Assembly (NCBI GenBank): GCA_030692515.1
Contig: JAUXZS010000056.1
Span: 434,001-498,000, forward strand
Length of the DNA stretch: 64,000 nt
Source of the DNA: Bacteroidota bacterium
Lineage (GTDB): Bacteria > Bacteroidota > Bacteroidia > B-17B0 > Aurantibacillaceae
Direction: 5' to 3'
Position 1 is the first letter of the stretch. Every line of letters begins with the position of its first letter. Positions 1 through 64,000 of the stretch are shown here, piece by piece. The notes beneath the pieces are model-generated. The model saw only the letters and a list, made by a program, of their open reading frames with translations, searched no databases and was not told the origin of the DNA. A program made the position numbers and the translations under genes.

Positions 1-3
1 TTA

Positions 4-540
4 TTATGAGACCTTTTCGAAAACCCCTTTTAATTTCTCAATTATTCTGTAGGTTTTTACTTTTGCATTATTTTCAGTAATCCCTAATATTTCTCCCACT
101 TCCGAAAAAGGTCGCTCCTCAAAATAACGAAGTTCAATTATCATATACTCATCTTCAGATAAATAGTTCAGTGCAGCTTTTAAATGCGATATCATTTCCC
201 TTTTTTCAGTATCAGTTTCAGCCGCAAGATTTTGAATTCCATTTTCATCAATACTAATTGCCCTCATCTTTTTAGTATCTCTATAAAACTGATTAATCTC
301 ATTGATTGAAATGCGATATAACCAACTTGAAAAAGGAAAACCTTGATCCTTGTATTTAGTAATATTTATTAATGCTTTTGTGAATACAATAGCTACGATT
401 TCTTTAGTATCATCAAAAGATTCTACTCGTTTATAAATGAACTTTAATATAGGCTCATAATATTTTACATATAAAGGCTCAAAACATTGGGGATTTGTTT
501 TGGATTCCTCTATTTGTTGTTTCTCATCAGGAGCGAGCAT
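4..540 (-). CDS. ECF-type RNA polymerase sigma factor (sigma-70 family)
   Basis: Protein of 178 aa, the usual size for an extracytoplasmic-function sigma factor. The N-terminal half resembles region 2 (a helix around YVKYYEPILKFIYKRV, then SSWLYRISINEINQFYR, the -10 recognition part). The C-terminal half resembles region 4, with the helix-turn-helix segment RPFSEVGEILGITENNAKVK. It should direct core RNA polymerase to a small stress or envelope regulon. No anti-sigma gene is visible on the upstream side; the downstream side lies outside the window. ATG at 540 is the natural start and two stop codons in a row end the gene. It follows the ddl-like gene on the same strand, but 273 nt separate them, so independent transcription is likely. 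The subfamily and regulon cannot be told from sequence alone. Confidence 0.9.
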   Translation of the reverse strand: MLAPDEKQQIEESKTNPQCFEPLYVKYYEPILKFIYKRVESFDDTKEIVAIVFTKALINITKYKDQGFPFSSWLYRISINEINQFYRDTKKMRAISIDENGIQNLAAETDTEKREMISHLKAALNYLSEDEYMIIELRYFEERPFSEVGEILGITENNAKVKTYRIIEKLKGVFEKVS

Positions 541-813
541 TAAACTTTATTGTATTATGGTTTCTTAATATGCAACGGAGCACTTTTTAGAAAGATACAA
601 AAAAAGGTAAATTTATTTCTTGTTAAGAATGTTTGGCTTAGAGACTCGAACATTAACTGCATGGAAACAAACAGTTTTGTGGTTCCTTTATCGAAGTAAA
701 AACTCCTGAGAAATAATTCTTAAGGGGGGTTTGTTATGTCCCTCTGAGCGAAGTCTAATGGTTCTGAAACAGGCTTGCACATTTTTCTAACTCACTAGAC
801 ATGACAAAACTAA

Positions 814-3513
814 TCAGGAAACCGCTTCTAAACGTTCTTTACCAAAATCTAAAATTTTGTCAATGAACTCGTAAGGTTTATAATTATTTATCGCGGCTTG
901 ATGAAAGATGCATGTTGCGGGTGTCATGCCCGGTAATGAATTAACCTCAATAAAAATTATCTCTGCTCTGTAGTCAGGATAAACTCTAACAAAGGCATCT
1001 ATTCTGCAATATCCTGTAACTCCCAAAGCTTTTGCTGCCCCGCCTAATGCTTTCTTAACTTGTTCGCTTACTTTTTGTCTGTCTTTTACATCTTTAGCGT
1101 AACGCGCAGGCGTAATATTTTGACCTTGACCGGCTAAAAATTTTTCTTCTAAACTTAAAATTTCTCCATCTGCTAAAGCTTCCGACGCTTCAAATACTTC
1201 GTATTGAATTTCACCAGCTGCATTTATTTTGGTAAGCATGCCACCTGTAATTTCTAAGAAGTGAGCGGCATCTTTTTTACTGATTAATTCTTCAACCAAC
1301 ACAACTTGTTTTTGCGGAAATTCTTCTTTTGGTTTAATATGCAAAATGTTTGCTGCTTGAGCATCAAACTCTTCGGTGGGTCTAAAAAGTAATTTGCAAA
1401 ATGCTTCAAACTCTTCTAGAGTTTTTATTTTTTTAACTGCACTGCTACATCCGTCATCCACTGGTTTTGCAATAAAAGGATACTTAATTCGGTTTTCTAA
1501 AATCTCGGCAAGTTTGTTTTTGTCATTGGCCCATTCGTCTTTAGAAATTAAAATATGGTCGGCAATTAAGAAGCCGTTATTTTTTAAAATCTCATTCGTT
1601 CTGTATTTATCTATTGTAATAGATGAACTTTCTTTATTAGAACCATTATAAGGTAAATTTAATTTATCTAACTCTTCCTGAATTGCGCCATCTTCTCCTG
1701 GCCTTCCATGCAAGGCAATAAATACTTCGTCGGCTTTTTGTTTTAATGTAGCGTAAGTTAATTTTTCTGGTTCTGCTGTATGGTTGGTTGAAGCATATTT
1801 ATGAGTAATAGCTTCGCACTCTTGCATAATTTTTTTTATGACAGTGTGCACCTTAAAATTTTCTACTTTTTCTTTTATATCGTCTGCATTATCTTTTAAC
1901 AACAAATTAATTGGCACGTGATACATTTGATGCTCTTTAGAATTGCCAGTTAAAAAAACCGGAAACGGCGCATATTTTTCTGACGACGATAATTTTTCAA
2001 AAACATTTCTTCCACTTTCAACAGAGATATGTCTTTCAGAGGAGTAACCTCCTAAAACTACAGCTACACGAATTTTTTTTCCGGCAGCTGTTTTTTCTTT
2101 ATGAATTTGTTCGTCTAACAGTTGTAATAAATTTTTATAGTTTACATTTCCCTTTGATTGTTTTAATCGTTTAGAAAGGGAAGTGCGAATGATGAATGTT
2201 AGAAATTGTGAGGGATTTAATCCTATTTCTGCTGCTTGATGAAAGAAGAAAGACGATGGCATCATGCCACTTGTAGTATTTGGATCGTTCAAAAATATTT
2301 TTCCATCTGTACTTAAAAATCCATCAATACGCGCATACACATCAAAATGTAATTCGTAAAATAATTTTTCACAATCTTTTCTTATTGCTTCAATTTGTTC
2401 GTCAGGCAAATCAATAGGCGTTATTTTTCTGGCTAATCCTGGTAAGTATTTGCTTCTGTAATCAAATAATTCTTTTCCTTTTTTTATTTCGGTAGGGGGT
2501 AATGCAATTGCTACGCCATGTTCGTCTTCTAAAACAATACAACTAAATTCTTTTCCTTCAATAAAGCTTTCTACTAAAACGGTGCTTTCTCCATCAATGC
2601 TTTCAATAATAAAGCCATCTGTTTTTAAATTATAATCTAAAAATTCTAATAATGTTTTTGGGTCGTAAATTATTGGAGCATTTAAATCTGCCGGGTAACT
2701 AATTACAATTGGCATGCCTAAGCCTTCGCGAATGTCTGCAACTTGTTTTACGTAATTAAATTTTTGGTCAGGAGTAAAAGCCATCCATTCGTTCGCATCA
2801 ACCCATTTTGTAAACAAGGCTTTTTCTACCGCGCTCATAAATGCAAATTCATTCTCAGAATTTAAAACACTTATACCAATGCTTGAACCTTGGTTAGCCG
2901 GTTTTACAACACAGGGAAATCCTATTTTTTCTTTTACTATATCAAATGGTTTACCGGCAGTTCCTTCAATCCAATCTTTTCTATCAATAGTAATATATTC
3001 TGGGCTGTTAAAGCCTTTGCTTACCATCATTTCTTTTTGCACCGCTTTATCTATTCCAATGGCTGACGCTAAAATTCCAGAACCGCTATAAGGTATTTGA
3101 TGGTACTCGAATAAGCCTTGTATACGGCCGTCTTCACCATACGGACCATGCAAACACAAAAAGGCAAAATCAATTTTTGTTTTTAAATCTGTGATAGATA
3201 ATTTTTTTCCAATTTTAGAAATTAAAGCATCTTGTTGTTCTTCGTTTAAATTACCCAAATTTTCTGCGTACAATTGAAAATGCGAGTTGTTAGGTAAAAA
3301 ATCAACCGGAGGGTAAAAATCACGAATGGTGCCTTTGTAAATATATTCCCATTTTAATTCAATAAAATTTCCAAAACTATCTACAAAAACCGGAACGGCT
3401 TCAAATAAGAATTTGTTTAAGTTATCATAAACTGTGCGACCGCCAGCAAACGATATTTCACGCTCTTTACTTTGTCCTCCAAAAATTATTCCAACCCTTA
3501 TTTTTTTTGCCAT
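814..3513 (-). CDS. Tandem D-alanine-D-alanine ligase-like ATP-grasp protein (two fused Ddl modules)
   Basis: About 899 aa from ATG 3513. The frame extends to 3567, but MAKKIRVGIIFGG is the natural Ddl N-terminus. Two complete Ddl-like modules follow each other. Module A (about residues 1-470) has GGQSKEREIS, LHGPYGEDG, KPANQGSSIG, FDYRSKY and a metal site NDPNTTSGM. Module B (about 476-899) restarts with KKIRVAVVLGGYSSERHIS, LHGRPGEDG, KPVDDGCSS and IEVNSLPGMT. Standard Ddl is about 310-330 aa, so each module also carries insertions. Canonical Ddl joins two D-alanines with ATP for peptidoglycan. Here the Tyr-rich loop of module B is altered (SLEEKF), and both modules carry FHQAA after the metal motif where classical Ddl has a Ser/Pro-containing segment. 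The substrate may therefore be another amino acid or peptide. Ligase fold is confident; the exact reaction is not. Confidence 0.85.
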   Translation of the reverse strand: MAKKIRVGIIFGGQSKEREISFAGGRTVYDNLNKFLFEAVPVFVDSFGNFIELKWEYIYKGTIRDFYPPVDFLPNNSHFQLYAENLGNLNEEQQDALISKIGKKLSITDLKTKIDFAFLCLHGPYGEDGRIQGLFEYHQIPYSGSGILASAIGIDKAVQKEMMVSKGFNSPEYITIDRKDWIEGTAGKPFDIVKEKIGFPCVVKPANQGSSIGISVLNSENEFAFMSAVEKALFTKWVDANEWMAFTPDQKFNYVKQVADIREGLGMPIVISYPADLNAPIIYDPKTLLEFLDYNLKTDGFIIESIDGESTVLVESFIEGKEFSCIVLEDEHGVAIALPPTEIKKGKELFDYRSKYLPGLARKITPIDLPDEQIEAIRKDCEKLFYELHFDVYARIDGFLSTDGKIFLNDPNTTSGMMPSSFFFHQAAEIGLNPSQFLTFIIRTSLSKRLKQSKGNVNYKNLLQLLDEQIHKEKTAAGKKIRVAVVLGGYSSERHISVESGRNVFEKLSSSEKYAPFPVFLTGNSKEHQMYHVPINLLLKDNADDIKEKVENFKVHTVIKKIMQECEAITHKYASTNHTAEPEKLTYATLKQKADEVFIALHGRPGEDGAIQEELDKLNLPYNGSNKESSSITIDKYRTNEILKNNGFLIADHILISKDEWANDKNKLAEILENRIKYPFIAKPVDDGCSSAVKKIKTLEEFEAFCKLLFRPTEEFDAQAANILHIKPKEEFPQKQVVLVEELISKKDAAHFLEITGGMLTKINAAGEIQYEVFEASEALADGEILSLEEKFLAGQGQNITPARYAKDVKDRQKVSEQVKKALGGAAKALGVTGYCRIDAFVRVYPDYRAEIIFIEVNSLPGMTPATCIFHQAAINNYKPYEFIDKILDFGKERLEAVS

Positions 3514-3658
3514 ATCTAAAATTACGCTACAAATTGAATATAATCCAAAAATAACAGAAAGCTGCAATGAAGAAACCTTTAGTTTTGGAATTAATTAACA
3601 TTGGTATGTAGATACTTATGACATTTTGGTAGTCTTTATTACTTAATTTTATGACCTA

Positions 3659-4903
3659 ATGTTTATACGATTTTTAATTTTTTTCACACTAATTGTAATA
3701 GTAGAATTTTACTTTTTACAGGCAGTTAAAACCTTTGTACAGGATTTTTCTCAAAGCAGAAAAAACGCTTTCATGTATACTGCATACGGATTTGCGGCTT
3801 TTAGTATACTAATAGGTTTAGTATCTTTATTTTACCCACCACCAAACTGGAATAATTTTTTCAGGTACCTTTCTTCAGTGGCATTAATACTTTTGGTTTG
3901 TAAGTTACTTGGCAGTAGCTTTTTATTGATAGATGATGTTATTCGATTGTTTAGATGGATTTTTTCTTTGTTTAAGCATAAAAGCGGCGAGGTAGTAGAT
4001 GCTACACAAGGCATTAGCAGATTAAAATTTTTTAGTCAATTAGCAGTAACTTTTACGATTGTTCCGGCAGTAGGATTTTTATATGGCATGGTAAGAGGTG
4101 CTTACAAATACCGAGTTCATAATGTAAAAGTGCCTTCTCCAAATTTGCCACCAGAGTTTCATGGCTTTAAAATTGTTCAATTATCGGATATTCATACGGG
4201 TTCGTTTATGAATGAAAACGCCTTAATTAAAGCCTTTGATATTGTTAAAGGGCTAAAGGCTGATATTATTTTGTTTACTGGTGATTTAGTTAATAACGTA
4301 AGTACCGAAGTAGATGGCTATGAACATTTGTTTAAAGAATTATCAGCGCCGCATGGTGTTTTTTCTGTTTTAGGAAATCATGATTATGGTGATTATGTTG
4401 AATGGGATAGCACCGAAGCCAAGCGCGCCAATTTAGAATTATTAAAAGCGAAACAAAAAGATTTTGGTTGGAAATTGTTGATGAATGAACATGTGCCAAT
4501 TGAAAAAGATGGCGCTACTATTGGACTTATAGGAATTGAGAACTGGGGTGGAAACATGCGTTTTCCACGTTATGGAAAAATGAAAGAAGCTTATGAGGGC
4601 GCAGAAAACTACGCCTACAAAATTTTAATGAGTCACGACCCTAGTCATTGGGATATGCAAGTGGTTTTAGAATATCCCGAAGTAGATCTTACGCTTAGCG
4701 GACACACACATGGTATGCAGTTTGGTATTGAAATTCCAGGATTTAAATGGAGCCCAATAAAATATTTATACAAAAATTGGGCTGGTTTATATAAACAAGG
4801 AAAACAATTCTTATACGTTAACCGTGGCTTAGGCTTTTTAGGATATCCAGGTAGGTTGGGCATTTGGCCAGAGATAACGGTGATTGAGTTGCAAAAAACA
4901 TAG
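3659..4903 (+). CDS. Membrane-anchored calcineurin-like metallophosphoesterase
   Basis: 414 aa. About four hydrophobic segments occupy the first 160 residues (including FLIFFTLIVIVEFYFL and FSQLAVTFTIVPAVGFLYG). A calcineurin-type domain follows with all metal motifs: QLSDIHTGS (D177, H179), FTGDLVNN, LGNHDYGD, MSHDPSHWD and SGHTHGMQFG. The domain should hydrolyse phosphoesters at a two-metal centre at the membrane surface; the YkuE/YaeI-type relatives include lipid-phosphate hydrolases, but the substrate here is unknown. The gene is divergent from the ddl-like gene (145 nt between starts) and convergent with the T9SS gene downstream. The stop codon TAG lies against the left end of an AATT-N-GTG repeat. 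Confidence 0.9.
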   Translation: MFIRFLIFFTLIVIVEFYFLQAVKTFVQDFSQSRKNAFMYTAYGFAAFSILIGLVSLFYPPPNWNNFFRYLSSVALILLVCKLLGSSFLLIDDVIRLFRWIFSLFKHKSGEVVDATQGISRLKFFSQLAVTFTIVPAVGFLYGMVRGAYKYRVHNVKVPSPNLPPEFHGFKIVQLSDIHTGSFMNENALIKAFDIVKGLKADIILFTGDLVNNVSTEVDGYEHLFKELSAPHGVFSVLGNHDYGDYVEWDSTEAKRANLELLKAKQKDFGWKLLMNEHVPIEKDGATIGLIGIENWGGNMRFPRYGKMKEAYEGAENYAYKILMSHDPSHWDMQVVLEYPEVDLTLSGHTHGMQFGIEIPGFKWSPIKYLYKNWAGLYKQGKQFLYVNRGLGFLGYPGRLGIWPEITVIELQKT

Positions 4904-5028
4904 CCACGAATTACACTAATTTGCACTAATTATTTAGTTCAGGTTTATTTAGAAACTAACATTTATCTCACGACCTACCACAAGAGTTATATCTAATCTT
5001 TAAATTTTAGTTTTTTGTAATTAGTGGC
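4903..5028. repeat. Intergenic 9-nt-unit element, two inverted copies between convergent genes
   Basis: At 4903-4934 the sequence reads GCCACGAATTACACTAAT followed by TTGCACTAATTATT, which is three repeats of CAC-N-AATT. An inverted partial copy, GTAATTAGTGGC, lies at 5017-5028. The outer 12 nt can pair (GCCACGAATTAC against GTAATTAGTGGC, one mismatch), giving a long hairpin between two convergent genes where a bidirectional terminator would be expected. The same element recurs near 34.85-35.37 kb and 48.4-48.5 kb. Confidence 0.75.
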
Positions 5029-5036
5029 TATAAAGT

Positions 5037-6686
5037 TTAGTGTTTAACAATAAATTTCTTCGATACTCTTTCGCCATTCACTAAAATAAGGGAGACAAAA
5101 TAGACACCTTCAGTAAAATCTTTAACACTTACAACTAATGAATTTTCTTTTCCAAAGGTTGTTTCGTAAATAGTAATTCCCATTGTATTCGTAATTTTTA
5201 GTTTTGAATTAAACTGCAAAAATCGTTTTTCATATTCAATATTGACAATAGATATAGTTTCATTTGCAGGATTTGGAAACAATTTAAGAAAACTATCTTT
5301 TCGTTCTTCCTTTATCGAGACATCTAGTGGATCGTAAGGGCCGACAGGACCAGAACTGCAAAAGTATTTTACGTCACAATCGAAGGGTAAGTATGTATTC
5401 AAAACAATGTTATTATTGGTTAACGAACTATTTATAAAGTTATAATTATTAAATGTAAAATTTTGCGTGGTATTAAGTTGAGTATATGAAATGTTTTTAA
5501 ATCCACAAAACCCATTTGAAACTGTATCGGTAATGCCATAGCAACCCATCCAACCATATGAATTTGTGTCAGCAAAACTTATCCCATTAAATAGGATATT
5601 TCCATTTTTTAGCGGTAAAAATCTCAACGGAAGATGATCAACGGAGTCACTTGTAAACAGTAAGTTTTTTCTTACTACACCATTCGAATCAATAAATGTT
5701 AATCCCATCCTTTTTAAATCTTGAACACTACCGTGTCCTTCAGGCTCAGTTAAGATTACAAGACTATTGTCGTTAAAAGTTGATATATCAAAAAATTCTG
5801 AAACATAATTAGCAGTAATTAAATTTTTATACCATAATATATTTAACGAATTATCTAATCTTAAAATATTACCAGTAAAATAATTGCTATTACCTTGTCC
5901 TATACCGCACATAAAATAACCATTATTAAAAAAATTAATTCCACTATAAAAAAGTGAAATAATAGAATTTGGATTAAACATATTTAAATCTTTTTTCTTA
6001 TTTCCTAATGAATCCATAAGAATTGCAAACGCTCGGCCATCATACCCATAAAACAACAAGTCTTTATTTTTACCTTCGGTAATTCTACAGCCATAATATT
6101 GTGTTCCGAAATTAGAAATTTGTTTTTTACACCACTTAACATTTCCGTTAATATCTAATAAACACAACTTCATTTTAGAGGTGCTGTCTGTTGCAAAAAC
6201 TGCAATGTCTCCATCTCTAAGCGGCCTTGTAGCAAATATTTCTTGTTTAGGGTAACGTTTTGACCATTTAATTAAACCGTTAGAGTCTGTTTTTAATATT
6301 ATGCCGTCATTAACCGTTGCTGTGGGAACAGTTGAGTATCCGCAAATTAAAATATCTTTATTTTTGTCTGTTTTAATGTCGCTGAACCCTATACGTGATC
6401 CATGTAAATGATATTTTTTAAACCATTTAGTTAAGCCGTTAACTTCATTTTTTAATATATAACTATCATCTGTTGTAGTATCTATTCCTGGATTTGCAAA
6501 ACGAATACACAGCCCACCAAAAACAAATGAGTTTTGGCTTAACGTATCAATTGAACTTGATGAACTATAGAATGTATATGATGGCGAAGAGTAAAAACCC
6601 TTAAAAAACAAACTTGGCTGAGCCGAAGCGGAAAGACTTAATAAAACTAAATATACAACCGCTTTAAAATTATAAGTTACTCTCAT
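5037..6686 (-). CDS. Secreted T9SS type A sorting-domain protein with propeller-like repeats
   Basis: 549 aa. The signal peptide MRVTYNFKAVVYLVLLSLSASAQ precedes repeated units of the kind IILKTDSNGLIKWSKRYP and LLDINGNVKWCKK, which look like beta-propeller blades. The C-terminal 80 or so residues form a type A sorting domain: LFPNPANETISIVN, then GVYFVSLILVNGERVSKKFIVKH. By family knowledge such proteins cross the inner membrane by Sec and the outer membrane by T9SS, and are then anchored or released after CTD cleavage. No catalytic motif is visible, so the ligand or function is unknown. A TAATTTTG box lies upstream at 6701-6708. Start is ATG 6686, 45 nt from the divergent YdeI-type gene. 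Confidence 0.88.
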   Translation of the reverse strand: MRVTYNFKAVVYLVLLSLSASAQPSLFFKGFYSSPSYTFYSSSSSIDTLSQNSFVFGGLCIRFANPGIDTTTDDSYILKNEVNGLTKWFKKYHLHGSRIGFSDIKTDKNKDILICGYSTVPTATVNDGIILKTDSNGLIKWSKRYPKQEIFATRPLRDGDIAVFATDSTSKMKLCLLDINGNVKWCKKQISNFGTQYYGCRITEGKNKDLLFYGYDGRAFAILMDSLGNKKKDLNMFNPNSIISLFYSGINFFNNGYFMCGIGQGNSNYFTGNILRLDNSLNILWYKNLITANYVSEFFDISTFNDNSLVILTEPEGHGSVQDLKRMGLTFIDSNGVVRKNLLFTSDSVDHLPLRFLPLKNGNILFNGISFADTNSYGWMGCYGITDTVSNGFCGFKNISYTQLNTTQNFTFNNYNFINSSLTNNNIVLNTYLPFDCDVKYFCSSGPVGPYDPLDVSIKEERKDSFLKLFPNPANETISIVNIEYEKRFLQFNSKLKITNTMGITIYETTFGKENSLVVSVKDFTEGVYFVSLILVNGERVSKKFIVKH

Positions 6687-6700
6687 ATTAAATAAATTTA

Positions 6701-6708
6701 CAAAATTA
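6701..6708 (-). promoter_or_regulatory. Bacteroidota -7 box (TAATTTTG) of the T9SS gene
   Basis: Reads TAATTTTG on the minus strand and matches TAnnTTTG. It ends 14 nt before the ATG at 6686. No clear -33 TTG was found. Confidence 0.5.
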
Positions 6709-6731
6709 AAATGATTTAATTAAGTTTAAAC

Positions 6732-7238
6732 ATGCATTCCTTCAAACCCATTATTCAAAAATTTGCAAACAAAGGCGAAAAAACCGGTTGGACTTATGTT
6801 GATATTCCTCAAGATATTCTTATAAAATTAAAATTAAAAAACAAAAAAGAATTCAGAATAAAAGGTGTAATGGATGATGTTAAGTTTGAACGTTTAGCTA
6901 CTTACCCAATCGGTGAAGGAAATTTTATAATTGCCATTAATGCCGAGCTCCGTAAAAAATTAGGCAAAAAAGAAGGCGCAATGCTAAGCGTAAAATTTGA
7001 ATTAGATAAAAGCGAAGCCTTAAAATCTCAAGAGTTATTAGATTGTTTAGCCGAAGATAAAATTGCTATAAAACAATTTAATTCGCTTTTAGTGTCCCAT
7101 CAAAATTATTTTCACCGCTACGTGTATACCGCTAAAGGAGCAGATACAAAGGCAGGAAGAATTGTAAATGTAATTAATGCCATGTACAAAAAAATGAATT
7201 TTGGCGAAATGATAAGGAGTTTAAAAAAGAAGGATTAA
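6732..7238 (+). CDS. DUF1905 / YdeI-OmpD-associated family protein
   Basis: 168 aa. Residues about 5-95 match the DUF1905 beta-barrel fold, with features such as GWTYVDIPQDI, FRIKGVMDDVKFERLATYPIGEGNFIIAIN and LRKKLGKKEGAMLSVKFELD. The C-terminal part (LLDCLAEDKIAIKQFNSL, FHRYVYTAKGADTKAGRI) resembles the short helical YdeI segment. Members are small cytosolic proteins of unsettled function, some annotated as bacteriocin-protection proteins. The ATG at 6732 has no strong Shine-Dalgarno, as is common here. It is divergent from a T9SS gene and convergent with a lipoprotein gene 6 nt downstream. Confidence 0.8.
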   Translation: MHSFKPIIQKFANKGEKTGWTYVDIPQDILIKLKLKNKKEFRIKGVMDDVKFERLATYPIGEGNFIIAINAELRKKLGKKEGAMLSVKFELDKSEALKSQELLDCLAEDKIAIKQFNSLLVSHQNYFHRYVYTAKGADTKAGRIVNVINAMYKKMNFGEMIRSLKKKD

Positions 7239-7244
7239 AAATTA

Positions 7245-7745
7245 TTATTTAGATTCGGTTAATTCAAACTTCCAATCTTTAGCAAATTTTATTTGAGCAG
7301 CTAAAATTTTATCATACACTTGGCTGTAAGTGTTATCAAACCTAGTTGCTATTTCATTTATTTTATCAAGATTTTGTTGTGTAATTTGAACCGTGTCTAT
7401 TAACATAATGTCAACCATTTGTTTTCCTTCATTTTCTGCAAGGTTTTTTATTATTGTAAAATATTCTTCGGTAACATCACGATATTCTTTTGTATCAGCA
7501 AAAGGCAAGATTTTTTTACTGGCTTCTAAACTCGCATTTGCTTTTTTAGAAAATAATTTGTGCGTTATTTTTAATGAATCCATATTGTGCCCGTCTATTT
7601 GATCTAAAAATAAATTATGCTCCACAATAAGACTATCAACGATAGACATTAAAGAATCATTGTATGCGATGGCTTCGTTTTGTGTTGGTCCACAAGAAAC
7701 CAAAAAAAATGTAAATGCACTTATTAAGAGTATTAATTTTTTCAT
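7245..7745 (-). CDS. Small helical lipoprotein of unknown function
   Basis: 166 aa. MKKLILLISAFTFFLVSCGPTQ is a lipoprotein signal peptide with lipobox LVSC; the Cys is about residue 18. The mature part is almost entirely predicted helical and charged (LMSIVDSLIVEHNLFLDQID, EYFTIIKNLAENEGKQMVD), suggesting a helical bundle facing the periplasm. I do not recognise a named family beyond generic Bacteroidota lipoproteins. It lies 69 nt downstream of ahcY on the same strand, but a strong terminator separates them, so it probably has its own promoter. Confidence 0.8.
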   Translation of the reverse strand: MKKLILLISAFTFFLVSCGPTQNEAIAYNDSLMSIVDSLIVEHNLFLDQIDGHNMDSLKITHKLFSKKANASLEASKKILPFADTKEYRDVTEEYFTIIKNLAENEGKQMVDIMLIDTVQITQQNLDKINEIATRFDNTYSQVYDKILAAQIKFAKDWKFELTESK

Positions 7746-7756
7746 TTGTAGTTTAA

Positions 7757-7789
7757 TTAAAAAAAATAATCCGCACGAGGCGGATTATT
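7757..7789 (-). terminator. Rho-independent terminator of ahcY
   Basis: A perfect 10-bp stem (AATAATCCGC / GCGGATTATT, 7765-7789) has a 5-nt loop ACGAG. Read on the minus strand it is followed by an uninterrupted T run (7757-7764). It lies 26 nt after the ahcY stop. Confidence 0.9.
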
Positions 7790-7814
7790 TATTGTAAAAA
7801 TTATTTTTTAAATT

Positions 7815-9131
7815 TTAGTATCTGTAAGCATCCGATTTAAATGGACCTTCAACTTTTACACCAATATAATCAGCTTGGTCTTTACTTAAAGTATCTAACT
7901 CAACACCAATTTTACCTAAATGTAAACGAGCAACTTTCTCATCTAAAATTTTTGGCAACACGTATACTTTTTTCTCATAAGCAGCAGTGTTTGTCCATAA
8001 TTCTAATTGAGCTAATGTTTGGTTTGTAAATGAATTACTCATTACAAAACTTGGGTGACCAGTAGCACAACCTAAATTAACTAAACGCCCTTCAGCTAAA
8101 ACAATAATGTCTTTACCTTTAATAGTGTATTTATCAACTTGTGGTTTAATAGTATCTTTTGATGCGCCATAAGTTTTGTTTAACCAAGCCATATCAATTT
8201 CAGTATCAAAGTGGCCAATGTTACAAACAATAGCACCATGTTTCATAGATTCAAAATGACGACCAACTACGATATCTTTATTACCAGTTGTAGTAACAAT
8301 AATGTCTGCTACTTTAACTGCGTCATCCATTTTTTGAACAGCATAACCATCCATTGCAGCTTGTAAAGCACAAATAGGATCAATTTCTGTAACAATAACA
8401 CGAACACCTTGTGATGATAAAGATAAAGCCGAACCTTTTCCAACATCACCATAACCTGCAACAACAGCAACTTTACCAGCCATCATAACGTCTGTAGCTC
8501 TACGAATTGCATCTACTAAAGATTCGCGACAACCGTATTTATTATCAAATTTAGATTTAGTAACTGAATCGTTAACGTTAATAGCAGGCAACAATAAAGT
8601 TCCCTTAGCCATGCGCTCATATAAACGGTGCACGCCGGTAGTTGTTTCTTCAGATAAACCTTTAATTCCGGCAGCTAACTCAGGGTATTGATCAAATACC
8701 ATGTTTGTTAAATCACCACCATCATCTAAAATCATATTTAAAGGTTTGCGTTCTTCGCCAAACCATAATGTTTGTTCAATACACCAATCAAACTCTTCAG
8801 CTGTCATGCCTTTCCAAGCATAAACCTGAATACCTGCTGCTGCAATTGCTGCTGCTGCATGATCTTGAGTTGAAAAAATATTACAAGAACTCCAAGTAAC
8901 TTCTGCACCAAGAGCTGTAAGTGTTTCAATTAAAACTGCTGTTTGAATTGTCATATGTAAACAACCTGCAATACGGGCGCCTGCCAATGGTTTTGATGCA
9001 CCATATTCAGCACGAAGCGCCATTAATCCTGGCATTTCTTCCTCTGCTAATTTAATTTCTTTACGACCCCATTCAGCTAAAGACATATCTTTAACTTTGC
9101 TTTTTACATACTTTGTTGCTGTTACTGACAT
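7815..9131 (-). CDS. ahcY: Adenosylhomocysteinase (S-adenosyl-L-homocysteine hydrolase)
   Basis: 438 aa, full length. It reversibly splits S-adenosylhomocysteine into adenosine and homocysteine, with tightly bound NAD, in the cytosolic methyl cycle. Recognisable parts are [17 protein letters not shown] (substrate domain), [26 protein letters not shown], the Rossmann glycine motif [26 protein letters not shown] and the C-terminal KSDAYRY that reaches the partner NAD site. The start [10 protein letters not shown] is preceded by a well-formed promoter (TTG, 20 nt, TATCTTTG) giving a leader of about 30 nt, and the gene ends at a strong hairpin terminator. It therefore looks monocistronic. Confidence 0.98.
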
Positions 9132-9168
9132 ATTGTTTTATTTTAAATTATTAATTTTTTAAGGAATA

Positions 9169-9199
9169 CAAAGATAAGTCATAAGTTTGTAATTCTCAA
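9169..9199 (-). promoter_or_regulatory. Bacteroidota-type promoter of ahcY
   Basis: On the minus strand TTG (9197-9199) is followed by exactly 20 nt and TATCTTTG (9169-9176), matching TTG / TAnnTTTG. Predicted transcription start is about 30-35 nt before the ahcY ATG. Confidence 0.8.
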
Positions 9200-9209
9200 C
9201 TAATTATTT

Positions 9210-9782
9210 GTGATTTACATAAGAAAAATAAACCCTTTTATAACGATTGGAATTTTAGATTTAAAATTATTTTCGGAAACCCGATTAAATCTGCTAAAAC
9301 GGGAGATTGAAAGAGAAGGCAGTAATTATCTATTATCTCAAATGTTAAATAATCAAGTTTTCGAAATAAATTATACTGCAGTTGGCAAACCTTTTTTAAA
9401 AGGTAGAGCCGAGCACATTTCTATTTCACATTCTCATGATAAATTAGCTGTTATTATTAACGAAAAAGAGAGTACCGGCGTTGATATTGAATTGATACGA
9501 GATAAGGTTTTAAAAATACAACACAAGTTTTTAAATCGAGCAGAATTAGAATTTGCAAAAGATGATATAGAAAAATTAATTACTATTTGGGCAGCTAAAG
9601 AAGCATTGTATAAGGTATATGGTTTAAAAGAACTTGATTTTATTGCAGATTTGTTTGTTGAAGAGTTTGATGGTTCAGTTATATTTGGTAAAATTGAAAA
9701 GGGAACCTTTAAAGGGCACTACAAATTAATTAGTGAAAACCTCGATGGGTATAAATTGGTTTATGTTTTAAATGAAATTTAA
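9210..9782 (+). CDS. 4'-phosphopantetheinyl transferase (Sfp-type superfamily)
   Basis: 190 aa starting with GTG at 9210. It transfers the phosphopantetheine arm of CoA to a serine of an acyl- or peptidyl-carrier protein. Motifs are YTAVGKPFL (about 55-63), HISISHS (69-75), the metal-binding GVDIE (D92, E94) and WAAKEALYK (K130, E131). Length fits a single-unit or Sfp-like enzyme rather than the 120-aa AcpS. Its 3' end overlaps the GGGP synthase start by 11 nt, so the two are translationally coupled. The carrier-protein partner is not in the window. Confidence 0.9.
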   Translation: MIYIRKINPFITIGILDLKLFSETRLNLLKREIEREGSNYLLSQMLNNQVFEINYTAVGKPFLKGRAEHISISHSHDKLAVIINEKESTGVDIELIRDKVLKIQHKFLNRAELEFAKDDIEKLITIWAAKEALYKVYGLKELDFIADLFVEEFDGSVIFGKIEKGTFKGHYKLISENLDGYKLVYVLNEI

Positions 9783-10488
9783 AGAATTAATAAAAAAACT
9801 TAACACCTCAAAAAAGCCATTGCTGGCGGTGCTTATCGACCCTGATAAATTTAATTCAGAGTTAATTCATATTGCAAACAAAAGCAAAGCATCTTGTTTT
9901 TTAGTTGGAGGAAGCGAATTAAAAAACGGCGACGTAACTAAAACAATTTTAGCAATAAAAAAGATTTCTAAAATTCCTGTTATTCTTTTTCCTGGTAACG
10001 AATCGCAACTATCAAAATCTGCCGATGGGCTTTTATTACTAAGTCTATTATCTGGCAGAAACCCCGATTACCTTATTGGCAAACACATAACTGCCGCGCC
10101 AATAATTAAGAAATTAAAACTCGATTATTTATCAACCGCCTACATATTAATTGACGGCGGAGTTTTATCTGCAACTCAAAAAGTAACAAAAACTTTGCCC
10201 TTAAACCCAAACAATAAAGAGCTTATTATTAATACTGCCTTAGCCGCAGAGCAATTAGGATTTAAAGCAATTTATTTAGAGGCAGGCAGTGGCGCAAAAC
10301 AAAATATAGCCGCACCATTGATAAAAAAAATTAAAAAAGAAATAACGCTGCCTTTAATTGTTGGTGGCGGAATAGATTCTGTAAAAAAAGTACAGCTAAT
10401 TATAAACTCAGGCGCAAATATGATAGTAATTGGTAATGCGTTAGAAAAAAATGTATTTTTATTAAATGAAATAAGTAAGTGTTTTTAA
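9772..10488 (+). CDS. Geranylgeranylglyceryl phosphate synthase family protein (group II, PcrB/GGGPS)
   Basis: 238 aa TIM barrel. Family enzymes join a polyprenyl diphosphate to sn-glycerol-1-phosphate, forming an ether lipid precursor. Visible motifs are LLAVLIDPDKF (about 18-28, phosphate and metal region), FLVGGSELKNGD, PVILFPGNESQL, LLLSLLSGRNPDYLIG, KAIYLEAGSGAKQ and LIVGGGIDSVKKVQ with a final ANMIVIGNALEKN. The enzyme is best known from archaea; a distinct second group occurs in Bacteroidota. It overlaps the phosphopantetheinyl transferase by 11 nt and is followed after 24 nt by a ThiE-like gene, so the three form an operon. Prenyl chain length and the physiological product are not known from sequence. 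Confidence 0.9.
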   Translation: MKFKELIKKLNTSKKPLLAVLIDPDKFNSELIHIANKSKASCFLVGGSELKNGDVTKTILAIKKISKIPVILFPGNESQLSKSADGLLLLSLLSGRNPDYLIGKHITAAPIIKKLKLDYLSTAYILIDGGVLSATQKVTKTLPLNPNNKELIINTALAAEQLGFKAIYLEAGSGAKQNIAAPLIKKIKKEITLPLIVGGGIDSVKKVQLIINSGANMIVIGNALEKNVFLLNEISKCF

Positions 10489-10512
10489 TTTAAAAAGGAA
10501 TAAATAGATAGT

Positions 10513-11142
10513 ATGAAGTTATTTATAATAACATCTTCCAAAGAAGTACCTGACGAAACAACTCTAATAACTAAGATGTTTGAAAGTGGGTTAACCAATT
10601 TACACATACGTAAACCAAAACTTTCTACAAATCAAATGAGCGAATATATAAATGAAATTCCTGCTCACTTTCATAAATACATTGTTATACATTCTCATCA
10701 TAAACTTGCCTTAAAATATAATTTAAAAGGTATTCATTTAACTAGCACCCATCTTTCAAAAAGATGGAAATATTTTTTTGTCCGACTGCGTTTAAAATTT
10801 AAGTTCGAAAAAATATCGAAAAGCCGGTCATATTCTAAATTGCAACAGGCATACAATAAAGAAGAATATGTTTTTGATTATATCTTAATGGGAACCATGT
10901 TTAATAGTTTTACCGGTGAGTTTTATAGTGGTTATTATGATGCCGGCGTAAGAGCCGCATTAAAAAATAGCGGAAAAAGATTTGTAGCACGTGGCGGCAC
11001 TACGCCCAGTGTAGTTGGAAAAGCAAGCGAATTAGGTTTTTATGGCTTGGCTTTTAACTCTTACATATGGGATCATCCATCACCATACGAAAATTTCACA
11101 AAAATTTTGGGCGCATATAAAGAATGCAATCTCGAAATTTAA
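10513..11142 (+). CDS. ThiE/TenI-like TIM-barrel protein (divergent thiamine phosphate synthase homologue)
   Basis: 209 aa. The pattern of LFIITSS, LTNLHIRKPKLS, HKYIVIHSHHKLALKYNLKGIHL and VARGGTTPSVVGKASELGFYGLAF follows the thiamine phosphate synthase/TenI fold. True ThiE has an Asn at the start of the 'NDR' turn and a TxTK phosphate loop; here these read HSHH and SFTGEF. Thiazole-phosphate coupling is therefore doubtful and a TenI-like or other role is possible. AAAGGA at 10494-10499 may act as a ribosome site. It is the third gene of the PPTase-GGGPS operon. Confidence 0.75.
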   Translation: MKLFIITSSKEVPDETTLITKMFESGLTNLHIRKPKLSTNQMSEYINEIPAHFHKYIVIHSHHKLALKYNLKGIHLTSTHLSKRWKYFFVRLRLKFKFEKISKSRSYSKLQQAYNKEEYVFDYILMGTMFNSFTGEFYSGYYDAGVRAALKNSGKRFVARGGTTPSVVGKASELGFYGLAFNSYIWDHPSPYENFTKILGAYKECNLEI

Positions 11143-11164
11143 TGTGTCAATCGATTATATAGCT

Positions 11165-11581
11165 TTATTTTAAAACCACTCCGCCTAAATCACAAATTTT
11201 AAAAAACTCGGTTTCATTTACTTTACCCACACTTAATCGGGCAAGCCTAATTAAATCCATATTTTTAAAAAAAGGGTCTTTTTTAAGTGTTTCTAAAGTA
11301 ACCGGTTTTTTCATGTCTTTAAAAGGAGCAAAATCAACTGCTAACCAGGCGGTTTCTTCGGTAGTAGGGTCTTGGTAGTGTTCTTTTACAACTTTAGCTA
11401 TACCAACAATTTCCATACCCTCATTACTATGGTAAAAAAAAGCTAAATCGCCTTTTTTCATATCCCTTAAATTATTTCTTGCGGCATAGTTGCGTACACC
11501 GTCCCAGCCTGTTTTTTTGTCTTTTTTAAATTGATCCCAGCTGTATTTAAAGGGCTCAGATTTTATTAACCAGTAGTTCAT
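11165..11581 (-). CDS. EVE domain protein (PUA-like fold)
   Basis: 138 aa, the full length of a single EVE domain. Seen: NYWLIKSEPFKYSWDQF at the N-terminus, GWDGVRNYAARNNLRDMKKGDLAFFYHS, GIAKVVKEHYQDP and VDFAPFKDMKKPVTLE. EVE proteins have a PUA/YTH-like pocket thought to bind modified nucleobases in DNA or RNA. It is convergent with the ThiE-like gene (22 nt apart) and divergent from the ATP synthase operon. A TAACTTTG box lies about 30 nt upstream. Confidence 0.9.
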   Translation of the reverse strand: MNYWLIKSEPFKYSWDQFKKDKKTGWDGVRNYAARNNLRDMKKGDLAFFYHSNEGMEIVGIAKVVKEHYQDPTTEETAWLAVDFAPFKDMKKPVTLETLKKDPFFKNMDLIRLARLSVGKVNETEFFKICDLGGVVLK

Positions 11582-11611
11582 AATTAGCGTTTATAATTGT
11601 TGAAATTAACG

Positions 11612-11619
11612 CAAAGTTA
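11612..11619 (-). promoter_or_regulatory. -7 box (TAACTTTG) of the EVE gene
   Basis: Exact TAnnTTTG match on the minus strand, 30 nt before the ATG at 11581. A TTTG upstream is spaced shorter than usual, so the -33 element is uncertain. Confidence 0.5.
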
Positions 11620-11713
11620 AATAAGAATTATATCCAAATAGCCTCTTTTATTTAACAATCTAAAACAGGATAAAAATTAGTAGTTCAAAAACCAAATTTC
11701 ATCTAAAATTGGG

Positions 11714-11744
11714 TTGTACTTTGAGGAAAATATACCTACATTTG
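11714..11744 (+). promoter_or_regulatory. Promoter of the atpBEFHAG operon
   Basis: TTG (11714-11716), 20 nt, then TACATTTG (11737-11744): full agreement with the Bacteroidota sigma-A consensus. Predicted start is about 30 nt before the atpB ATG. Confidence 0.8.
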
Positions 11745-11781
11745 CACCCGAAATAAAAGCTTTTAGCACCAAATTTGCGTA

Positions 11782-13243
<1,462 letters not shown>

Positions 13244-13255
13244 TTTGATGGTTTT

Positions 13256-13290
13256 AACCAAAGCTATTACGGTTGGTAATGGCTTTGGTT
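13256..13290 (+). promoter_or_regulatory. Intercistronic hairpin between atpE and atpF
   Basis: The arms AACCAAAGCTATTAC (13256-13270) and GTAATGGCTTTGGTT (13276-13290) pair over 15 bp with one G-U wobble around the loop GGTTG. It starts 13 nt after the atpE stop. The following TAATTTAAAT is only weakly U-rich, so partial termination or a 3' stabilising/processing structure is more likely than full termination. Inferred role: raising atpE product relative to atpF and later genes. Confidence 0.75.
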
Positions 13291-13327
13291 TAATTTAAAT
13301 GACAAAAATTTTAATAAAATATAAAGT

Positions 13328-13843
13328 ATGAATAGTTTATTTATTTTGGCAAGTTTAATTGAACCAGGAATTGGTTTAATTTTTTGGACCGCAGTTACCT
13401 TTATTTTGCTTTTAGTTTTATTGGGAAAATATGCTTGGAAACCAATTTTAAGTGCCATTAAAACTCGCGAAGACGGAATTACAAAAGCCTTAGCTAGTGC
13501 AGAAAGCGCATTAAATGATATGCGTGAGTTAAAGTCAAATAACGAAAGAATTTTGAATGAAGCTCGTAACGAACGCGATAATTTAATTAAAGAGGCCCGC
13601 GATGCAAAAGATGCTATTATTAATGAAGCAAAATCTAAAGCACAAAAAGATGCTGATAGAATTATTGCTTCTGCAAGAGAACAAATTACAAACGAAAAAA
13701 ACGCAGCAGTTACCGAATTAAAAAATCAAGTTGCTACTTTATCAATCGAAATTGCAGAAAAAATATTACGTAGCGAATTGTCTTCTGATGAAAAACAAAA
13801 AGCTTTGGTAAGTAATTTAATGAAAGACGTTAACTTAAACTAA
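13328..13843 (+). CDS. atpF: F0F1 ATP synthase subunit b
   Basis: 171 aa. One N-terminal membrane helix (LIFWTAVTFILLLVLLGKYAWKP without break) is followed by a long, highly charged coiled coil (LKSNNERILNEARNERDN, ARDAKDAIINEAKSKAQKDA) that forms the peripheral stalk linking F0 to F1 through delta. 84 nt after atpE, with a hairpin in the gap; only 2 nt before atpH. Confidence 0.96.
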   Translation: MNSLFILASLIEPGIGLIFWTAVTFILLLVLLGKYAWKPILSAIKTREDGITKALASAESALNDMRELKSNNERILNEARNERDNLIKEARDAKDAIINEAKSKAQKDADRIIASAREQITNEKNAAVTELKNQVATLSIEIAEKILRSELSSDEKQKALVSNLMKDVNLN

Positions 13844-13845
13844 GA

Positions 13846-14400
13846 ATGATAGTTGCCTCAAGATATGCCAAGTCTCTGATTGATCTTTCAATTGAAAGCA
13901 AGCAATTAGAAGAAACTAGGAACGACATGAAATTAGTGAAACAAGTTTGTGATGAAAATCATGACTTTGTTGTTTTGCTGAATAGCCCTGTTGTAAAAAC
14001 AGATAAAAAAGTAGAAATTCTTAACTCTGTTTTTTCTGGAAAAATCTCAAAATTATCTTTAACGTTTTTAAACCTTTTGTCAAAAAAGCGTCGCGAGTCT
14101 TATATTCCTGAGATTGCGATTGCTTATGATGAACAATATAAAATCAAAAAACATATTACAACTGCTGTTATTAAAACAGCAACTGTTTTAGATACAAAAC
14201 TAAAAAGCCGTGTTTTAGAAATTGTAAAACAAAATACTGGCGAAGGCGAAATTGAATTAATTGAAAATATTGACCCTTCAATTATTGGTGGATTTGTTTT
14301 ATCAATTAGTGATAAACAATTAGACCAAAGTGTTAAACGTAAATTAAATGACTTAAGAAAAAATTTATTAAGTAATAAATATATACCTAGTAATAATTAA
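13846..14400 (+). CDS. atpH: F0F1 ATP synthase subunit delta
   Basis: 184 aa. The N-terminal six-helix domain ([37 protein letters not shown]) binds subunit alpha, and the C-terminal domain ([34 protein letters not shown]) contacts subunit b. The conserved IIGG segment is present. It begins 2 nt after atpF, so translation is probably coupled, and ends 20 nt before atpA. Confidence 0.95.
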
Positions 14401-14420
14401 TAATCGAATCCCAAAATAAA

Positions 14421-15998
14421 ATGGCTGAAATAAAACCAGCAGAAGTATCTGCAATTTTAAGACAACAATTAAGCGGCTTTAAAAGCGAAGCTGAATTAGA
14501 AGAAGTAGGAACTGTATTACAAGTAGGTGATGGTATCGCCCGTATTTATGGTTTATCAAAAGTTCAATCCGGCGAGCTAATTGAGTTTGAAACAGGATTA
14601 CAAGCAATTGTGTTAAATCTTGAAGAAGATAACGTTGGCGCTGTATTGTTAGGACCAAGCACAGGAATTAATGAAGGAAGTCCAGTTAAACGTACAGGCC
14701 GTATCGCTTCAATTAAAGTTGGAGAAGGAATGTTAGGTCGTGTTGTTGATACCTTAGGAAATCCAATTGATGGAAAAGGTCCAATTGCTGGAACTACTTA
14801 CGAAATGCCTCTAGAGCGTAAAGCACCTGGTGTTATTTATCGCCAGCCCGTTACCGAGCCTTTACAAACAGGTATCAAAGCTATTGATGCGATGATTCCA
14901 ATTGGTCGTGGACAACGTGAGTTAGTTATTGGTGATCGTCAAATTGGTAAAACTGCCGTTTGTATTGATACAATTATTAATCAAAAAGAATTTTTTGAGG
15001 CAGGTAAACCTGTATTCTGTATATATGTAGCTATTGGTCAAAAAGCATCTACTGTTGCAAACGTTGTGCGTGTTCTTGAAGAGAATGGTGCAATGCCTTA
15101 CACAGTAATTGTTACTGCAAGTGCTGCAGATCCGGCCCCATTACAATTTTACGCTCCATTTGCAGGTGCTGCAATTGGTGAATTTTTTAGAGATACTGGT
15201 CGCCCTGCTTTAATTGTTTTTGATGATTTATCAAAACAAGCAGTTGCCTACCGTGAAGTTTCTTTATTATTACGTCGTCCGCCAGGGCGTGAAGCATATC
15301 CTGGCGACGTGTTTTATTTACATAGCAGATTATTAGAGCGTGCTGCAAAAATTAATGCTAATGATGCAATTGCGCAAAAGATGAATGATTTACCTGACTC
15401 GATTAAGCATTTAGTAAAAGGTGGCGGCTCATTAACAGCCTTGCCAATTATTGAAACACAAGCAGGTGACGTTTCAGCATATATTCCAACAAACGTAATT
15501 TCTATTACCGACGGCCAAATTTTCTTAGAGTCAAATTTATTTAACTCAGGTATTCGTCCGGCAATTAACGTTGGTATTTCTGTATCACGTGTTGGAGGAA
15601 ATGCTCAAATTAAATCAATGAAAAAAGTTGCGGGTACATTAAAATTAGATCAGGCACAATACCGTGAATTAGAAGCGTTTTCTAAATTCGGCTCTGATTT
15701 AGATGCTGCAACAAAATCTGTTTTAGATAAAGGTTCTCGTAATACTGAAATATTAAAGCAAGGTCAGTTTTCTCCTTTTAGAGTTGAACAACAAATTGCT
15801 ATTATTTATTTAGGAACTAAAAATTTATTAAGAAATGTTCCGGTAAATAAAGTACGTGAATTTGAAAAAGATTATTTAGAGGTTTTAGAGCGTAAACATA
15901 AATCTGTTTTAGATGATTTAAAAGCCGGTAAGTATACAGATGAGATTACAACTACATTAGAAGCTGCCGCTAAAGAATTAACGTCAAAATATAAATAA
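14421..15998 (+). CDS. atpA: F1 ATP synthase subunit alpha
   Basis: 525 aa, regulatory nucleotide-binding subunit of the F1 hexamer. The P-loop is GDRQIGKT (171-178); also present are [45 protein letters not shown] and [20 protein letters not shown] with the conserved arginine region. The C-terminal helical domain is complete. It is followed by an unusual 79-nt AT-rich spacer with an imperfect palindrome before atpG. The partner subunit beta (atpD) is not in this operon. Confidence 0.98.
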
Positions 15999-16022
15999 AG
16001 AAATGTCAAATTATAAATTGTA

Positions 16023-16055
16023 AATTTTAAATTGGATCATCCAACATATAAAATT
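16023..16055. repeat. Imperfect palindrome in the atpA-atpG spacer
   Basis: Perfect 13-nt centre TTGGATCATCCAA (16032-16044) flanked by AATTTTAAA and ATATAAAATT arms that continue the pairing imperfectly. The whole spacer (15999-16077) is built of AAATT/TAAATT-like words. It resembles short AT-rich intergenic insertions and could also be an mRNA processing site. Confidence 0.45.
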
Positions 16056-16077
16056 CAACATTTAAAATTTCGTAAAA

Positions 16078-16956
16078 ATGCCTAGTTTAAAGGAAGTAAG
16101 AAATAGAATAGTATCGGTTGGTTCAACCATGCAAATTACTAGCGCCATGAAAATGGTTAGTGCTGCTAAGTTAAAGCGTGCTCAAGATGCTATTACACAA
16201 ATGCGCCCTTATGCAAATAAGTTAAAAGAACTTTTAGAAAATGTAAGTGCAAGTGTTGATGCAAGTGAAAATGTTTATGCACGTAATACTGGCGGAAAAA
16301 ACCTCTTGATTATTCCTATCTCTTCAAACAGAGGTTTAGCAGGGGCTTTTAATTCTAACATCATTAAAAAAACACATCAGTTAATTAGTAATGAGTATGC
16401 AGGATATAACGTAACTGTTTTATCTATTGGAAAAAAAGTTCAAGACGCATTTAAACGCACATCTTATAATACTCACGGAACTGATTTACCAGCACATGCT
16501 AGTAATTTATTTGAAAAATTAAGTTTTGCAAACACATCTGTTGCTGCTGAAAAAATAATGGAAGCGTTTTTAACAAAACAATTTGATAAAGTTGTTTTGG
16601 TTTATAACCAATTTAGAAATGCAGCAGTACAAATTCCTACAGAAGAACAGTTATTGCCATTAATTCCCACAAAATCTGAAACTAAAACAAGTAATGCTGA
16701 TTATATTTTTGAACCAAATCAAGAAAGCATTATTAATGAGTTAATACCTCGTTCTGTTAAAACACAATTTTACAAAGCATTATTAGATTCTGTTGCAAGT
16801 GAGCATGGAGCTCGTATGACGGCGATGCACAAGGCAACCGACAATGCACAGGCCATGCAAAAAGAGTTAAAAATAACATACAACAAAGCACGACAGGCTG
16901 CAATTACAAAAGAAATATTAGAAATTGTTGGTGGAGCGGAAGCATTAAACGGATAA
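16078..16956 (+). CDS. atpG: F1 ATP synthase subunit gamma
   Basis: 292 aa, the rotating central shaft. The N-terminal helix (SLKEVRNRIVSVGSTMQITSAMKMVSAAK) and the C-terminal helix (MTAMHKATDNAQ, NKARQAAITKEILEIVGGAEAL) that form the coiled coil are both intact, and the Rossmann-like middle is present. Last gene of this operon, ending at a clear terminator 10 nt later. Subunits beta and epsilon must be encoded elsewhere, as is normal in Bacteroidota. Confidence 0.97.
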   Translation: MPSLKEVRNRIVSVGSTMQITSAMKMVSAAKLKRAQDAITQMRPYANKLKELLENVSASVDASENVYARNTGGKNLLIIPISSNRGLAGAFNSNIIKKTHQLISNEYAGYNVTVLSIGKKVQDAFKRTSYNTHGTDLPAHASNLFEKLSFANTSVAAEKIMEAFLTKQFDKVVLVYNQFRNAAVQIPTEEQLLPLIPTKSETKTSNADYIFEPNQESIINELIPRSVKTQFYKALLDSVASEHGARMTAMHKATDNAQAMQKELKITYNKARQAAITKEILEIVGGAEALNG

Positions 16957-16965
16957 AAATTAAAT

Positions 16966-16996
16966 AAAAACCCTTTGCATTGTAAAGGGTTTTTTG
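16966..16996 (+). terminator. Rho-independent terminator of the atp operon
   Basis: Stem AACCCTTT / AAAGGGTT (16969-16976, 16984-16991), loop GCATTGT, followed by a T run. It starts 10 nt after the atpG stop. Confidence 0.9.
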
Positions 16997-17135
16997 TTTT
17001 ATTAACAGCTAATAATTTAAATAATAAAACAAACAAGAGGTTTAACTGTTATGATAATTGTCAAGTATACTATTTTAAGGCAGATTATTAAAAATATATA
17101 CTGATATTACACACCAAATTAACACACGCTAATAA

Positions 17136-17861
17136 ATGATTATTCTTATTTTCTTAATTCTACACTGGTATCTTTCTCTTTTCGGGCAAACTTTTTTTCT
17201 GCATAGATATTCTGCACACAAGATGTTTACAATGAATAAATTCTGGGAAAAGTTCTTTTACATTTTTGCATGGATTACACAAGGCTCATCTTATTTAAAT
17301 GCCAGAGCGTATGCCATATTACATAGAATGCACCATGCCTATAGCGATACAGAAAAAGACCCGCATACTCCCCATTTTTTTAAGGATGCTTATCACATGA
17401 TGATGCACACGCGTGAAATTTATAATGATGTTTTGAATAAAAGAGTAGTTGTTGATGAAAAATTTGACAGGAATTTTCCTGAATATCCGGTAATTGATAA
17501 AATAGCTGATAATTGGATTACACGTATTGCTTTTGGAGTTGGCTATTTTGCATTTTATGTTGCGTTTGCAAATCATTGGTGGATGTTTTTATTGTTGCCA
17601 ATTCATTTTTTTATTGGACCTATTCAAGGAGCGATTGTGAATTGGGCTGGACATAAATATGGTTACCGTAATTTTGAGTGCCCAGACAAATCTCGAAACA
17701 CACTTTTTATTGATTTTTTATTGATGGGAGAATTGTTTCAAAACAATCATCATCAGGCAGGTGCAAAGCCAAACTTTGCGGCCAAGTGGTGGGAGATTGA
17801 CCCAACTTTTCCAATTATTTGGGTCTTTGATAAATTGCATATTATAAAGTTAGTTCGGTAA
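17136..17861 (+). CDS. Membrane fatty acid (acyl-CoA/lipid) desaturase
   Basis: 241 aa, a short member of the di-iron membrane desaturase family that introduces a cis double bond in acyl chains at the membrane. The His clusters that hold the irons are HRYSAH (about residues 25-30), HRMHHAYSD (about 65-73) and NNHHQAG (about 204-210). About four hydrophobic segments surround them (LIFLILHWYLSLFGQTFFL, FGVGYFAFYVAFANHWWMFL). It is similar in layout to delta-9 desaturases; regiospecificity is not decidable. Monocistronic between the atp terminator and the convergent photolyase gene. Confidence 0.9.
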   Translation: MIILIFLILHWYLSLFGQTFFLHRYSAHKMFTMNKFWEKFFYIFAWITQGSSYLNARAYAILHRMHHAYSDTEKDPHTPHFFKDAYHMMMHTREIYNDVLNKRVVVDEKFDRNFPEYPVIDKIADNWITRIAFGVGYFAFYVAFANHWWMFLLLPIHFFIGPIQGAIVNWAGHKYGYRNFECPDKSRNTLFIDFLLMGELFQNNHHQAGAKPNFAAKWWEIDPTFPIIWVFDKLHIIKLVR

Positions 17862-17881
17862 AAACCAGAACGCTTTTTATA

Positions 17882-19207
17882 TTAAAACAACTCCATCTGT
17901 TTAATTTCCGTTAAAGTTTTTTTGTATAAGTTAATAGCCGTTAGTCGCGCTTTTGCATGATCAACGATCGGTAAAGGATAATTTGCAGTTCCAAATTCCG
18001 GAATCCATTTTTTAATATATTCAAATTCAGGGTCAAATTTTTTTTGTTGCTCCATTGGATTAAAAACTCTAAAGTAAGGTGCAGCATCACAACCGCATCC
18101 TGCCGCCCATTGCCAGCCGCCATTGTTAGCGCTGAGGTCAAAATCATTTAGTTTTTGCGCGAAGTAAGCTTCGCCCCAACGCCAATCAATTAATAGATCT
18201 TTGATTAAAAAGCTACTTGTAATCATCCGTACTCGGTTATGCATAAAGCCTGTTGCATTCAACTCGCGCATACCCGCATCCACAATTGGAAAACCGGTTT
18301 TGCCCTCGCACCATTTATTAAAGTTTTCTTCGTTATTGCTCCATTGGATGGCATCGTATTGTTTTTTAAATGAATTTCTTGCGGCATGTGGGAAATGCCA
18401 GAGTATCATCATGTAAAATTCTCTCCATATTAATTCATTTAACCAAGTTTCGCTTTGCGAAATACTTTTTTGCACCAAACTTCTTATGCTAATAACACCA
18501 AACCTCAGATATACACTCAGTTTGCTGGTGCCATTTATTGCCGGAAAATCTCGCTGTTCCTTGTATTTTTTTAGCAACAAATCGCTAACCGTTATTTTTT
18601 TATTTAAAAGAAGGTCTGTTTTTTTAAATCCCAAACTGTTGAGTGAGGGTAAAAAACCAGGCTGTATTTTTAAGAAATTTTTAAAATAATTTTCAGCGGG
18701 ATATGCTTTATAGTAATACTCAATCAATTTTTTTTTCCACTTGTTACTATATGGCGTAAAAACTGTATATGGTTTTCCATCATCTTTTGTGATTTCGTTT
18801 TTTTCAAAAATAACCTGGTCTTTATAGGTTTTAAATTCAATTCCTTTTGCGTTCAAAAACTGCTTTATTTCTTCGTCGCGCCCTATTGCGTAGGGCTCGT
18901 AATCATGATTGGCATAAACGTTTTTTATAGTATACTTTTCTAATAAATTTTCAAATACGCTAATTGGCGATTCATGAAATACGCTTAGGGAAGATCCAAT
19001 CTCTTGCAATTCTTCGTTAATATTCGAAATTGCTTGGTGAATAAAATCTACACGCCTATCTTTTTTATCTTCAAGTTGCTTTAATATGTTTTTATCAAAA
19101 ATAAATATTGGCAAAACAGATTTGTTTTCTTTTAAAGAATAATATAAACCAGCATTATCTTCTATGCGCAGGTCTCTTCTAAACCAAAATAATGTTATTT
19201 CTTTCAT
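17882..19207 (-). CDS. phrB: Deoxyribodipyrimidine photolyase (cryptochrome/photolyase family)
   Basis: 441 aa. The N-terminal antenna domain opens with LFWFRRDLRIEDN. The C-terminal FAD domain carries LNELIWREFYMMILWHFP, GFPIVDAGMRELNATGFMHNR and the diagnostic WQWAAGCGCDAAPYFRVFNP. It repairs cyclobutane pyrimidine dimers with light; a (6-4) or cryptochrome role is less likely with this FAD pocket. The start ATG 19207 sits directly after the terminator of the upstream ECF sigma gene. Convergent with the desaturase gene (20 nt apart). Confidence 0.95.
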   Translation of the reverse strand: MKEITLFWFRRDLRIEDNAGLYYSLKENKSVLPIFIFDKNILKQLEDKKDRRVDFIHQAISNINEELQEIGSSLSVFHESPISVFENLLEKYTIKNVYANHDYEPYAIGRDEEIKQFLNAKGIEFKTYKDQVIFEKNEITKDDGKPYTVFTPYSNKWKKKLIEYYYKAYPAENYFKNFLKIQPGFLPSLNSLGFKKTDLLLNKKITVSDLLLKKYKEQRDFPAINGTSKLSVYLRFGVISIRSLVQKSISQSETWLNELIWREFYMMILWHFPHAARNSFKKQYDAIQWSNNEENFNKWCEGKTGFPIVDAGMRELNATGFMHNRVRMITSSFLIKDLLIDWRWGEAYFAQKLNDFDLSANNGGWQWAAGCGCDAAPYFRVFNPMEQQKKFDPEFEYIKKWIPEFGTANYPLPIVDHAKARLTAINLYKKTLTEIKQMELF

Positions 19208-19240
19208 AATAAAAAACCCTTCAAAAAAAAACGAAGGGTT
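19208..19240 (-). terminator. Terminator between the ECF sigma gene and the photolyase
   Basis: Stem AACCCTTC / GAAGGGTT (19215-19222, 19233-19240) with a 10-nt A-rich loop. Read on the minus strand it runs into T's that reach the photolyase ATG. Some read-through could still feed the photolyase gene. Confidence 0.8.
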
Positions 19241-19269
19241 AATTTTTTTAAATAATTTTAATTCAAGTA

Positions 19270-19776
19270 TTAATTTCTAAAGTGTTTTAATGCATCCATT
19301 AGTATTTTGCGAGCAATAAAAATTCTGCTTTTAACGGTTCCTAAAGGCAAATGCATTTCATTAGCAATCTCTTCATATTTGTATCCATTATAATAGCGGG
19401 TAAAGGGTAATTTATAATCGTCTTCTAAATTATCAATTTGCTTAATGATTTCTTTAGCATTTAATCTACTTTCGCTATGGTTATAGCTGTTTTGTTTATA
19501 TGCACGATTTAATGCAAGTTCATCACCTTTAACAATAAGTGCTCTCGTTTTCACATTCTTTCTGTATGCGTTAATAAAAGTATTTTTCATTATAGTAAAT
19601 AACCAAGCCTTCAAATTGGTGCTTTCTTCAAATTTATCACGATAGGTTATTGCTTTTAGATAAGTGTCTTGTAATAGGTCTAGTGCGTCGTCATAATTAT
19701 GTGTTAAACTTAATGCAAAGCTTTTCAACGAACTTTTTTCGTTCATCATTCGAGTATTAAATTCAATTGCTGTCAT
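19270..19776 (-). CDS. ECF-type RNA polymerase sigma factor
   Basis: 168 aa. Region 2 is visible in ALSLTHNYDDALDLLQDTYLKA and LKAWLFTIMKNTFINAYRK. Region 4 is visible in NLEDDYKLPFTRYYNGYKYEEIA followed by the helix-turn-helix HLPLGTVKSRIFIARKIL. It belongs to the RpoE-like group common in Bacteroidota. No anti-sigma gene lies next to it. It is on the same strand as the photolyase, 62 nt upstream, separated by a terminator. A TATATTTG box at 19838-19845 predicts a leader of about 55-60 nt. Confidence 0.92.
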   Translation of the reverse strand: MTAIEFNTRMMNEKSSLKSFALSLTHNYDDALDLLQDTYLKAITYRDKFEESTNLKAWLFTIMKNTFINAYRKNVKTRALIVKGDELALNRAYKQNSYNHSESRLNAKEIIKQIDNLEDDYKLPFTRYYNGYKYEEIANEMHLPLGTVKSRIFIARKILMDALKHFRN

Positions 19777-19837
19777 AGTTTCTATTTTTTAAGGTCGTTA
19801 TTATTATTTTGTTTAAGAGAAGTAAAAAATCATTAAA

Positions 19838-19845
19838 CAAATATA
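19838..19845 (-). promoter_or_regulatory. -7 box (TATATTTG) of the ECF sigma gene
   Basis: Exact TAnnTTTG match on the minus strand, 61 nt before the ATG at 19776; no exact -33 TTG at the usual distance. Confidence 0.5.
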
Positions 19846-19967
19846 CAATATGTTTAACGATATGTCATAAAAACTAAACAAAATATCTGTTAAATTAATG
19901 AAGCTAAGTTCTATTCTAGTGATTTTCAATGCCATACCTAATTTAAGAAAATGCGAATCATCATTGT

Positions 19968-19997
19968 TTTCAAGATATTTTCCGAAAAATCTTGAAA
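19968..19997. repeat. Inverted repeat in the sigma-lysS divergent region
   Basis: TTTCAAGAT (19968-19976) and ATCTTGAAA (19989-19997) are a perfect 9-bp pair with a 12-nt spacer, about 60 nt upstream of the lysS -7 box. It could be an operator or a small hairpin. Confidence 0.4.
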
Positions 19998-20058
19998 TAC
20001 TCAAATTCCGATAAAGTTTACAATCAAAACCTCTTCTGAATGAATTAATATAAAAATG

Positions 20059-20066
20059 TATTTTTG
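20059..20066 (+). promoter_or_regulatory. -7 box (TATTTTTG) of lysS
   Basis: Exact TAnnTTTG match 22 nt before the ATG at 20089. It overlaps the more upstream in-frame ATG (20056), which would therefore not be transcribed; this decides the start. Confidence 0.6.
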
Positions 20067-20088
20067 CGTACTTAAAAAAGTAAATATT

Positions 20089-21627
20089 ATGTCAGTACAC
20101 CTAAGTGAGCAAGAACTTCAAAGAAGACAAAAATTAGTAGAGCTAAGAGCTTTAGGAATTAACCCATACCCTCCTGAAGAATTTAAGGTAAATGTAACGG
20201 CATTAGATATAAAAGAGAATTACGACAGAGATAAATTAAACTACAAAGATATTTCAATTGCTGGTAGAATAATGAGTGTGCGCGATATGGGCAAGGCTTG
20301 TTTTGCGGTGATTCAAGACGCTTCAGGAAGAATACAGCTGTACATTAGAAAAGATGATATTTGTCAGGGCGAAGACAAAACTCTTTACGATGTTGTTTGG
20401 AAAAAATTAATTGACATTGGAGACATTATTGGTGTAACAGGATATGTTTTTACTACTAAAACCGGAGAAATTTCTATTCACGTAACAACTTTAAAAATAT
20501 TAAGCAAAGCTTTAAAACCATTACCAATTGTAAAAACCGACGATTCGGGTAATTCTTTTGATGAGGTTAGCGACCCAGAATTTAGATACCGTCAGCGTTA
20601 TGTTGATTTAATTATAAATCCACAAGTGCGCGAAACATTTAAAAAACGTTCTCAAATAATTAATTCAATACGTCAAACTTTAATCAACGCAGGTTCATTA
20701 GAGGTGGAAACTCCAATATTACAAAGCATTCCCGGGGGCGCAACTGCTCGTCCGTTTATTACACATCACAACGCATTAAACATGCCCTTGTATTTGCGTG
20801 TTGCAAACGAGTTATATTTAAAACGACTGATAGTTGGTGGTTTTGAAGGTGTATTTGAATTTGCTAAGGATTTTAGAAATGAAGGTATGGATAGAACCCA
20901 TAACCCCGAATTTACAGTTCTTGAATTTTATATCGCCTATAAAGATTATAATTGGATGATGGATTTTACGGAGCAAATGCTCGAAAAAATTGTTCTTGAT
21001 TTATATGGTAAAACACAAATACCTGTAGGGGATAAAGAAATAGATTTTAAGGCGCCGTTTAAACGTGTTACTATGAATGAATCTATAAAAGAATTTACTG
21101 GCATAGATGTTTCAGGAATGAACGAAGACCAACTACGCGATGTATGTAAAAAATTAAACATTCATGTTGAATCGCACGCAGGTAAAGGCAAATTAATCGA
21201 CGAAATTTTTAGTGAAAAGTGCGAGGGAAATTACATACAACCTACTTTTATTATTGATTATCCTGTTGAGATGAGCCCTCTTACTAAAAAACACCGTAGT
21301 GTTGAGGGTTTGGTGGAGCGTTTTGAATTAATGATAAATGGGAAAGAAATTGCTAATGCCTATAGTGAATTAAACGATCCAATTGATCAACGCGAACGCT
21401 TTGAAGAACAATTAAAATTACAAGAAAGAGGAGATGATGAGGCCATGTTTATTGACCATGACTTTTTAAGAGCTCTTGAATATGGTATGCCACCAACAGC
21501 AGGTATTGGTATAGGAATAGATAGGTTAACTATGCTTTTAACCAACAATGCAGCAATCCAAGAGGTGTTATTTTTCCCTCAAATGCGACCAGAAATTGTG
21601 GCTAATAACGATGAGCCAAAAAGCTAA
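20089..21627 (+). CDS. lysS: Lysyl-tRNA synthetase (class II)
   Basis: 512 aa from ATG 20089 (MSVHLSEQELQRRQKL). The frame is open 11 codons further, but the promoter box argues against that start. The OB-fold anticodon domain (about 40-150, SIAGRIMSVRDMGKACFAVIQDASG) precedes the class II catalytic core: motif 1 around VETPILQSIPGGATARPF, motif 2 region DFRNEGMDRTHNPEFTVLEFY, motif 3 GIGIGIDRLTMLL. It charges tRNA-Lys with lysine. Full length and ordinary for the family. Confidence 0.97.
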   Translation: MSVHLSEQELQRRQKLVELRALGINPYPPEEFKVNVTALDIKENYDRDKLNYKDISIAGRIMSVRDMGKACFAVIQDASGRIQLYIRKDDICQGEDKTLYDVVWKKLIDIGDIIGVTGYVFTTKTGEISIHVTTLKILSKALKPLPIVKTDDSGNSFDEVSDPEFRYRQRYVDLIINPQVRETFKKRSQIINSIRQTLINAGSLEVETPILQSIPGGATARPFITHHNALNMPLYLRVANELYLKRLIVGGFEGVFEFAKDFRNEGMDRTHNPEFTVLEFYIAYKDYNWMMDFTEQMLEKIVLDLYGKTQIPVGDKEIDFKAPFKRVTMNESIKEFTGIDVSGMNEDQLRDVCKKLNIHVESHAGKGKLIDEIFSEKCEGNYIQPTFIIDYPVEMSPLTKKHRSVEGLVERFELMINGKEIANAYSELNDPIDQRERFEEQLKLQERGDDEAMFIDHDFLRALEYGMPPTAGIGIGIDRLTMLLTNNAAIQEVLFFPQMRPEIVANNDEPKS

Positions 21628-21723
21628 AGATCGAACTTTGTAGGCTAATAAGACCCAAAAAAGCTTTTGTTATTTAACACAATTTAAAAACAATAAATTG
21701 TTAGTTACTTGCGTTGTTACTAT

Positions 21724-21752
21724 TTGTAAACTTCTTTAATTAAGTATCTTTG
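21724..21752 (+). promoter_or_regulatory. Promoter of the 21.8-kb lipoprotein gene
   Basis: TTG (21724-21726), 18 nt, TATCTTTG (21745-21752), ending 18 nt before the TTG start codon at 21771. Confidence 0.65.
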
Positions 21753-21770
21753 TTTAGCTAAAAACATTTT

Positions 21771-22307
21771 TTGAAATTAATTTTTAAAATAATTATCTGT
21801 TCAATTTTTATTTCTTTTTATTCTTGTCATGAAGAAAAGAAAGAAGAAGTAAAAGCTAAGCCACGAATTTTTGAAGGGTATCATCCTTTGTTGGACGAAA
21901 TTATTCGTTCAAAAGACGGTGTGTTTAGAGGGGTTAGTTTAAATAACAAAACAGAGGATGTAAAAGCGGCAGAAAGAGAAGAGCCAATCGAAAAATCTTC
22001 AGGCCATCTTTATTTTGAATATAAAATTAACGATAAAATAAATTACTCAATAGAATACACTTTAGATAATGATAGTTTAGAAGAAATTAGTTTGCAGATT
22101 AATAGTGATGATTTAGAACTTGTAAACTATTTGTTTTGTGATTTAAAAGATTATTACGCTAACAAACTCCCTAACCCAACCGAAGATAAAGGCTTTGTAG
22201 TTTATAATTGTTTTGAAGGACAGCGTAAACCTTTTGTAGTTTCTTTAAGCGATAATTCTAGCCCCACAAAAGGAAGCATTAACATGCTTATTTATAAAGA
22301 TAAATAA
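21771..22307 (+). CDS. Acidic lipoprotein of unknown function
   Basis: 178 aa starting with TTG at 21771. MKLIFKIIICSIFISFYSC is a lipoprotein signal with Cys19. The mature N-terminus CHEEKKEEVK is charged like the lipoprotein export signals reported in Bacteroidota, so surface exposure is possible (inference). The rest is a mixed alpha/beta domain (LYFEYKINDKINYSIEYTLD, SLEEISLQINSDDLELVNYL) that I cannot assign to a named family. It follows lysS by 143 nt and has its own promoter. Convergent with the kelch T9SS gene. Confidence 0.75.
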   Translation: MKLIFKIIICSIFISFYSCHEEKKEEVKAKPRIFEGYHPLLDEIIRSKDGVFRGVSLNNKTEDVKAAEREEPIEKSSGHLYFEYKINDKINYSIEYTLDNDSLEEISLQINSDDLELVNYLFCDLKDYYANKLPNPTEDKGFVVYNCFEGQRKPFVVSLSDNSSPTKGSINMLIYKDK

Positions 22308-22338
22308 GAGTTTGTTACCGCGAGGCTTTTAAGCTTTT

Positions 22339-22450
22339 AAACCACATAGATTTACATAAGACTACCAAAAATAATTTAGAGACATCTACGCCCATCTTTT
22401 CGTGCATAGTAAAACACAAAAATTATATTTCTACGTCGTTATGTGTTTAA
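22339..22450. repeat. Possible decayed intergenic repeat between convergent genes
   Basis: The 147-nt gap holds AACCACATAGATTTACATAAG-like words at one end and an imperfect complement (TTATGTGTTTAA) at the other. Similar CCACATAG...CTATGTGG pairs occur between genes in many Bacteroidota. Only the ends are recognisable here. Confidence 0.35.
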
Positions 22451-22454
22451 ATAT

Positions 22455-23675
22455 TTACCTAGCAATTACAATTCGCTTACTAACGCTTATAGGATTGACG
22501 CTTTTATTAGTGTCAAAAACCTTTAAAAGATAAACACCATTTGGCAAGCCTTCTGTTTTTATGGAACTTGTTTTATCTTTAAAAATAATCTCTTCTTGTT
22601 TTATTAATTGACCAATGGTATTATAGACTTGAACCATAACTGCAGCAACATCTTCAATTTCAGATTTCAAATTTAGAATGTCCTTTGCAGGATTAGGATA
22701 AATTAAAAAATTATTTCCTAAACTGTTTTCTTTTATACCAACAGGTATATCAATTACCCAAGTTTCATTTAACCGTGTATTACTAACATTTATGCCGCAA
22801 CTGTAATAAAATTTATCGGTATTGGTAAAACTCATCCCGCCCTTGCGCCCAAAAGACGGAAGGTTTGGGCCTAACTGCCAAAGCCCAGATAAATCATTAT
22901 AATACCAAACATCATTATAATAATAATTTAAAGTATCATAACCACCAAATAAAACTAACCTACTATTTGCAGTATTTAAAGCGGCATAAGATCTACCTTT
23001 TGGTAATGGAAAATCCATAAGTTTTACCCAAGTGTCTGTAAGATTATTGTAAGTGTACATTTCTTTTCTAACAGATTGATTATTGTCTTTCCCAAATAGT
23101 AAATAACCAATATTATTAAGTACTGTAGTGCTTGCACGCCATCTGCCACCAAAAGGAAAATTATTTTTTTGCAACCAAGTATCTGTGCTTATAGTGTATT
23201 CCCATACTTCATCACTTACCACGCCGCTTTGCAATTTACCGCCAACAATAATAATTTTATCGCCATATTCTAAACAACTTGCGCCAATTAAACCATTGCC
23301 CGGTTTGCCGGTTAAAACTGTCCAAGTGTTGGTGGCAACATCATAACGTTGCAAATCTGTAAATACAGCATTTGAATAACCACTACCACTTAATATGTAA
23401 AACGAATTGGAAGAAGTAAAGGCGCAGGCATATTGTCTCTCGGAGCCTGTGGGCATAGATGCAATGGTCGACCAAGTATTTGTTGCCAAATCATAAGCAT
23501 AAAAATCGTTTCCCAACGTAAAACCTGCAAGCAGTCCGGTTCCAAAATAAGCTTTGTTGTTTATTCTAACGGCAACACCATCATCTCTTTCTGTGCCAGG
23601 GAAACCTGCTAATTGCACCCAAGTTTGACCAAATAGTATATTAGTAAATAAAAAAAATGTAAAAAATAATTTCAT
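22455..23675 (-). CDS. Secreted kelch-repeat protein with T9SS type A sorting domain
   Basis: 406 aa. Signal peptide MKLFFTFFLFTNILFGQ, then about six kelch-like blades with the pattern 'YDLATNTWSTIASMP', 'YDVATNTWTVLTGKPG', 'YTISTDTWLQKNNFPFGG', 'YNNLTDTWVKLMDFPLP', making a beta-propeller (about 18-310). The C-terminus is a sorting domain: FLIYPNPAKDILNLKSE through GVYLLKVFD and RIVIAR. It should be exported by T9SS and bind carbohydrate or protein ligands; no catalytic site was seen. It lies 48 nt downstream of another T9SS gene on the same strand, so the two may be co-transcribed. Confidence 0.9.
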   Translation of the reverse strand: MKLFFTFFLFTNILFGQTWVQLAGFPGTERDDGVAVRINNKAYFGTGLLAGFTLGNDFYAYDLATNTWSTIASMPTGSERQYACAFTSSNSFYILSGSGYSNAVFTDLQRYDVATNTWTVLTGKPGNGLIGASCLEYGDKIIIVGGKLQSGVVSDEVWEYTISTDTWLQKNNFPFGGRWRASTTVLNNIGYLLFGKDNNQSVRKEMYTYNNLTDTWVKLMDFPLPKGRSYAALNTANSRLVLFGGYDTLNYYYNDVWYYNDLSGLWQLGPNLPSFGRKGGMSFTNTDKFYYSCGINVSNTRLNETWVIDIPVGIKENSLGNNFLIYPNPAKDILNLKSEIEDVAAVMVQVYNTIGQLIKQEEIIFKDKTSSIKTEGLPNGVYLLKVFDTNKSVNPISVSKRIVIAR

Positions 23676-23723
23676 AAAATGTTTTTTAGATAGATAAAAT
23701 TAAATAACGCTTTGTATTGGTAA

Positions 23724-26024
23724 TTAGTGCTTCAACACAACAAGTTTTTGTTTTTGAAATGTTTTATTGTTCTTAGTTAAAGATACAACATAAACTCCCT
23801 CGCTAAATGTAGTAGTATTTATTTCTTGAGATACATTTGAAGTGATTACACCACTTTTTAATTCTTTTCCAAGCACATCAACTATTGAATAATTAGCTTC
23901 GAGTATATCTGTTCCATTATACAGAATACTAAAATTAGAGTTTGTCGGGTTTGGAAACAACAATAAAGTGTTTTCTGCCGAAGGATTTGTTGCCATTTTA
24001 ACTCCGTCCCAATTACTATTTTGGCAAACCAAATTATCTATAGGTGCTAGTTGAGCACCATCTGTTAATGTTAATTGCCCACCAAGCATTACAGTTAAGT
24101 TTGTTTCTATACCTGTTAATCTGCTATCGGCAAAACGTATAATTGTATTTGGTCCGGTAACATTAAAAGTAACGCCAGGGTGTACAATAATTTTACCTAA
24201 AATTGTTTGTGATTCGGTCCAAGTGGTGTTAGAAGTAATATCAAAAATATAATTTGGCCCGGCCGTGTAGGATTGTTGTGCATTACACTCATTATATAAT
24301 TTTGCCATATAAAAATCGTCAAAATTACCACTCGAATTTCCACAAATGGTATATCCTCCATCTTGTGTTTGCGTAATTTTATACATACACTCTTGCCGTT
24401 TTAAATCTTCGGGTGGAGTTTTGCGTGGCCTGTTAGCTTCAATATCGAATGTTTTTGACCATAATAGAGCACCAGTATTTGTAAATTTAACTACCAAAGC
24501 ATCCGTATCCCAAACATCAAATTCAAGATCGGGACAGTGTTGTAAATAACCTAATTCTGTTGCTGTTGGCGGCGAGTGATCGGCTGTTGGCGGCCTCACA
24601 GAACTTACAGCAACAAAGCCTCCGTCGCTTGTTTCTTCAACACCAATTCTAAGATCGAAAGCGTTTATATCTCCCATTAATGAGGGATTGATGCCGTTAG
24701 TTGATAAAGAACCGTCATCATTGTATCTATAAATTTTTCCTTTTCCAGAATTATGGCCCGCGTAGGAGCAACCAATACAGTCGCTAACAACGGGTATTAA
24801 TAATTGTCTAAGAGCATTGTGATATTTTATTTCCCAAATGTTTGAATTAAATGGCCCGTTACCTGCAAGCCGAATAGGATTATCTTGCCACGTATTACTT
24901 GGGTTTAAATTTTGGTCAACACACCACACAAATGCATTGTTCTTATCCTCGTTAGTAGTATTTACAAAATAATAAGCGCATGCAATTGCGTAATTACCGC
25001 TTGTTCCAATTTCTACTAACGAGCGCCCAACGCCAGATAAACTATAGCCCGAACCCGGATTTGACAAAGGAAGAACGTTGTTATTGTTAAGTGGGAGTAT
25101 AGTTTTTTTTAATAAATTTCCTGTAGTAGGATCTATTTCAAGTATGATTGGATATTCTGGCGCAAATTCGGCATTAATTATTTGTGCAGAGCCTGTAACT
25201 ATTAAGTTGCCGTTAGAACTTTTAATAATGTCGTAGCCGTAACTTTTGCATTCATAAGTATTTAAAGGCGAGGGTAAATAATCTGGATAGCCATATAAGC
25301 CCTCCCAAACAACGGTTCCGGTTACTATTTCAATTTTTGCAACATACAAATGACCGCAATTGTTAAAGTAATTATTAACACCTAAGCGCGTTAGCGAAAA
25401 ATTATCGTTTGAGCTAGCAGCAGTTCTGTTATATGGAATAAAATTTATTTTGTTCTTAAATGGCCTAACTCCTTGGTGTACTCCAACAACATAAGCGTAA
25501 TCAAGATTTTGAGGGTCTTGTATCACTTCTTCTAATGCCCCAACGGTTTTGGTCTTGCAGTAAATCATATCGCCATTTAGTGCATTTAAACCAATATTGC
25601 CTCTAACAGGAGTTCTATGTTCGCCAATATAATCTCTATCAACACAGCCTGCCGGTTGAGTCGAATAATTAAAATTTATTGAGTTTATAGGATTGTAGGG
25701 CGAATCCGGACCCTCATTATACATTTGTTCTGCCGCAACCGATGTTGCTGCTGTGCTAACCAAGCCGGTATAACCGCTGGTAACATAGGCAGTGTGTTGG
25801 CCGGCCGCATCGAGTACATTTTTTAAACTATACCACCATTCTTCACCGCTTTGTTGTTGTGTTTGTAACTGGCCATCAAGTCCGCGAGGCGAGAATGTCT
25901 CTTTCCGCCATTCAATACCCGGAGCAATTTGCGCTGTACAATTAAAATAAAAGACAAAAAGAAAAAGTAAAAACAAATTCCTTACAGAAACCTTAGCTAT
26001 AAATTTTGAAGTAAAAAAGTTCAC
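23724..26024 (-). CDS. Large secreted T9SS type A sorting-domain protein
   Basis: 766 aa. A signal peptide (VRNLFLLFLFVFYFNCTAQ) precedes a long region rich in aromatic and Asn/Gly residues with repeated statements of the type 'ILEIDPTTGNLLKKTILPL' and 'VVKFTNTGALLWSKTFDIEA', suggesting propeller blades. A beta-helix-like segment (about 600-670, LGKIIVHPGVTFNVTGPNT) follows, then a type A sorting domain (LFPNPTNSNFSILYNGTD, GVYVVSLTKNNKTFQKQKLVVLKH). Function unknown; extracellular by family. First of a probable two-gene unit with the kelch gene. Confidence 0.87.
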   Translation of the reverse strand: MNFFTSKFIAKVSVRNLFLLFLFVFYFNCTAQIAPGIEWRKETFSPRGLDGQLQTQQQSGEEWWYSLKNVLDAAGQHTAYVTSGYTGLVSTAATSVAAEQMYNEGPDSPYNPINSINFNYSTQPAGCVDRDYIGEHRTPVRGNIGLNALNGDMIYCKTKTVGALEEVIQDPQNLDYAYVVGVHQGVRPFKNKINFIPYNRTAASSNDNFSLTRLGVNNYFNNCGHLYVAKIEIVTGTVVWEGLYGYPDYLPSPLNTYECKSYGYDIIKSSNGNLIVTGSAQIINAEFAPEYPIILEIDPTTGNLLKKTILPLNNNNVLPLSNPGSGYSLSGVGRSLVEIGTSGNYAIACAYYFVNTTNEDKNNAFVWCVDQNLNPSNTWQDNPIRLAGNGPFNSNIWEIKYHNALRQLLIPVVSDCIGCSYAGHNSGKGKIYRYNDDGSLSTNGINPSLMGDINAFDLRIGVEETSDGGFVAVSSVRPPTADHSPPTATELGYLQHCPDLEFDVWDTDALVVKFTNTGALLWSKTFDIEANRPRKTPPEDLKRQECMYKITQTQDGGYTICGNSSGNFDDFYMAKLYNECNAQQSYTAGPNYIFDITSNTTWTESQTILGKIIVHPGVTFNVTGPNTIIRFADSRLTGIETNLTVMLGGQLTLTDGAQLAPIDNLVCQNSNWDGVKMATNPSAENTLLLFPNPTNSNFSILYNGTDILEANYSIVDVLGKELKSGVITSNVSQEINTTTFSEGVYVVSLTKNNKTFQKQKLVVLKH

Positions 26025-26078
26025 TTAATTATTAGTTTTGATTCAATTAAAAATACAACATATTTATGTTAAATGCAT

Positions 26079-26107
26079 AAAAAAAGCCATCCTGTTTTGG
26101 GATGGCT
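26079..26107 (-). terminator. Terminator of the DUF5606 gene
   Basis: Stem AGCCATCC / GGATGGCT (26085-26092, 26100-26107) with a 7-nt loop, followed on the minus strand by a T run. 22 nt after the stop at 26129. Confidence 0.88.
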
Positions 26108-26128
26108 CTTTGAATAATTTTTTAAAAA

Positions 26129-26671
26129 CTAAGCTGTACCTGTTTTTCTTACGCCGGTAGTTTTTTTAACGCCAACGCTGGTTTTAGCCTTATTAGAATC
26201 TTTAGAAACTGTTTTTTTAACAGCTTTAGCTTTATCGTCAGCTTTTATAGCTTTTGTTTTTTCTTCACCTTCTTTTTCTTCGGTTTTTTCTTTAAGATTA
26301 CCTGTAGTTTGAAGAGTATTGTACCAAGTAAAAAGCTTGCGCATATTACTTACATAAACACGGTCTTTGTCATAATCTGGTAAAACTTCACCAAAATATT
26401 TTTCAATCGCTTTATCGTCAACTTTGTTATCTATTGCCGCCCCACCTTTTTCTTTTTCGAAAACAGCAGTCATAATTTCTTCTATTGGTTTATCTTCACC
26501 GGTAGTAAACATACTTATATCCGATAAAGTAGAAACTTTAGTAGATGCATAAACATTTACTCTTTTTTTATCAGCCAAACCTTCAACGATAATACCGTTT
26601 TTGCTTTGAGCCACAATTTTAAATAAACCCGGTTGCCCCGAAATGGAAATAATTCCTGTTAAATCAATCAT
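26129..26671 (-). CDS. DUF5606 domain protein
   Basis: 180 aa. Residues about 1-120 match the conserved DUF5606 pattern: LTGIISISGQPGLFKIVAQS, GIIVEGLADKKRVNV, STLSDISMFTTGEDKPI, YFGEVLPDYDKDRVYVSNMRKLFTWYN. The C-terminal 55 residues are a low-complexity Lys/Ala/Thr/Glu tail (KAIKADDKAKAVKKTVSKD), perhaps nucleic-acid binding or simply disordered. The family is nearly universal in Bacteroidota but has no established function. Followed by a strong terminator. Confidence 0.88.
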   Translation of the reverse strand: MIDLTGIISISGQPGLFKIVAQSKNGIIVEGLADKKRVNVYASTKVSTLSDISMFTTGEDKPIEEIMTAVFEKEKGGAAIDNKVDDKAIEKYFGEVLPDYDKDRVYVSNMRKLFTWYNTLQTTGNLKEKTEEKEGEEKTKAIKADDKAKAVKKTVSKDSNKAKTSVGVKKTTGVRKTGTA

Positions 26672-26755
26672 ACACTTTTAATTTTGTTGTAATAGCAAAT
26701 ATAAGTTTTTAATTAAAAATAAAAACCTTTTTTTTGTAATAAATAGTGTTATAAA

Positions 26756-27934
26756 TTGACAACGGAAAACGATATTTTATTGACTCTAGAGCACTTCCAG
26801 GTGTTCTATACCAAGTATTTCAAATATTACACAACATTAAACACCCAATTAAAGGAGGTTTTTAATGAAAGATGCTTAGAATTTATCTCTCAAAAAACGA
26901 TTATTGGTTTTGGAGATTTTAAGCCCAACAACAAGGTAAAAGCAATCATCGCCGCATCGGCAGTTCAGCTAACTTTGGGTCTTGAAACATGGAATTTAAG
27001 CTATTTTGACACAATTGTTATCCATTCCAATGATTTTGATGATAAAAAAACCGGTTTAAAATTTAAAGGAGGCACAAATTTATCGGGTATTATTCAATTT
27101 AGCTGGAAAGATTTTATTTCGGGTTACAAGATAGCAGATGATAATATAAATTTAGGGATTCATGAATTTACGCACGCATTAAAATTAAATGCCATAAGAA
27201 ATAATTTACCAGATTATTTTTTTGAAAATTATTTTAGTAAATGGCAAGCCGCGGCTAATGATGCTTTTAATGATATTAGAAATAATCGTGAAACAATTTT
27301 TAGAAAATACGGTGGCGCAAATTTAAATGAATTTGTAAGCGTTTGTTTTGAACATTATTTTGAGTCGCCAGAGGAAATCAAAAAACAATATCCAAATTTA
27401 TATTATGCCACCGGTATTTTATTAAACCAACAAACTCAAAATAACATTACTAATATTAATGTTAGAGAGAAACTTTTATCAGAGAGTAATTTGTTAAACT
27501 CTGGTTTTTCGAGTTTATCTGTAAAAACTAATCCTTTAAAGTCGAGCTCGTTTATATTAATGTTAATTCTGTCAATTCCATTAATATATACTTTGTTTAC
27601 TACAAGTTTTAATAGCGGCGCAAGTATTTTCTTAATGTTACTTGCACTAGTAATTTATTTAAGATTCGATTTTACATACACCACTTTTTGTTTTGATGGA
27701 ATAGAATTTAAACTCAAAAAAGGCTTGTTCTTATTTAAGAATTGGCAAAGTTTTTCTGTTGCAGTTTCAAATATTATTAGCGCCAGACTTTATGATAACA
27801 ATGATTTAGAAGTAGTTGTGTATAATTCTAAAAACAAGTCTTTTTACGAAGAAACTGTTTCAACTAATCAAGCTTTTAGTCCCGAATTTATTAATGAAAT
27901 TATTACCAATAAAATTGCCTTTTTCAAATCTTAA
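26756..27934 (+). CDS. M90/MtfA-like zinc peptidase with C-terminal membrane domain
   Basis: 392 aa, starting with TTG at 26756. The N-terminal about 235 residues resemble the MtfA (M90) metallopeptidase: FISQKTIIGFGDF, VKAIIAASAVQLTLGLE, zinc motif HEFTHAL (H136, H140) and a downstream Glu-rich segment FVSVCFEHYFESPEEIKK. MtfA in enterobacteria is a cytosolic aminopeptidase linked to regulator Mlc. Here two hydrophobic helices (FILMLILSIPLIYTLF, ASIFLMLLALVIYL) and about 75 residues of beta-rich tail are added, so the protein is probably membrane-bound. Divergent from DUF5606 (84 nt). Confidence 0.82.
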   Translation: MTTENDILLTLEHFQVFYTKYFKYYTTLNTQLKEVFNERCLEFISQKTIIGFGDFKPNNKVKAIIAASAVQLTLGLETWNLSYFDTIVIHSNDFDDKKTGLKFKGGTNLSGIIQFSWKDFISGYKIADDNINLGIHEFTHALKLNAIRNNLPDYFFENYFSKWQAAANDAFNDIRNNRETIFRKYGGANLNEFVSVCFEHYFESPEEIKKQYPNLYYATGILLNQQTQNNITNINVREKLLSESNLLNSGFSSLSVKTNPLKSSSFILMLILSIPLIYTLFTTSFNSGASIFLMLLALVIYLRFDFTYTTFCFDGIEFKLKKGLFLFKNWQSFSVAVSNIISARLYDNNDLEVVVYNSKNKSFYEETVSTNQAFSPEFINEIITNKIAFFKS

Positions 27935-28003
27935 GTAACAATCAAGATTAATTTTTGTTTTTACTGCCTTTATTTATACATTAGTATCCATTAAAAAAAT
28001 AAC

Positions 28004-29296
28004 ATGAAATATAATCCTATTGATAGCACCTTGTTTATTGAAAACAGAAATAAATTCAAAAATAATTTAAAGCCTAACTCTTTAGCAATTTTTGTTAGTA
28101 ACGATATTATGCCAACTAATGCAGATGGCGCAATGGGCTTTAAACAAAACAGCGATTTATTTTACTTATGTGGCATCGATCAAGAAGATACTATTTTAGT
28201 TGTTTTTCCGGATGTTAAAGATGGTAGACACAAAGAAATTTTATTTATAAAAGAAACAAGCGAGTTAATTGCCATTTGGGAAGGAGCAAAGTTAAACAAG
28301 CTTCAAGCCACAGCCGTTAGTGGTATCGACCATATATATTGGTTCCAAGATTTTGATAAAATAATGAAACCCTTTTTATTTCAGGCAGAAAATATTTATT
28401 TAAATGCTAATGAACATACGCGTCGTAGTATTGAAACAGAAACCGCGGAAATGCGTTTTAATAAGTTAATTATTTCAAAATATCCTCTTCATAACATTGA
28501 ACGTAGTGCACCAATCATGCATAAAATTCGCGCGATAAAAAGCACACACGAAATTGATTTAATACAACAAGCATGTGATATTACTGAAAAAGGATTTAGA
28601 AGATTATTATCTTTTATAAAACCCGGCGTTTGGGAACACGAAATTGAAGCAGAGTTAATTCATGAATTTATTCGTAACCGTTCGCAAGGTTTTGCATACG
28701 GACCAATAATAGCAAGCGGAAAAAGTGCTTGTGTTTTGCATTACGTTGAAAACAATCAACAGTGCAAAGATGGCGATGTAATTTTATTAGATGTTGCGGC
28801 AGAGTATGCAAATTATGCGAGCGATCTTACACGTTGCGTACCGGTAAATGGTAAATTTACTAAACGTCAAAAAGATGTTTATAATGCCGTTTTAAGAGTT
28901 CACCGTTCGGCTGCAAAATTATTGTTACCAGGGCAAACCTTCGAAAAATATAATATCTCGGTTGGTAATTTAATGACAGAAGAGTTATTACAATTAGGTT
29001 TAATAAAAACCGAAGATGTAAAAAATCAAAATCCCGCGTGGCCGGCTTATAAAAAATATTTTATGCACGGCACTTCTCATTTTTTAGGATTAGATGTACA
29101 TGATGTTGGATTTTTTACAGAACCAATCCAAGCTGGCATGGTGTTTACAGTTGAGCCGGGTATTTATATTCCCGAAGAAGGATTAGGAATTCGTATCGAA
29201 AATAATTTAATGGTTACAACTACCGGGCAATTAGATTTAATGAAAAACATTCCAATCGAAACTGAAGAGATTGAAGCTTTAATGGCCAAGAAGTAA
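28004..29296 (+). CDS. pepP: Xaa-Pro aminopeptidase (M24B, aminopeptidase P family)
   Basis: 430 aa. An N-terminal creatinase-like domain (NSLAIFVSNDIMPTNADG, QNSDLFYLCGIDQEDTIL) precedes a pita-bread catalytic domain with the dinuclear-metal ligands in LLDVAAEYANYASDLTR, HGTSHFLGLDVHD, FTVEPGIYIPEEG and IRIENN. It removes N-terminal residues that precede proline. There is no signal peptide, so it acts in the cytosol. Convergent with the S9 peptidase gene, 10 nt apart. Confidence 0.95.
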   Translation: MKYNPIDSTLFIENRNKFKNNLKPNSLAIFVSNDIMPTNADGAMGFKQNSDLFYLCGIDQEDTILVVFPDVKDGRHKEILFIKETSELIAIWEGAKLNKLQATAVSGIDHIYWFQDFDKIMKPFLFQAENIYLNANEHTRRSIETETAEMRFNKLIISKYPLHNIERSAPIMHKIRAIKSTHEIDLIQQACDITEKGFRRLLSFIKPGVWEHEIEAELIHEFIRNRSQGFAYGPIIASGKSACVLHYVENNQQCKDGDVILLDVAAEYANYASDLTRCVPVNGKFTKRQKDVYNAVLRVHRSAAKLLLPGQTFEKYNISVGNLMTEELLQLGLIKTEDVKNQNPAWPAYKKYFMHGTSHFLGLDVHDVGFFTEPIQAGMVFTVEPGIYIPEEGLGIRIENNLMVTTTGQLDLMKNIPIETEEIEALMAKK

Positions 29297-29306
29297 ATGT
29301 TATACT

Positions 29307-31454
29307 TTACAAATTATCTATAAAATAATTTGTAATTTTTTCCATTAGATGCGCTCTATCTTTTCCTAACACATTATGCTCGTGCCCTGGATAAACATAA
29401 TAATCTAATTGCACACCTTTTTCTACTGCCTTCTTTTGATACATAATACTATGTTGCCATACAACCACATTATCTTGTGCGCCATGTATCATTAATAATT
29501 TACCTTTTAAATTTTGTACGTGGTTTAATAAATTATTTTTATCGTAACCTTCCTTGTTTTCTTGCGGACTATCATTATAGCGCTCGCCATACATAATTTC
29601 ATAATAACTCCAATCAATTACTGGTCCGCCAGCGGCACCAACTTTAAATACACCCGGGTAACGACTCATTAAAGAAGTTGTCATAAAACCACCATAACTC
29701 CATCCATGAACTCCTATACGATTTGCATCAACGTAGGGTAATGATTTTAAATAATTAACGCCACTGATTTGGTCTTCCATTTCTTTTGTTCCAACTTGGC
29801 GATGTATGGCTTGTTCAAATGCTTTACCTCTATAATTTGTTCCCCTTCCATCTAAAGTAAAAACTATAAATCCTTTTTGCGCCATGTATTGATACCACAA
29901 TTCACCTCCTGCCATCCAAGTATTAGTTACCATTTGCGAATGGGGCCCATTATATAAATATACTAACACAGGATATTTTTTTGTGCTATCAAAATTTACA
30001 GGTTTAAACATTCGGCAATGTAAATCTGTTCCTTCAACATTTTTTATAGTAAACATATTCCATTTACCCAATTGGTAATCTTTAATAGGATTATCTGCTT
30101 TAAAGATGGTATTTGATTTGCCTGTTGATGCGTCAACAATTCTGTATTCACGTGGAGTATAACAAGAAGTATAGCTGTCAATAAAAAAATCTCCTTTTTT
30201 ACTTAATACAACAGAGTGGTAACCGTTATCTTTTGTTAAACGCTTAATTTTACCACTTTTTAAATTAACAGAATAAAAATCTTGATTTATAGGACTTTGC
30301 TCCGCTGCTTGAAAAAATAGATTTTCGCCTTTTTCATCAAAACCCATATCATCCTTGGCTTCCCAATTACCTTTTGTAAGCTGTTTAATAAGCGTGCCAT
30401 TTATGTTATATAAATAAAAGTGGTTATAGCCATCTCTTCTGCTTTGCCATATAAATTGCGAAGGATTGTTTTTCACAAACAACATTGGATTTAAGGGCTC
30501 TGCATATTTTTCGTCTTTCTCTTCAAAAAGTGTTTTTACAAAATCTCCGGTTTTTGCGTCGTACTCATTTAATTTGTAATGATTTTGTTCGCGGTTTAAA
30601 ACTGCTATGTAAATTTTCTTTTCGTCAGGACTCCATGCAATATTAGTTAAGTATTGTTCTTTTGGCCCTTCTGTTTTAATTAAGGTGGAAGTGTTGCTCT
30701 TTAAATTGTAAACGAATACTGTTACATAATGGCTTTTTTTGCCAGCCATTGGGTACTTAATGTTTTTATTTATTGCAGGATAAGTACTCCAATCAATTAT
30801 TGGATAATCGTCCACATCAGTTTGATTCATTCTATAATAGGCTAAGGCATTCCCATTCGGACTCCAGAAAATTCCTTTGTTAATACCAAACTCACTTTGG
30901 TGTACGGTTTTAGCATTTACAATTTCGTACGAGCCATCTGTAGTAACTTGGGTAACTTTTCCGTTATCGGATACAAATAAATTATTTGAATTAACGTAAG
31001 CAAAAATTTCCCCTTCTTTAAAATTTTCTAAATTCTCCAAAGTAAAATCACTTTGTTTTCTTTCCGATTTTGTTGCTGCACCTTTATCAATAGAATACAG
31101 CCACTCGCCTTTTTTATTTGTAAAATAAAATTGATTTTCGTTTATCCATCTAAGTCCCTCAAAAGCTGTAATTGTATCTATTGCAGTTTTACTTAAATTT
31201 TTGTTTAAAGAAAGTGTCGAAATTGTTGAAACAGTTTTACCGGTTTCGGCGCTTATAATAATGAGCTCGTTTTTTTCGATGTAGGCAATTTTTTTTGAAT
31301 CAGGAATAAAGCCTATTGCCTGTAATCTTTTTGGGGCTAAACTAGTACGGCCTTTCCAAATAGCATCTTGTATAGTTAAGAGTTGATTTTGAGAAAGTAA
31401 AACTGTAGAATAAATCCCCAAAAAAAGTGTAATAAGCAATGTTAATTTTTTCAT
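29307..31454 (-). CDS. S9 family prolyl peptidase (dipeptidyl peptidase IV-like)
   Basis: 715 aa. The signal peptide MKKLTLLITLFLGIYSTVLLSQ directs it to the periplasm. Residues about 40-480 form the DPP4-type beta-propeller (WSPNGNALAYYRMNQTDVDDYP). The alpha/beta-hydrolase domain follows with GWSYGG (nucleophile S586), HGAQDNVV (D661) and YPGHEHNV (H693). It should release X-Pro dipeptides from peptide N-termini. The adjacent aminopeptidase P gene handles similar proline-containing peptides, although they are transcribed towards each other. Confidence 0.93.
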   Translation of the reverse strand: MKKLTLLITLFLGIYSTVLLSQNQLLTIQDAIWKGRTSLAPKRLQAIGFIPDSKKIAYIEKNELIIISAETGKTVSTISTLSLNKNLSKTAIDTITAFEGLRWINENQFYFTNKKGEWLYSIDKGAATKSERKQSDFTLENLENFKEGEIFAYVNSNNLFVSDNGKVTQVTTDGSYEIVNAKTVHQSEFGINKGIFWSPNGNALAYYRMNQTDVDDYPIIDWSTYPAINKNIKYPMAGKKSHYVTVFVYNLKSNTSTLIKTEGPKEQYLTNIAWSPDEKKIYIAVLNREQNHYKLNEYDAKTGDFVKTLFEEKDEKYAEPLNPMLFVKNNPSQFIWQSRRDGYNHFYLYNINGTLIKQLTKGNWEAKDDMGFDEKGENLFFQAAEQSPINQDFYSVNLKSGKIKRLTKDNGYHSVVLSKKGDFFIDSYTSCYTPREYRIVDASTGKSNTIFKADNPIKDYQLGKWNMFTIKNVEGTDLHCRMFKPVNFDSTKKYPVLVYLYNGPHSQMVTNTWMAGGELWYQYMAQKGFIVFTLDGRGTNYRGKAFEQAIHRQVGTKEMEDQISGVNYLKSLPYVDANRIGVHGWSYGGFMTTSLMSRYPGVFKVGAAGGPVIDWSYYEIMYGERYNDSPQENKEGYDKNNLLNHVQNLKGKLLMIHGAQDNVVVWQHSIMYQKKAVEKGVQLDYYVYPGHEHNVLGKDRAHLMEKITNYFIDNL

Positions 31455-31505
31455 TTTAAAAATATTTCCACTAAAGTATTAAAAAATTAGAAACAGCAAG
31501 TAAGA

Positions 31506-32048
31506 TTGTTTTTTTTCTTAATTTTGATCATCAAGGAATCAGTAAAAATAATTATTTCTAGTAGTTGCATACTTTTGCTATTAGTTCATTTTAGCAGCCT
31601 ATTTATTTATTCTAAACCAATAGTTGCCAATAAAACTAAAATAGATTTTTACGCGCAAGGATACGTATATCCTTATTTTCATCAAAACTGGAATTTATTT
31701 GTTCCTGTTCCGGATTCAAACTATAAATTATATTGCGAATTTGACGATGAAGGAACACAAACAATAGATGTTTTTTCAGAAATCAATATTCAACACCAAA
31801 CTAACAGGCTAAAAGGGTACGAACCATTATTAGTCGCTTTTTCAAATAGCATACATTATTTTGAAAAAAACACAGCGCTTCGAGAGCAATTAAACGGACC
31901 AGTTGAAAACGAACTGAGTTTTAAAATGCTGGAGCGTGTTGTAAAAAATTATTTGGAGTATAGCAGAAAGATTAAAATTCAGAAAATTAAAATTATGCTA
32001 GTTTCTCAAAACACACAAACGCGCCAGCAAAAAATTTATTTTAAATAA
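31506..32048 (+). CDS. Membrane-anchored protein with an 'FxQNWxLFxPxP' motif (DUF5819-like), start uncertain
   Basis: Up to 180 aa. One N-terminal hydrophobic helix (IIISSSCILLLLVHFSSLFI) is followed by a periplasmic domain opening with YVYPYFHQNWNLFVPVPDS, a pattern I associate with DUF5819-type proteins. The rest (QTNRLKGYEPLLVAFSNSIH, MLERVVKNYLEYSRKIKIQK) is unassigned. No ATG is available at the front; TTG codons at 31506 or 31524 are the only early choices. A TAATTTTG box at 31519-31526 would, if used, start transcription after both, so translation may begin further in. It precedes the patatin gene by 39 nt on the same strand. Confidence 0.6.
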   Translation: MFFFLILIIKESVKIIISSSCILLLLVHFSSLFIYSKPIVANKTKIDFYAQGYVYPYFHQNWNLFVPVPDSNYKLYCEFDDEGTQTIDVFSEINIQHQTNRLKGYEPLLVAFSNSIHYFEKNTALREQLNGPVENELSFKMLERVVKNYLEYSRKIKIQKIKIMLVSQNTQTRQQKIYFK

Positions 32049-32087
32049 TATTTTCAATTCAACCACTTTTTTTGGTATTTTTAGGCT

Positions 32088-33092
32088 ATGACAAAAGTGA
32101 AAAAACTAGATGTAGCATTGCAGGGTGGAGGATCTCATGGAGCTTACTCTTGGGGAGTAATTGACAGATTGTTAGATGATGATCGTATTGAAATTGATGG
32201 GATTTGTGGAACAAGTGCCGGTGCCATGAACGGTGTTTGTACAATTTATGGTATAAATAAAGGAGGTAAAAATCTTGCTAAACATTTATTAGTAAAATTT
32301 TGGCATAAGATTTCTGAAGCTGGAAAATTATCTCCAATGCAACCAACGTGGCTGGATAAAATGATGAGTCCGGGTAACATGGATTATTCTCCGAGCTATA
32401 AATTTTTCACAATGGCTTCTGAAAACATGTCGCCCTCACAGATGAATCCAATGGGCATTAATCCATTGGAGAAAATATTAAATGAATTGATTGATTTTGA
32501 TGAACTACATAAAATGAGTCCGCCAAAATTATTTGTTTGCGCAACTAATGTAAAAACCTGCGAGCCCAAAATATTTGGCCCAAGCGAAATTACTTCTAAA
32601 GCAATTATGGCAAGCGCATGTTTGCCTTATATGTATAAAGCTGTAGAGATTGATGGAGAGTTTTATTGGGATGGCGGCTATATGGGAAACCCGCCACTTT
32701 CGGCTTTAACAGAGCATACAGAAGGTACAGATGATATTTTATTAGTGGAAGTAAATCCATTTACTATTAATAAAGTTCCAGAAAATTTAGAAGAAATTAA
32801 AGATCGCGTAAATGAAATTAGTTTTAATTCTTCATTAGCCTTAGAAATTAAACACATGGAATTTATAAATGCTTTGGTTGAAAAGGGAATTACCTTAGAC
32901 GGAGAATTAAAAAAAATAAATTTACATCGTGTAAGCTCCGACCGTTCTTTAGGAGAATTTAATTTATCGAGTAAGTTAAATACAGATTGGGATTTTTTAA
33001 TGCATTTAAAAAACCTAGGTTATCAAGCTTGCGGCACGTGGCTGGATGCAAACTTTAATAATATCGGAAAAAAATCTACGTTTCATATTTAA
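32088..33092 (+). CDS. Patatin-like phospholipase
   Basis: 334 aa. The oxyanion glycine motif LQGGGSHGAY (11-20), nucleophile elbow GTSAG (S43) and catalytic Asp in WDGGYMGN (D195) are all present, so an active Ser-Asp lipid acyl hydrolase is expected. There is no signal peptide, so it is cytosolic or peripheral to the inner membrane. The C-terminal part (LEIKHMEFINALVEKG, LNTDWDFLMHLKNLGYQA) fits the family. It may be co-transcribed with the preceding membrane protein and is followed by the M3 peptidase after 47 nt. Confidence 0.94.
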   Translation: MTKVKKLDVALQGGGSHGAYSWGVIDRLLDDDRIEIDGICGTSAGAMNGVCTIYGINKGGKNLAKHLLVKFWHKISEAGKLSPMQPTWLDKMMSPGNMDYSPSYKFFTMASENMSPSQMNPMGINPLEKILNELIDFDELHKMSPPKLFVCATNVKTCEPKIFGPSEITSKAIMASACLPYMYKAVEIDGEFYWDGGYMGNPPLSALTEHTEGTDDILLVEVNPFTINKVPENLEEIKDRVNEISFNSSLALEIKHMEFINALVEKGITLDGELKKINLHRVSSDRSLGEFNLSSKLNTDWDFLMHLKNLGYQACGTWLDANFNNIGKKSTFHI

Positions 33093-33139
33093 ACGAATTG
33101 TAGCTGCTTTCTAAAAATTTTTAATTAAGAATATTACAC

Positions 33140-34831
33140 ATGAAAAGAAATTTTGTTAAGCCCGAATTTACTGTTACTACTTGGGAATTATTAAAGCCAT
33201 ATTTTACAGAATTACAGGAAAGAAAAATTAATTCAATTAGTGACTTAGAAAAATGGTTGAAAGATGATAGTGAACTAAATGCTGTAATTAGTGAAAATAT
33301 GGCTTGGCGATATATTAAAATGACTTGCGATACTGCTAACACTGAATTAAGAGACAGTTTTAATGATTTTGTTCAAAATATTGAGCCAAACATTTCGCCA
33401 ATTGCAAATGAATTAAATAAAAAAATTATCGCAACTCCATTTATTAATCAGTTAACTAAACCGGGTTACGACATTTATTTAAGGGGCATTAAAAATAGTA
33501 TCGACCTTTTTAGAGAAGAAAATATTCCGTTAAACACAAAATTACAAGAACTCGAACAACAATTTGGCGAAATAAATGGCGCGCAAAGCATCGAATATGC
33601 AGGAGAAAAAATGACTTTGCAAAAAGCCGGAGTTTATTTAAAAGACCTTAATAGAGCCGTGCGCGAAGAAGTATATCAACTAGTGCAATCACGCAGAGCG
33701 CAAGATGAAGTAGCCTTAAACGAGTTGTATACCAAATTGATTGACTTGCGTCACCAAGTGGCATTAAATGCAGACTTTAAAAACTTTCGCGATTATAAAC
33801 ATCAGGCCTTAGCGCGTTTTGATTATTCTGTTCAGGATTGTTTAAATTTTCATGAAGCAGTAAAATTGCATGCCGTTCCATTATTAAACGAGCACGACAA
33901 AAGGCGCAAGCAAAAATTAAAGTTAGATGATTATCGTCCTTGGGATACTTCGGTGGAAGAAGAAGGACTTCCCCCTTTAAAACCTTTTTCTACAGAACAA
34001 GAATTAATTGACAAAACAATTTCTTGTTTTGATAAAATTGATCCGTTTTTTGGCGAGTGCATTAACACTATGCAAAAAATGAAACGTTTGGATTTAGAAA
34101 GTAGATTAGGAAAAGCTCCAGGTGGCTATCAATACCCTTTGTATGAAACAGATGTACCATTTATTTTTATGAATTCTGTTGGCTTACATCGTGATTTAGT
34201 AACAATGGTGCATGAAGGCGGACATGCCATACATTCTTTTTTAGATTTTGATTTGGAATTGGTTGATTTTAAATCGCCCCCAAGCGAAGTGGCTGAATTG
34301 GCAAGCATGAGTATGGAATTAATGAGCATGGAACATTGGGATGAGTTTTTTAAAACCGATGAAGAATTAAAACGTGCAAAGCGCCAACAGTTAGAAGGTG
34401 TGATGGATACATTACCTTGGATTGCAGCAATTGATAAATTTCAACATTGGATTTATGAAAATCCAAAACATACAGTTACGGAACGTTATGATACCTGGCT
34501 AAAAATAATTGCTGATTTTGGAAGCAGCATAGTTAATTATAAAGGATTAGAAAGTAATTTAAAGCGGAGATGGCAAGTTCAATTGCATTTATATGAAGTT
34601 CCTTTTTATTATATTGAATATGGGTTTGCTCAACTAGGGGCAGTTGCTGTTTGGCGTAATTATAAAACCAATCCAAAACTAGCAATAGAAAATTATAAAA
34701 AAGCCTTAGCTCTTGGTTATACAAAATCAATCCCAAAAATTTACGAAACTGCTGGAATTAAATTTGATTTTAGTCCAGATTATATTAAAGAGTTAATGGA
34801 TTTTGTGAAAGAGGAGTATAATAAGATATAA
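33140..34831 (+). CDS. M3 family oligoendopeptidase (PepF-like)
   Basis: 563 aa. The zinc motif HEGGHAIHSF (HEGGH 358-362) is followed by the third ligand region SEVAELASMSMELMSMEHWDEFF. The helical N-terminal half and C-terminal substrate-shaping helices (FYYIEYGFAQLGAVAVWRNY) match oligoendopeptidase F. It cleaves short peptides in the cytosol. Fourth peptidase gene in this 8-kb stretch. Its 3' side is the repeat-rich island before ftsE. Confidence 0.94.
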   Translation: MKRNFVKPEFTVTTWELLKPYFTELQERKINSISDLEKWLKDDSELNAVISENMAWRYIKMTCDTANTELRDSFNDFVQNIEPNISPIANELNKKIIATPFINQLTKPGYDIYLRGIKNSIDLFREENIPLNTKLQELEQQFGEINGAQSIEYAGEKMTLQKAGVYLKDLNRAVREEVYQLVQSRRAQDEVALNELYTKLIDLRHQVALNADFKNFRDYKHQALARFDYSVQDCLNFHEAVKLHAVPLLNEHDKRRKQKLKLDDYRPWDTSVEEEGLPPLKPFSTEQELIDKTISCFDKIDPFFGECINTMQKMKRLDLESRLGKAPGGYQYPLYETDVPFIFMNSVGLHRDLVTMVHEGGHAIHSFLDFDLELVDFKSPPSEVAELASMSMELMSMEHWDEFFKTDEELKRAKRQQLEGVMDTLPWIAAIDKFQHWIYENPKHTVTERYDTWLKIIADFGSSIVNYKGLESNLKRRWQVQLHLYEVPFYYIEYGFAQLGAVAVWRNYKTNPKLAIENYKKALALGYTKSIPKIYETAGIKFDFSPDYIKELMDFVKEEYNKI

Positions 34832-34848
34832 AACCCTCATCTTTTTTT

Positions 34849-34866
34849 GCCACGAATTACACTAAT
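34849..34866 (-). repeat. AATT-N-GTG element, inverted partial copy
   Basis: GCCACGAATTACACTAAT, identical to the first 18 nt of the copy at 4903. It comes after a run of T's that follows CCCTCATC and faces the copies at 35004-35117 in opposite orientation. Confidence 0.75.
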
Positions 34867-34895
34867 ACCAAATCCATATATTTTATAGCCCAATA

Positions 34896-34953
34896 TGTCA
34901 TTTCGACGAAAGGAGAAATCTTCTTAGCAGATCCTTCCTGCGTCAGGATGACA
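34896..34953. repeat. 58-nt imperfect palindrome (interspersed repeat)
   Basis: It opens with TGTCATTTCGACGAAAGGAG and closes with TTCCTGCGTCAGGATGACA. The ends are imperfect complements (TGTCAT...GACG against CGTC..ATGACA), so the transcript would fold into one long stem. I recall very similar palindromes between genes of other Bacteroidota; a second, much weaker trace (GAGCGAAGTC) lies at 747-756. Confidence 0.7.
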
Positions 34954-35003
34954 AATATTAAGTTGGGTAATCGCCTCCTAAGTATATAAGACTTTAAATA
35001 AAT

Positions 35004-35054
35004 AATTTGTGAAATTCGTGTAATTAGGGGCTTAGTTCTGCTCAATTACTTTTC
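35004..35054 (+). repeat. Composite repeat unit A: AATT-N-GTG element plus ftsE-tail copy
   Basis: 35004-35031 is a three-unit element (AATTTGTGA, AATTCGTGT, AATTAGGGG). 35032-35054 repeats the antisense of the last ftsE codons: it begins TTAGTTCTGCTCAATTACTT and differs from the ftsE end (35379-35401) at few positions. Confidence 0.75.
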
Positions 35055-35089
35055 ATTAAATAATTAATGGGTTCGTTACTTAAATAAAT

Positions 35090-35149
35090 AATTTGTGAAA
35101 TCCGTTTAATTAGTGGCTTGTTGTGCTTAATTCTGCTCAATAAATTTTC
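35090..35149 (+). repeat. Composite repeat unit B: AATT-N-GTG element plus ftsE-tail copy
   Basis: 35090-35117 carries the three 9-nt units (AATTTGTGA, AATCCGTTT, AATTAGTGG). 35127-35149 begins TTAATTCTGCTCAATAAATT and again matches the ftsE end with few changes. Confidence 0.75.
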
Positions 35150-35190
35150 TTTAAGAGTCTGATAAGAAATAAAAGTCCTTATCTCTTAAA
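35150..35190. repeat. Bulged inverted repeat
   Basis: TTTAAGA + GATAAG (35150-35156, 35161-35166) pair with CTTATC + TCTTAAA (35178-35190) around an 11-nt loop, with a 4-nt bulge on one side. Confidence 0.45.
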
Positions 35191-35211
35191 TAGTTTGACC
35201 CATTCTTTTTT

Positions 35212-35230
35212 GCCACTAATTTCACTAATT
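35212..35230 (-). repeat. AATT-N-GTG element, inverted two-unit copy
   Basis: GCCACTAATTTCACTAATT, opposite in orientation to units A, B and C around it. Confidence 0.7.
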
Positions 35231-35265
35231 AACACAAAACAATTTTGATAAAACTACATGGAAAC

Positions 35266-35295
35266 TTATTCTTTGTCGCTCAGCGAAAAGAATAA
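35266..35295. terminator. Hairpin, possible terminator of ftsE or the pepF-like gene
   Basis: TTATTCTTT-(G)-TCGC pairs with GCGA-AAAGAATAA over 13 bp with one bulged G and loop TCA. The lower stem is A/T only, so termination strength is doubtful. Confidence 0.4.
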
Positions 35296-35340
35296 TAATT
35301 TTCACTAAATATTATTGTTGGCGTTACCCTTTAAATGAAT

Positions 35341-35401
35341 TATTTGTGAAATTCGTGTAATTAGTGGCCTGAGTTAGCTTAGTTCTGTTCAATAACCTTT
35401 C
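35341..35401 (+). repeat. Composite repeat unit C, ending inside ftsE
   Basis: 35341-35368 is a three-unit element (TATTTGTGA, AATTCGTGT, AATTAGTGG). 35379-35401 is the sequence shared with units A and B, here forming the stop codon and last seven codons of ftsE on the minus strand. Confidence 0.75.
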
Positions 35402-36047
35402 CGTTTTCGAAAAGTAAAGTGCGCGATTTAAATTTGTTGTACACAAGCATATCGTGCGTTGCAAATAAAACTGCGCAGCCGGTTTCGCTTAATTGTTTTA
35501 ATAAAATTAAAATTTCTTCAGAAGTTTGAGGATCTAAATTACCTGTAGGTTCATCAGCTAAAATTAATTCTGGGTTATTTACTAGCGCACGTGCTATACT
35601 TACGCGTTGTTGCTCTCCACCAGAAAGTTCGTGGGGCATTTTATTTTCTTTACCTTCTAAACTAACTTTTTTAAGTACATCTAATACACGCTCTTTAATT
35701 TTTGCTTCTTCCTTCCAACCCGTGGCTTTCATTACAAATTTTAAATTATCATAAATGCTTCTATCTCCTAACAATTGAAAATCTTGAAAAACAATGCCCA
35801 ACCGTCTTCTTAAAAAAGGAATTTCTTTTTGTTTAAGGTCATTTAAATTAAACCCACAAACCGTTGCCGTGCCGTTATTTAATGTTAAATCACCATAGAT
35901 GGTTTTTAAAAAACTACTTTTTCCACTTCCGGTTTTTCCAAGTAAATAAACAAACTCACCCTTTTTTATTGCAACACTTAAATTCCCCACAACAGGACGT
36001 TCATCTTGGAAAATTGTAACGCCATCAAATTTTATTAAATCACTCAT
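35379..36047 (-). CDS. ftsE: Cell division ABC transporter ATP-binding protein
   Basis: 222 aa, the typical FtsE size. Walker [21 protein letters not shown] (about 35-54), Q-loop VFQDFQLL, signature [16 protein letters not shown], Walker [14 protein letters not shown] and switch His FATHD are complete. With the membrane partner FtsX it couples septal ring assembly to peptidoglycan hydrolase activation at midcell. No ftsX is adjacent, as is usual in Bacteroidota. Its last codons (VIEQN) lie in a sequence that occurs twice more downstream within intergenic repeats. Confidence 0.92.
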
Positions 36048-36207
36048 AGTTAAATAAACTTCTAAGTTAAAAGGAATGTAACTTTTAATTGAAACAGAGT
36101 TATTCCAATATCAACATGCAAGGGTTAATAACTGACTCAAAGGGTTATCAATCCGTAGCTCTAAGCAAAGTAAATTTAGTGAGATAAAATTTTGTCAATA
36201 TAAATTA

Positions 36208-39200
36208 ATGAAGCACGTAAGAAAATTTAGTGCCCTGGCGCTCTTTGTATTTTTTAGTTCCACTTTTTTGGGGCAAAAAACTGCAATTTTTACCGATAAG
36301 GACGCCCTTTACAAACAGGGCCTGGATTTATTTGATAAAAAACAATTTGTGCAATCTCAAAAAAGTTTTAATGAGTATTATTCTGTTAGCAATTCAAAAA
36401 TTTTAAAAACAGATGCCATTTATTATTCTGCGGCCTGTGCCATTGAACTTTTTAATAAAGATGGCGAATGGCAAATGAAACAATTTGTAGAAAATTATCC
36501 GGAAAGCAATAAAATTAATAGCGCTAATTTTTATTTAGGAAAATCAAATTTTAGAAAGAAAAAGCATAAAGAAACCATAGAGTTTTTTGAAAAAGTTGAT
36601 ATCTACAAGTTAGACAAGGAGCAATTGGCAGAACTGTATTTTAAACGTGGATATAGTAATTTGGAAATTGGTCAGGATGAAAAAGCAAAAACAGATTTTT
36701 ATGAAATAAAGGATTTAGATAACAAGTATATGTATCCGGCAAACTATTATTATTCTCACATTGCCTATAAAGAAAAAAATTATGAAATAGCTTTAAAAGG
36801 CTTTAATAAACTAGTTGGAAACGAAACTTTTGGTAGTGTAGTGCCTTATTATATAACACAAATATATTTTATTCAAAATAAATATAGTCAGGTTGTAAAA
36901 GAAGCGCCCTTACTTTTAAATGATAGTGCTAATGTGCAAAAGGAAGGAGAAATTAATAGAATGATTGGAGAGAGTTATTTTAATTTGAAAGACTACAACA
37001 ATGCTTTAGTTTATTTAAAGAAAACAGATTTAGCTTCCGGCAACTCAAATGGCAGCTATGCCTTAGGCTATTGTTATTATAAAATTAACGACTGCCAAAA
37101 TGCCGTGGTTAATTTTGAGAAAGTTACAGTTAATAAAGATTCATTAGCTCAAAATGCTTGGTATCACATGGCTGACTGTTATTTAAAGCTGAGCGAAAAG
37201 ATAAAAGCGAAAAATGCTTATTATAGCGCCTATCAATTAAATTTTGATAAAAAAATTATAGAAGATGCCTTATTTGGTTTTGCTAAATTAAGTTATGAAT
37301 TAGATTTTAGTCCCTTTAACGAAGCCGTAAAAGCTTTTTCAAAATACTTAAAAGAATATCCAAACTCTCCGAGGAAGGAAGACTGTTATAATTTTTTAAT
37401 TAATGTTTATTCAACTACAAAAAACTACGATCTTGCAATTAAGAGTATTGAAGCACTCGAGCAGATTGACCCAATCTTAAAAGTTACCTATCAAAAATTA
37501 ATTTATTTTAAAGGTGTTGAACATTTTAATAATAGTGATTTAAAAAATGCGGAGAAGGAATTTAAAAAATCGCTTTCCCAAAATTCGGATTTAAAACTCA
37601 ATGCTTTAAACCAATACTGGCTCGGTGAAATTTCTTTTATAAGAAAAGATTATACAACCGCTATAGATATTTGGAAGAAATTTCAGATAATGGATGGAGC
37701 CACACCATTAAAAGAATATGATCTTAGTAATTATGCTTTAGGTTACGCGTATTTCTTGCGAAAAGAAAAAGATGATTTTACAAATGCTAACATTTCGTTT
37801 AGAAAGTTTTTGTTGACTAAAAATACATATGACGAGAAAAAAATAACCGATGCTTACATTCGAGTTGGAGATAGTTATTTTATGAATCGTGATTTTGCTC
37901 AGGCCTCTGACAATTATAAGATAGCGATTGCTCAAAATAAATTTGATGTAGATTATTGTTTGTACCAGAAAGCTTTATGTGATGGGCTAAGTAAAAATTT
38001 TACGACTAAGATAGATGAACTAAAAAAAATAGAAACACGTTATCCTGAATCAAATTATTTAAGCGCAGCGTTAAATGAAATCGCTGATACCTATTACAAT
38101 AACTTGAAAGATCAGGAAAATGCAATTGTTTATTATTCGAGAATTTTAAAAAATTACCCAAACTCTTCTTTTACACAAAACTGCAATGCTCAGCTTGGAA
38201 ACATTTATTACGAGCGTAAACAGGATGACAAGGCCTTCGAGTATTTTGATAAATTTATCAAATTCGACTCAAAAAGTGATGCCGCAAAAGAAGTATTAGA
38301 GATTATTAAAAAAATATTTACTGAAAAAGGCAAAGTGGATGAAATGGAAAAGTATTTTGTTGCTCTAGGCAATCCTTTATCTGAGAATCAAATTGAAAAA
38401 GCAACTTATACTGCTGCCTACGATGCTTATTACACTTTAAAAGACTGCGATGTAGCTATGCAAAAATGGGAAACCTATATTTTAAAATTTCCTAACGGTA
38501 AAAACATTAACGAGGCTCAATTTAGTTATTCAGAATGCGCTTATAGCAAAAATTTATTTGAAAAAGCTTTGCCCGGTTATTTATACATAATTGAAAAACC
38601 AAGAGGACTATACACCGAGGCTTCACTTACAAAAGCATCTTATTTATATTATAAAGATAAAAAGTATCAAGAGGCCCTGCCTTTATATTTAAAAATGCAA
38701 GAGCTTGCAGAGTCGCCTGTAAATAAAAGTTTAGCAAAATTTGGAGCAATGCGCTGCGCCTTTTATTTAAATCAATTCGAGACCGCATTAACAGAATGCA
38801 CTAAAGTACTAAATACAGAAAAACTTACCCCTCAACAAACTACAGAGGCAAAATACATTAAGGCAAAATCGTTATATGAAACAGGGCGCTATGATGATGC
38901 GATGATAGAATTTAAAGCCATGACAAAAGCTTCGAAGAATGTTACAGGAGCCGAAGCCTATTACCATATAGCAAAAATACAATTTGCTAAAAAAGAATAT
39001 AAAGAAGTAGAAAAAACAATTAATAAATTAATTAGCTACGAGTATAGTAACGACGATTGGAATAATAAAGGAATGTTACTATTAGCGGATGCATATATAG
39101 CAAAAGGTGATGAAGCAGATGCCCAAGTAATTCTAGAATCATTAATAGACAATAAACCGAAACAAGAATATATTGATGAGGCAAATAAACGATTAGATTC

Positions 39201-39375
39201 TCTGAAAGCAAAACAGGAAGCTAAACAAGCGGCTGAAAATAAGATGTCGTATGATGACATGAAAGTTCAATTCAATCAAAGCTTAAAAGATTCAAGTATT
39301 ATGCAAGAAATTAAGTTTGAAGCGGAAGGGAAAACACCTACTAATAATGAAATGGAAATTCAACAACCTAAATAA
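36208..39375 (+). CDS. Giant tetratricopeptide-repeat protein, exported
   Basis: 1055 aa. Signal peptide-like start MKHVRKFSALALFVFFSSTFLGQ; almost all of the rest is TPR or TPR-like helical pairs, for example ALYKQGLDLFDKKQFVQSQK, AELYFKRGYSNLEIGQDEKA, LNEIADTYYNNLKDQENAIVY, AQLGNIYYERKQDDKAFEYF, AYYHIAKIQFAKKEYKEVEK. The last 60 residues are charged and probably disordered. It should be a periplasmic or outer-membrane-facing scaffold. It is followed after 9 nt by an outer-membrane barrel gene, a pairing common in Bacteroidota, so the two are likely one functional unit. Exact role unknown. Confidence 0.88.
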   Translation: MKHVRKFSALALFVFFSSTFLGQKTAIFTDKDALYKQGLDLFDKKQFVQSQKSFNEYYSVSNSKILKTDAIYYSAACAIELFNKDGEWQMKQFVENYPESNKINSANFYLGKSNFRKKKHKETIEFFEKVDIYKLDKEQLAELYFKRGYSNLEIGQDEKAKTDFYEIKDLDNKYMYPANYYYSHIAYKEKNYEIALKGFNKLVGNETFGSVVPYYITQIYFIQNKYSQVVKEAPLLLNDSANVQKEGEINRMIGESYFNLKDYNNALVYLKKTDLASGNSNGSYALGYCYYKINDCQNAVVNFEKVTVNKDSLAQNAWYHMADCYLKLSEKIKAKNAYYSAYQLNFDKKIIEDALFGFAKLSYELDFSPFNEAVKAFSKYLKEYPNSPRKEDCYNFLINVYSTTKNYDLAIKSIEALEQIDPILKVTYQKLIYFKGVEHFNNSDLKNAEKEFKKSLSQNSDLKLNALNQYWLGEISFIRKDYTTAIDIWKKFQIMDGATPLKEYDLSNYALGYAYFLRKEKDDFTNANISFRKFLLTKNTYDEKKITDAYIRVGDSYFMNRDFAQASDNYKIAIAQNKFDVDYCLYQKALCDGLSKNFTTKIDELKKIETRYPESNYLSAALNEIADTYYNNLKDQENAIVYYSRILKNYPNSSFTQNCNAQLGNIYYERKQDDKAFEYFDKFIKFDSKSDAAKEVLEIIKKIFTEKGKVDEMEKYFVALGNPLSENQIEKATYTAAYDAYYTLKDCDVAMQKWETYILKFPNGKNINEAQFSYSECAYSKNLFEKALPGYLYIIEKPRGLYTEASLTKASYLYYKDKKYQEALPLYLKMQELAESPVNKSLAKFGAMRCAFYLNQFETALTECTKVLNTEKLTPQQTTEAKYIKAKSLYETGRYDDAMIEFKAMTKASKNVTGAEAYYHIAKIQFAKKEYKEVEKTINKLISYEYSNDDWNNKGMLLLADAYIAKGDEADAQVILESLIDNKPKQEYIDEANKRLDSLKAKQEAKQAAENKMSYDDMKVQFNQSLKDSSIMQEIKFEAEGKTPTNNEMEIQQPK

Positions 39376-39384
39376 TTGTATTAG

Positions 39385-41127
39385 ATGAGTGTATTAGAAA
39401 TACCGAAAAGAAAAGTAGAAAGCAAGAAGGGAGTTCTTACTAAACGTCGTAAAAGACAATTAGAATGGATTTTAATTTTGTTAATTGTTTTAGGATATTC
39501 AGTTGCAATAATGGCGCAAAGCTCTGGATTAAATGATTTGAATTATCAAGCTCAAAGCGAATTTAAGCCTACCATTAAAGATGCCTTAAAGTTTTCGGAT
39601 GTACCAGAAATTGTAGATACTGTAAAGCGCATTCAAAATATTAAGTACGGAATTTCAAGCGTTCCTTTGTTTCCAAAGTATCAAGTTCAGCAAATTTCTC
39701 AAGCTAAATTACAAAACGAACCTTTAGGTAAATTATATCACTCTTTACTAAAAGTTGGCTATGGACCAATTTACAATATGCCTTATGGCGAATTTTGGAT
39801 TGGCAATACCCGCTCGCGCGAGAACAACTACGGCGCACATCTAAAACATTTCTCAAGCACCGCTCACTTAGATGGTGTTGGTTATGGTGGTTATAGCGAC
39901 AATGAAATTAATGTTTTCGGAAAACAATTTTATAAAAAACATACCTTGTTTGGCGACTTTAATTATGACAGAAATGTTATTCATTATTATGGATACGACA
40001 CCAGTTTAAATAAATTGGAGAATAACTATACAAAGCAACGTTATCAAGTTTTTGAACCTAAAGTAAGGTTGGTTAGTCATTATACAGATAGCACACGCAT
40101 TAATCACGACATAACTTTAAGTTATTATAATTTACAAAATTTAAATCGCGAAGCGGAAAATAACATTAAGTTAAAAGCTTTTGGAAGTACATTTATAAAT
40201 AAAGAAAAATTAGATGTAAATCTTACTACAGATTTTTATAATCACAAACAAGCAAACGATACTTTGAATGATTTAATTGTAAGTTTAAATCCTTCCTTTG
40301 AGGCTGGTGGCAATAAATGGCATGCAGATATTGGTTTAACAGGAACTTTAGATAATTTTAAAAACAAAACACGCTTCTATTTTTTCCCGAAGTTAAATGT
40401 CTTTTACAATGTATATGAAAATATGATTATTCCGTATGCCGGTGTAAATGGTGGATTAATAAAAAATAGTTTTAGAAGTTTAAGCAGAGAAAATGTGTTT
40501 GTTGATACTACTATAAAATATACTAACACCAATAATAAATATAATGCGTTTATTGGTTTAAGAGGAAATTTAAGCAGCAAAACCAGTTATGATGCTAAAG
40601 TAAGTTATGCACAATATGATAGCTTGCAGTTTTTTGTAATTAATTATAGCGGAATTAATCAGGTTTATAATAGATTTAGTGTTGTGTACGATAACACAAC
40701 TTTATTAACTGTAAACGGTCAATTAAAATATCAATTAAAGGAAAAATTAAATTTAATTGCAAGGGGAAATTACTATTTATATAAAACAAAAAATTTAACG
40801 CGAGCGTATCAGAAACCTGATTTTGATTTAACGTTTTCGGGAATTTATAATTTAGACAGTAAAATTATAATAAAAGCAGATATATTTATAGTTGGGCAAC
40901 AATGGGCACAAACGCAAATAACCGATAATAATGGTGTTATTACTTTAGGGCCAAAACAATTAAACGGCTGGGTTGATGCTAATCTTGGAGCAGAATACAG
41001 ATACAGTAAAATGTTGAGCTTTTTTGTGCAGGCAAACAACATCGCTAATCAACGCTATTACCGTTGGGATCGTTACCCAAGCCAACGCTTTAATTTTATG
41101 TTTGGCGTAACTTTTGTGCCGTTTTAG
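39385..41127 (+). CDS. Outer-membrane beta-barrel protein (TonB-receptor-like, plug domain not seen)
   Basis: 580 aa. An unusually long basic n-region (KRKVESKKGVLTKRRKRQ) precedes the hydrophobic stretch LEWILILLIVLGYSVAIMAQ. From about residue 110 the sequence alternates aromatic/hydrophobic strands and turns typical of barrels (HTLFGDFNYDRNVIHYYGYD, FYFFPKLNVFYNVYENMIIPYAG), closing with SQRFNFMFGVTFVPF, whose final Phe fits outer-membrane insertion. No TonB box or plug is obvious, so transport by TonB is uncertain. It is coupled to the TPR giant upstream. Confidence 0.8.
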   Translation: MSVLEIPKRKVESKKGVLTKRRKRQLEWILILLIVLGYSVAIMAQSSGLNDLNYQAQSEFKPTIKDALKFSDVPEIVDTVKRIQNIKYGISSVPLFPKYQVQQISQAKLQNEPLGKLYHSLLKVGYGPIYNMPYGEFWIGNTRSRENNYGAHLKHFSSTAHLDGVGYGGYSDNEINVFGKQFYKKHTLFGDFNYDRNVIHYYGYDTSLNKLENNYTKQRYQVFEPKVRLVSHYTDSTRINHDITLSYYNLQNLNREAENNIKLKAFGSTFINKEKLDVNLTTDFYNHKQANDTLNDLIVSLNPSFEAGGNKWHADIGLTGTLDNFKNKTRFYFFPKLNVFYNVYENMIIPYAGVNGGLIKNSFRSLSRENVFVDTTIKYTNTNNKYNAFIGLRGNLSSKTSYDAKVSYAQYDSLQFFVINYSGINQVYNRFSVVYDNTTLLTVNGQLKYQLKEKLNLIARGNYYLYKTKNLTRAYQKPDFDLTFSGIYNLDSKIIIKADIFIVGQQWAQTQITDNNGVITLGPKQLNGWVDANLGAEYRYSKMLSFFVQANNIANQRYYRWDRYPSQRFNFMFGVTFVPF

Positions 41128-41183
41128 AAAACAGTTTTTTCTAAAAATTCTCCTATCTTTACTATTTAATCAGTAAAAAAAGT

Positions 41184-42065
41184 ATGGCGCGTTTAAACGT
41201 TTTAAAAACTTACAAAATTTATATTGGTGGTCAGTTTCCAAGAACAGAAAGCGGACGCTATTACGAACTTTTAAATAAAAAAGGGGAAACAATAGCGAAC
41301 GTTTGTTTATGCTCTCGTAAAGATTTTAGAAATGCTGTGGTTGCAGCACGCTCTGCATTTACTGGGTGGAGTGGGAAGTCGGCATTTAACCGTAGCCAAA
41401 TTTTATACCGTATTGCCGAAATGTTAGAGGGTAGAAAATCACAATTTGTTGAAGAGTTAGTTTTACAAGGACTTACAAAAGTGGCAGCCGATAAAGAAGT
41501 ATTGCAAAGTATTGATAGATTAGTGCATTACGCAGGTTGGTGTGATAAATATTCTGCATTATTTAGTTCGGTTAATCCTGTTGCCTCTTCGCACTTTAAT
41601 TTTTCTGTGCCTGAACCAACAGGTGTGGTTTCGGTTATTGCTCCTGAAAATTCTGGCTTGTTAGGTTTGGTGAGCGTAATAGCTCCAATTATTTGTGGTG
41701 GTAATACATGCGTGGTTTTAGCTTCAAATAGTTTGCCGTTAAGTTCAATAACTTTGGCAGAAGTGCTTGCAACTTCTGATTTGCCTGGAGGAGTTGTAAA
41801 TATTTTAACAGGTACTTCAAAAGAACTGCATAGTCATTTTTCTTCGCATATGGATGTGAACGCTATCATTTACTGTAGAGAGAATAAAGAAGAAACTAAA
41901 ATTATTTCAGAAAATGCATCGTTAAATGTTAAGCGTTCATTTATTTGGAATAAAGATTGGAATAAAGAAGAAAATCAAAACCCATATTTAATTTTAGATC
42001 TTCAGGAAATTAAAACAACCTGGCACCCGATTGAAAACATTGGAATTGGCGGCGCAAAATATTAA
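41184..42065 (+). CDS. Truncated aldehyde dehydrogenase-family protein, probable pseudoenzyme
   Basis: 293 aa against about 480 for a full enzyme. The N-terminal NAD-domain is clearly ALDH: IYIGGQFPRTESGRYYELLN, VAAARSAFTGWSGKSAFNRSQILYRIAEMLEGR, GVVSVIAPENSGLLGLVSVIAPIICGGNTCVVL, DLPGGVVNILTG. The usual NAD-binding Lys in VVLKPAE is replaced (VVLASNS), the next glycine-rich loop (FTGS) is absent, and the catalytic Cys domain is missing. After residue about 225 the sequence no longer resembles ALDH (NKEETKIISENASLNVKRSF). The reading frame is intact with normal codon use, so this looks like a retained protein rather than a fresh pseudogene. It may bind or regulate a full-length ALDH. Confidence 0.8.
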   Translation: MARLNVLKTYKIYIGGQFPRTESGRYYELLNKKGETIANVCLCSRKDFRNAVVAARSAFTGWSGKSAFNRSQILYRIAEMLEGRKSQFVEELVLQGLTKVAADKEVLQSIDRLVHYAGWCDKYSALFSSVNPVASSHFNFSVPEPTGVVSVIAPENSGLLGLVSVIAPIICGGNTCVVLASNSLPLSSITLAEVLATSDLPGGVVNILTGTSKELHSHFSSHMDVNAIIYCRENKEETKIISENASLNVKRSFIWNKDWNKEENQNPYLILDLQEIKTTWHPIENIGIGGAKY

Positions 42066-42124
42066 ATAATAACCAGCTGTAACTTTTTGATAATCTTGTT
42101 CGTCTTAACATAAATAAATAAATT

Positions 42125-42934
42125 ATGAAATATTTCGGAACCCTTTTTTTAAGTCTAGTTTTTACTTCAGTATTTTCCCAAAAAAACTGTAAAGGTACCT
42201 TATTGGATAGTTTAACATTGCAGCCAATAGAATTTGCTAATGTTGGTATTGTTGGTAAAGGTTTTGGAACGGTTAGTAACGAGAATGGTGAGTTTAATTT
42301 TGTTGTGCCAGATAGTTTAGTAAACGAACCAATTAAAATTTCGATAATTGGATATAAACCCAAAACGTTATTCTTAAATAAAATAAATGAATTAGGAAAA
42401 ATAAAACTTGCGCAAACTACCACCATTTTAAATGAAGTGTCGGTTACAGCAAAAAAAACTAAGATAAAAATATTAGGCAACGAAACTAAAACCACCGGGA
42501 TAACTGCGGGCTTCACCAAAAATACACTGGGGGCAGAGTTGGCAATAAAACTAAATATTAAGCATCCTAAAACACACTTACGAAAATTTTATATAAACAT
42601 TGCTAATAACTCAATAGAGAAACCAATTTTTAGGTTTAATGTTTACGATAAAGATGAACATGGATTACCAAAAGATAATATTTTAAACCAAAGCGTTATT
42701 ATAGAGTTTAAGGAAAAAACCGGATTAATTGAATTAGATTTAACGCCATATAATTTATATGTTGATGATGATGTTTTTATTTCTTTAGAATGGATTAAAG
42801 ATTTGGGAGATGTAAAAGGGTTGTTTTTCTCAAGTAAATTAGTTGGAAGCCCAACCTATTTTCGTCAGGCAAGTCAAGATAAATGGGCGAAAATTCCAAT
42901 AGGAGTTGGTTTACACGCAGAGGTGGCGTATTAA
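42125..42934 (+). CDS. Exported CarbopepD_reg-domain protein
   Basis: 269 aa. Signal peptide MKYFGTLFLSLVFTSVFSQ, then a carboxypeptidase-regulatory-like beta-sandwich (about 20-110): CKGTLLDSLTLQPIEFANV, GTVSNENGEFNFVVPD, IKISIIGYKPKTLFL, LNEVSVTA. This is the domain usually found in front of TonB-dependent receptors, but no plug or barrel follows. Instead there is a beta-rich C-terminal domain of about 150 aa (FRFNVYDKDEHGLPKDNIL, LDLTPYNLYVDDDVFISLEW) that I cannot name. Ends 2 nt before a small convergent gene. Confidence 0.82.
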   Translation: MKYFGTLFLSLVFTSVFSQKNCKGTLLDSLTLQPIEFANVGIVGKGFGTVSNENGEFNFVVPDSLVNEPIKISIIGYKPKTLFLNKINELGKIKLAQTTTILNEVSVTAKKTKIKILGNETKTTGITAGFTKNTLGAELAIKLNIKHPKTHLRKFYINIANNSIEKPIFRFNVYDKDEHGLPKDNILNQSVIIEFKEKTGLIELDLTPYNLYVDDDVFISLEWIKDLGDVKGLFFSSKLVGSPTYFRQASQDKWAKIPIGVGLHAEVAY

Positions 42935-42936
42935 AA

Positions 42937-43086
42937 TCAGATAGAGCCTTTACTTGATTTACGTACCTTTTTCTTTTTTATAATTCCGGGACAGCTATCG
43001 CATTTGTTTTTAGACAAAAAGCAACTTTCCATTGTACATGCAACAATTGCTAAAACTGAAAAAATTAAAAAGTACCGTTTAAACAT
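42937..43086 (-). CDS. Small Cys-rich membrane/lipoprotein (49 aa)
   Basis: ATG at 43086 to TGA at 42937-42939 gives 49 aa. It starts MFKRYFLIFSVLAIVACTM and continues with ESCFLSKNKCDSCPG and a Lys-rich tail IIKKKKVRKSSKG. The hydrophobic start with Cys (IVAC or MESC) suits a lipoprotein signal, and the CDSC pair could bind metal or form disulphides. Similar tiny 'KKCDCP' proteins occur in Bacteroidota, to my recollection. It lies convergent to the preceding gene and divergent from mlaE. A missed small gene is likely but not certain. Confidence 0.6.
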   Translation of the reverse strand: MFKRYFLIFSVLAIVACTMESCFLSKNKCDSCPGIIKKKKVRKSSKGSI

Positions 43087-43138
43087 AATTTATACTAACA
43101 AATATACGTGAATATTTTCGTATTTTTAAGCCTCCAAC

Positions 43139-43882
43139 ATGAATCTGTTTTTTCACATAGGTCGCTATTTTATGCTTTTGTATAAGGTTTTTAGAAAACC
43201 CCAAAAATTTAGCGTTTATATTCGGCAAATAATTTTTGAAATAAATAATATTGGCATTTCGTCGTTGCCAATTATTGCAATTATTTCTGTTTTTATGGGA
43301 GGGATAATTACAATTCAAGCAGCTTTTGGTTTTAATAGTCCTTGGGTGCCATTGTATGCTGTTGGTTTTACAACTCGCGAAAGTATAATGTTAGAATTTA
43401 GTCCAACCATTGTTTGTTTAATATTAGCAGGAAAAGTTGGTTCAAATATTGCTTCAGAAATTGGTGCCATGAGAATTACAGAGCAGATTGATGCTTTAGA
43501 AATAATGGGAATTAATTCTGCAGGCTATTTAATATTTCCAAAAATTGCTGCTTCTGTATTTATTTTCCCGTTTTTAATTGCCTTAAGTATGTTCTTGGGA
43601 ATATTGGGTGGATATGTTATGGGAGTGTCTGCGGGCGCATGCTCAGCGTATGAATATATTTTCGGAATTCAAGCTTTTTTTGAACCCTGGAAGTTATATT
43701 ATTCATTTACAAAAGTGATAGTATTTGCGTTTATTATAACATCTGTTTCTGCTTTTTTTGGTTACAATACAAGTGGAGGCGCTTTAGAGGTAGGTAAAAG
43801 CAGCACCAATGCAGTTGTTTATAGTAGCATTTTAATTTTATTATTTAGTTTAATTTTAACTAACTTATTTCTTAACCGTTGA
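43139..43882 (+). CDS. mlaE: MlaE-type ABC transporter permease
   Basis: 247 aa with about five membrane helices. Typical MlaE features are ISSLPIIAIISVFMGGIITIQAAFGF, TRESIMLEFSPTIVCLILAGKVGSNIASEIGAMRITEQIDALE and VFAFIITSVSAFFGYNTSGGALEVGKSSTNAVVYSS. With MlaF and an MCE protein (MlaD) it moves phospholipid between the inner membrane and the outer membrane. Its TGA overlaps the TTG start of mlaF by 4 nt. No mlaD follows here. Confidence 0.93.
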   Translation: MNLFFHIGRYFMLLYKVFRKPQKFSVYIRQIIFEINNIGISSLPIIAIISVFMGGIITIQAAFGFNSPWVPLYAVGFTTRESIMLEFSPTIVCLILAGKVGSNIASEIGAMRITEQIDALEIMGINSAGYLIFPKIAASVFIFPFLIALSMFLGILGGYVMGVSAGACSAYEYIFGIQAFFEPWKLYYSFTKVIVFAFIITSVSAFFGYNTSGGALEVGKSSTNAVVYSSILILLFSLILTNLFLNR

Positions 43883-44637
43883 TTGAAATTAAAAATATAA
43901 ATAAAACTTTTGGTAATAGGCATATTGTAAAAGATGTGTCGTTTAATTTTCTTCCAGGAAAAACAAATTTAATAATTGGCGAAAGCGGTTGTGGTAAAAC
44001 TACTATCGTAAAATTAATGGTTGGCTTGCATGAACCAGATAGCGGAGAAATATTGTACGATGGACAAAATTTCCCAAAATTAAATCAAATTGAGAAACAA
44101 AACGTAAGAAAAAAAATTGGCATGTTATTTCAGGGAGGTGCGTTATTTGATTCACAAACCTTAGAAGAAAATGTTGGTTTTCCATTAGATATGTTTACTG
44201 ATTTAAGTAAGGAAGAGAAATTGGAGCGCGTTAATTTTTGTTTGGAAAGAGTTCAACTTGTTGGAAAAAATAAATTGTACCCGGCTGAGTTGAGTGGGGG
44301 GATGAAAAAAAGAGCCGCTCTGGCAAGAGCTATTGCCAACAATCCTAAATATTTGTTTTGTGATGAACCTAACTCTGGTTTAGATCCAAAAACATCTATT
44401 GTAATTGATAATTTAATAAAAGACATTACAGAAGAGTATAATATCACAACAATTATTATTACCCATGACATGAACAGTGTTATGGAAATTGGAGAAAATA
44501 TTATGTTCATTCATGAAGGAGAAAGTTGGTGGACAGGAAATAAAGATCAGGTTTTAAAAACTACCAATAAAGAATTATTTGATTTTGTTTTTGCAAGTGA
44601 ATTCATGAAGCACGTTCTTGGAGCAGAACAAAAATAA
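43879..44637 (+). CDS. mlaF: MlaF-type ABC transporter ATP-binding protein
   Basis: 252 aa, TTG start inside the mlaE stop (TTGA overlap). Walker A IIGESGCGKTTIVKLMVG, Q-loop MLFQGGALFDSQTLEENVGF, signature ELSGGMKKRAALARAIA, Walker B YLFCDEPNSGLDP and IITHDMNSVMEI. It powers the MlaE permease for phospholipid transport. The 'LSGGMKKR' signature is characteristic of the Mla/Ttg2A/MKL group. Convergent with the ABC-F gene, 17 nt apart. Confidence 0.94.
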   Translation: MIEIKNINKTFGNRHIVKDVSFNFLPGKTNLIIGESGCGKTTIVKLMVGLHEPDSGEILYDGQNFPKLNQIEKQNVRKKIGMLFQGGALFDSQTLEENVGFPLDMFTDLSKEEKLERVNFCLERVQLVGKNKLYPAELSGGMKKRAALARAIANNPKYLFCDEPNSGLDPKTSIVIDNLIKDITEEYNITTIIITHDMNSVMEIGENIMFIHEGESWWTGNKDQVLKTTNKELFDFVFASEFMKHVLGAEQK

Positions 44638-44654
44638 ATAACAACCAAAAAACA

Positions 44655-46556
44655 CTAAATCTCTTCTTGTATTTCTAACCAACGCAAAGATTTTTCATCA
44701 AGCGCTTTCGCAAGCACTTTTAATTCGTTACTTATAGTTTGTATTTCGTTATAGTCGGTTATGCCACTTGCAAGTTTTGTTTCAAGATCCAATTTTTTAC
44801 TTTCTAACTTGGGCATTTCCTCTTCTAGTATTTCTAATTCTCGCTGAGTTTTATAGGATAATTTTTTTGCTGGAGTTTCAGAAATAATTTTTTCAGCAAC
44901 TTTTTTTTCGATTAAAGCCTCTTCAATTTTTAATACGGGAAACTCTTCCCCTTTTTGATTGGCTTTCCACTCTCTATACTCTGTATAATTTCCCGGATAA
45001 TCTTTTATGGTTCCGTTACCTTCCATTACAAAAGTATGATCTACTAATCTATCAATAAAATATCTATCGTGAGAGACAATTAAAACACAGCCTCTAAATT
45101 CCTCCAAAAAATCTTCTAAAGTTTGAAGTGTAACAATGTCCAAATCGTTAGTGGGCTCATCTAATATTAAAAAATTAGGGTTCTTCATTAACACCGTTAA
45201 TAAATATAACCTTCTTTTTTCTCCGCCGCTTAATGTGTGTGCATAACTAAATTGAACGTTAGGCGGAAAATTAAAACGAGTTAATAAAGTTGCAGCGGTC
45301 ATGCTGGTGCCGTTAGCTAAAGGAATGTGTTCTGCAATATCTCTAACAATTTCGATGATTCTTTTATCGTTGTTAATCAGCATTCCTGCTTGAGAATAAT
45401 AACCAAACACAATTGTGTCACCTAGTGCAACTTTACCTGTATCCACTTGCTCTTTACCTTGAATAATATTTAAGAGCGTTGTTTTTCCAACACCATTTTT
45501 TCCAACAACTCCAATTTTTTCTCCTGGGATAAATGTATAGGTAAACGGTTCTGTTAAAATATTTTTATTCGGATAATTTTTGGTGATGTTATGTAACTCA
45601 ACAATTTTAGAACCCATGCGTTCCATTTTAACGGTAAGTTCAATTTTTTTCTCAATTCGTTTTTGTTTTGCTTTTTTTTCTATTTCATAAAAGGCATCAA
45701 CTCGCGATTTTGATTTTGTGCCACGCGCCTTTGGCATTTTACGAACCCATACAACTTCTTTGCGATAAAGATTACGAGCTTTGTCTATTTCGGCATCTTT
45801 AATCTGTTCACGTTCTGCTTTTTTTTCTAAATAATAATCAAAGTTGCCTTTGTACTCATATAATTCGTAATTATCTATTTCAATAATTTTATCACAAACC
45901 TCATCTAAAAAATATCTATCGTGCGTTACTAATAAAATACTTAAAGATGCATCTTGTAAATAATTTTCTAACCACTCAATCATATCAATGTCTAAATGAT
46001 TGGTTGGCTCATCCATAATAATTAAATTCGGACGGTTAATTAAAGTTAGCGCTAGGGCTACACGTTTTTTTTGTCCACCCGAAAGTGTTTTAACTACTTG
46101 TGCAGTGTTTGTAATTTCTAAGCGAGTTAAAATTTCTATAATGTTTTTTTCGTAATCCCAAGCTTCAATCAAATTCATTTGGTTAAGCGCTTCTTCTAAT
46201 CTATCTGCTGTTTTTGAATCGGTTGAAGTTTCGCTTAATTTTATAACATCGTCGTATTCTTTAATTGCTTTAACAAATTTATTATCCGCAGTATCTATTA
46301 ATTGTTGAATGGTTAATGATTCATCAAACGTAAAATTCTGGTCTAAAAAACCAATCGTAATATCTTTTCTAAAAACAACTTCACCTTCATCGGCAATTTC
46401 AATTCCTTTTAAAATTTTAAATAGTGTTGTTTTTCCAGAACCGTTTTTTGCAACAAGGGCAATTTTTTCGCCGTAATTAATACCAAAACTTATTTTATTG
46501 AACAGAACTTTGGCGCCGTATGCCTTAGAAAGATTGCTTATAGAGAGTAAATTCAT
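44655..46556 (-). CDS. ABC-F family ATPase (Uup-like)
   Basis: 633 aa from ATG 46556 (MNLLSISNLSKAYG). The open frame runs 12 codons further, but a -7 promoter box sits between 46562 and 46569, excluding the longer form. It has two ABC domains without membrane parts: Walker A ALVAKNGSGKTTLFKIL and GVVGKNGVGKTTLLNII, signatures LSGGQKKRVALA and LSGGEKRRLYLL. A basic linker (VWVRKMPKARGTKSKSRVD) lies between them and a C-terminal coiled coil (LEEEMPKLESKKLDLETK) at the end. That layout matches Uup, a ribosome- and DNA-linked ABC-F protein; it could also be another translational ABC-F. Confidence 0.92.
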   Translation of the reverse strand: MNLLSISNLSKAYGAKVLFNKISFGINYGEKIALVAKNGSGKTTLFKILKGIEIADEGEVVFRKDITIGFLDQNFTFDESLTIQQLIDTADNKFVKAIKEYDDVIKLSETSTDSKTADRLEEALNQMNLIEAWDYEKNIIEILTRLEITNTAQVVKTLSGGQKKRVALALTLINRPNLIIMDEPTNHLDIDMIEWLENYLQDASLSILLVTHDRYFLDEVCDKIIEIDNYELYEYKGNFDYYLEKKAEREQIKDAEIDKARNLYRKEVVWVRKMPKARGTKSKSRVDAFYEIEKKAKQKRIEKKIELTVKMERMGSKIVELHNITKNYPNKNILTEPFTYTFIPGEKIGVVGKNGVGKTTLLNIIQGKEQVDTGKVALGDTIVFGYYSQAGMLINNDKRIIEIVRDIAEHIPLANGTSMTAATLLTRFNFPPNVQFSYAHTLSGGEKRRLYLLTVLMKNPNFLILDEPTNDLDIVTLQTLEDFLEEFRGCVLIVSHDRYFIDRLVDHTFVMEGNGTIKDYPGNYTEYREWKANQKGEEFPVLKIEEALIEKKVAEKIISETPAKKLSYKTQRELEILEEEMPKLESKKLDLETKLASGITDYNEIQTISNELKVLAKALDEKSLRWLEIQEEI

Positions 46557-46561
46557 GGCCG

Positions 46562-46569
46562 CAAAGGTA
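46562..46569 (-). promoter_or_regulatory. -7 box (TACCTTTG) of the ABC-F gene, 5 nt from ATG
   Basis: Exact TAnnTTTG match on the minus strand. It ends only 5 nt before the ATG at 46556, which predicts a leaderless or nearly leaderless mRNA. No exact -33 TTG. Confidence 0.6.
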
Positions 46570-46635
46570 ATCTGTTTTTTAGTTAACAGCATGATTTTTT
46601 TATTTTAGGGATTTTTTGTACTTTTAAAGAACAAA

Positions 46636-46788
46636 ATGGCAGCCGAGAAATCCATATTTATTACTGAAGAAGAAAAGATTGAGCTTCGCCTCAAAAGCAC
46701 TCATAAGGAGCGATTTCACCTATTAATGCAATTAATTAAGGCTAGCCAAAAAATAAAAAAAGCTCAAAAAATTAAAACCAATCAATAA
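46636..46788 (+). CDS. 50-aa helical protein coupled to a nucleotidyltransferase gene
   Basis: ATG 46636 to TAA 46786-46788, 50 aa: MAAEKSIFITEEEKIELRLK, then STHKERFHLLMQLIKASQKI and a basic tail KKAQKIKTNQ. Predicted to be a single amphipathic, strongly charged helix. It ends 2 nt before the GTG of the nucleotidyltransferase, which implies coupled translation. I do not know a named family. By position it could be a small antitoxin or partner, but that is inference only. The ATG context, intact frame and spacing support a real gene. Confidence 0.65.
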   Translation: MAAEKSIFITEEEKIELRLKSTHKERFHLLMQLIKASQKIKKAQKIKTNQ

Positions 46789-46790
46789 TT

Positions 46791-47270
46791 GTGGATTTTT
46801 TAGATAGTGAGATTTTTAAGGTTTGGCAGCTTCTTGAAAAGAATAAAACAATTTATATAATGGTGGGTGGTTTTGCTACAACCTTTCATGGATTTAGTAG
46901 AGTAACACAAGATCTTGATCTTTGGATAAAAGACACATTGGAAAATAGAAAATCTTTAAGAAATGTAATAAAGGAATTGGATATAGGCGATTTTGAAGGC
47001 ATTGAAACAAGCGAATTTATACCTGGCTATACATCTATAAAATTAAATTCAGGAATTGAACTGGATATTATGACTTACTTAAAGGGATTTGAGCAGGTAA
47101 AATTTGACGAATGTTATTCAATAGCTCCAGTAGCAGATATTGATGGGGTTTCTATAAAATTCCTGCACATAAATCAATTAATTGAAGCAAAAAAAGCAGC
47201 GGGCAGGGCAAAAGATTTAATGGATCTTGAAGAATTGGAAAAGATAAGAAATGCCCAAAATAAAAAATAA
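46791..47270 (+). CDS. Small nucleotidyltransferase (DUF6036/AbiEii-like)
   Basis: 159 aa starting with GTG. The nucleotidyltransferase core is complete: MVGGFATTFHGFSRVTQDLDLW with G26-G27 and the D41-x-D43 pair, and a third carboxylate in SGIELDIMTY (D92). The C-terminal segment FLHINQLIEAKKAAGRAKDLMDLEEL is typical of DUF6036/AbiEii-type enzymes. Relatives include MNT antitoxins and AbiEii/MenA toxins that add nucleotides to proteins or tRNA. No HEPN or AbiEi partner is present; instead a 50-aa gene lies directly upstream. A terminator follows the stop immediately. Confidence 0.88.
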   Translation: MDFLDSEIFKVWQLLEKNKTIYIMVGGFATTFHGFSRVTQDLDLWIKDTLENRKSLRNVIKELDIGDFEGIETSEFIPGYTSIKLNSGIELDIMTYLKGFEQVKFDECYSIAPVADIDGVSIKFLHINQLIEAKKAAGRAKDLMDLEELEKIRNAQNKK

Positions 47271-47294
47271 AAAGCCCCTGATTTCAGAGGCTTT
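47271..47294. terminator. Bidirectional terminator between the NTase and MORN genes
   Basis: AAAGCCCCTG (47271-47280) pairs with CAGAGGCTTT (47285-47294), one mismatch, loop ATTT. A-rich before and T/A-rich after, so usable from both convergent genes. Confidence 0.8.
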
Positions 47295-47319
47295 CATTAA
47301 TTAATAAAAAATTAAAAAA

Positions 47320-47802
47320 TTAATTTGTGTGACTATAATCCTTCGTTCCTGCTATGGCGCCACTTTCATCCCAACTAGTCCACAGACCAGTTTTTTCTCC
47401 ATTATCATAATTCATTTCAAAACGTTTTTTACCACTTTCATCGAAAACTAACCAAGTGCCTGTTTTTTTACCTAAGTTATAAAAAGCAATGGCAGAAGTT
47501 GTTCCATTCTCATTAAATCTTACCCATTTTTGGTCTTTTTGACCATTTGTAAAAGTTCCGATTTCCATTTTGTTACCTGATGCATAATAGTAAGTTGCTT
47601 CACCAGTTATCACACCTTCTTTTACAGTAAACTCTGATTTAATACCATCTTGAGTCTTTGATATTACGCCGTTAAATAATGCGCCGCTAGCTAATCCAGG
47701 AATGCTGCTGTCATCAATATATAAACCTTTATCGTTTTGTTTTTGGGCACTTAAAAAGCTAAAGCTTATTAGAGATGCAAATAGTATTACTAACTTTTTC
47801 AT
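47320..47802 (-). CDS. Exported MORN-type repeat protein
   Basis: 160 aa from ATG 47802 (MKKLVILFASLISFSFLSAQ, a signal peptide); a longer frame to 47829 is less likely because MKKL is the natural signal start. The mature part has about four 23-aa MORN_2-like repeats: VITGEATYYYASGNKMEIGTF, FYNLGKKTGTWLVFDESGKK, NYDNGEKTGLWTSWDESGA. Such proteins are often labelled YwqK-family antitoxins, but with a signal peptide this one is periplasmic or surface and no toxin is adjacent. Role unknown. Promoter at 47844-47874. Confidence 0.85.
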   Translation of the reverse strand: MKKLVILFASLISFSFLSAQKQNDKGLYIDDSSIPGLASGALFNGVISKTQDGIKSEFTVKEGVITGEATYYYASGNKMEIGTFTNGQKDQKWVRFNENGTTSAIAFYNLGKKTGTWLVFDESGKKRFEMNYDNGEKTGLWTSWDESGAIAGTKDYSHTN

Positions 47803-47843
47803 AACCGTTTGTTTTAAAAAATTAAACAATCAATTTTCTAAAT

Positions 47844-47874
47844 CAAAGTTATTAAAATAACATTGAAGAAACAA
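47844..47874 (-). promoter_or_regulatory. Promoter of the MORN gene
   Basis: TTG (47872-47874), 20 nt, TAACTTTG (47844-47851) on the minus strand. Leader of about 35-40 nt before ATG 47802, which also supports that start. Confidence 0.75.
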
Positions 47875-47958
47875 TGGGGTAATAAAACGTTAACAATTAC
47901 TTTACTTTTAAAGCCGCTAATATTGCTTAAAACTGTTTAATTGTAGGGACTTAGAGAG

Positions 47959-48282
47959 TTAGTTTAATGGACTCAAAGAAATATCTGAGAATAATGAAAG
48001 ACTTGTTGATTTAATCTCTAAAGGTTGGTAACCAATAGTATTTATTGAGATAGAATATATTTTGTCGGTTTTTAAAGAAAGTTTAAAATTTCCATTAAAA
48101 TCCGCAAAAAAAGTTTCGCCGGTTTCATTAATAATAATTTTCGCGCCAGCTATTGTTTCGCCAGTAACATCAGTAATTTTACCAGCAATAGTTTTTACAC
48201 TTGCTTTTTCTTTACCAGAGTTTCCTGCGAAGGAAACATTGCATAAAACAAAAAATAAAAATATATAAATCAACTTTTTCAC
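47959..48282 (-). CDS. Small exported CarbopepD_reg protein
   Basis: 107 aa with GTG start at 48282. Signal peptide MKKLIYIFLFFVLCNVSFA, then one carboxypeptidase-regulatory-like beta-sandwich: VKTIAGKITDVTGETIAGAKIII, GETFFADFNGNFKLSL, YSISINTIGYQPLEI. A stand-alone copy of a domain normally fused to TonB receptors or proteases. It could be a periplasmic adaptor; no function is assigned to such single-domain forms as far as I know. Confidence 0.8.
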   Translation of the reverse strand: MKKLIYIFLFFVLCNVSFAGNSGKEKASVKTIAGKITDVTGETIAGAKIIINETGETFFADFNGNFKLSLKTDKIYSISINTIGYQPLEIKSTSLSLFSDISLSPLN

Positions 48283-48510
48283 ACTGTAAATTTATAGCTG
48301 TTGTTTTCCTAAATCTTTAGGGCAATGTTATCAAATAGTTAAGGTAGATCTAATGTTAAATCAACCAATTAAATAGCCACGAATTGTACGAATAACAGAA
48401 AATCATTTATAATTAAACTTTGCTTTTTCGGGAAATAATTTGTTCTGGCGGTTGTATTGCTTGAACAATAAATTGTGCTGATAAAATTACTTTTTGTGAG
48501 TACCCACCCA

Positions 48511-48539
48511 ATTTTGGTGAAATTTGTGTAATTAGTGGC
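48511..48539 (+). repeat. AATT-N-GTG element, three-unit copy
   Basis: Units TTTTGGTGA, AATTTGTGT and AATTAGTGG followed by C. Ends 34 nt upstream of the trmD -7 box. Confidence 0.75.
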
Positions 48540-48572
48540 TTCATTTTATAGACTAAAATTACTGGCAATCAT

Positions 48573-48580
48573 TATCTTTG
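48573..48580 (+). promoter_or_regulatory. -7 box (TATCTTTG) of trmD, 4 nt from ATG
   Basis: Exact TAnnTTTG match ending 4 nt before the ATG at 48585, predicting a leaderless transcript. No exact -33 TTG. Confidence 0.6.
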
Positions 48581-48584
48581 CGCT

Positions 48585-49259
48585 ATGAGAATTGATATTA
48601 TTAGCGCTGTACCGGATCTTATGACTAGCTCATTTAGTCATTCTATTCTTAAAAGAGCAATTAATAATAAATTAGTTGAGGTAAACCTTATTAATCTGCG
48701 CGATTATTCTACTAACAAACAAAAGCAAATAGATGATTATGCTTTTGGCGGAGGAGCGGGTATGGTGCTAATGATAGAACCAATTGCCGCTTGTTTAAAC
48801 GATTTAAAATCGCAAAGAATATATGATGAAATCATTTATATGAGCCCGGATGGAGAATTATTAACGCAGCAATTATGTAATCAATATTCTCTTTTAAAAA
48901 ACATTATTATTTTATGCGGACACTATAAGGGAATTGATGAGCGAGTAAGACAACATTTAATAACAAAAGAGATAAGTATTGGTGATTATGTCTTAAGCGG
49001 AGGAGAAATTCCGGCAGCCGTATTTAGTGATGCTGTAATTCGTTTATTGCCTGGCGTTTTAAATGATGAAACATCCGCCTTAAGCGACTCTTTTCAAGAT
49101 AATTTATTAGCACCCCCTGTATATACGCGCCCAGCAGAGTTTAATGGATGGAAAATTCCTGAAATATTAGTAAGTGGCCACACAGCTAATATAGACAAGT
49201 GGCGTCACGAACAAAGCCTTGAAAGAACTAAATTAAGACGCCCTGATTTGCTCAAATAG
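48585..49259 (+). CDS. trmD: tRNA (guanine-37-N1)-methyltransferase
   Basis: 224 aa. SPOUT-class enzyme that methylates G37 of tRNAs with S-adenosylmethionine, preventing +1 frameshifts. Conserved parts: [31 protein letters not shown], the trefoil-knot SAM loop [14 protein letters not shown] and [21 protein letters not shown], and a C-terminal [31 protein letters not shown]. Complete. It is not next to rimM, rpsP or rplS, unlike the proteobacterial operon. Confidence 0.97.
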
Positions 49260-49296
49260 GAGCAATTTTTTAAAATTCATTTTTTTATTTTCTCAA

Positions 49297-49304
49297 TAAT
49301 TTTG
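49297..49304 (+). promoter_or_regulatory. -7 box (TAATTTTG) of pntAB
   Basis: Exact TAnnTTTG match 30 nt before the pntA ATG; no exact -33 TTG at 17-23 nt. Confidence 0.5.
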
Positions 49305-49334
49305 CGTTCTTTGATTTTCTAAATAAAAATCAAT

Positions 49335-50879
49335 ATGAAAGTTGGAATTCCATCGGAAATATTCCCAAACGAATTAAGAGTTGCCGCAACTCCCAAAACT
49401 GTAAAACGCTTGCAAAAGCAAGGTTTTGAAGTTTACATTCAACATAATGCCGGCATAAAAGCAAATTTTTCTGACAAAGAATTTGAAGAGGCAGGGGCAA
49501 AAATAGTAAATACTGCAGCCGATATTTATGGCAAATCGGATATCGTTCTGAAGGTAAAAGAGCCTTCGATGGAAGAGGTGGATATGATGAAAGAAGGCTT
49601 GGTGATGTTAAGTTATTTATGGCCTGCACAAAATCAACCCTTACTTCAAAAATTGGCCGATAAAAAAGTGAACGCGGTGGCAATGGATGCGATTCCTCGT
49701 ATTTCTAGAGCACAAAAAATGGATGTATTGTCTTCAATGGCAAACATTGCCGGATATAGAGCAGTTATTGAAGGCTCATATCATTTCGGAAGATTTCTTA
49801 ATGGTCAGATTACAGCGGCCGGTAAAGTTGAACCAGCAAAAGTTTTAGTCATAGGCGCCGGAGTAGCGGGTTTGGCTGCAATAGGTGCCGCTAATTCTTT
49901 AGGCGCAATTGTAAGAGCTTTTGATACACGTAAAGAAGTTGCCGAACAAATTGAATCTATGGGCGCTCAGTTCTTAACCGTTGAAATTGAAGAAGACGGA
50001 GCAACCTCATCTGGATACTCAAAAGAAATGAGTAAGGAGTTTATTGAGGCTGAGATGAAATTATTTTTAGAGCAAGCCAAAGAAGTTGATATTGTAATTA
50101 CTACAGCGCAAATTCCAGGCAGACCAGCTCCAAAATTATGGTTAGATTATCATGTAGCGGCTATGAAACCAGGTTCGGTAATTGTGGATTTAGCAGCTTC
50201 AACCGGCGGTAACTGTGCGGGCACAAAAAATGGAGAGGTTTGTACAACTGATAATGGTGTAACGATTGTCGGAAAATTAAATCAATTACCTGCTCAAGCA
50301 TCTCAATTATACGGGAATAACTTATGTCATTTATTAGATGATATGGGTAAAGCCGAAAAATGGAAAATTGATATGGAGGATGCTGTTGTATCAAGAGCAA
50401 TGGTAACCTATAATGGTAAAATTAATTGGCCACCTGCACCACTTCCTGTCAGTCCAACAGCTGGGGGAACTAAAAAAGTGATACCTCCAACAGCTGACGA
50501 AATTAAAGCTACTGATGCTGCAAAATCAAAAAAAGAAGCTACTTCTATGATTATTACTTTAGGAGTTGTTGGAGCGCTATTGTTTTTAGTAGGTCGTACC
50601 GCGCCGCCTGAGTTTATTCAACATTTTACAGTATTTATATTAGCAGTATTTGTAGGGTGGCAATTAATTACAAATGTATCGCATTCTTTACACACCCCTT
50701 TAATGGCGGTAACTAATGCTATTAGCGGAATTATTGTAATTGGTGGTTTGTTACAAACAACAAATGATATTACCAATCCTGTTACGATTATAGCAGTTAT
50801 TGCTATTTTGGTTGCCAGCATTAATATTGTTGGAGGTTTTGTGGTTACTCATCGTATGTTGAAAATGTTTAAAAAATAA
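49335..50879 (+). CDS. pntA: NAD(P) transhydrogenase subunit alpha
   Basis: 514 aa, single-chain PntA. Domain I (about 1-375) binds NAD(H): [79 protein letters not shown]. About four membrane helices follow ([63 protein letters not shown]). With PntB it uses the proton gradient to make NADPH from NADH. 12 nt before pntB. Confidence 0.97.
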
Positions 50880-50891
50880 GAAAAAGATATT

Positions 50892-52283
50892 ATGGCAATA
50901 GGAATTCAAACAGCAGCATATTTATTTGCAAGTATCCTGTTTATTTTAAGTTTAGGGAGTTTATCTTCTCAAGAATCAGCAAAGCGAGGTGTATTTTACG
51001 GTATCATAGGAATGGCAATTGCTATTTTAGCTACAGTACTTGGAGAAGGCGTTGCGGGACAAGTTTATATTTTAGTAGCAATTGCAATTGCATCTGTAAT
51101 TGGGTTAATGTTGGCTCGTAAAGTAGAAATGACTTCTATGCCGCAATTGGTTGCTATCTTACACAGTTTTGTGGGGTTAGCCGCTGTTTTAGTTGGTTTT
51201 GGTTCATATTTAGATCCTAAAACGCAATCCTTAACTGGAGCAGCACACACTATACATCTTGTTGAAGTTTATATTGGTGTTTTTATTGGCGCTATAACAT
51301 TTACAGGTTCTATTATAGCATGGGGTAAATTAGAAGGCAAGATAGGGAGTAAAGCTTTGATGTATCCTGGCCGTCATACTGTAAATATTGCATTATTATT
51401 AGTATGTACCGTGTTAGGTGTTATGTTTGCAATGGCGCATGGCACTGATGGATTGATTCATTTATACATTATGACAGCTATTGCTTCTTTTATTGGAATA
51501 ATGTTGGTTATGGCAATTGGCGGTGGAGATATGCCAGTAGTTGTAAGTATGCTTAACTCCTATTCAGGTTGGGCAGCATCAGCGGCAGGATTTATGTTGG
51601 GTAACGATTTATTAATTGTAACCGGTGCCTTGGTTGGTAGTTCAGGAGCAATTCTTTCTATTCATATGTGTCATGCTATGAACCGTTCTTTCTTCTCTGT
51701 AATTTTAGGTGGCTTTGGAAATGCACCTAAAGGCGAAGCTAAAGCTATTGAAGGAGAAGTAACATCTTTAAATCATGAAGAAGTTGCTGCTTTATTAAAA
51801 GAAGCAAAATCAGTAGTAATCGTTCCTGGTTATGGAATGGCTGTGGCAAAAGCACAGTATCCAATTTACGATATGGTTCAAACATTACAAAAAGCGGGTA
51901 AAAAAGTAAGATTTGCAATTCATCCCGTTGCCGGTCGTTTACCGGGACATATGAATGTATTATTGGCTGAAGCAAATGTGCCTTATGATATTGTTTTGGA
52001 AATGGACGAGATTAATGAAGATATGCCAAGCACGGATGTGGTGATGGTAATTGGAGCAAACGATGTTGTAAATCCTAGCGCACAAGATGATCCTGCGAGT
52101 TCTATTTATGGCATGCCTGTTATAGAAGTTTGGAAAGCAGAAAAAGTAATCATCATGAAGCGCTCTATGTCTGCAGGTTATTCCGGAGAAGATAATCCTT
52201 TGTTTTACAAACCAAATTCAGAAATGCTTTATGGCGACGCTAAAGTTAGTGTAGAGAAATTATTAGGGTTTTTAAAAGCATAA
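50892..52283 (+). CDS. pntB: NAD(P) transhydrogenase subunit beta
   Basis: 463 aa. About eight or nine membrane helices ([17 protein letters not shown] through [21 protein letters not shown]) with [20 protein letters not shown], then the NADP-binding domain [83 protein letters not shown]. Complete. It forms the proton channel and NADPH site of the transhydrogenase with PntA. A hairpin terminator lies downstream. Confidence 0.97.
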
Positions 52284-52366
52284 TCTCTAAAGGATTAAAC
52301 AAGAAAAATAGTGGTTCTAAATTGAAAAGTAAATTGTTTTGTAGTGCCCAAAAAAGCATTTATTAA

Positions 52367-52400
52367 GTTGCTTAGAGAAATGTAAGCAACAAGATTTTTT
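52367..52400 (+). terminator. Terminator of pntAB
   Basis: Stem GTTGCTTA / TAAGCAAC (52367-52374, 52383-52390), loop of 8 nt, then AAGATTTTTT. 84 nt after pntB and 10 nt before the next ATG. Confidence 0.7.
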
Positions 52401-52410
52401 AAAATTTTTA

Positions 52411-54540
52411 ATGAAAAAATTCATTTGTCTTATATGCTTTTTATTTACTGGATTAATAATTCCGGCTCAATGCGAGATTGAACTAAAAAAAGCGGTTGAA
52501 GAAAAAAGTGACACTTTCCAGATACGATTATATCGAAGAGTTCTTAATTGTTATTATAAAAATGACGCCTTTAAAGAAGCAATAAATATAATAGCAAAAA
52601 TAAAAAGCGTAACAGACAAGGCTGTTCTAAAATACAAAGACTCCATTTATTACAGAGATTATCTTTCAGATCTTGCAACTTTAAATTATTACAAAGGAGA
52701 TATTCAAAATTGCTCAAAGATTTCTGAGCAAATGCTACAATACGATTACCGAAAATCAGACTCCAATAGAATAGCTTGGTCTTTGGGCAATTTGGCAATT
52801 ACCTACAGGTTGATGGGGAATTATCCTAAAGCAATATATTGTATCCAAGAGGCATTAAAAATAAATTTGGCCAGAAAAAGGAAAGACGAAATAACAAGTA
52901 ATTATTCAAACCTTTCGAATGTTTATTTAGATATTAAAGATCTTTTAAAAGGAAAATATTATCTTTTAGCAGCTATAAAAATAAGAGAAGAAGACAAAGA
53001 TCTTGATGGCCTTTATTCATCCTATGGTAACATGGGGAATTATTTTCAACACAACAAGCAATTTGATTCAGCATTTATTTTTTACAACAAAGCATTAGCA
53101 TTAATTCCTAAAATTAAAATATCTAAAAACAAAACAGGCTTAATCTACAATAATATAACCGCTTTGTATATTAAAGAAAACAATATTGATTCGGCACTTT
53201 ACTATTCTGAAATCGCAAAAGGAATATTGTCTGATAAATCAACACCACGTTTTATAACTATATATTATTTAAATAAAGGCCTTATTGAACAAAAATTAAA
53301 TAAGCATAAGATGGCAATTATGAGTTTTAATTCGGCTTTACTTTACGCATCAAAAAGTAATGATCTTGATAATTTAATGGATTTAGCTTTTTCAAAGTCG
53401 AAAAGTTTTGATGAATTAAACCAAAAAGATTCAGCTTTTCAAAATTTAATAAGAGGCCATGAATTTAAAGATTCTTTAACCAACACCTCAAAAACCGCCG
53501 AAATAACTCGCTACGAGATGCAATATCAATTTGACAAAGAGCAAGAAATTTTAAAAAACGAACAAATAAAAAAAGAAATTGAGACTAAAAACACTCTAGA
53601 ACGTAAACAACTTTTGATTTACGCCGCAATTATTGCTTTAGTATTACTATTTGGTTTAGTATTAATTATTTTAAAAAGTAATCATCAAAAAAGGAAAGAT
53701 AATTTATTGCTGCAACAAAAAAACGATTTAATAGAAACCCAAAAAAAGGATATTATTGATAGTATTAATTATGCAAAAAACTTACAACAAGCAATTTTAC
53801 CACCAATAGCAAAAATAAAAAAAGAGATAGGAGAGTGTTTTGTTTATTATAAACCCAAAGATATTATTGCCGGCGATTTTTATTGGCTTTATAAACCGCA
53901 AGTAAAAAAAGGTGAGCGAGAAATACTTTTATTTGCAGTTGCAGATTGCACCGGGCACGGAGTTCCTGGGGCGCTAGTGAGCGTTGTTTGTAGTAACGCA
54001 TTAGATAGTGCTGTTAAAGAATTTGGTTTAACCGACCCGGGTAAAATATTAGACAAAACCAGAGAAATAGTTTTAGAAACATTTTCAAAAACAGGGCAAA
54101 ATTTAAAAGATGGAATGGATATTTCTTTATGTTCAATTGAAAAACCATTAGAAATTGGCAATAAAAATCAAACCGTAAAATGGGCGGGTGCAAATAACTC
54201 ATTGTGGTATATACATAAACAAACAATCCAGGAATTAACTGCAAACAAACAACCAATAGGTTTTTCGGAGCATCATAAACCATTCACAACCCATCAACTC
54301 GACTTAGAAAAAGGAGATACATTATATTTTTCTACCGATGGCTATTACGACCAGTTTGGTGGCGATAAATCCAGTCCAACCGGGAAAAAATTTATGCGAA
54401 AAAGATTGTCACAATTGTTTTTAAGCATAAAAGATGAGACTCTTGAAGCCCAGTTAAAAATGGTCGACGATACATTTTGTAGTTGGAAAGGCAGTCTTGA
54501 ACAAATAGATGATGTTTGTGTTGCTGGAATAAGATTATAA
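52411..54540 (+). CDS. TPR sensor protein with SpoIIE-type PP2C phosphatase domain
   Basis: 709 aa. Signal peptide or N-terminal anchor MKKFICLICFLFTGLIIPAQ; about six TPRs (50-370, for example AWSLGNLAITYRLMGNYPKA, GNMGNYFQHNKQFDSAFIFYNKALAL) in the periplasm; one membrane helix at about 400-422 (IYAAIIALVLLFGLVLIIL); a coiled linker (DSINYAKNLQQAILPP); and a cytosolic PP2C/SpoIIE domain (about 465-709). Metal ligands are in IIAGDFYW, VADCTGHGVPGALVS, DGMDISL, STDGYYDQFGG and QIDDVCVAGI. It should dephosphorylate a Ser/Thr-phosphorylated partner in response to an outside signal. The next gene encodes a STAS-like DUF7793 protein, a plausible partner. Confidence 0.92.
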   Translation: MKKFICLICFLFTGLIIPAQCEIELKKAVEEKSDTFQIRLYRRVLNCYYKNDAFKEAINIIAKIKSVTDKAVLKYKDSIYYRDYLSDLATLNYYKGDIQNCSKISEQMLQYDYRKSDSNRIAWSLGNLAITYRLMGNYPKAIYCIQEALKINLARKRKDEITSNYSNLSNVYLDIKDLLKGKYYLLAAIKIREEDKDLDGLYSSYGNMGNYFQHNKQFDSAFIFYNKALALIPKIKISKNKTGLIYNNITALYIKENNIDSALYYSEIAKGILSDKSTPRFITIYYLNKGLIEQKLNKHKMAIMSFNSALLYASKSNDLDNLMDLAFSKSKSFDELNQKDSAFQNLIRGHEFKDSLTNTSKTAEITRYEMQYQFDKEQEILKNEQIKKEIETKNTLERKQLLIYAAIIALVLLFGLVLIILKSNHQKRKDNLLLQQKNDLIETQKKDIIDSINYAKNLQQAILPPIAKIKKEIGECFVYYKPKDIIAGDFYWLYKPQVKKGEREILLFAVADCTGHGVPGALVSVVCSNALDSAVKEFGLTDPGKILDKTREIVLETFSKTGQNLKDGMDISLCSIEKPLEIGNKNQTVKWAGANNSLWYIHKQTIQELTANKQPIGFSEHHKPFTTHQLDLEKGDTLYFSTDGYYDQFGGDKSSPTGKKFMRKRLSQLFLSIKDETLEAQLKMVDDTFCSWKGSLEQIDDVCVAGIRL

Positions 54541-54558
54541 TAAAATAATTTTCGATTA

Positions 54559-54590
54559 TTGTCCTTTCAAATATGGATTTAGTATATTTG
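54559..54590 (+). promoter_or_regulatory. Promoter of the DUF7793 gene
   Basis: TTG (54559-54561), 21 nt, TATATTTG (54583-54590). It lies in the 78-nt gap after the phosphatase gene, so DUF7793 can be made independently. Confidence 0.65.
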
Positions 54591-54618
54591 ATAATAATAT
54601 TTTAATCAAGAGGTAATT

Positions 54619-55011
54619 TTGAATTCTTTAAAAACATATAATTCCGAAATTAGTTTAGATAGCCGTGGTTTTTTAAAAATCTCCTTTAATGATACTGACG
54701 ATGAAATCGAATTTGATGAGATTAAACAACAAATCGACGCTTGTTATATTATGTCGGAAGGCAAACCTATTCCTGTTTTAATTGATGTGAGACATGGAAA
54801 GAAAAATCTTTCTCCTGAAGCAAGAAATTATGCCGGAAAACGGAATCCATACAAACATTTAAAATTGGCAGAGGCGCTTTTAATTAATAGCTTAGCCCAA
54901 AGGATAATGGCTAATTTTTTGATTAAATTTAATAAGCATCATCATCCTTCAAAAGTTTTTACGCGTGAAGAAGCTGCTGTAAAATGGCTTTTGGAATTTG
55001 TAAAAAAATAA
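54619..55011 (+). CDS. DUF7793 (STAS/SpoIIAA-like) protein
   Basis: 130 aa starting with TTG at 54619, preceded by an AGAGG ribosome site at 54609-54613. Pattern seen: LDSRGFLKISFNDTDDEIEFDEIKQQID, KPIPVLIDVRHGKKNLSPEARNYAG, LKLAEALLINSLAQRIMANFLIKFNK, KVFTREEAAVKWLLEFV. This matches the DUF7793 family, whose fold is like SpoIIAA/STAS regulators. Next to a SpoIIE-type phosphatase it suggests a partner-switching pair (inference). No anti-sigma kinase is present in the window. Confidence 0.8.
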   Translation: MNSLKTYNSEISLDSRGFLKISFNDTDDEIEFDEIKQQIDACYIMSEGKPIPVLIDVRHGKKNLSPEARNYAGKRNPYKHLKLAEALLINSLAQRIMANFLIKFNKHHHPSKVFTREEAAVKWLLEFVKK

Positions 55012-55038
55012 TTTTCTCCGCTATTTTATTTAATAAAA

Positions 55039-55530
55039 TTATTCTCTTGCCGGAGGTTTACTACCTTCTAAAATGCAAGGCAAACTCCAAGGGCAGCGCT
55101 CAATAATTTCGTTTTTATCTAAAATTTTAGTTTCAGTTTTTGTAATCGTTAATTCTTTTATCTCTTTCATCCATTCGGTTTTAAGGCAAGTTAAATCAAA
55201 ATCACTTACTTTCATTCCGGCATCAGCTTTTTTATAGTACCTCCATGGCTCGAATAATTTATACGTACCTACTTTTAAATTAGTTTTTAAAACACCTGTG
55301 GCATCTGTTTTTAAAGAGTCCACTTTCCCTTTTTGTGAAACAATAATAATAGTTTTATTAGAATATGGCTTAGGCTTGGCTGCTTCTGCTAATATTTCTT
55401 CTGAAGGGCGAGCACCACCGCAATAAGGTTGGGTATAAGTTATTGGGATGCTAATTAATTTTTTCTGAGAACAAGAAATAAGTGCAGCGCTTACCATTAA
55501 AATAAGTAGAATTTTTTTTGAGATTTTCAT
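55039..55530 (-). CDS. Lipoprotein with carboxypeptidase-regulatory-like fold
   Basis: 163 aa from ATG 55530; a TTG two codons upstream is less likely because it overlaps the -7 box. MKISKKILLILMVSAALISCS is a lipoprotein signal with lipobox LISC. The mature part has YTQPYCGGARPSEEILAEAAK, then KTIIIVSQKGKVDSLKTDATGVLKTNLKVGTYKLFEPW, a small beta-sandwich as in CarbopepD-like proteins, and Cys residues near the C-terminus (IIERCPWSLPCILEGSKPP) that may form a disulphide. Family name not certain. Convergent with the DUF7793 gene (27 nt). Confidence 0.8.
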   Translation of the reverse strand: MKISKKILLILMVSAALISCSQKKLISIPITYTQPYCGGARPSEEILAEAAKPKPYSNKTIIIVSQKGKVDSLKTDATGVLKTNLKVGTYKLFEPWRYYKKADAGMKVSDFDLTCLKTEWMKEIKELTITKTETKILDKNEIIERCPWSLPCILEGSKPPARE

Positions 55531-55533
55531 GCC

Positions 55534-55541
55534 CAAATATA
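55534..55541 (-). promoter_or_regulatory. -7 box (TATATTTG) of the 55-kb lipoprotein gene, 3 nt from ATG
   Basis: Exact TAnnTTTG match on the minus strand ending 3 nt before ATG 55530; predicts a leaderless transcript. Confidence 0.55.
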
Positions 55542-55625
55542 ATTACTTTTCGGACTTTTTAATTTGTTAAAATATTTTGATTTCGAATTTATATATTCTA
55601 ACTTAGAAAGTTAAATATAACTCAA

Positions 55626-58600
55626 ATGAAAAAACTTTTATTTTTTATTGTAATACTATTTTTAAAACAATTAGCTTTTTGTCAAGAGTGGACAGAAATG
55701 ATGCATCAACCAAACACAAACTTGTATGATGTACAAAAATCTTTTAATGATTACTGGCAAGATAAAGATAAAACCGTTAAAAGTCGTGGCTATAAGGTTT
55801 TTAAACGTTGGGAACATCATGTTGAACCAAGAGTTTATCCAACGGGAGATTTATCTCTATTAAATAAAAACGCCGAAAACTTTAATGATTTTTTAGAAAA
55901 TAACTCCATTACTAGCGGAAATAAATTCAATAGTTCTAATGCAACAATTGCATCAACAACATGGTCGTTGGTTGGTCCTTTGGGAGCAATGACTGGCTCC
56001 GCAACTAACGGTTTGCCTCGTAAAGCGGGGCGCGATAATTTTATAACCTTTCATCCAACAAATGCAAATACATATTGGGTTGGTGCCCCAGTTGGAGGAT
56101 TATGGAAAACCACTAATAATGGGACTAGCTGGGCTACATCAACAGATAATTTAAACGTAATCGGATGTACTGATTTAGCTATCGACCCATCAAATACAAA
56201 CATTATGTATTTAGCAACAGGCGATGGGTATGCAGGAGATTGCCCAAGTATTGGAGTTTTAAAATCTATTGATGGCGGAGTAAGTTGGAACACAACTGGC
56301 TTAACAGCTGGTGTTGGTGGAAATTTTTTAATTCGTAGATTAATTATTAACCCTTCTAACCCACTAATTTTAATTGCAGCTACTAACGGAGGTGTATATA
56401 GAACTATTAATGGCGGCACAAATTGGACACAGGTAAGTACAGTAAATAGTTATGATTGTGAATTTAAACCAGGAGATCCAAATACAGTTTATTCATGCGG
56501 AGCATATTTTTATCGCTCAACAAATGGCGGTGCTAGTTTTACGCAGGTTACCACAGGTATAGCCACAGCAGGCAGTAACCGTATGGCTATCGCCGTAACA
56601 ACTAATGTTTCCGGTTTAAACTATGTATATGTGGTTGCTTCAAGCTCAGCTTCTAGTGGATTATTAGGTGTTTATAGATCAACTGATAGTGGAGTTTCAT
56701 TTTCCTCAATGGCAACTACTCCTGATTTGTTAGCAAATTCGTGCGCAGGAACAGGTGGTGGAGGGCAAGGATGGTATGATTTAGCAATTGCGGCATCTCC
56801 ACTCAATGCAAATGAAGTTGTTGTAGGTGGTGTTAACCATTGGCGCAGTTTAAATGGCGGTTCAACTTGGACAAATATTGGTTGCTGGAACAGTACTGGG
56901 GCAAACCCTCCTTATGTTCATGCCGACGTACATGAGCTGGAGTATAATTCTACTGGTGTTTTGTATTCGACAAATGACGGAGGTATTTATAGATACACAG
57001 GCTCTGCTTGGACAGACATAACATCAACAATGAATATAGCTCAGATTTATCGAATAGGATTGTCAGGAACTACTCCTAGTTTTTGGATTACTGGACACCA
57101 AGACAATGGCTCGAACATTTATAATGGAACAACGTATAATGCGAGTTATCCGGGAGATGGCTTAGATTGTTTTGTTGATAGAACAAACAATAATATTTTA
57201 TTTACCGAAACGCCTAATGGAGGATTAGTTCGGTCTACAAATGGCGGAGCAAGTTGGACTGGCGTTAACGCTGGTCTTTCAGGTAGTGTTAATTGGCTTT
57301 GCCCTTGGAAGCAAGATCCTCAAACATCAACTACAATTTATTGTGGATTATCAACAATATGGAAATCTTTAAATCAGGGAACAACATGGGCTACCACCGC
57401 GGCCTTACCTGTAACCGCAGGAGCGGTAACTGAATTTGCGGTTGCGCCATCAAATAATTTAGTGATGTATGTTTTAAAAAATTCAGGTGTTTTTAAAACA
57501 GTTAATGGCGGAACTAGTTGGACAAATGTCACAACAGGTATCCCTGTTGGAACAGCAGCGCCAACTTATGTTACTATTGATGGTACTGACCCAAATACAG
57601 CTTGGGTAACTTTAAGTGGTTATTCCGCTGCAAATAAAGTTTTTATGACCACAAACGGCGGAACAAGCTGGACCAACGTGACATCTAACTTACCAAATTT
57701 ACCCGCTAATTGTTCGGTTTATCAAACTGGCACAAACGGTAGAGTTTATGTTGGCATGGATGTTGGCGTTTACTACAAAGATATTGCATCTCCAAATTGG
57801 ACTTTATATAATTTAGGTTTACCAAACACCAACATTTCTGACTTAGAAATTTCTCCAGCATCACCAACAAAATTAAGAGCTGCAACTTATGGCCGCGGCG
57901 TTTATGAAGTGGATGTTATTCCAACTGCACTTCCTCCTGTAAGTGGTTTTTCTTATGCAGGAACAGTGTGTTCTGGCGTTCCAACAACATTTAACGATGC
58001 GTCTACAAATTCGCCAACTATTTGGAATTGGAGTGTTATTCCGGCAACCGGCGTTACAATTAACACGGCAGCCTCACAAAACCCAATAATAACGTTTGCA
58101 AATGCAGGTACTTATTCTGTTTCATTACAGGCTAATAATGGTTTTGGTCCGGGTAACGTAAGCACGCAAACCGTTATAGTAACAGCTACTCCAACCGTAG
58201 CATTAACAGGCAGTGTTCAAGCTATTTGTAGCGGAAATCCCGCAAACTTAACCGCAAGTGGTGCAACAACTTATTCTTGGAACACTGGTGCAACCACAGC
58301 AAGCATTAATCCTTCACCAATGACAACCACAAATTATACTGTAACTGGTTATAATGGAACTTGTTCATCATTTAAAACAGCTACAGTTACTGTGTCTGCG
58401 TCACCCACGGTAAATGTAACAAATGCTTCAATTTGTACAGGATCATCGGCAACTGTTACCGCAAGCGGCGCAACAACTTATTCTTGGAACACGGGCGCAA
58501 CTTCTGCTGCAATTTCGGTTACACCGGCAATTACAACAATTTATACAGTAACCGGCACAACAGGAATTTGCACCAATATTAAAACAACTACGGTAACTGT

Positions 58601-59318
58601 TAATTCTACGCCAACAGTAGTAGTAAACTCCGCAACTATTTGTAGTGGTTATGCAGCTAATTTAACCGCAAGCGGCGCAACAACTTATTCGTGGAGTACC
58701 GGCGCAACATCATCCGTTATAAATCCTTCTCCGATAGTAACAACGGTTTACACTGTTACGGGTACTAACGGAGTTTGTGCATCAAATAAAACAACTACAG
58801 TTTCTGTAATCCCGTCGCCAACAGTAAATGCATCTTCAAACAATTCTGTAATTTGCGTGGGGCAACAGGTAATATTAAGTGCTACTGGAGCAAATACTTA
58901 TACTTGGCAACCTGGAAGTGTAAGTGGAGCAACTGTATCAGATACTCCTGCAGCTACGCAAACATACACGGTTAGTGGAAGTGGAGCTAACGGTTGTGTA
59001 GGCGTTAATACAGTTATGGTTACTGTTTCGCTTTGTACCGGCATTGCTCAATTAAATGGAAATGCAATTAAGTATAGCGTTTATCCCAATCCCGCAAAAG
59101 ATGAGGTTACATTAAACATAAATTCATTTAAATTAATTGAGATAGGAATAGAATTAATTGATGCTTCTGGAAAACTTATTGTTAAACAGGTTGTTAAGTT
59201 TGATAAAACAAGAAGTGATCAAAAAATAAATATTTCATCAGTTAGCAGTGGCGTTTATTTTATTAAACTAATTTCTAATGAAGGAGATACACAAACAATT
59301 AAATTAATAAAAGAATAA
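55626..59318 (+). CDS. Giant secreted T9SS protein: BNR/VPS10-type propeller, PKD and four Ig-like repeats
   Basis: 1230 aa. Signal peptide MKKLLFFIVILFLKQLAFCQ. Residues about 95-765 are a beta-propeller with Asp-box signatures (LWKTTNNGTSW, VLKSIDGGVSW, VYRTINGGTNW, FYRSTNGGASF, LVRSTNGGASW, VFKTVNGGTSW, VFMTTNGGTSW), as in sortilin/VPS10 and BNR proteins. A PKD domain follows (about 769-858), then four Ig-like repeats of about 69 aa (to about 1135), then a type A sorting domain (YSVYPNPAKDEVTLN, GVYFIKLISNEGDTQTIKLIKE). An adhesin or polymer-binding surface protein is likely. It is a close paralogue of the next gene, 41 nt downstream. Confidence 0.9.
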   Translation: MKKLLFFIVILFLKQLAFCQEWTEMMHQPNTNLYDVQKSFNDYWQDKDKTVKSRGYKVFKRWEHHVEPRVYPTGDLSLLNKNAENFNDFLENNSITSGNKFNSSNATIASTTWSLVGPLGAMTGSATNGLPRKAGRDNFITFHPTNANTYWVGAPVGGLWKTTNNGTSWATSTDNLNVIGCTDLAIDPSNTNIMYLATGDGYAGDCPSIGVLKSIDGGVSWNTTGLTAGVGGNFLIRRLIINPSNPLILIAATNGGVYRTINGGTNWTQVSTVNSYDCEFKPGDPNTVYSCGAYFYRSTNGGASFTQVTTGIATAGSNRMAIAVTTNVSGLNYVYVVASSSASSGLLGVYRSTDSGVSFSSMATTPDLLANSCAGTGGGGQGWYDLAIAASPLNANEVVVGGVNHWRSLNGGSTWTNIGCWNSTGANPPYVHADVHELEYNSTGVLYSTNDGGIYRYTGSAWTDITSTMNIAQIYRIGLSGTTPSFWITGHQDNGSNIYNGTTYNASYPGDGLDCFVDRTNNNILFTETPNGGLVRSTNGGASWTGVNAGLSGSVNWLCPWKQDPQTSTTIYCGLSTIWKSLNQGTTWATTAALPVTAGAVTEFAVAPSNNLVMYVLKNSGVFKTVNGGTSWTNVTTGIPVGTAAPTYVTIDGTDPNTAWVTLSGYSAANKVFMTTNGGTSWTNVTSNLPNLPANCSVYQTGTNGRVYVGMDVGVYYKDIASPNWTLYNLGLPNTNISDLEISPASPTKLRAATYGRGVYEVDVIPTALPPVSGFSYAGTVCSGVPTTFNDASTNSPTIWNWSVIPATGVTINTAASQNPIITFANAGTYSVSLQANNGFGPGNVSTQTVIVTATPTVALTGSVQAICSGNPANLTASGATTYSWNTGATTASINPSPMTTTNYTVTGYNGTCSSFKTATVTVSASPTVNVTNASICTGSSATVTASGATTYSWNTGATSAAISVTPAITTIYTVTGTTGICTNIKTTTVTVNSTPTVVVNSATICSGYAANLTASGATTYSWSTGATSSVINPSPIVTTVYTVTGTNGVCASNKTTTVSVIPSPTVNASSNNSVICVGQQVILSATGANTYTWQPGSVSGATVSDTPAATQTYTVSGSGANGCVGVNTVMVTVSLCTGIAQLNGNAIKYSVYPNPAKDEVTLNINSFKLIEIGIELIDASGKLIVKQVVKFDKTRSDQKINISSVSSGVYFIKLISNEGDTQTIKLIKE
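58188..59033 (+). repeat. Tandem 207-bp coding repeats (Ig-like units)
   Basis: The phrase for ASGATTYSWNTGAT begins at 58254, 58461 and 58668, an exact 207-bp period (69 codons); a fourth, diverged unit follows at 58881 (213 bp). The first three units stay similar at DNA level (GCAAGCGGCGCAACAACTTA in units 2 and 3). Limits of the array are approximate. Confidence 0.85.
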
Positions 59319-59359
59319 TAGCCGCGTAAATGATTTAATAATTAAAGAAAAACAAAAAA

Positions 59360-62300
59360 ATGAAAAAATCCTTATTAATACTTAGTATACTATTAGGTTC
59401 GCAAATTTCTTTCGCTCAGAAATGGGTAGATATGATTAGTGAACCAGACGCAAATTTATATGAAATTCAAAAAGAATTTTATAAATCATTCGAAGGAAAA
59501 GATCTTTCAATAAAAAGCACGGGGTACAAAGCCTTTAAGCGTTGGGAATATTTTGTGCGCCCACGTGTGTATCCAAGCGGAGACCTTTCTGTTTTAAGTC
59601 AAAAATCAAAAAACTATTCGGATTTTTTAGTTAAAAATGAAATATCTTCTTCTACAAATAAATTAAGCAATAACAGCGCAGTTATGTCGGCTACCTGGGT
59701 TCCTGTTGGTCCAATGGGCGCCCCAACTGGCTTAGTTGGCGGTTTACCTAGAAAAGCAGGTCGCGATAATTTTGTAACCTTTCATCCAACTAACCCGGCA
59801 ATTATTTATGCAGGAGCTGCTGGTGGTGGTTTATGGGTAACAACTAATGGCGGAACATCTTGGACAACCAACACCGACAATCTTCCTGTTGCAGCATGTT
59901 CAGATTTAGCCATTGACCCAACAAATCCTAATATTATGTATCTAGGTACTGGTGGAGGAGATGATATGTTGTCTGGTCAACCTGTTAGTTCAGATGGAGT
60001 TTATAAATCTATTGATGGAGGTTTAACATGGTTGCCTACCGGATTAACTTTTTCAGTTTCTCAAAGTAGAGTAGTTCATAAAGTAGTATTAGACCCTACA
60101 AATTCACAAATTGTTTTTGTTGCAACTAACATAGGAATTTTCAGAAGTACAAATGGAGGAACCTCATTTACAAGTGTTACTGGATTCAACTGTTGGGATC
60201 TTAAATTTCATCCAACAAATCCCACAATTTGTTACGCTGCGGGTACGGCTTTTTATCGTTCTACAAATGGTGGATTAACCTTTGGAATTATCAACTCTGG
60301 AATCCCAACGTCTGGTAGCAATAGAATGGCAATCGCGGTTACTCCAACAAATCCAACAAATGTTTATGTAGTGGCAAGTAAGAGTTCTGACAGCCAGTTT
60401 CTTGGTTTTTATAGTTCTTCGAATGAGGGCGTTAATTTCACAACGGCCTCTACTACCCCTAATATTATTGGTAATTCTTGTGCTGGAACCTCTACAGGAC
60501 AAGGACAAGGATGGTTTGATTTAGCTATAGCCGCATCACCAATTAACCCAAATGAAGTTGTTGTTGGTGGGGTTAATGTTTGGAGATCTACAAATGGTGG
60601 CGTAAACTGGACGGTTATTGGATGTTGGAATTCTCCTTCACCATATATTCATGCAGATATTCATGAATTAGAATATACTAAATCGGGCACATTATACTCA
60701 ACAAATGATGGTGGAATTTATTCTTACAATGGAAGCGTATTTACCGATATCACTGCACAAAGGAACATTGCTCAAATTTATAAGATAGGTTTATCCAGCC
60801 TTACTCCTAATAAATGGATTACAGGACATCAAGATAATGGAACAAATATAAAGACTGGCGCCGCATATGTTGCAAGTTTAGCGGGCGATGGAATGGACTG
60901 TTTTATTGATAGAACAAATGATAATTATATGTTTGCGGAACAATACAATGGAAACATTTATCGCTCTACAAATGGAGGGGCGAGTTGGGCAAATATTTCT
61001 GCAGGGGTTACTGGAACTGCCGATTGGGTTACTCCTTGGAAACAAGACCCAAATTCTGCCAACACAATTTATACAGGCCGTGTTCAACTATTTAAATCAA
61101 CAAATTATGGAAGCGCTTGGACTCAAATGGGCACCACCGGTGCTGGTGGCGCTATGATTGAATTTGCTATCGCTCCATCAAATAGCCAAGTTATTTATGT
61201 TTTACATCCAGGGAGTATTCGCAAAACAACAAATGGCGGCGCAACTTGGACAAACGTAACGAACGGTGTTCCTGCTGGCGCTCTTACTTTTATTACAATC
61301 GATCCAAACGATGAAAATACTGCATGGGTAACTTCTAGTGGTTATACTGCAGGAAATAAAGTTTACCAAACACTTGATGGTGGTGCAACTTGGATGAACA
61401 TTTCTTCTAACTTACCAAACTTACCTGCAAACTGCTCAGTATATGAGCCAGGTTCTAACGACCGTATTTATATTGGAATGGATGTTGGTATTTATTATAA
61501 AGACAACTCCTCAACTACATGGACATTATATAACACAGGCTTACCAAACGTACAAATTATGGATTTGGAAATGACTCCTGCTGCACCCGGAAAAATTTAT
61601 GCTGCTACTTATGGTCGCGGAGTTTATGAAGCAGATGTTATTCCAACAACTGCAGCTCCTGTTCCAAACTTCTCATATTTTGGCGGTTTATGCGTTGGCG
61701 TTAACAAAACTATTTACGATAACTCCACAAACACGCCTACAAACTGGAGCTGGACTATAACTCCAAGTACTGGGGTAACTTTTAATTCAACAAGTGTGCA
61801 AAACCCTACAGTTTCTTTTACAACTCCGGGTACCTACACTATTTCATTTATCTCGGGAAATTCTTTTGGCTCTGGGCCAGTTAACACGCAAACAGTTTCG
61901 GTTTCAACCATTCCTGCAATTACACTATCAAGTTATACAGTTACCGTTTGTGATCAAGACCCTGTAATTGTTACGGCGTCTGGAGCTGCTAGTTATACTT
62001 GGAGTAATGGAGGTGGTAATGCCCCAACCGTTACTTATACACCTAGTGGGGATTGGACTTATACAGTTACAGGCTCAAACTCAGGTTGTATTTCTACTCA
62101 AACACTTTCTGTAATTAATATTTCGTGTGTTGGAATAATTGAGTTGGCTGCAAACAACGCTAGTTTTAATGTTTATCCCAACCCGGCAATTGACAATGTT
62201 ACTTTAAAAATGAAAGTGGCTAAGAATATTGATGTTGCAATTGAGGTTTACGATTTAGCCGGTAAATTAGTGCTTAAACAAAACGCAAATTTCACGAAAG

Positions 62301-62410
62301 AAAATTCAGAATACAATTTAAACATTGCAAATCTTTCAAAAGGAATTTATTCTTTAAAAGTAGTTTCTAAAGAAGGAAGCTCTCAAAATTTAAAAATTGT
62401 AAAGGATTAA
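59360..62410 (+). CDS. Giant secreted T9SS protein, paralogue with a single Ig-like repeat
   Basis: 1016 aa. Signal peptide MKKSLLILSILLGSQISFAQ, the same propeller as its neighbour (LWVTTNGGTSW, VYKSIDGGLTW, IFRSTNGGTSF, IYRSTNGGASW, VYQTLDGGATW), shared passages such as GLPRKAGRDNF and WFDLAIAASPINPNEVVVGG, a PKD domain (about 766-855), one Ig-like unit (VTASGAASYTWSNGGG) and a type A sorting domain from about 930 (FNVYPNPAIDNVTLKM, KGIYSLKVVSKEGSSQNLKIVKD). The 214-aa difference from the upstream paralogue equals three Ig-like repeats. The pair probably forms one transcription unit ending at the terminator below. Confidence 0.9.
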   Translation: MKKSLLILSILLGSQISFAQKWVDMISEPDANLYEIQKEFYKSFEGKDLSIKSTGYKAFKRWEYFVRPRVYPSGDLSVLSQKSKNYSDFLVKNEISSSTNKLSNNSAVMSATWVPVGPMGAPTGLVGGLPRKAGRDNFVTFHPTNPAIIYAGAAGGGLWVTTNGGTSWTTNTDNLPVAACSDLAIDPTNPNIMYLGTGGGDDMLSGQPVSSDGVYKSIDGGLTWLPTGLTFSVSQSRVVHKVVLDPTNSQIVFVATNIGIFRSTNGGTSFTSVTGFNCWDLKFHPTNPTICYAAGTAFYRSTNGGLTFGIINSGIPTSGSNRMAIAVTPTNPTNVYVVASKSSDSQFLGFYSSSNEGVNFTTASTTPNIIGNSCAGTSTGQGQGWFDLAIAASPINPNEVVVGGVNVWRSTNGGVNWTVIGCWNSPSPYIHADIHELEYTKSGTLYSTNDGGIYSYNGSVFTDITAQRNIAQIYKIGLSSLTPNKWITGHQDNGTNIKTGAAYVASLAGDGMDCFIDRTNDNYMFAEQYNGNIYRSTNGGASWANISAGVTGTADWVTPWKQDPNSANTIYTGRVQLFKSTNYGSAWTQMGTTGAGGAMIEFAIAPSNSQVIYVLHPGSIRKTTNGGATWTNVTNGVPAGALTFITIDPNDENTAWVTSSGYTAGNKVYQTLDGGATWMNISSNLPNLPANCSVYEPGSNDRIYIGMDVGIYYKDNSSTTWTLYNTGLPNVQIMDLEMTPAAPGKIYAATYGRGVYEADVIPTTAAPVPNFSYFGGLCVGVNKTIYDNSTNTPTNWSWTITPSTGVTFNSTSVQNPTVSFTTPGTYTISFISGNSFGSGPVNTQTVSVSTIPAITLSSYTVTVCDQDPVIVTASGAASYTWSNGGGNAPTVTYTPSGDWTYTVTGSNSGCISTQTLSVINISCVGIIELAANNASFNVYPNPAIDNVTLKMKVAKNIDVAIEVYDLAGKLVLKQNANFTKENSEYNLNIANLSKGIYSLKVVSKEGSSQNLKIVKD

Positions 62411-62429
62411 TCGCGTTTAAGCGATTAAT
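62406..62429. repeat. Perfect 9-bp hairpin overlapping the stop of the second T9SS giant
   Basis: ATTAATCGC / GCGATTAAT around GTTTAA; the left arm includes the TAA stop at 62408-62410. It has no T run, so it may protect the 3' end or assist the terminator 16 nt downstream. Confidence 0.6.
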
Positions 62430-62444
62430 GAATATCCTGAACTG

Positions 62445-62478
62445 AAAAAAACCACGCTCATAAAGGCGTGGTTTTTTT
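62445..62478. terminator. Bidirectional terminator between the T9SS pair and the TonB receptor
   Basis: AACCACGC / GCGTGGTT (62450-62457, 62466-62473) extended by A's on the left and T's on the right, loop TCATAAAG. Works for both convergent genes. Confidence 0.92.
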
Positions 62479-62479
62479 A

Positions 62480-64000
62480 TTAAAACAACACTCTGTATTG
62501 AGGTATTACAAAAAAGCGCAATTGATAATCGGTCTTAATAGTTTGATTTTTTATATCATAAGATTGTTGAAATACATTAGCGTTTTTAGTTACATTTTGA
62601 ATGTCGATTGTAAACTCATGTGTAACTCTTTTTGAGTTATAACGGTAACCGGGTTTTACATCTAATCTAAAATAATCGGCATATTTAAATTCATAAGCCC
62701 GTGTGCCATCGCGCACCTCGTCATTTGCCGTAATACTAGCCGCTAAATCAATTGGCGTGTAACGTTTTCCTCCGGCATAAGTGCCTCTTATATCTATGCT
62801 TAAAATGTGTTTCTGATTAATTTTAAATTCTTTTCCACCCAACAAATTAAAAACATAATTACCATTAAATGCTGTGTTGCGAATAATGTTATCGCTGCCT
62901 TTATATTTACTTTCAAATAAACTGGTGGTAAAAAGCAGATAATAACCCTTACTATAAAATTTTTCCAGTGTTATTTCTACTCCGTAATTTTCACCAGTTC
63001 CTTTACTTACCAAATTATTTACATTGGGGCTTGTAAAATCTGCACCTAAATTTAAAGCAGAAAAATAACTAGGAAAATTTTTAACCGGCGCATTAAAAAT
63101 ATATTGATAATAAGCTTCTACTTTTAATCTAAAATTAGTGGCAAAACTATTATCATAAGCAATTACACCATGCGCCGCTCTTGTAAAATCAAGATTTCGA
63201 TTAGTCTCTACTGTTTTTCCGTTAATTGTATCGCTTGCAAAATAAATATAAATGGGTTGTAATTGACTATGCAAGCCACCGCCCATGCTTAAAGATTGTT
63301 TGCTGTTGATAGAATACTTTAAACCTACTCGTGGTTCTATTGCGTTTGAATTGTTTAATAAAAAAAACTGATTACTAAGCCCAACATTAATTAATAAATT
63401 ATCACTGAATTTATGTTGCCATTGCGCAAAGCCACGAATAAGCGAAGTAGTTCCTTTGTAATTTCGCAAGGTAACAAAAGTATTTGTCCCAAATAAATTA
63501 TCATTACTGTCTACAAATAAAGTGTTATACAATTCTGTATAAATTCCGGTATTTACAAAATCTCGCGAATTAAATTTTTTGTTGTAGGTAGTGTTAAAGG
63601 AATAACGAATGTTTTGAGTTGTTTGTCTATACTCCGGTTTTAAATTTTTCGGCGTTTTAAAAGCAGTGTCTATTCTATCTGCAATTATGTTATTGTATTG
63701 GCCACTAACGCCAATGTTTGTTTTTATATAGGCGTTGTTTTTTAAAAGATAGGTGTGCGAAACGCCTGTTGCCCCAACATTTGACTGAAAATAAGTATCG
63801 CGAGCGCTAAATCCAAATAAATCTTGCCCTTCTTTTTTATCGCTATCTAATAAGGCAATATAGCTTAAACCACCAATACCCCAAAAAGAAAATTTGCCAA
63901 ATTTTTCTGTATTAAAATCTGTTTTAAAAGTAATGTCTTGATATTGCGGTACAGCAGCCCCAGTTCCAAAGTCAATATTTAAAGCTTTAAAAACTGCGAG
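62480..64000 (-). CDS. TonB-dependent receptor, C-terminal part (continues past the window edge)
   Basis: The frame is open from the stop at 62480 to the last base with no start codon upstream of the TTG at 63532, so that TTG is internal. At least 506 residues are coded here, all beta-barrel: strands such as FGKFSFWGIGGLSYIALLD, FRLKVEAYYQYIF and GYYLLFTTSLFES, extracellular loops, and the C-terminal strand RFFVIPQYRVLF with the final Phe of outer-membrane proteins. The plug and any CarbopepD_reg domain lie outside the window. Substrate unknown; no SusD-like gene is seen on the downstream side. Confidence 0.88.
   Translation of the reverse strand, partial: LAVFKALNIDFGTGAAVPQYQDITFKTDFNTEKFGKFSFWGIGGLSYIALLDSDKKEGQDLFGFSARDTYFQSNVGATGVSHTYLLKNNAYIKTNIGVSGQYNNIIADRIDTAFKTPKNLKPEYRQTTQNIRYSFNTTYNKKFNSRDFVNTGIYTELYNTLFVDSNDNLFGTNTFVTLRNYKGTTSLIRGFAQWQHKFSDNLLINVGLSNQFFLLNNSNAIEPRVGLKYSINSKQSLSMGGGLHSQLQPIYIYFASDTINGKTVETNRNLDFTRAAHGVIAYDNSFATNFRLKVEAYYQYIFNAPVKNFPSYFSALNLGADFTSPNVNNLVSKGTGENYGVEITLEKFYSKGYYLLFTTSLFESKYKGSDNIIRNTAFNGNYVFNLLGGKEFKINQKHILSIDIRGTYAGGKRYTPIDLAASITANDEVRDGTRAYEFKYADYFRLDVKPGYRYNSKRVTHEFTIDIQNVTKNANVFQQSYDIKNQTIKTDYQLRFFVIPQYRVLF

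Follow-up and report, generated by a model that had tools for sequence, protein, structure and literature searches.

A tandem Ddl with two diverged modules as the candidate sole D-Ala–D-Ala ligase of a Bacteroidota bacterium

The minus strand of the window, the 64,000-nucleotide stretch of DNA analysed here, carries at positions 814-3513 one gene for a chain of 899 amino acids that holds two D-Ala–D-Ala ligase (Ddl) modules, each of them complete. We lean towards the view that this tandem protein is the host's sole cell-wall D-Ala–D-Ala ligase, with the first module (A) as the maker of the dipeptide and the second (B) probably as a second live ligase site, the reactions being assigned from sequence and predicted structure. 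Textbooks present Ddl as an essential enzyme and a target of antibiotics, and it is normally one compact module. Most likely an ordinary cell-wall job is done here by an unusual double enzyme that has been fixed over a large part of the class.

The open reading frame spans 814-3567 from a TTG start, and the ATG at 3513 gives the 899-residue chain (plus stop) and agrees with the start of its relatives; all window coordinates given here are on the minus strand. Pfam places two Dala_Dala_lig_N and four Dala_Dala_lig_C stretches on the chain, PF01820 matches the gene twice, 1.4 kb apart in a single reading frame, and PF07478 stretches are present in both halves, in agreement with the two full Ddl modules of the original prediction. 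The whole chain is called Ddl by TIGR01205 with 387 bits (cut-off 245.65), and two fragments split near residue 491 score 238 and 137 bits, both below the cut-off. Pfam and NCBIfam assign D-Ala–D-Ala ligase to both halves. From the alignment and the predicted model, module A comprises residues 1-454 (2152-3513) and module B residues 480-899 (817-2076); the secondary structure of the model gives a helical linker between them (residues 455-479, 2077-2151). E. coli DdlA and DdlB (TIGR01205, PF01820 plus PF07478) have their fold and domain order in common with each module. Relative to them both modules are enlarged by insertions, as had been predicted: residues 88-108 and the 73-residue stretch 235-307 (2593-2811) in A, and residues 568-588 and 712-733 in B. 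Across 85 tandems the A and B halves are on average about 25% identical. The mean pairwise identity is 0.64 among the A modules and 0.66 among the B modules, which indicates that A and B are constrained about equally.

The host genome (68 contigs with a total of 4.33 Mb, completeness rated 100%) was searched for a second Ddl. The tandem's own sequence found none elsewhere in the 68 contigs, and PF01820 gave no match in the genome outside the tandem. PF07478 matched eight further places, six of them above the cut-off and none with PF01820. Since PF07478 matched all 14 control genomes, archaea included, its matches extend to ATP-grasp proteins that are not Ddl. Three such places, named by reading, look like ATP-grasp enzymes of other kinds: a 298-aa RimK-like protein, a PurT-like one and a PurK-like one. 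An 891-aa frame (G000:C53:4873-6243, plus strand), matched by the Mur ligase middle-domain model as well as by the Ddl-C (ATP-grasp) one, looks to us like a cyanophycin synthetase. The dcw cluster on contig 18 runs murE, mraY, murD, ftsW, murG, murC, ftsQ, ftsA (named by reading, with PF08245 supporting the Mur ligases), and there is no ddl between murC and ftsQ, where ddlB sits in E. coli. The same contig encodes a fusion of a MurF-type ligase and alanine racemase (L081:910-3357, plus strand), in which a maker of D-Ala and a user of D-Ala–D-Ala appear to share one chain. The failure to find another Ddl, the dcw cluster without ddl and the presence of this fusion together make the tandem most likely the cell-wall Ddl. 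The original prediction had expected a separate, normal ddl and pointed to the mur genes as the place to look; none was found there, elsewhere in the host, or as a second Ddl in any of the 47 tandem genomes described below. It had also named the lack of any other ddl in the genome as one half of what would mark this gene as simply the cell-wall ligase, and no other ddl was found. An M15 peptidase (PF01427, VanX family) is encoded in the host genome and was not counted as evidence because PF01427 also matches 3 of the 14 controls.

The tandem form is widespread. Among 60 genomes, one of them the host's, the tandem occurs in 47 and a single Ddl in 11, two gave no match and none has both; the last statement rests on this set, in which all first-look candidates were scored. 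Within the genus 37 of 37 genomes have the tandem, as do 10 of the 23 from elsewhere in the class. A survey of 396 genomes of the class with a completeness of 90% or more, with at most two candidates scored per genome, found the tandem in 161, a form without most of module B in four (family f31) and no match in four; the remaining 227, obtained by subtraction, gave weak matches like those of single Ddls. About four in ten of the sampled class genomes thus carry a double Ddl with an invariantly altered second site. The tandem search can miss, as it gave no match in G054 and G059 of the smaller set and in G059, G586, G588 and G652 of the larger. Five family codes (f28, f87, f94, f100 and f101) contain both the tandem and the single form, so that loss, replacement or transfer probably occurred more than once. 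In one otherwise tandem-type family (f101), a short contig (L180) of genome G597 carries a single Ddl that resembles DdlA, either a replacement or a contamination. Named genomes gave at least 593 pattern matches, at least 576 of which encode a relative, and the best 80 include cultured Pontibacter species; Pontibacter has the tandem at loci L156 and L161-L163.

Beyond the class, PF01820 matches at most once per genome in 223 other members of the phylum, with no match in G175. Among the 73 class genomes of this survey (host included) six have two matches; these are tandems in G000, G128, G222 and G234, and weak pairs that look like one split domain in G055 and G102. Thirteen tandem genomes of the 396-genome survey (G053 and 12 others) gave two matches, which are parts of one gene or parts that lie on separate contigs, mostly complementary. 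The pieces overlap in G433 (about 70 residues) and in G550 (about 170), and in G518 the second half is present twice, at contig starts, with the first half not found; a second copy is possible in these three. A 1389-codon frame in G592 was rejected as an overlong tandem, as it is an antisense overlap with an apparent pgk. In G191 a 901-aa frame (L204, minus strand) contains an ordinary Ddl after about 500 residues without a Pfam match, either a fusion or a mere extension of the frame.

Gene neighbourhoods were compared at the 87 tandem loci with enough flank, which represent 85 distinct proteins. A PASTA-domain gene is near 39 of them, a T9SS-sorted gene of the type seen at L049 near 39, Ham1 near 40 and RluD near 23, with at least one of the four near 55 of the 87; counted per distinct protein the numbers are 37, 37, 38, 21 and 53. 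The 11 single-Ddl loci have PASTA in five, the T9SS-sorted gene in five, Ham1 in two and RluD in three, and none of the four was found near the four f31 loci. Neighbour names were checked with Pfam on one tandem locus (4/4) and one single-Ddl locus (3/4). The single ddl of L067 lies between Ham1 and PASTA like the tandem of L049, on the opposite strand. In four of the five single-Ddl loci with PASTA this gene is divergent from ddl, and in the fifth (L065) it follows ddl on the same strand. In many genomes the tandem therefore occupies, between Ham1 and PASTA, a slot that is also open to an ordinary ddl, mostly in a different orientation. As the two forms share the slot but mostly not the direction, descent in place from an ordinary ddl does not follow.

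The phylogenetic tree (72 rows, with 20 of the 104 tandems, three of the four f31 rows, 27 singles and E. coli DdlA and DdlB) places module B in one clade (support 100/100) and module A together with the f31 proteins in another (100/99), which supports the predicted old age of the duplication. A branch with support 98/92 sets A and B apart from every single Ddl and from DdlA and DdlB of E. coli, a split that is weakened by long branches. The tandem modules do not group with the single Ddls from the shared PASTA slot. Together with the reversed direction of four of the five PASTA-adjacent single ddls, this separation suggests that ddl may have been replaced by the tandem instead of giving rise to it.

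Family f31 (four genomes, three genus codes; L176, L178, L211 and L212) provides a ready natural control in which the ATP-grasp of module B has been lost. In its Ddl of 551-590 aa, module A is followed by about 85 residues from the beginning of module B, and the second ATP-grasp is missing. The tandem query matched one place in each of the four genomes, and PF01820 matched once in each of the two that were surveyed. The remnant of B is predicted to be ordered, with pLDDT above 90 in eight of nine ten-residue blocks (model mean pLDDT 89, pTM 0.89). Because f31 lies inside the module A clade (group support 88/94), the loss looks secondary. That a family lost the ATP-grasp of B and yet kept A makes module A most likely the dipeptide ligase. 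The f31 proteins retain Asp at position 270 of module A and have Pro-Gly-Met-Ser where the tandems mostly have Ser-Gly-Met-Met, so a module A freed from the ATP-grasp of B looks, by its residues, more like an ordinary Ddl. As tandem A modules lack Pro-Gly-Met-Ser, A may depend on B within the tandem, which hints at a mutual dependence of the two modules.

Active-site residues were counted in E. coli DdlB numbering in 104 distinct tandems, which remained of 126 tandem frames after removal of identical ones; tandem frames under 840 aa were dropped. The 47 single-size frames were reduced to 27 single and four f31 rows by dropping fragments, frames under 300 aa, f31 duplicates and the E. coli pair, and the f31 row L211 was kept with its start cut. 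At positions 150, 216, 281, 270 and 275, Ser, Tyr, Ser, Glu and Pro are found in 27 of 27 single Ddls. Module A retains the equivalents of Glu15, Lys97, Ser150 (Ser210, 2884-2886), Lys215, Tyr216 (Tyr356, 2446-2448), Arg255, Asp257, Asn272, Gly276 and Ser281 in 104 of 104 tandems and that of Lys144 in 103. Glu15, Ser150 and Tyr216, which we take to be the catalytic triad of DdlB, are thus complete in A throughout, and the site is classical except at the metal Glu. In the metal and acceptor segment LNDPNTTSGMMPSSFFF (residues 408-424, 2242-2292), Asp410 takes the place of Glu270 and Ser415 that of Pro275, both in all 104 tandems, and SGM follows the metal motif, as compared with PG in 27 of 27 single Ddls. 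Two modules per chain, large insertions and, in module A, these two changes set the tandem apart from E. coli DdlA and DdlB.

In module B the main ATP and Mg residues are retained, and the acceptor side and glycine loop are altered. Equivalents of Glu15, Lys97, Lys144, Glu187, Lys215, Arg255 and Asp257 are found in all 104 tandems and those of Glu270 (Glu856, 946-948), Asn272 and Gly276 in 103, with one gap. Asp257, Glu270 and Asn272, presumably the metal residues of Ddl, are accordingly all present in B (103-104/104). In contrast to DdlA and DdlB, module B has Cys689 for Ser150 (1447-1449) and Phe792 for Tyr216 (1138-1140) in every tandem and Thr867 for Ser281 (913-915) in 103 of 104, with one gap, which turns the triad into Glu/Cys/Phe. 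The glycine loop, which we take to be part of the ATP site, reads GCSSAV instead of GSSxGx in module B of all 104 tandems, whereas module A and the single Ddls retain GSSxG. Altered substrate residues had been foreseen, and the acceptor-site changes of module B, with Phe792 in the Tyr loop, bear this out. The further claim that the metal residues are kept in both modules holds for B and is inexact for A, where Asp410 replaces a Glu that is present in 27 of 27 single Ddls. Likewise, a changed Ser/Pro segment was expected in both modules and is seen in A (TTSGMM), whereas B retains Pro-Gly-Met-Thr (NSLPGMT), though with Thr867 for Ser281.

The substitutions of module B go in the direction seen in Ddls that use D-lactate. 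According to PMC7691350, Ddls restricted to D-Ala–D-Ala synthesis conserve Ser150 and Tyr216, and DdlB with Ser150 changed to Ala and Tyr216 to Phe gains a weak D-Ala–D-Lac activity. For lactic acid bacteria, PMC5996685 states that Tyr versus Phe determines dipeptide versus depsipeptide. The lactic acid bacterial Ddls with Phe share this residue with module B at the place of Tyr216, and Phe261 of LmDdl2 from Leuconostoc mesenteroides (1ehi) corresponds to it by an equivalence taken from the papers. LmDdl2 is a single module, and module B differs from it by the additional Cys and Thr and by a better score with the dipeptide model: the module B fragment (residues 492-899) scores 76.9 bits with the D-lactate model NF000206 (cut-off 550), as compared with 137 bits with TIGR01205. 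A Ddl within a larger fused chain is also represented by the MurC–Ddl fusion (NF011171), known from Chlamydia, in which the partner is MurC and not a second Ddl; the tandem scores 176 bits with this model (cut-off 1015). The large subunit of carbamoyl phosphate synthetase carries two ATP-grasp modules per chain, like the protein described here, but belongs to another family with another chemistry; the analysis turned up nothing relevant to a channel, or to channelled tripeptide synthesis, in the tandem Ddl.

An AlphaFold2 model built from an alignment of 70 tandems has a mean pLDDT of 88 and a pTM of 0.88. VIA-align superimposes residues 3-452 on Thermus thermophilus Ddl (6u1d) with a Z of 37.7 and an rmsd of 2.0. 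For residues 480-899 the best match is the D-Ala:D-Lac ligase LmDdl2 (1ehi; Z 39.0, rmsd 2.5), followed by the ordinary Ddl 3tqt (Z 37.0); Foldseek ranks Salmonella DdlA first and 1ehi 33rd. No carbamoyl phosphate synthetase chain occurs among the best 50 VIA-align entries.

What, then, does each module do? In the reading that we favour, an ancient duplication and fusion of a Ddl would have produced the tandem. Module A would bind ATP, Mg and two D-Ala to form D-Ala–D-Ala, which MurF would attach to UDP-MurNAc-tripeptide. Module B, with its main ATP-, metal- and donor-side residues retained, is probably a second live ligase site. Because its acceptor side (Cys/Phe/Thr for Ser150/Tyr216/Ser281) is shifted in the direction of the D-Ala–D-lactate ligases, B would probably take another second substrate or act under other conditions. 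Several observations do not sit easily with this proposal. In every tandem the supposed catalyst A carries Asp in place of the metal Glu, the dipeptide model outscores the D-lactate model on B, 1ehi comes only 33rd in the Foldseek ranking, Cys rather than Ala is found at Ser150, and the invariant GCSSAV loop weakens the reading of B as a live site. A sharper version, rather unlikely in our view, has the two modules draw on one D-Ala pool, with A making D-Ala–D-Ala and B a second dipeptide or depsipeptide (D-Ala–D-lactate or some other D-Ala–X), which would give the peptidoglycan two kinds of stem end in much of the Bacteroidota. A stronger competitor, which we nevertheless rate clearly below the favoured reading, is that module B does not turn over and is a regulatory or structural domain that binds ATP and D-Ala (or a product) and tunes or stabilises A, which would do all the chemistry. 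The acceptor-side and glycine-loop changes could permit binding without ligation, model confidence is lowest in the B loop that carries Phe792, and f31 dispensed with the ATP-grasp of B but kept its first about 85 residues in a well-predicted, ordered form, as a structural task for part of B would predict. Against such a role, the equivalents of Lys97, Lys144, Glu187, Lys215, Arg255, Asp257, Glu270, Asn272 and Gly276 persist in 103-104 of 104 B modules, whereas the loss of some of them would normally be expected in a dead domain this old.

Module B might also stand in for the second subunit of a Ddl homodimer, docked on A through the standard interface. According to PMC6899670, Ddl crystal structures repeat a dimer arrangement in which the elongated last helix can reach the partner, and in our predicted model the last helices of module A continue into B. 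The same paper names five conserved dimer-interface residues and, as a point against this reading, describes BpDdl itself as monomeric at low concentration. When these five are mapped to DdlB with an inferred offset of 7, module A has the same or similar residues at Gly74, Val88 and Ala92, whereas B mostly differs there, frequently with a polar or charged residue, although the Val88 equivalent is still Val in 29 of 104 B modules. Gly70 is kept in both modules and Asp96 is mostly Asp in both. A pairing of A and B by the normal Ddl interface therefore appears less likely, and we regard such an internal pseudo-dimer as improbable. The original prediction had considered a two-step ligase or channelled peptide synthesis with a normal ddl elsewhere in the genome, and thus a specialised enzyme, an idea that draws on the two differing active sites in one chain. 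No normal ddl was found in the host or in the other tandem genomes of the 60-genome set, and the gene slot of an ordinary ddl is occupied by the tandem in many relatives, so we consider this explanation highly improbable.

General Ddl family models still label the tandem as plain Ddl, and a search of titles and abstract openings found no description of a tandem Ddl enzyme; PMC4814524 was set aside as a candidate, since it concerns tandem alanines and not a tandem enzyme. Should module B be a live ligase, the peptidoglycan ends of these bacteria may depart from the textbook; should it be regulatory, the committed cell-wall step would have a built-in control.

In the window itself the PASTA, T9SS-sorted, Ham1 and RluD neighbours are gone from around the tandem ddl. 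An ECF-type sigma-70 factor (4-540) lies directly downstream on the same strand, and a LIC11966-family surface protein (NF047958) is encoded at 7245-7745, also on the minus strand. In G234 a tandem Ddl and a PASTA domain are joined in frame in one chain of 1184 aa (L214:3790-7341, plus strand), which fits the common pairing of ddl and PASTA.
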